Of a stretch of DNA of 7,359 bases, positions 1-7,359 are shown in pieces (the stretch's first letter is position 1; each line of letters begins with the position of its first letter). The translations under genes and the position numbers were made by a program. The stretch comes from Bacteroidaceae bacterium (lineage in GTDB: Bacteria; Bacteroidota; Bacteroidia; Bacteroidales; Bacteroidaceae): assembly GCA_017466965.1 (NCBI GenBank), contig JAFTTD010000244.1, positions 1 through 7,359 of the forward strand, read 5' to 3'. Under the pieces are notes generated by a model, which worked only from the letters and a program-made list of their open reading frames with translations, was not told where the DNA came from and made no database searches.

Positions 1-1
1 C

Positions 2-100
2 GAGCACACCAATTTCCACAACTTTGAAGTAGGTTCGGTCGTCAACCTTGAGTTTGACATCATCGGCAAGTACATCAGCCGAATGGCTGCTTACATTTAA
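2..100 (+). CDS. ribE: Riboflavin synthase (alpha subunit), C-terminal end only
   Basis: The last 32 codons of a gene that begins before the window, ending in TAA at 98-100. The visible peptide contains VGSVVNLEFDIIGKYISR. This resembles the end of the second lumazine-binding barrel of riboflavin synthase, where a G-x-x-VN-(I/L)-E-x-D-x-IGKY signature leads into the C-terminal helix. The family enzyme is a cytoplasmic trimer that converts two 6,7-dimethyl-8-ribityllumazine molecules to riboflavin plus a pyrimidinedione. The gene converges on the helicase gene, with a hairpin terminator between them. Because only the tail is present, the assignment rests on one short motif, and a paralogous lumazine-binding protein cannot be excluded. 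Confidence 0.75.
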   Translation, partial: EHTNFHNFEVGSVVNLEFDIIGKYISRMAAYI

Positions 101-116
101 GTATTTCACAAAGAAT

Positions 117-167
117 AAGGCTTGCTGAAATCAGAGTGCGTTCCGGTTTCAGCAAGCCTTTTGTTAT
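117..167 (+). terminator. Rho-independent terminator of riboflavin synthase gene, probably bidirectional
   Basis: AAGGCTTGCTGAAA at 117-130 pairs perfectly (14 bp) with TTTCAGCAAGCCTT at 147-160, around a 16-nt loop. On the + strand it is followed by TTGTT, so with the end of the stem it gives a TTTTGTT tract. The hairpin sits 16 nt after the ribE stop and 3 nt beyond the helicase stop on the other strand. It can therefore serve both convergent genes, although the minus-strand T tract (ATTCTTTG) is weaker. Confidence 0.85.
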
Positions 168-2134
168 GCCTCGTTCTGAGGATGCCGGCTTATGCAGCCA
201 GGCGTTTTTCCGTCAATGTATTCCTTCAGGCTTCTGTAGAAAGGGTGGGCGCAGAGAGTCTGGGCATTTCCTATGATGATGAGTTTCATGCGCGCCCGTG
301 TCATGGCTACGTTCATGCGTCGGAGGTCTGAAAGGAAGCCAATCTGCCCGTGCTCGTTTGAACGTACAAGGCTTATGAGCATTATGTCGCGCTCCTGTCC
401 CTGGAATCCGTCCACCGTATCAACCGATATGCAGCTCTTGCCGAGCGGACGTAGATAGTCGTCCTTCCTTATCAGCTGGCGTATGTACTGTGCCTGAACT
501 CTGTAGGGACTGATGATTCCCACGTCTAATCGTTCGTCGATGAAGCGGTTTCGTCCTATCTTTTCAATGTACTGGCGCAGCATGGCTATGGTGATGCGCG
601 CTTCAGGCTTGTTTATCCTTCCGTGGCTTTCGCTCACGAATTGTTCGCCGAACGGGTCGGAACCATGATTGTCAGAATCAGGTTCGTTTGTCAGGTCTGC
701 TATGTCGCTGAATTTTTCTCTCACTTCGTCTGCCGAAGTGTCTATCCAGCTTATTGGCAGGTCGAAGTCGAGTATGCCGCGGTTTCTGACAGAAGGGTCA
801 GACTCCACTTCTCCCTTGTAGAACCAGTTTGAGGAGAAGCGCATGATTTCTTCGTTCATGCGGTATTGAATCTTGAGCATAGTCACTGATTCGGGCTGGT
901 TCCTAACTATGCGTTCCATCATGGTCTCAGCAAGTCCGCCGAGCATGGCCTCGTGGCATTTGATTGTCGGAGGCAATTGCTGATGGTCGCCGGCAAGGAC
1001 AATGCGGTTGGCGCGCCTCAGTGCTATCCAGCATGCCGCTTCAAGGGCTTGTGCAGCCTCGTCAATGAACAGGGTGTGGAACCGGTGGCGGACAAGCAGC
1101 TTGCTTGCGGAGCCTACAAGGGTGCATGCCACAACTCTGGCTTCAGCAAAGAGCTGTTCGTTTATTCTTATCTCAAGTTCATCGGCTCGCTCCTTCAGAC
1201 GGGTTATCTTCTGGTGTATGTTTTCTCCTTTCTTCCTGTTCTCGCGCATCTGGCGTATGGTGTTCCTTATGCTCCACAGTTCAGGATAGTCGGGATGTCC
1301 CTCAAATTTTCGTTCGTAGGTGAAGGAGAGCATTTTGTCGTTCACACGGGTAGGGTTGCCTATTCGCAGTACAGGCACGCCGTGGTCAACAAGCTTTTCG
1401 CTTATCCAGTCAACCGCCATGTTGCTCTGTGCGCACACTAATACTTGGGTTTCCCTTCTCAGTGTTTCGTATATGGCTTCTACGAGTGTCGTTGTCTTGC
1501 CGGTGCCGGGAGGACCGTGCACTACAGCCACGTCCTTTGCTCGCAGCACTTCGTTCACAGCTGTCTCTTGTGTCGGGTTGAGCCACGGGAGGGAGATGGG
1601 GTTGAAACTGAGTTTCGACGGCTTGAGCTGTCCTGAAACAATGTCGCGCAGTTCTGCCAGTCTGTTTTTCTTGGCGTTTATGACATCGTCAAGGGCGTGG
1701 AACATTGTGCGGTAGCTGGTTTCGTCAAAGAATAGCTGCACTCCGAGAGGTTCGGCATTCTGTATGTCGATAAGCGCCTGGTTGCCGCCGATAGTTGCCA
1801 CCATTCTGTTGCCATCTACATAGCTCACCACAGACTGGTGGTTGAAGTATTTTATTTCGTTTCCGTTGCCTACAGTGAAGAAGCAGAGCGGCTTGCCGTG
1901 TTCGAAGCAGTGCGAAATGTCGGTTGGGCTTGTGTTCTCAATCTCCACCACAAGCTGGTTGAGAGAGTTGTAGTAGCTCCTTCCGGCTGTTACCGGATAC
2001 CAGCATAATCCCCGGCGCACTTTCCTGCCGATGCCCATCTTTTCGGTCTGTATGCGGTATTCAGCCTTTTCTGCTTCATATTCAAGGCGCAGCAGTTCCC
2101 TTTGCTTCTGTATTGAAAGTACGGAGTTCTGCAT
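164..2134 (-). CDS. Superfamily 1 (SF1B, IGHMBP2/Upf1-like) DNA/RNA helicase
   Basis: A 656-residue ATP-dependent helicase, predicted cytoplasmic (no signal peptide or membrane segment). All core SF1 motifs are visible: Walker A GPPGTGKTT at 207-215, motif Ia CAQSNMAVD at 234-242, Walker B DEAAQALEAACW at 358-369, motif III GDHQQLPPT at 382-390, motif IV QYRM at 423-426, motif V VDTVDGFQGQE at 571-581 and motif VI NVAMTRAR at 608-615. The wording of motifs II, III and IV matches the Upf1/SMBP2 (AAA_11 plus AAA_12) group rather than UvrD/Rep or RecD. Residues 1-190 form an N-terminal region comparable to the SMBP2-type beta-barrel domain, starting with a charged helix. A charged, probably coiled segment lies near 285-330, between motifs Ia and II, where this group carries its stalk insertion. 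ATG at 2134 is 4 nt after the TAA of the TPR gene, which supports this start and co-transcription. The nucleic acid substrate cannot be told from sequence; genome maintenance or RNA processing is inference. Confidence 0.93.
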   Translation of the reverse strand: MQNSVLSIQKQRELLRLEYEAEKAEYRIQTEKMGIGRKVRRGLCWYPVTAGRSYYNSLNQLVVEIENTSPTDISHCFEHGKPLCFFTVGNGNEIKYFNHQSVVSYVDGNRMVATIGGNQALIDIQNAEPLGVQLFFDETSYRTMFHALDDVINAKKNRLAELRDIVSGQLKPSKLSFNPISLPWLNPTQETAVNEVLRAKDVAVVHGPPGTGKTTTLVEAIYETLRRETQVLVCAQSNMAVDWISEKLVDHGVPVLRIGNPTRVNDKMLSFTYERKFEGHPDYPELWSIRNTIRQMRENRKKGENIHQKITRLKERADELEIRINEQLFAEARVVACTLVGSASKLLVRHRFHTLFIDEAAQALEAACWIALRRANRIVLAGDHQQLPPTIKCHEAMLGGLAETMMERIVRNQPESVTMLKIQYRMNEEIMRFSSNWFYKGEVESDPSVRNRGILDFDLPISWIDTSADEVREKFSDIADLTNEPDSDNHGSDPFGEQFVSESHGRINKPEARITIAMLRQYIEKIGRNRFIDERLDVGIISPYRVQAQYIRQLIRKDDYLRPLGKSCISVDTVDGFQGQERDIMLISLVRSNEHGQIGFLSDLRRMNVAMTRARMKLIIIGNAQTLCAHPFYRSLKEYIDGKTPGCISRHPQNEA

Positions 2135-2138
2135 GGCT

Positions 2139-4385
2139 TTACTCTTCTGAATTGTTCAGCATCACAGCCTCGTATGTCAGCTCCATGATGTTAGGTTCTT
2201 TGCCGCAGGCATAGCGGTAGCATTCGTGGCTTCTGTATAGCTTGTCAAATTCCTCTACTGCCGCAGACGGGTTTTCTGCCTTCAGCATACTGAGCGCTTT
2301 ACGGTAGTTCTCGTAGGCTGCCGCACGATTGTTGGTTAATGACTGCAGGTGCGCCATAAGCATGATGCTGGCAGGCTCGTTCCATTGTTCGCAGGCTTTC
2401 CGTATGCGTTCGAGAGCCTTGTCTGTCTCGCCTGTGCGGAATTGTGCCCATGCAAGTTCAGACTGCACTTCACGGTTTTCTTCGTCAAGATATGCCAGCT
2501 TGTGCAGATGGGGCAGGGCTTCGCCGAATTTCTCCTGAATCATCAGTGTGTTGACAAGCTTGGAAATTAGTTTGGGATTCTCGCTGTCCTGTTCCGCAAG
2601 CCATAGGTACTGCTCTTCAGCTTCATGGTAAAGCCCTAATGAATAGGCAGCCGAAGCAAGATGGTTGCGTGTCCATGTTGATTCAGGCGCAAGTTCGAAG
2701 GCAGTGCGGTAGTTGATGTATGCTTCTTGAATGTTGCCGTCTTTCTGGCAGCAGAATCCTATTTTCTGCCATAGGTCGGCATCTTCTTCAGTCATTTTCG
2801 GATTGAGGGTAAGGAACAGTTCGTAAGCGGCGCTGTAGAATCCTTTTCTCATAAGGAATTCAGCCAGCGACAGGCTTTCAGTTCCGAAGTTCTTTATCGC
2901 GGCGAATGTTCTGGCGCTGAGCGTGGAGAATGGTTCCGAACCTTTGCTTATCAGCTTCTTGAACTGGTTGTGGTACGGGTAAGAGTGGAAGAACCTGTAA
3001 AGGTCGAATATGTAGTTGCGGCGAATGTCCGACGGTTTAGCCTTTCTGCGCTTGGCATCGTCTATCAGGTTGGTAGCCTCCTCGCCCGATAGCTGTTCTG
3101 AAATTTGGGATGTGAGCATATCCTGCCCCATGCTGCCTATGATTTCAAGCATGAAGCAGAACGAGTACTTGTCGCTGCTGCAGAAAGGCGAAGTGTTGAG
3201 AATTGCGCTCATCATGGAGCCGAGCTTGCTTTCAAGCAGATTCTTTACGTTCTTCATAAGCGGATGGTCTATGTCGAAGGGGTAGAACCAGTGTGCCGTC
3301 TGCTGGAAGAACGGGCTTGATTTCAGATGGGTGAATGTGCTCATGTAAACATCGGCTCCCTCCATCTGCATATCTGCCATTTCCCGGATTTTTGCCGAAG
3401 CCTTGTCGCTGATTTCCATGCTCTTGTGCCAGTCGGGGTTTTCACCGTTCTTGATTAGTTCTGCTTCTATGTCGTCAATCTTGGTGATGTTGGGCTTCAT
3501 GTTGCTGCCCTTCATTATCGACGGTATTATGTCGTTGCGCATCTTCGTGTTGATGCTTTCGGTCATGCTGCTCAGCTGAAGCTGCATGAGTGCCGAACTG
3601 AAGTCGGTGACAAATGCCGTGTCCTCGCTGTAGAGCGACAGGCGTGAGCCTATTTCAGGATAAGCCGCCAGCCTTTCGTCATAAAGGCGTATTATGAGTA
3701 TTATGCCGATGAGCGCGCGTTGGCTCACTTCGGTGTGGTGGGTGAGATATGCGTCAAAAAGGAACATAATCTTGCGCTGGTCGAACATTTCTGTGAGAGC
3801 AAGAGTCACTGCGCTTGTCATTACGGCAATGTCGTTGGCGGTGATCATGTCTGAGTACAGTATGTTGCAGGCTGTGTCGTAGTCGCCTTTTTTCCATTCG
3901 TCGCTTGTCCACACCTTGTTGAAGAGGCTCAGCAAGGTGTCTTCATGAGCTTCTGCTATCTTCTCAAATTCGTACTTCGCAACCTTCTCCCTTAGCTGGC
4001 TGCTTTTTCTCATGCGCTCCATTTCCTCGCATTGCGCCTCAAGCGCTGTCTGAAGGCTTTCCATCGACATTCCGGCCTCGTTTGTAGTTTTCAGTGCAAC
4101 GGCATACTTGTCGCCCGGATTTTTTTTCAGCCTTATTATGCGTTCGGCTCTGTCATTTACGGAGAGAGCCTGTTGTATAAGGTTGCGATGATGCTCGCTG
4201 AACTGCGGGTCGTCTATTCCGCTCATAATGTACTTCAGCATGGCGGAATATGTGTTCCTTATGTTTTCGTATGCCTCAGTCAGCTCCCAGTTGCCGAGCG
4301 TTCTGATTTTTTCAGATATTAGTTTGAAGGCTTTTGCCAGCTTCCTTTGGCTGAGCAGTTCTTCTATGTTGTTATTGTTTTGCAT
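2139..4385 (-). CDS. Large TPR-repeat protein of unknown function
   Basis: A 748-residue soluble, predicted cytoplasmic protein without signal peptide or membrane spans. Roughly residues 503-705 form about six tetratricopeptide repeats of 34 residues. The clearest starts at about 536 (ADLWQKIGFCCQKDGNIQEA), with others near 503, 570, 604, 638 and 672. TPRs are protein-interaction scaffolds. The first 500 or so residues are mostly helical and charged, with no family I recognise. The start chosen is ATG at 4385, which overlaps the lipoprotein gene by 14 nt (its TAA lies inside the first codons, ATGCAAAACAATAA). An in-frame TTG at 4424 would add 13 residues and has AGAAGGA about 6 nt upstream, so it remains possible, but it would overlap the upstream gene by 53 nt and TTG starts are rare. 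The gene sits between the lipoprotein and helicase genes in one unit, so a shared role or a complex with the helicase is plausible but unproven. Confidence 0.85.
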   Translation of the reverse strand: MQNNNNIEELLSQRKLAKAFKLISEKIRTLGNWELTEAYENIRNTYSAMLKYIMSGIDDPQFSEHHRNLIQQALSVNDRAERIIRLKKNPGDKYAVALKTTNEAGMSMESLQTALEAQCEEMERMRKSSQLREKVAKYEFEKIAEAHEDTLLSLFNKVWTSDEWKKGDYDTACNILYSDMITANDIAVMTSAVTLALTEMFDQRKIMFLFDAYLTHHTEVSQRALIGIILIIRLYDERLAAYPEIGSRLSLYSEDTAFVTDFSSALMQLQLSSMTESINTKMRNDIIPSIMKGSNMKPNITKIDDIEAELIKNGENPDWHKSMEISDKASAKIREMADMQMEGADVYMSTFTHLKSSPFFQQTAHWFYPFDIDHPLMKNVKNLLESKLGSMMSAILNTSPFCSSDKYSFCFMLEIIGSMGQDMLTSQISEQLSGEEATNLIDDAKRRKAKPSDIRRNYIFDLYRFFHSYPYHNQFKKLISKGSEPFSTLSARTFAAIKNFGTESLSLAEFLMRKGFYSAAYELFLTLNPKMTEEDADLWQKIGFCCQKDGNIQEAYINYRTAFELAPESTWTRNHLASAAYSLGLYHEAEEQYLWLAEQDSENPKLISKLVNTLMIQEKFGEALPHLHKLAYLDEENREVQSELAWAQFRTGETDKALERIRKACEQWNEPASIMLMAHLQSLTNNRAAAYENYRKALSMLKAENPSAAVEEFDKLYRSHECYRYACGKEPNIMELTYEAVMLNNSEE

Positions 4386-5430
4386 TGTTGCAGAATGTTG
4401 TGTCAATGAGGTCTGTATATTCAATGTCTATCCTTCTCGGCTGGTCTTTTGGCACAAGCCTCTGGTCTTCAAACCATTTGAGCGCAGATTTGAATGTGAG
4501 AACGGCAAGGTTCGATGCTTGCGGAAAATGGGCTTCAAGCCTTACCGAGTCAGGGCATTGTATGCCGGCAGGCAGAAGTTTCAGCATTTCCTTCGTTGCC
4601 ACAGTGGATGTTTTGCTGTCATTGCCCTTAGCAGGCGTGCCGTACATGGAGTTGAGCCGTGCGGAGGCGATGTTGTAGGCTTGTATCAGCTTGCCTATGT
4701 CGTCGTGGCGGCGAGCTATGATGCTGTCCTTCGACAGGAGTACGGACAGGTTTATATTGTGGTTGTCTGTATTTTCAATGCTGTGTGCGCCGAGACATTG
4801 GCTGTATGCGGCATAGGGCTGGGGCAGTATGGAGCCGTCATATTGGTTGCGGTTGAGCATCTGCGCCCTGGTGCGCATGTCGTTTATCTGCGGCTTGTTG
4901 AGACTTTTCGGCTGCAGAGAGTTTGATTCAAGCATCTTGTCGGTGAAATAGTCTATGGCTGAATGTCTTGTCACAGCGAAGACCTTCTCGTTGAGCTGGC
5001 TCATGTTGGTTATGCCCGATTCGCTTGCCGACAATATGTGGAGCCTTAGCGATGTGCTTGCTACTGCTTTCACCGGCTTGTTCCCTGTTCTCATGGCTAT
5101 GGCTCTGACTATGTCGCTGGTGATGATGTCAACAACGTCTTCCGAAAGGAGAGTGTCGCAGTCTATGTCGGAATACCTTGTCTGCAATTCTATGTTTAGC
5201 CCGAGAGAATCGTATATGCCGAAGTGGTCGGCGGCATAGAACGGCAGATGGTCAAGGGTAGGGGTCAGTGCCATTGCAAGCAGTGTGGAGTCCTTTTCTT
5301 CTGCTGGTTCAGCTATAATGGTGCTGTCGTTGTCCGATACCGTATTATCGTTGCTTGAACCTGCGTTTTCATTACATGAACTGACAATTGTCAGCAGTGC
5401 AATCATTGGAACAAAGAGCAGTCTCTTCAT
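4372..5430 (-). CDS. Substrate-binding lipoprotein, NMT1/ThiY/SsuA-like (type 2 periplasmic-binding fold)
   Basis: A 352-residue predicted lipoprotein. Residues 1-18 form a signal peptide (MKRLLFVPMIALLTIVSS) with a lipobox VSSC and lipidated Cys19. A low-complexity Asn/Asp/Ser/Glu linker follows to about residue 48. From 52 on it resembles ABC-transporter binding proteins of the thiamine-precursor/sulfonate/nitrate group: LDHLPFYAADHFGIYDSLGL at 59-78 is the typical strand-helix entry, DIITSDIVRAIAM at 101-113 matches the 'D(I/V)...' ligand-loop region, and DGSILPQPYAA at 198-208 matches the second-lobe 'LPEPYA' element. The ligand is unknown. No permease or ATPase gene lies beside it, so within the window it is an orphan binding protein. 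It is the first gene of the unit with the TPR and helicase genes. ATG at 5430 follows an A-rich leader and places the signal peptide correctly. No consensus Bacteroidetes promoter was found directly upstream. Confidence 0.82.
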   Translation of the reverse strand: MKRLLFVPMIALLTIVSSCNENAGSSNDNTVSDNDSTIIAEPAEEKDSTLLAMALTPTLDHLPFYAADHFGIYDSLGLNIELQTRYSDIDCDTLLSEDVVDIITSDIVRAIAMRTGNKPVKAVASTSLRLHILSASESGITNMSQLNEKVFAVTRHSAIDYFTDKMLESNSLQPKSLNKPQINDMRTRAQMLNRNQYDGSILPQPYAAYSQCLGAHSIENTDNHNINLSVLLSKDSIIARRHDDIGKLIQAYNIASARLNSMYGTPAKGNDSKTSTVATKEMLKLLPAGIQCPDSVRLEAHFPQASNLAVLTFKSALKWFEDQRLVPKDQPRRIDIEYTDLIDTTFCNNAKQ

Positions 5431-5550
5431 TTTGTTGGTTTGTTATGTATGATGGTTATGCCCACGTCGTTGCCCGACAGTGAGCCTTGCAGCTATTTTT
5501 CATTTGTGCCAGCCTTTCTTCGGCAGGCTTCTACAGAGTTCTGTCCGTAG
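5431..5550. other. Leader region of the lipoprotein-TPR-helicase unit, no promoter recognised
   Basis: This stretch between the pgk terminator and the lipoprotein start should contain the promoter of the three-gene unit. Reading the minus strand I find no TTTG element (no CAAA on the + strand) and hence no TTTG/TAnnTTTG pair. The last 20 nt before the ATG are A-rich, as is usual for Bacteroidetes translation starts. Only weak short inverted repeats are visible (for example AGCCT at 5511-5515 with AGGCT at 5525-5529). Confidence 0.4.
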
Positions 5551-5600
5551 AATAAAAAGGACACAGAGAGTTCAATATTGATTGTCAACCCTCTGTGTCT
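5551..5600 (-). terminator. Rho-independent terminator of pgk
   Basis: GACACAGAG at 5560-5568 pairs with CTCTGTGTC at 5591-5599 (9 bp, extended by a G-U pair at 5559/5600). On the minus strand the stem is followed at once by CCTTTTTATT (5560-5551). The loop contains a perfect 10-bp palindrome, TCAATATTGA at 5572-5581. It lies 77 nt after the pgk stop and before the lipoprotein gene, so it should separate the two transcription units. Confidence 0.82.
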
Positions 5601-5612
5601 CTGTATGTTTAT

Positions 5613-5648
5613 ATGGCAGAAGCCTGTGTTTCAAGACAGTTCTGCCAT
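5613..5648 (-). other. Second hairpin in the pgk 3' untranslated region
   Basis: ATGGCAGAA at 5613-5621 pairs with TTCTGCCAT at 5640-5648. After a 2-nt bulge, CTGT at 5624-5627 pairs with ACAG at 5636-5639. This gives 13 bp in total around an 8-nt loop. No T tract follows on either strand, so it is not a stand-alone terminator. Its position just after the pgk stop would suit an mRNA 3'-end stabilising structure, which is inference. Confidence 0.5.
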
Positions 5649-5676
5649 TGTTGCCGTATGCCTGTTGTGCAGGAGA

Positions 5677-6924
5677 TTATCCCTTAACAGCAGCTACGCC
5701 TGGAAGCACCTTGCCTTCGATAGCTTCGAGAAGGGCACCACCACCTGTAGAGATGTAAGACACCTGGTCAGCCATGCCGAACTTGTTGATGCAAGCCACT
5801 GAGTCGCCGCCACCGATGAGTGAGAATGCGCCGTTAGCAGTAGCCTTAGCGATAGCTTCAGCGATAGCCTTTGAACCAGCTGTGAAGTTGTCGAACTCGA
5901 ATACGCCTGCAGGACCGTTCCAGAGGATTGTCTTAGCGTTTTCGATTGCTTCCTGGAACTTAACGCGTGTGTCAGGACCTGCGTCAAGGCCTTCCCATCC
6001 TTCAGGAATAGCGTTAGCTGGGCAAATCTGAGTGTTAGCGTCGTTAGAGAATGCGTCTGCAGCAACACAGTCTGTACCGAGAACGAGGTTAACGCCCTTT
6101 TCCTTAGCCTGCTTCATGATGTCGAGAGCGAGGTCGAGCTTGTCCATCTCAACGATAGAGTTACCGATTTCGCCGCCCTGTGCCTTAGCGAATGTGTATG
6201 TCATACCACCGCAGAGAATCAAGTTGTCAACCTTGCCCATGAGGTTTTCAATGATACCGATTTGTGTAGATCCCTGTGAACCGCCCATGATAGCTGTGAA
6301 CGGACGCTTGATGTTGCTGAGGATGTTGTCAACAGCCTGCACTTCCTTCTCCATGAGAAGACCGAGCATCTTGTTGTCTGCATCGAAATAGTCAGCGATG
6401 ACTGCTGTAGAAGCGTGCTTGCGGTGAGCTGTTCCGAATGCGTCGTTGATATAGCAGTCAGCGTATGAAGCGAGAACCTTTGAGAACTCCTTCTGGCTTG
6501 CCTTCATAGCCTTCTTAGCCTCTTCGTATGCTGGGTCTGCCTTGTCGATTCCTACTGGCTTGCCTTCTTCCTCACCGTAGAAACGGAGGTTTTCAAGAAG
6601 GATAACTTCGCCTGGCTGAAGAGCTGCAGCTGCTTCCTGAGCCTTCTGGCAGTCGTCAACAAACTTGACTGCTACGCCGAGCTTTTCGCTTACTGCGTCA
6701 ACTATCTGGCTGAGAGAGAACTTAGGGTTTACCTTGCCTTTTGGCTTGCCCATGTGCGACATGATGATAAGGCTGCCACCTTCGTCCAATACCTTCTTGA
6801 GTGTAGGAAGGGCTCCGCGGATACGTGTGTCGTCAGTAATCTATCCGTTCTCATCCAATGGCACGTTGAAGTCAACGCGCACGATTGCCTTCTTGCCGGC
6901 AAACGTGTAGTCATTGATGTTCAT
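5677..6924 (-). pseudogene. pgk: Phosphoglycerate kinase, interrupted by an in-frame amber codon
   Basis: A 415-codon gene ending in TAA, the usual length for Bacteroidales phosphoglycerate kinase, the cytoplasmic glycolytic enzyme making ATP and 3-phosphoglycerate from 1,3-bisphosphoglycerate and ADP. The start is ATG at 6924. Residues 1-27 carry VRVDFNVP (15-22, with substrate-binding Asp18 and Asn20). Codon 28 is TAG (6843-6841). The same frame then continues with [12 protein letters not shown] (Arg34 is the expected substrate Arg), SHMGKPKG (56-63), ENLRF (111-115), [13 protein letters not shown] (160-172), [12 protein letters not shown] (333-344), LIGGGDSVA (369-377) and ISTGGG (391-396), so this is a nonsense codon and not a frameshift. 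A second anomaly is that the family motif GG(A/S)KVxxK reads GGSQGSTQ at 214-221, so both conserved lysines are Gln. A polypeptide started at TTG (codon 46) would lack Asp18, Asn20 and Arg34. It has its own promoter and terminator. Identity is certain. Whether it is broken, suppressed or misread is open, because pgk is normally single-copy and essential. Confidence 0.9.
6841..6843 (-). other. In-frame amber (TAG) at pgk codon 28
   Basis: The + strand reads cta, giving TAG on the coding strand, 81 nt after the first base of the ATG and exactly in frame with both flanks (LDENG before, ITDDTR after). Homologues have Lys, Gln or Asn here. AAG or CAG would become TAG by a single base change. Confidence 0.9.
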
Positions 6925-6983
6925 AATTCTTTTGTTTTTATTGTTTTATACGTATAAGTAATAATTTTGCATATAATTCCATG

Positions 6984-7015
6984 CAAATTTAATACTTTTT
7001 ATTTCAATTTGCAAA
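6984..7015 (-). promoter_or_regulatory. Bacteroidetes-type sigma promoter of pgk
   Basis: On the minus strand a TTTG element (7015-7012) is followed after exactly 20 nt by TAAATTTG (6991-6984). This is a full match to the Bacteroidetes -33 TTTG / -7 TAnnTTTG pattern with usual spacing. Transcription would start near 6978, giving a 5' leader of about 54 nt that is A-rich just before the ATG. The -33 element lies inside the palindrome TTTGCAAA (7008-7015). The -7 element overlaps one arm of the inverted repeat TTTGCAT (6966-6972) / ATGCAAA (6981-6987). Confidence 0.75.
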
Positions 7016-7020
7016 CGGCA

Positions 7021-7069
7021 TAGTATAAAAGTTTGCAAGGATGCCACTTTTTGCATTTGGCATCCTTGC
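7021..7069 (-). terminator. Hairpin terminator of the small peptide gene, upstream of the pgk promoter
   Basis: GCAAGGATGCCA at 7035-7046 pairs perfectly (12 bp) with TGGCATCCTTGC at 7058-7069 around an 11-nt loop. On the minus strand it is followed by AAACTTTTATAC, a moderate T-rich tract. It lies 72 nt after the small ORF stop and just before the pgk -33 element, so it would insulate pgk from upstream transcription. The + strand side lacks a T tract. Confidence 0.7.
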
Positions 7070-7082
7070 TGTTAGGTTAATA

Positions 7083-7119
7083 GTTTGCTGTCAGCTTTCA
7101 GCCTGTTTGCTGTCAGCTT
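7083..7119. repeat. Pair of 15-bp direct repeats, each with a near-palindromic core
   Basis: GTTTGCTGTCAGCTT occurs at 7083-7097 and again at 7105-7119 (22-bp period). Each copy holds GCTGTCAGC, which is self-complementary except for its centre base, and the spacer holds a further TCAGCC. The pair lies in the transcribed 3' region of the small peptide gene, before its terminator hairpin. No function is recognised. Confidence 0.6.
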
Positions 7120-7140
7120 ACTCATTTTTCTTTGCAGAAC

Positions 7141-7305
7141 TTACCAGAGACCTTCGTCCCATCCGTTGCGCTCCTTCGCTGCCGGATTGCCTCTGTCATC
7201 TGGATTAATTGGTATCATATCCGAATTTCCTCCGGAAGCGGCAATCATCTGTTCTGTTTCAATTTCCATTATAACCATTTCTGGCTTCAAATAAATCTTC
7301 TTCAT
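7141..7305 (-). CDS. Small 54-residue peptide with Gly-Gly motif (Prevotella-type 'MKKxYxKPxM' peptide)
   Basis: An ORF of 54 codons from ATG at 7305 to TAA at 7141. It begins MKKIYLKPEMVIMEIETEQM, continues IAASGG (21-26) and ends NGWDEGLW (47-54). The N-terminal pattern MKK-x-Y-x-K-P-x-M followed by a Glu/Ile-rich stretch and a small-residue/Gly-Gly site is one I associate with abundant short unannotated proteins in Prevotella and relatives. The Gly-Gly at 25-26, after a hydrophobic/acidic leader, resembles double-glycine leader peptides cut by C39-peptidase exporters; that would release a 28-residue acidic, Trp-containing piece. This is inference, and no exporter or modifying enzyme lies in the window. 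It has no classical signal peptide and no membrane segment. The leader is A-rich without a Shine-Dalgarno site. It is followed by a good hairpin terminator, which supports a real transcription unit. The upstream promoter must lie beyond the window. Confidence 0.72.
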   Translation of the reverse strand: MKKIYLKPEMVIMEIETEQMIAASGGNSDMIPINPDDRGNPAAKERNGWDEGLW

Positions 7306-7313
7306 ATTTTGTT

Positions 7314-7353
7314 TTAGTTTTTAAGTTCTTTAGTTTTTAGTTTTTAAGTTCTT
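7314..7353. repeat. AT-rich tandem repeat upstream of the small peptide gene
   Basis: TTAGTTTTTAAGTTCTT is present at 7314-7330 and again, identically, at 7337-7353 (23-bp period), separated by TAGTTT, which repeats the start of the unit. On the coding strand of the small gene this reads as alternating AAGAACTTAAAAACTAA blocks directly in the leader, ending 9 nt before the ATG. The array may continue past the window end. It could set an unstructured A-rich translation leader, or vary in copy number by slippage. Confidence 0.65.
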
Positions 7354-7359
7354 GATGAG

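Follow-up and report, generated by a model that had tools for sequence, protein, structure and literature searches.

An in-frame TAG and companion codon changes in a Bacteroidales phosphoglycerate kinase gene are probably base errors in the contig

The 7,359-nucleotide stretch of DNA analyzed here (termed the window herein; contig JAFTTD010000244.1 of a Bacteroidaceae bacterium) carries a gene for phosphoglycerate kinase (PGK) with a TAG codon early in its reading frame, which raises the question of whether this stop is an error, is read through, or marks a gene that is truly inactive. The gene and its unusual codons are given below; the listed relatives are the best 120 of 8000 scored proteins, and the genome loci are the best 80 kept.

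5677..6924, minus strand: pgk (phosphoglycerate kinase), 415 codons plus TAA with one internal TAG, identified by its translation and PF00162
6904..6906, minus strand: codon 7, Thr; Asn in 79, Lys in 40, and Ser in 1 of the 120 listed relatives
6841..6843, minus strand: in-frame TAG, codon 28; Lys in the 99%-identical protein P0001
6271..6276, minus strand: codons 217-218, Gln-Gly, in the catalytic loop; Lys-Val in 120/120 listed proteins and 80/80 genome loci
6262..6264, minus strand: codon 221, Gln, in the catalytic loop; Lys in 119/120 listed proteins (Glu in 1) and 80/80 genome loci

The pgk frame runs from 6924 to 5677 on the minus strand, starts with ATG, ends with TAA, and contains a single internal stop; translation of 5677..6924 revealed neither a frameshift nor a second stop. 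As originally predicted, and as seen in the sequence given, TAG at 6841-6843 is codon 28 of this minus-strand gene, where it interrupts the frame that begins at the start used by the family. The 370 amino acids (aa) after the TAG match PF00162 with 420.7 bits (Pfam cut-off, 27). At codon 28, the best 120 of 8000 scored relatives have Lys (108), Asn (11), or Gln (1), and a stop in pgk is absent from all 80 alignments to the best genome loci kept. Re-initiation downstream of the TAG was considered and rejected: the next listed start is a TTG at codon 46, which would yield 370 aa and leave out the first 45 residues.

The closest catalogued protein among the best 120 of 8000 scored is P0001, which is 99% identical to the window's PGK and probably comes from the same species, judging from the two sequences. 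The two differ at six residues, 7, 28, 217, 218, 221, and the last one. At the last residue, the listed relatives next in similarity have the window's residue and not that of P0001, so this sixth difference looks like a change in P0001 itself. The other five leave the window with the odd codons K7T, K28stop, K217Q, V218G, and K221Q relative to P0001, three of them within a five-codon stretch. The gene had been described as otherwise intact; K217Q, V218G, K221Q, and a residue 7 unlike that of all 120 listed relatives contradict this. Nor is the sequence flanking the TAG a perfect copy of the family, as had been supposed, since residues of the catalytic loop that the relatives keep are altered. 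In a count of conserved columns, the window's PGK breaks 4 of 301, one of which (residue 318, Asp) it shares with P0001. At least 3 of the 301 columns are broken in 12 of the 120 listed PGK proteins, so odd residues are not rare among catalogued PGKs.

The altered loop reads GGSQGSTQ in the window versus GGSKVSTK in the Bacteroidales form. In the solved enzymes 1php and 7zy7, the positions aligned with residues 217 and 221 are the two lysines of the GG-x-K-V-x-x-K loop; judged by motif spacing, the human PGK1 counterparts would be K215 and K219. The window has Gln at both positions. Passages of two studies of the human enzyme describe K215 and K219 as contacting the transferring phosphate group (PMC5594045, PMC6040698), and one of these also reports that V216, within loop 214-219, affects domain closure (PMC6040698). 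Because both loop lysines are missing and the loop residue V218 is changed, little activity would be expected of a readthrough product. In length, frame, neighborhood, and identity to P0001 (99%), the window's gene resembles bacterial PGK (PF00162) in its Bacteroidales form, from which it differs by the internal TAG, the GGSQGSTQ loop, and the unusual residue 7. Other origins of the loop change were also considered. A patch of foreign DNA was rejected, given that the codons surrounding the loop are ones that relatives use too. An exact search for the odd loop DNA in viral contigs gave 0 matches. A change templated by a nearby repeat was rejected as well: 5677-6950 is free of inverted repeats of ≥10 bases, and none of the listed direct repeats covers the loop.

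The reading that had been of most interest at the outset was that the TAG is read through or reassigned by an amber suppressor tRNA, giving full-length PGK. Some crAss-like phages that infect Bacteroidetes recode TAG to Gln. What the window's pgk has in common with them is an in-frame TAG; it differs in that the window has one such TAG only, in a cellular housekeeping gene and at a codon that is mainly Lys in relatives (Gln in 1/120 listed). The frame is indeed open on both sides of the TAG, as readthrough would require, yet K217Q, V218G, and K221Q would remain in the product, and since it would lack both catalytic-loop lysines, readthrough as the source of a working enzyme is strongly disfavored; we consider it extremely improbable. 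The window also gives no sign of TAG reassignment. All visible gene ends had been reported to be TAA, and this held for all five frames checked, although TAA-only stop use is uninformative by itself. A search for other genes with an in-frame TAG found 0 in the four other frames of the window, a result that is partly by construction because table-11 stops delimited the frames; in length, however, the helicase (656 aa) and tetratricopeptide repeat (TPR) protein (761 aa) frames described below equal those of near-identical relatives. There are no tRNA genes within the window, and a loose pattern for a tRNA with a CUA anticodon gave 2 matches in the genomes of four relatives, compared to 9 for the reversed control, with neither locus being a tRNA according to ARAGORN. 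The changes in the loop weigh more against readthrough than this tRNA search does.

Three further genes lie downstream of pgk on the same strand and served for comparison:

4372..5430, minus strand: gene for an NMT1/SsuA-like substrate-binding protein, open frame
2139..4424, minus strand: gene for a TPR protein, open frame, 761 aa
164..2134, minus strand: gene for an IGHMBP2-family helicase, open frame, 656 aa

The order pgk, NMT1-like, TPR, helicase is also found at two loci (L001 and L054) in metagenome-assembled genomes of Bacteroidales or Bacteroidaceae, and, as far as sequence and gene order can tell, the window very likely shows the orthologous locus for pgk in an uncultured member of the Bacteroidales. 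Because its pgk has these three genes as neighbors, as is usual, a decaying extra copy is unlikely. Relative to their closest catalogued proteins, the helicase has 5 residue differences and the TPR protein 8, one of the latter being due only to the reading of a TTG start. The remaining 12, each of which may be a change in either of the two proteins, were compared at the protein level with near-identical relatives; 8 can be explained by transitions only, 3 require a transversion (G>T in two, T>A or C>A in one), and the last is ambiguous, with T>G among its possible readings. Neither gene shows an excess of odd changes like that of pgk. As a rough figure, errors spread evenly over the contig would give a dozen or more residue changes in the other genes, and none is evident; any errors would therefore have to be local, as might happen where coverage is thin or reads end poorly. 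In the helicase, 18 of 379 conserved columns are broken by the window (106 of 120 relatives used, with longer fusions dropped), and in the TPR protein 3 of 71; these counts reflect the distance of the relatives, most of which have ∼69% identity for the helicase and 35-48% for the TPR protein.

As had been expected for this enzyme, pgk is usually single copy in the relatives. A match was found in 376 of 399 genomes sampled from the family of G001 (the Bacteroidaceae bacterium that carries locus L001), with one match in 366 and two in 10; some of these ten have weak best scores and may represent split genes. One stop-bearing pgk was present among the family matches listed, and none was seen among the matches listed for order-level genomes (149 genomes, 146 with a match). 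The single case, in genome G319 (contig C7, locus L109, match 3226-1988), has one in-frame TAG at another codon; its loop is normal, and its alignment contains no further stop. Same-species DNA was not found among the 399 family genomes sampled: among the best 80 kept, the closest genome-contig loci reach ≤89% protein identity to the window's PGK, three genomes of G001's genus have 82-83% pgk DNA identity, and the four best-scoring TPR DNA matches have 66-67% identity over parts of the gene. The comparison with P0001 is thus one of proteins only and not of DNA.

The kind of base change gives a further line of evidence. On the coding strand, the minimal changes at the five odd codons are three A>C, one T>G, and one A>T; all are transversions, and 4 of the 5 belong to the A>C/T>G class. 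Viewed on the plus strand, the changes at codons 7, 217, and 221 are T>G; at codon 218, the coding-strand T>G is preceded by AGG. Codon 221 may hide a second, silent change (the relatives' Lys codon is AAG in 57/82 and AAA in 25/82). On the coding strand, CAA is the context of all three A>C changes and GGT that of the T>G, so that each time the new base equals the base two before it, which may be chance.

According to passages of one study of Illumina data, A-to-C is the most frequent error in data from the early Genome Analyzer (GA), and A/C and G/T exchanges in either direction are the most frequent errors on the HiSeq, at 29.2% and 26.8% (PMC3334598). Parts of a second study state that substitution errors tend to cluster and are favored by motifs ending in GG, and that in one HiSeq data set T has the highest error rate and G is the preferred wrong base (PMC4787001). 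The dominance of A>C/T>G, the clustering of three changes, and the AGG before one of them resemble these profiles, as far as those passages describe them; the single A>T is a difference, and not all of the published data sets covered there favor A>C. If the window was sequenced on such a platform, the fit to an Illumina error profile would be good for the plus-strand T>G changes (codons 7, 217, and 221) and fair for the class as a whole.

As for natural mutation, a mutation accumulation study found 87-96% transitions (PMC6116381). That study overstates the natural transition bias and is a poor yardstick, since its transitions come from a mutS mutator strain. In part of the results of an rpoB study, each class of single-nucleotide variant except GC>CG was observed at least 24 times, with 214 isolates carrying mutations (PMC11084559). 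Five transversions by natural mutation would thus be unusual but are not excluded. A mutator with a disrupted mutT gene and an AT-to-CG bias, which that study also describes (PMC11084559), was rejected as an explanation; it should also have marked the helicase and TPR genes, where only 1 of the 12 differences could fit.

Sequencing or assembly error is the best supported of the options that had been put forward, which also included a recent nonsense mutation and amber readthrough. The TAG and at least four further changes in pgk probably arose as base errors in a contig that is probably metagenomic and thinly covered. This reading is favored because the gene differs from P0001 at five odd codons, mostly by A>C/T>G transversions, while the differences in the neighbors are mostly transitions, and because pgk lies in its usual place without a frameshift or another stop. 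Local base errors may have entered the contig consensus at pgk, producing the TAG and at least four further changes, and the organism's real pgk would then be an ordinary, intact housekeeping gene. We infer the technical origin of the changes, the low coverage, and the metagenomic nature of the contig. Several points run against this reading. The A>T falls outside the favored class, and the errors would have to be local, since the two other genes compared show no such excess. The G/T exchange class is not unique to pgk, with G>T occurring twice among the 12 neighbor differences. In the same HiSeq set in which T has the highest error rate, A and C have the lowest, and miscalls to C are rare in GAII and HiSeq R1 reads, according to the passages cited (PMC4787001). 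Natural mutation can also yield such changes, as the part of the rpoB study cited indicates (PMC11084559).

The main rival to error is a genuine inactive allele, in which the changes are real and a stop plus a damaged loop mark a recent pseudogene or a short-lived population variant. A stop combined with the loss of both loop lysines is how an inactive allele might look, the two neighbors compared show no obvious damage, in keeping with a defect in pgk only, and the pgk of G319 likewise has one internal TAG, at a different codon, although that TAG could equally be an assembly error. On the other hand, pgk is present in nearly all of the family genomes sampled, almost always once, and the glycolytic step is central; moreover, all five changes alter or end the protein, none is an insertion or deletion, and most belong to a common miscall class. 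On balance, we regard a real inactive allele as rather unlikely. It is very unlikely that this gut Bacteroidales strain truly has no PGK activity and bypasses or outsources the glycolytic step; if true, it would be notable for a gut anaerobe to have lost this near-universal step. A PGK without catalytic activity that is retained for a nonenzymatic role could account for the placement of three of the five odd codons in the loop, with nearly everything else equal to P0001. The stop at codon 28 would nevertheless cut this protein, the TTG start would leave 370 aa without the N-terminal 45 residues, and the loop is shared by none of the 120 listed relatives, making such a role highly improbable. 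When one in-frame stop turns up in a housekeeping gene from a metagenome, the whole gene should accordingly be considered: here, the conserved residues altered alongside the stop point to error and also speak against rescue by readthrough.

Some other PGK arrangements were observed in the order of G001. Three loci, L114 (780-3167, genome G495), L115 (807-3191, G480), and L117 (758-3142, G452), contain fused double PGK frames, in which one frame of 794-795 aa encodes a head-to-tail pair of PGK domains, each having the GGSKVSTK loop. Genomes G432 and G545 have two adjacent pgk matches with long open frames (796 and 818 aa). In the window itself, an open frame of 54 aa lies at 7141-7305 on the minus strand; its product starts with MKKIYLKPEM and contains an ASGG stretch. 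It gave no Pfam or NCBIfam match and presumably resembles the short Bacteroidales peptides with a double-glycine site.
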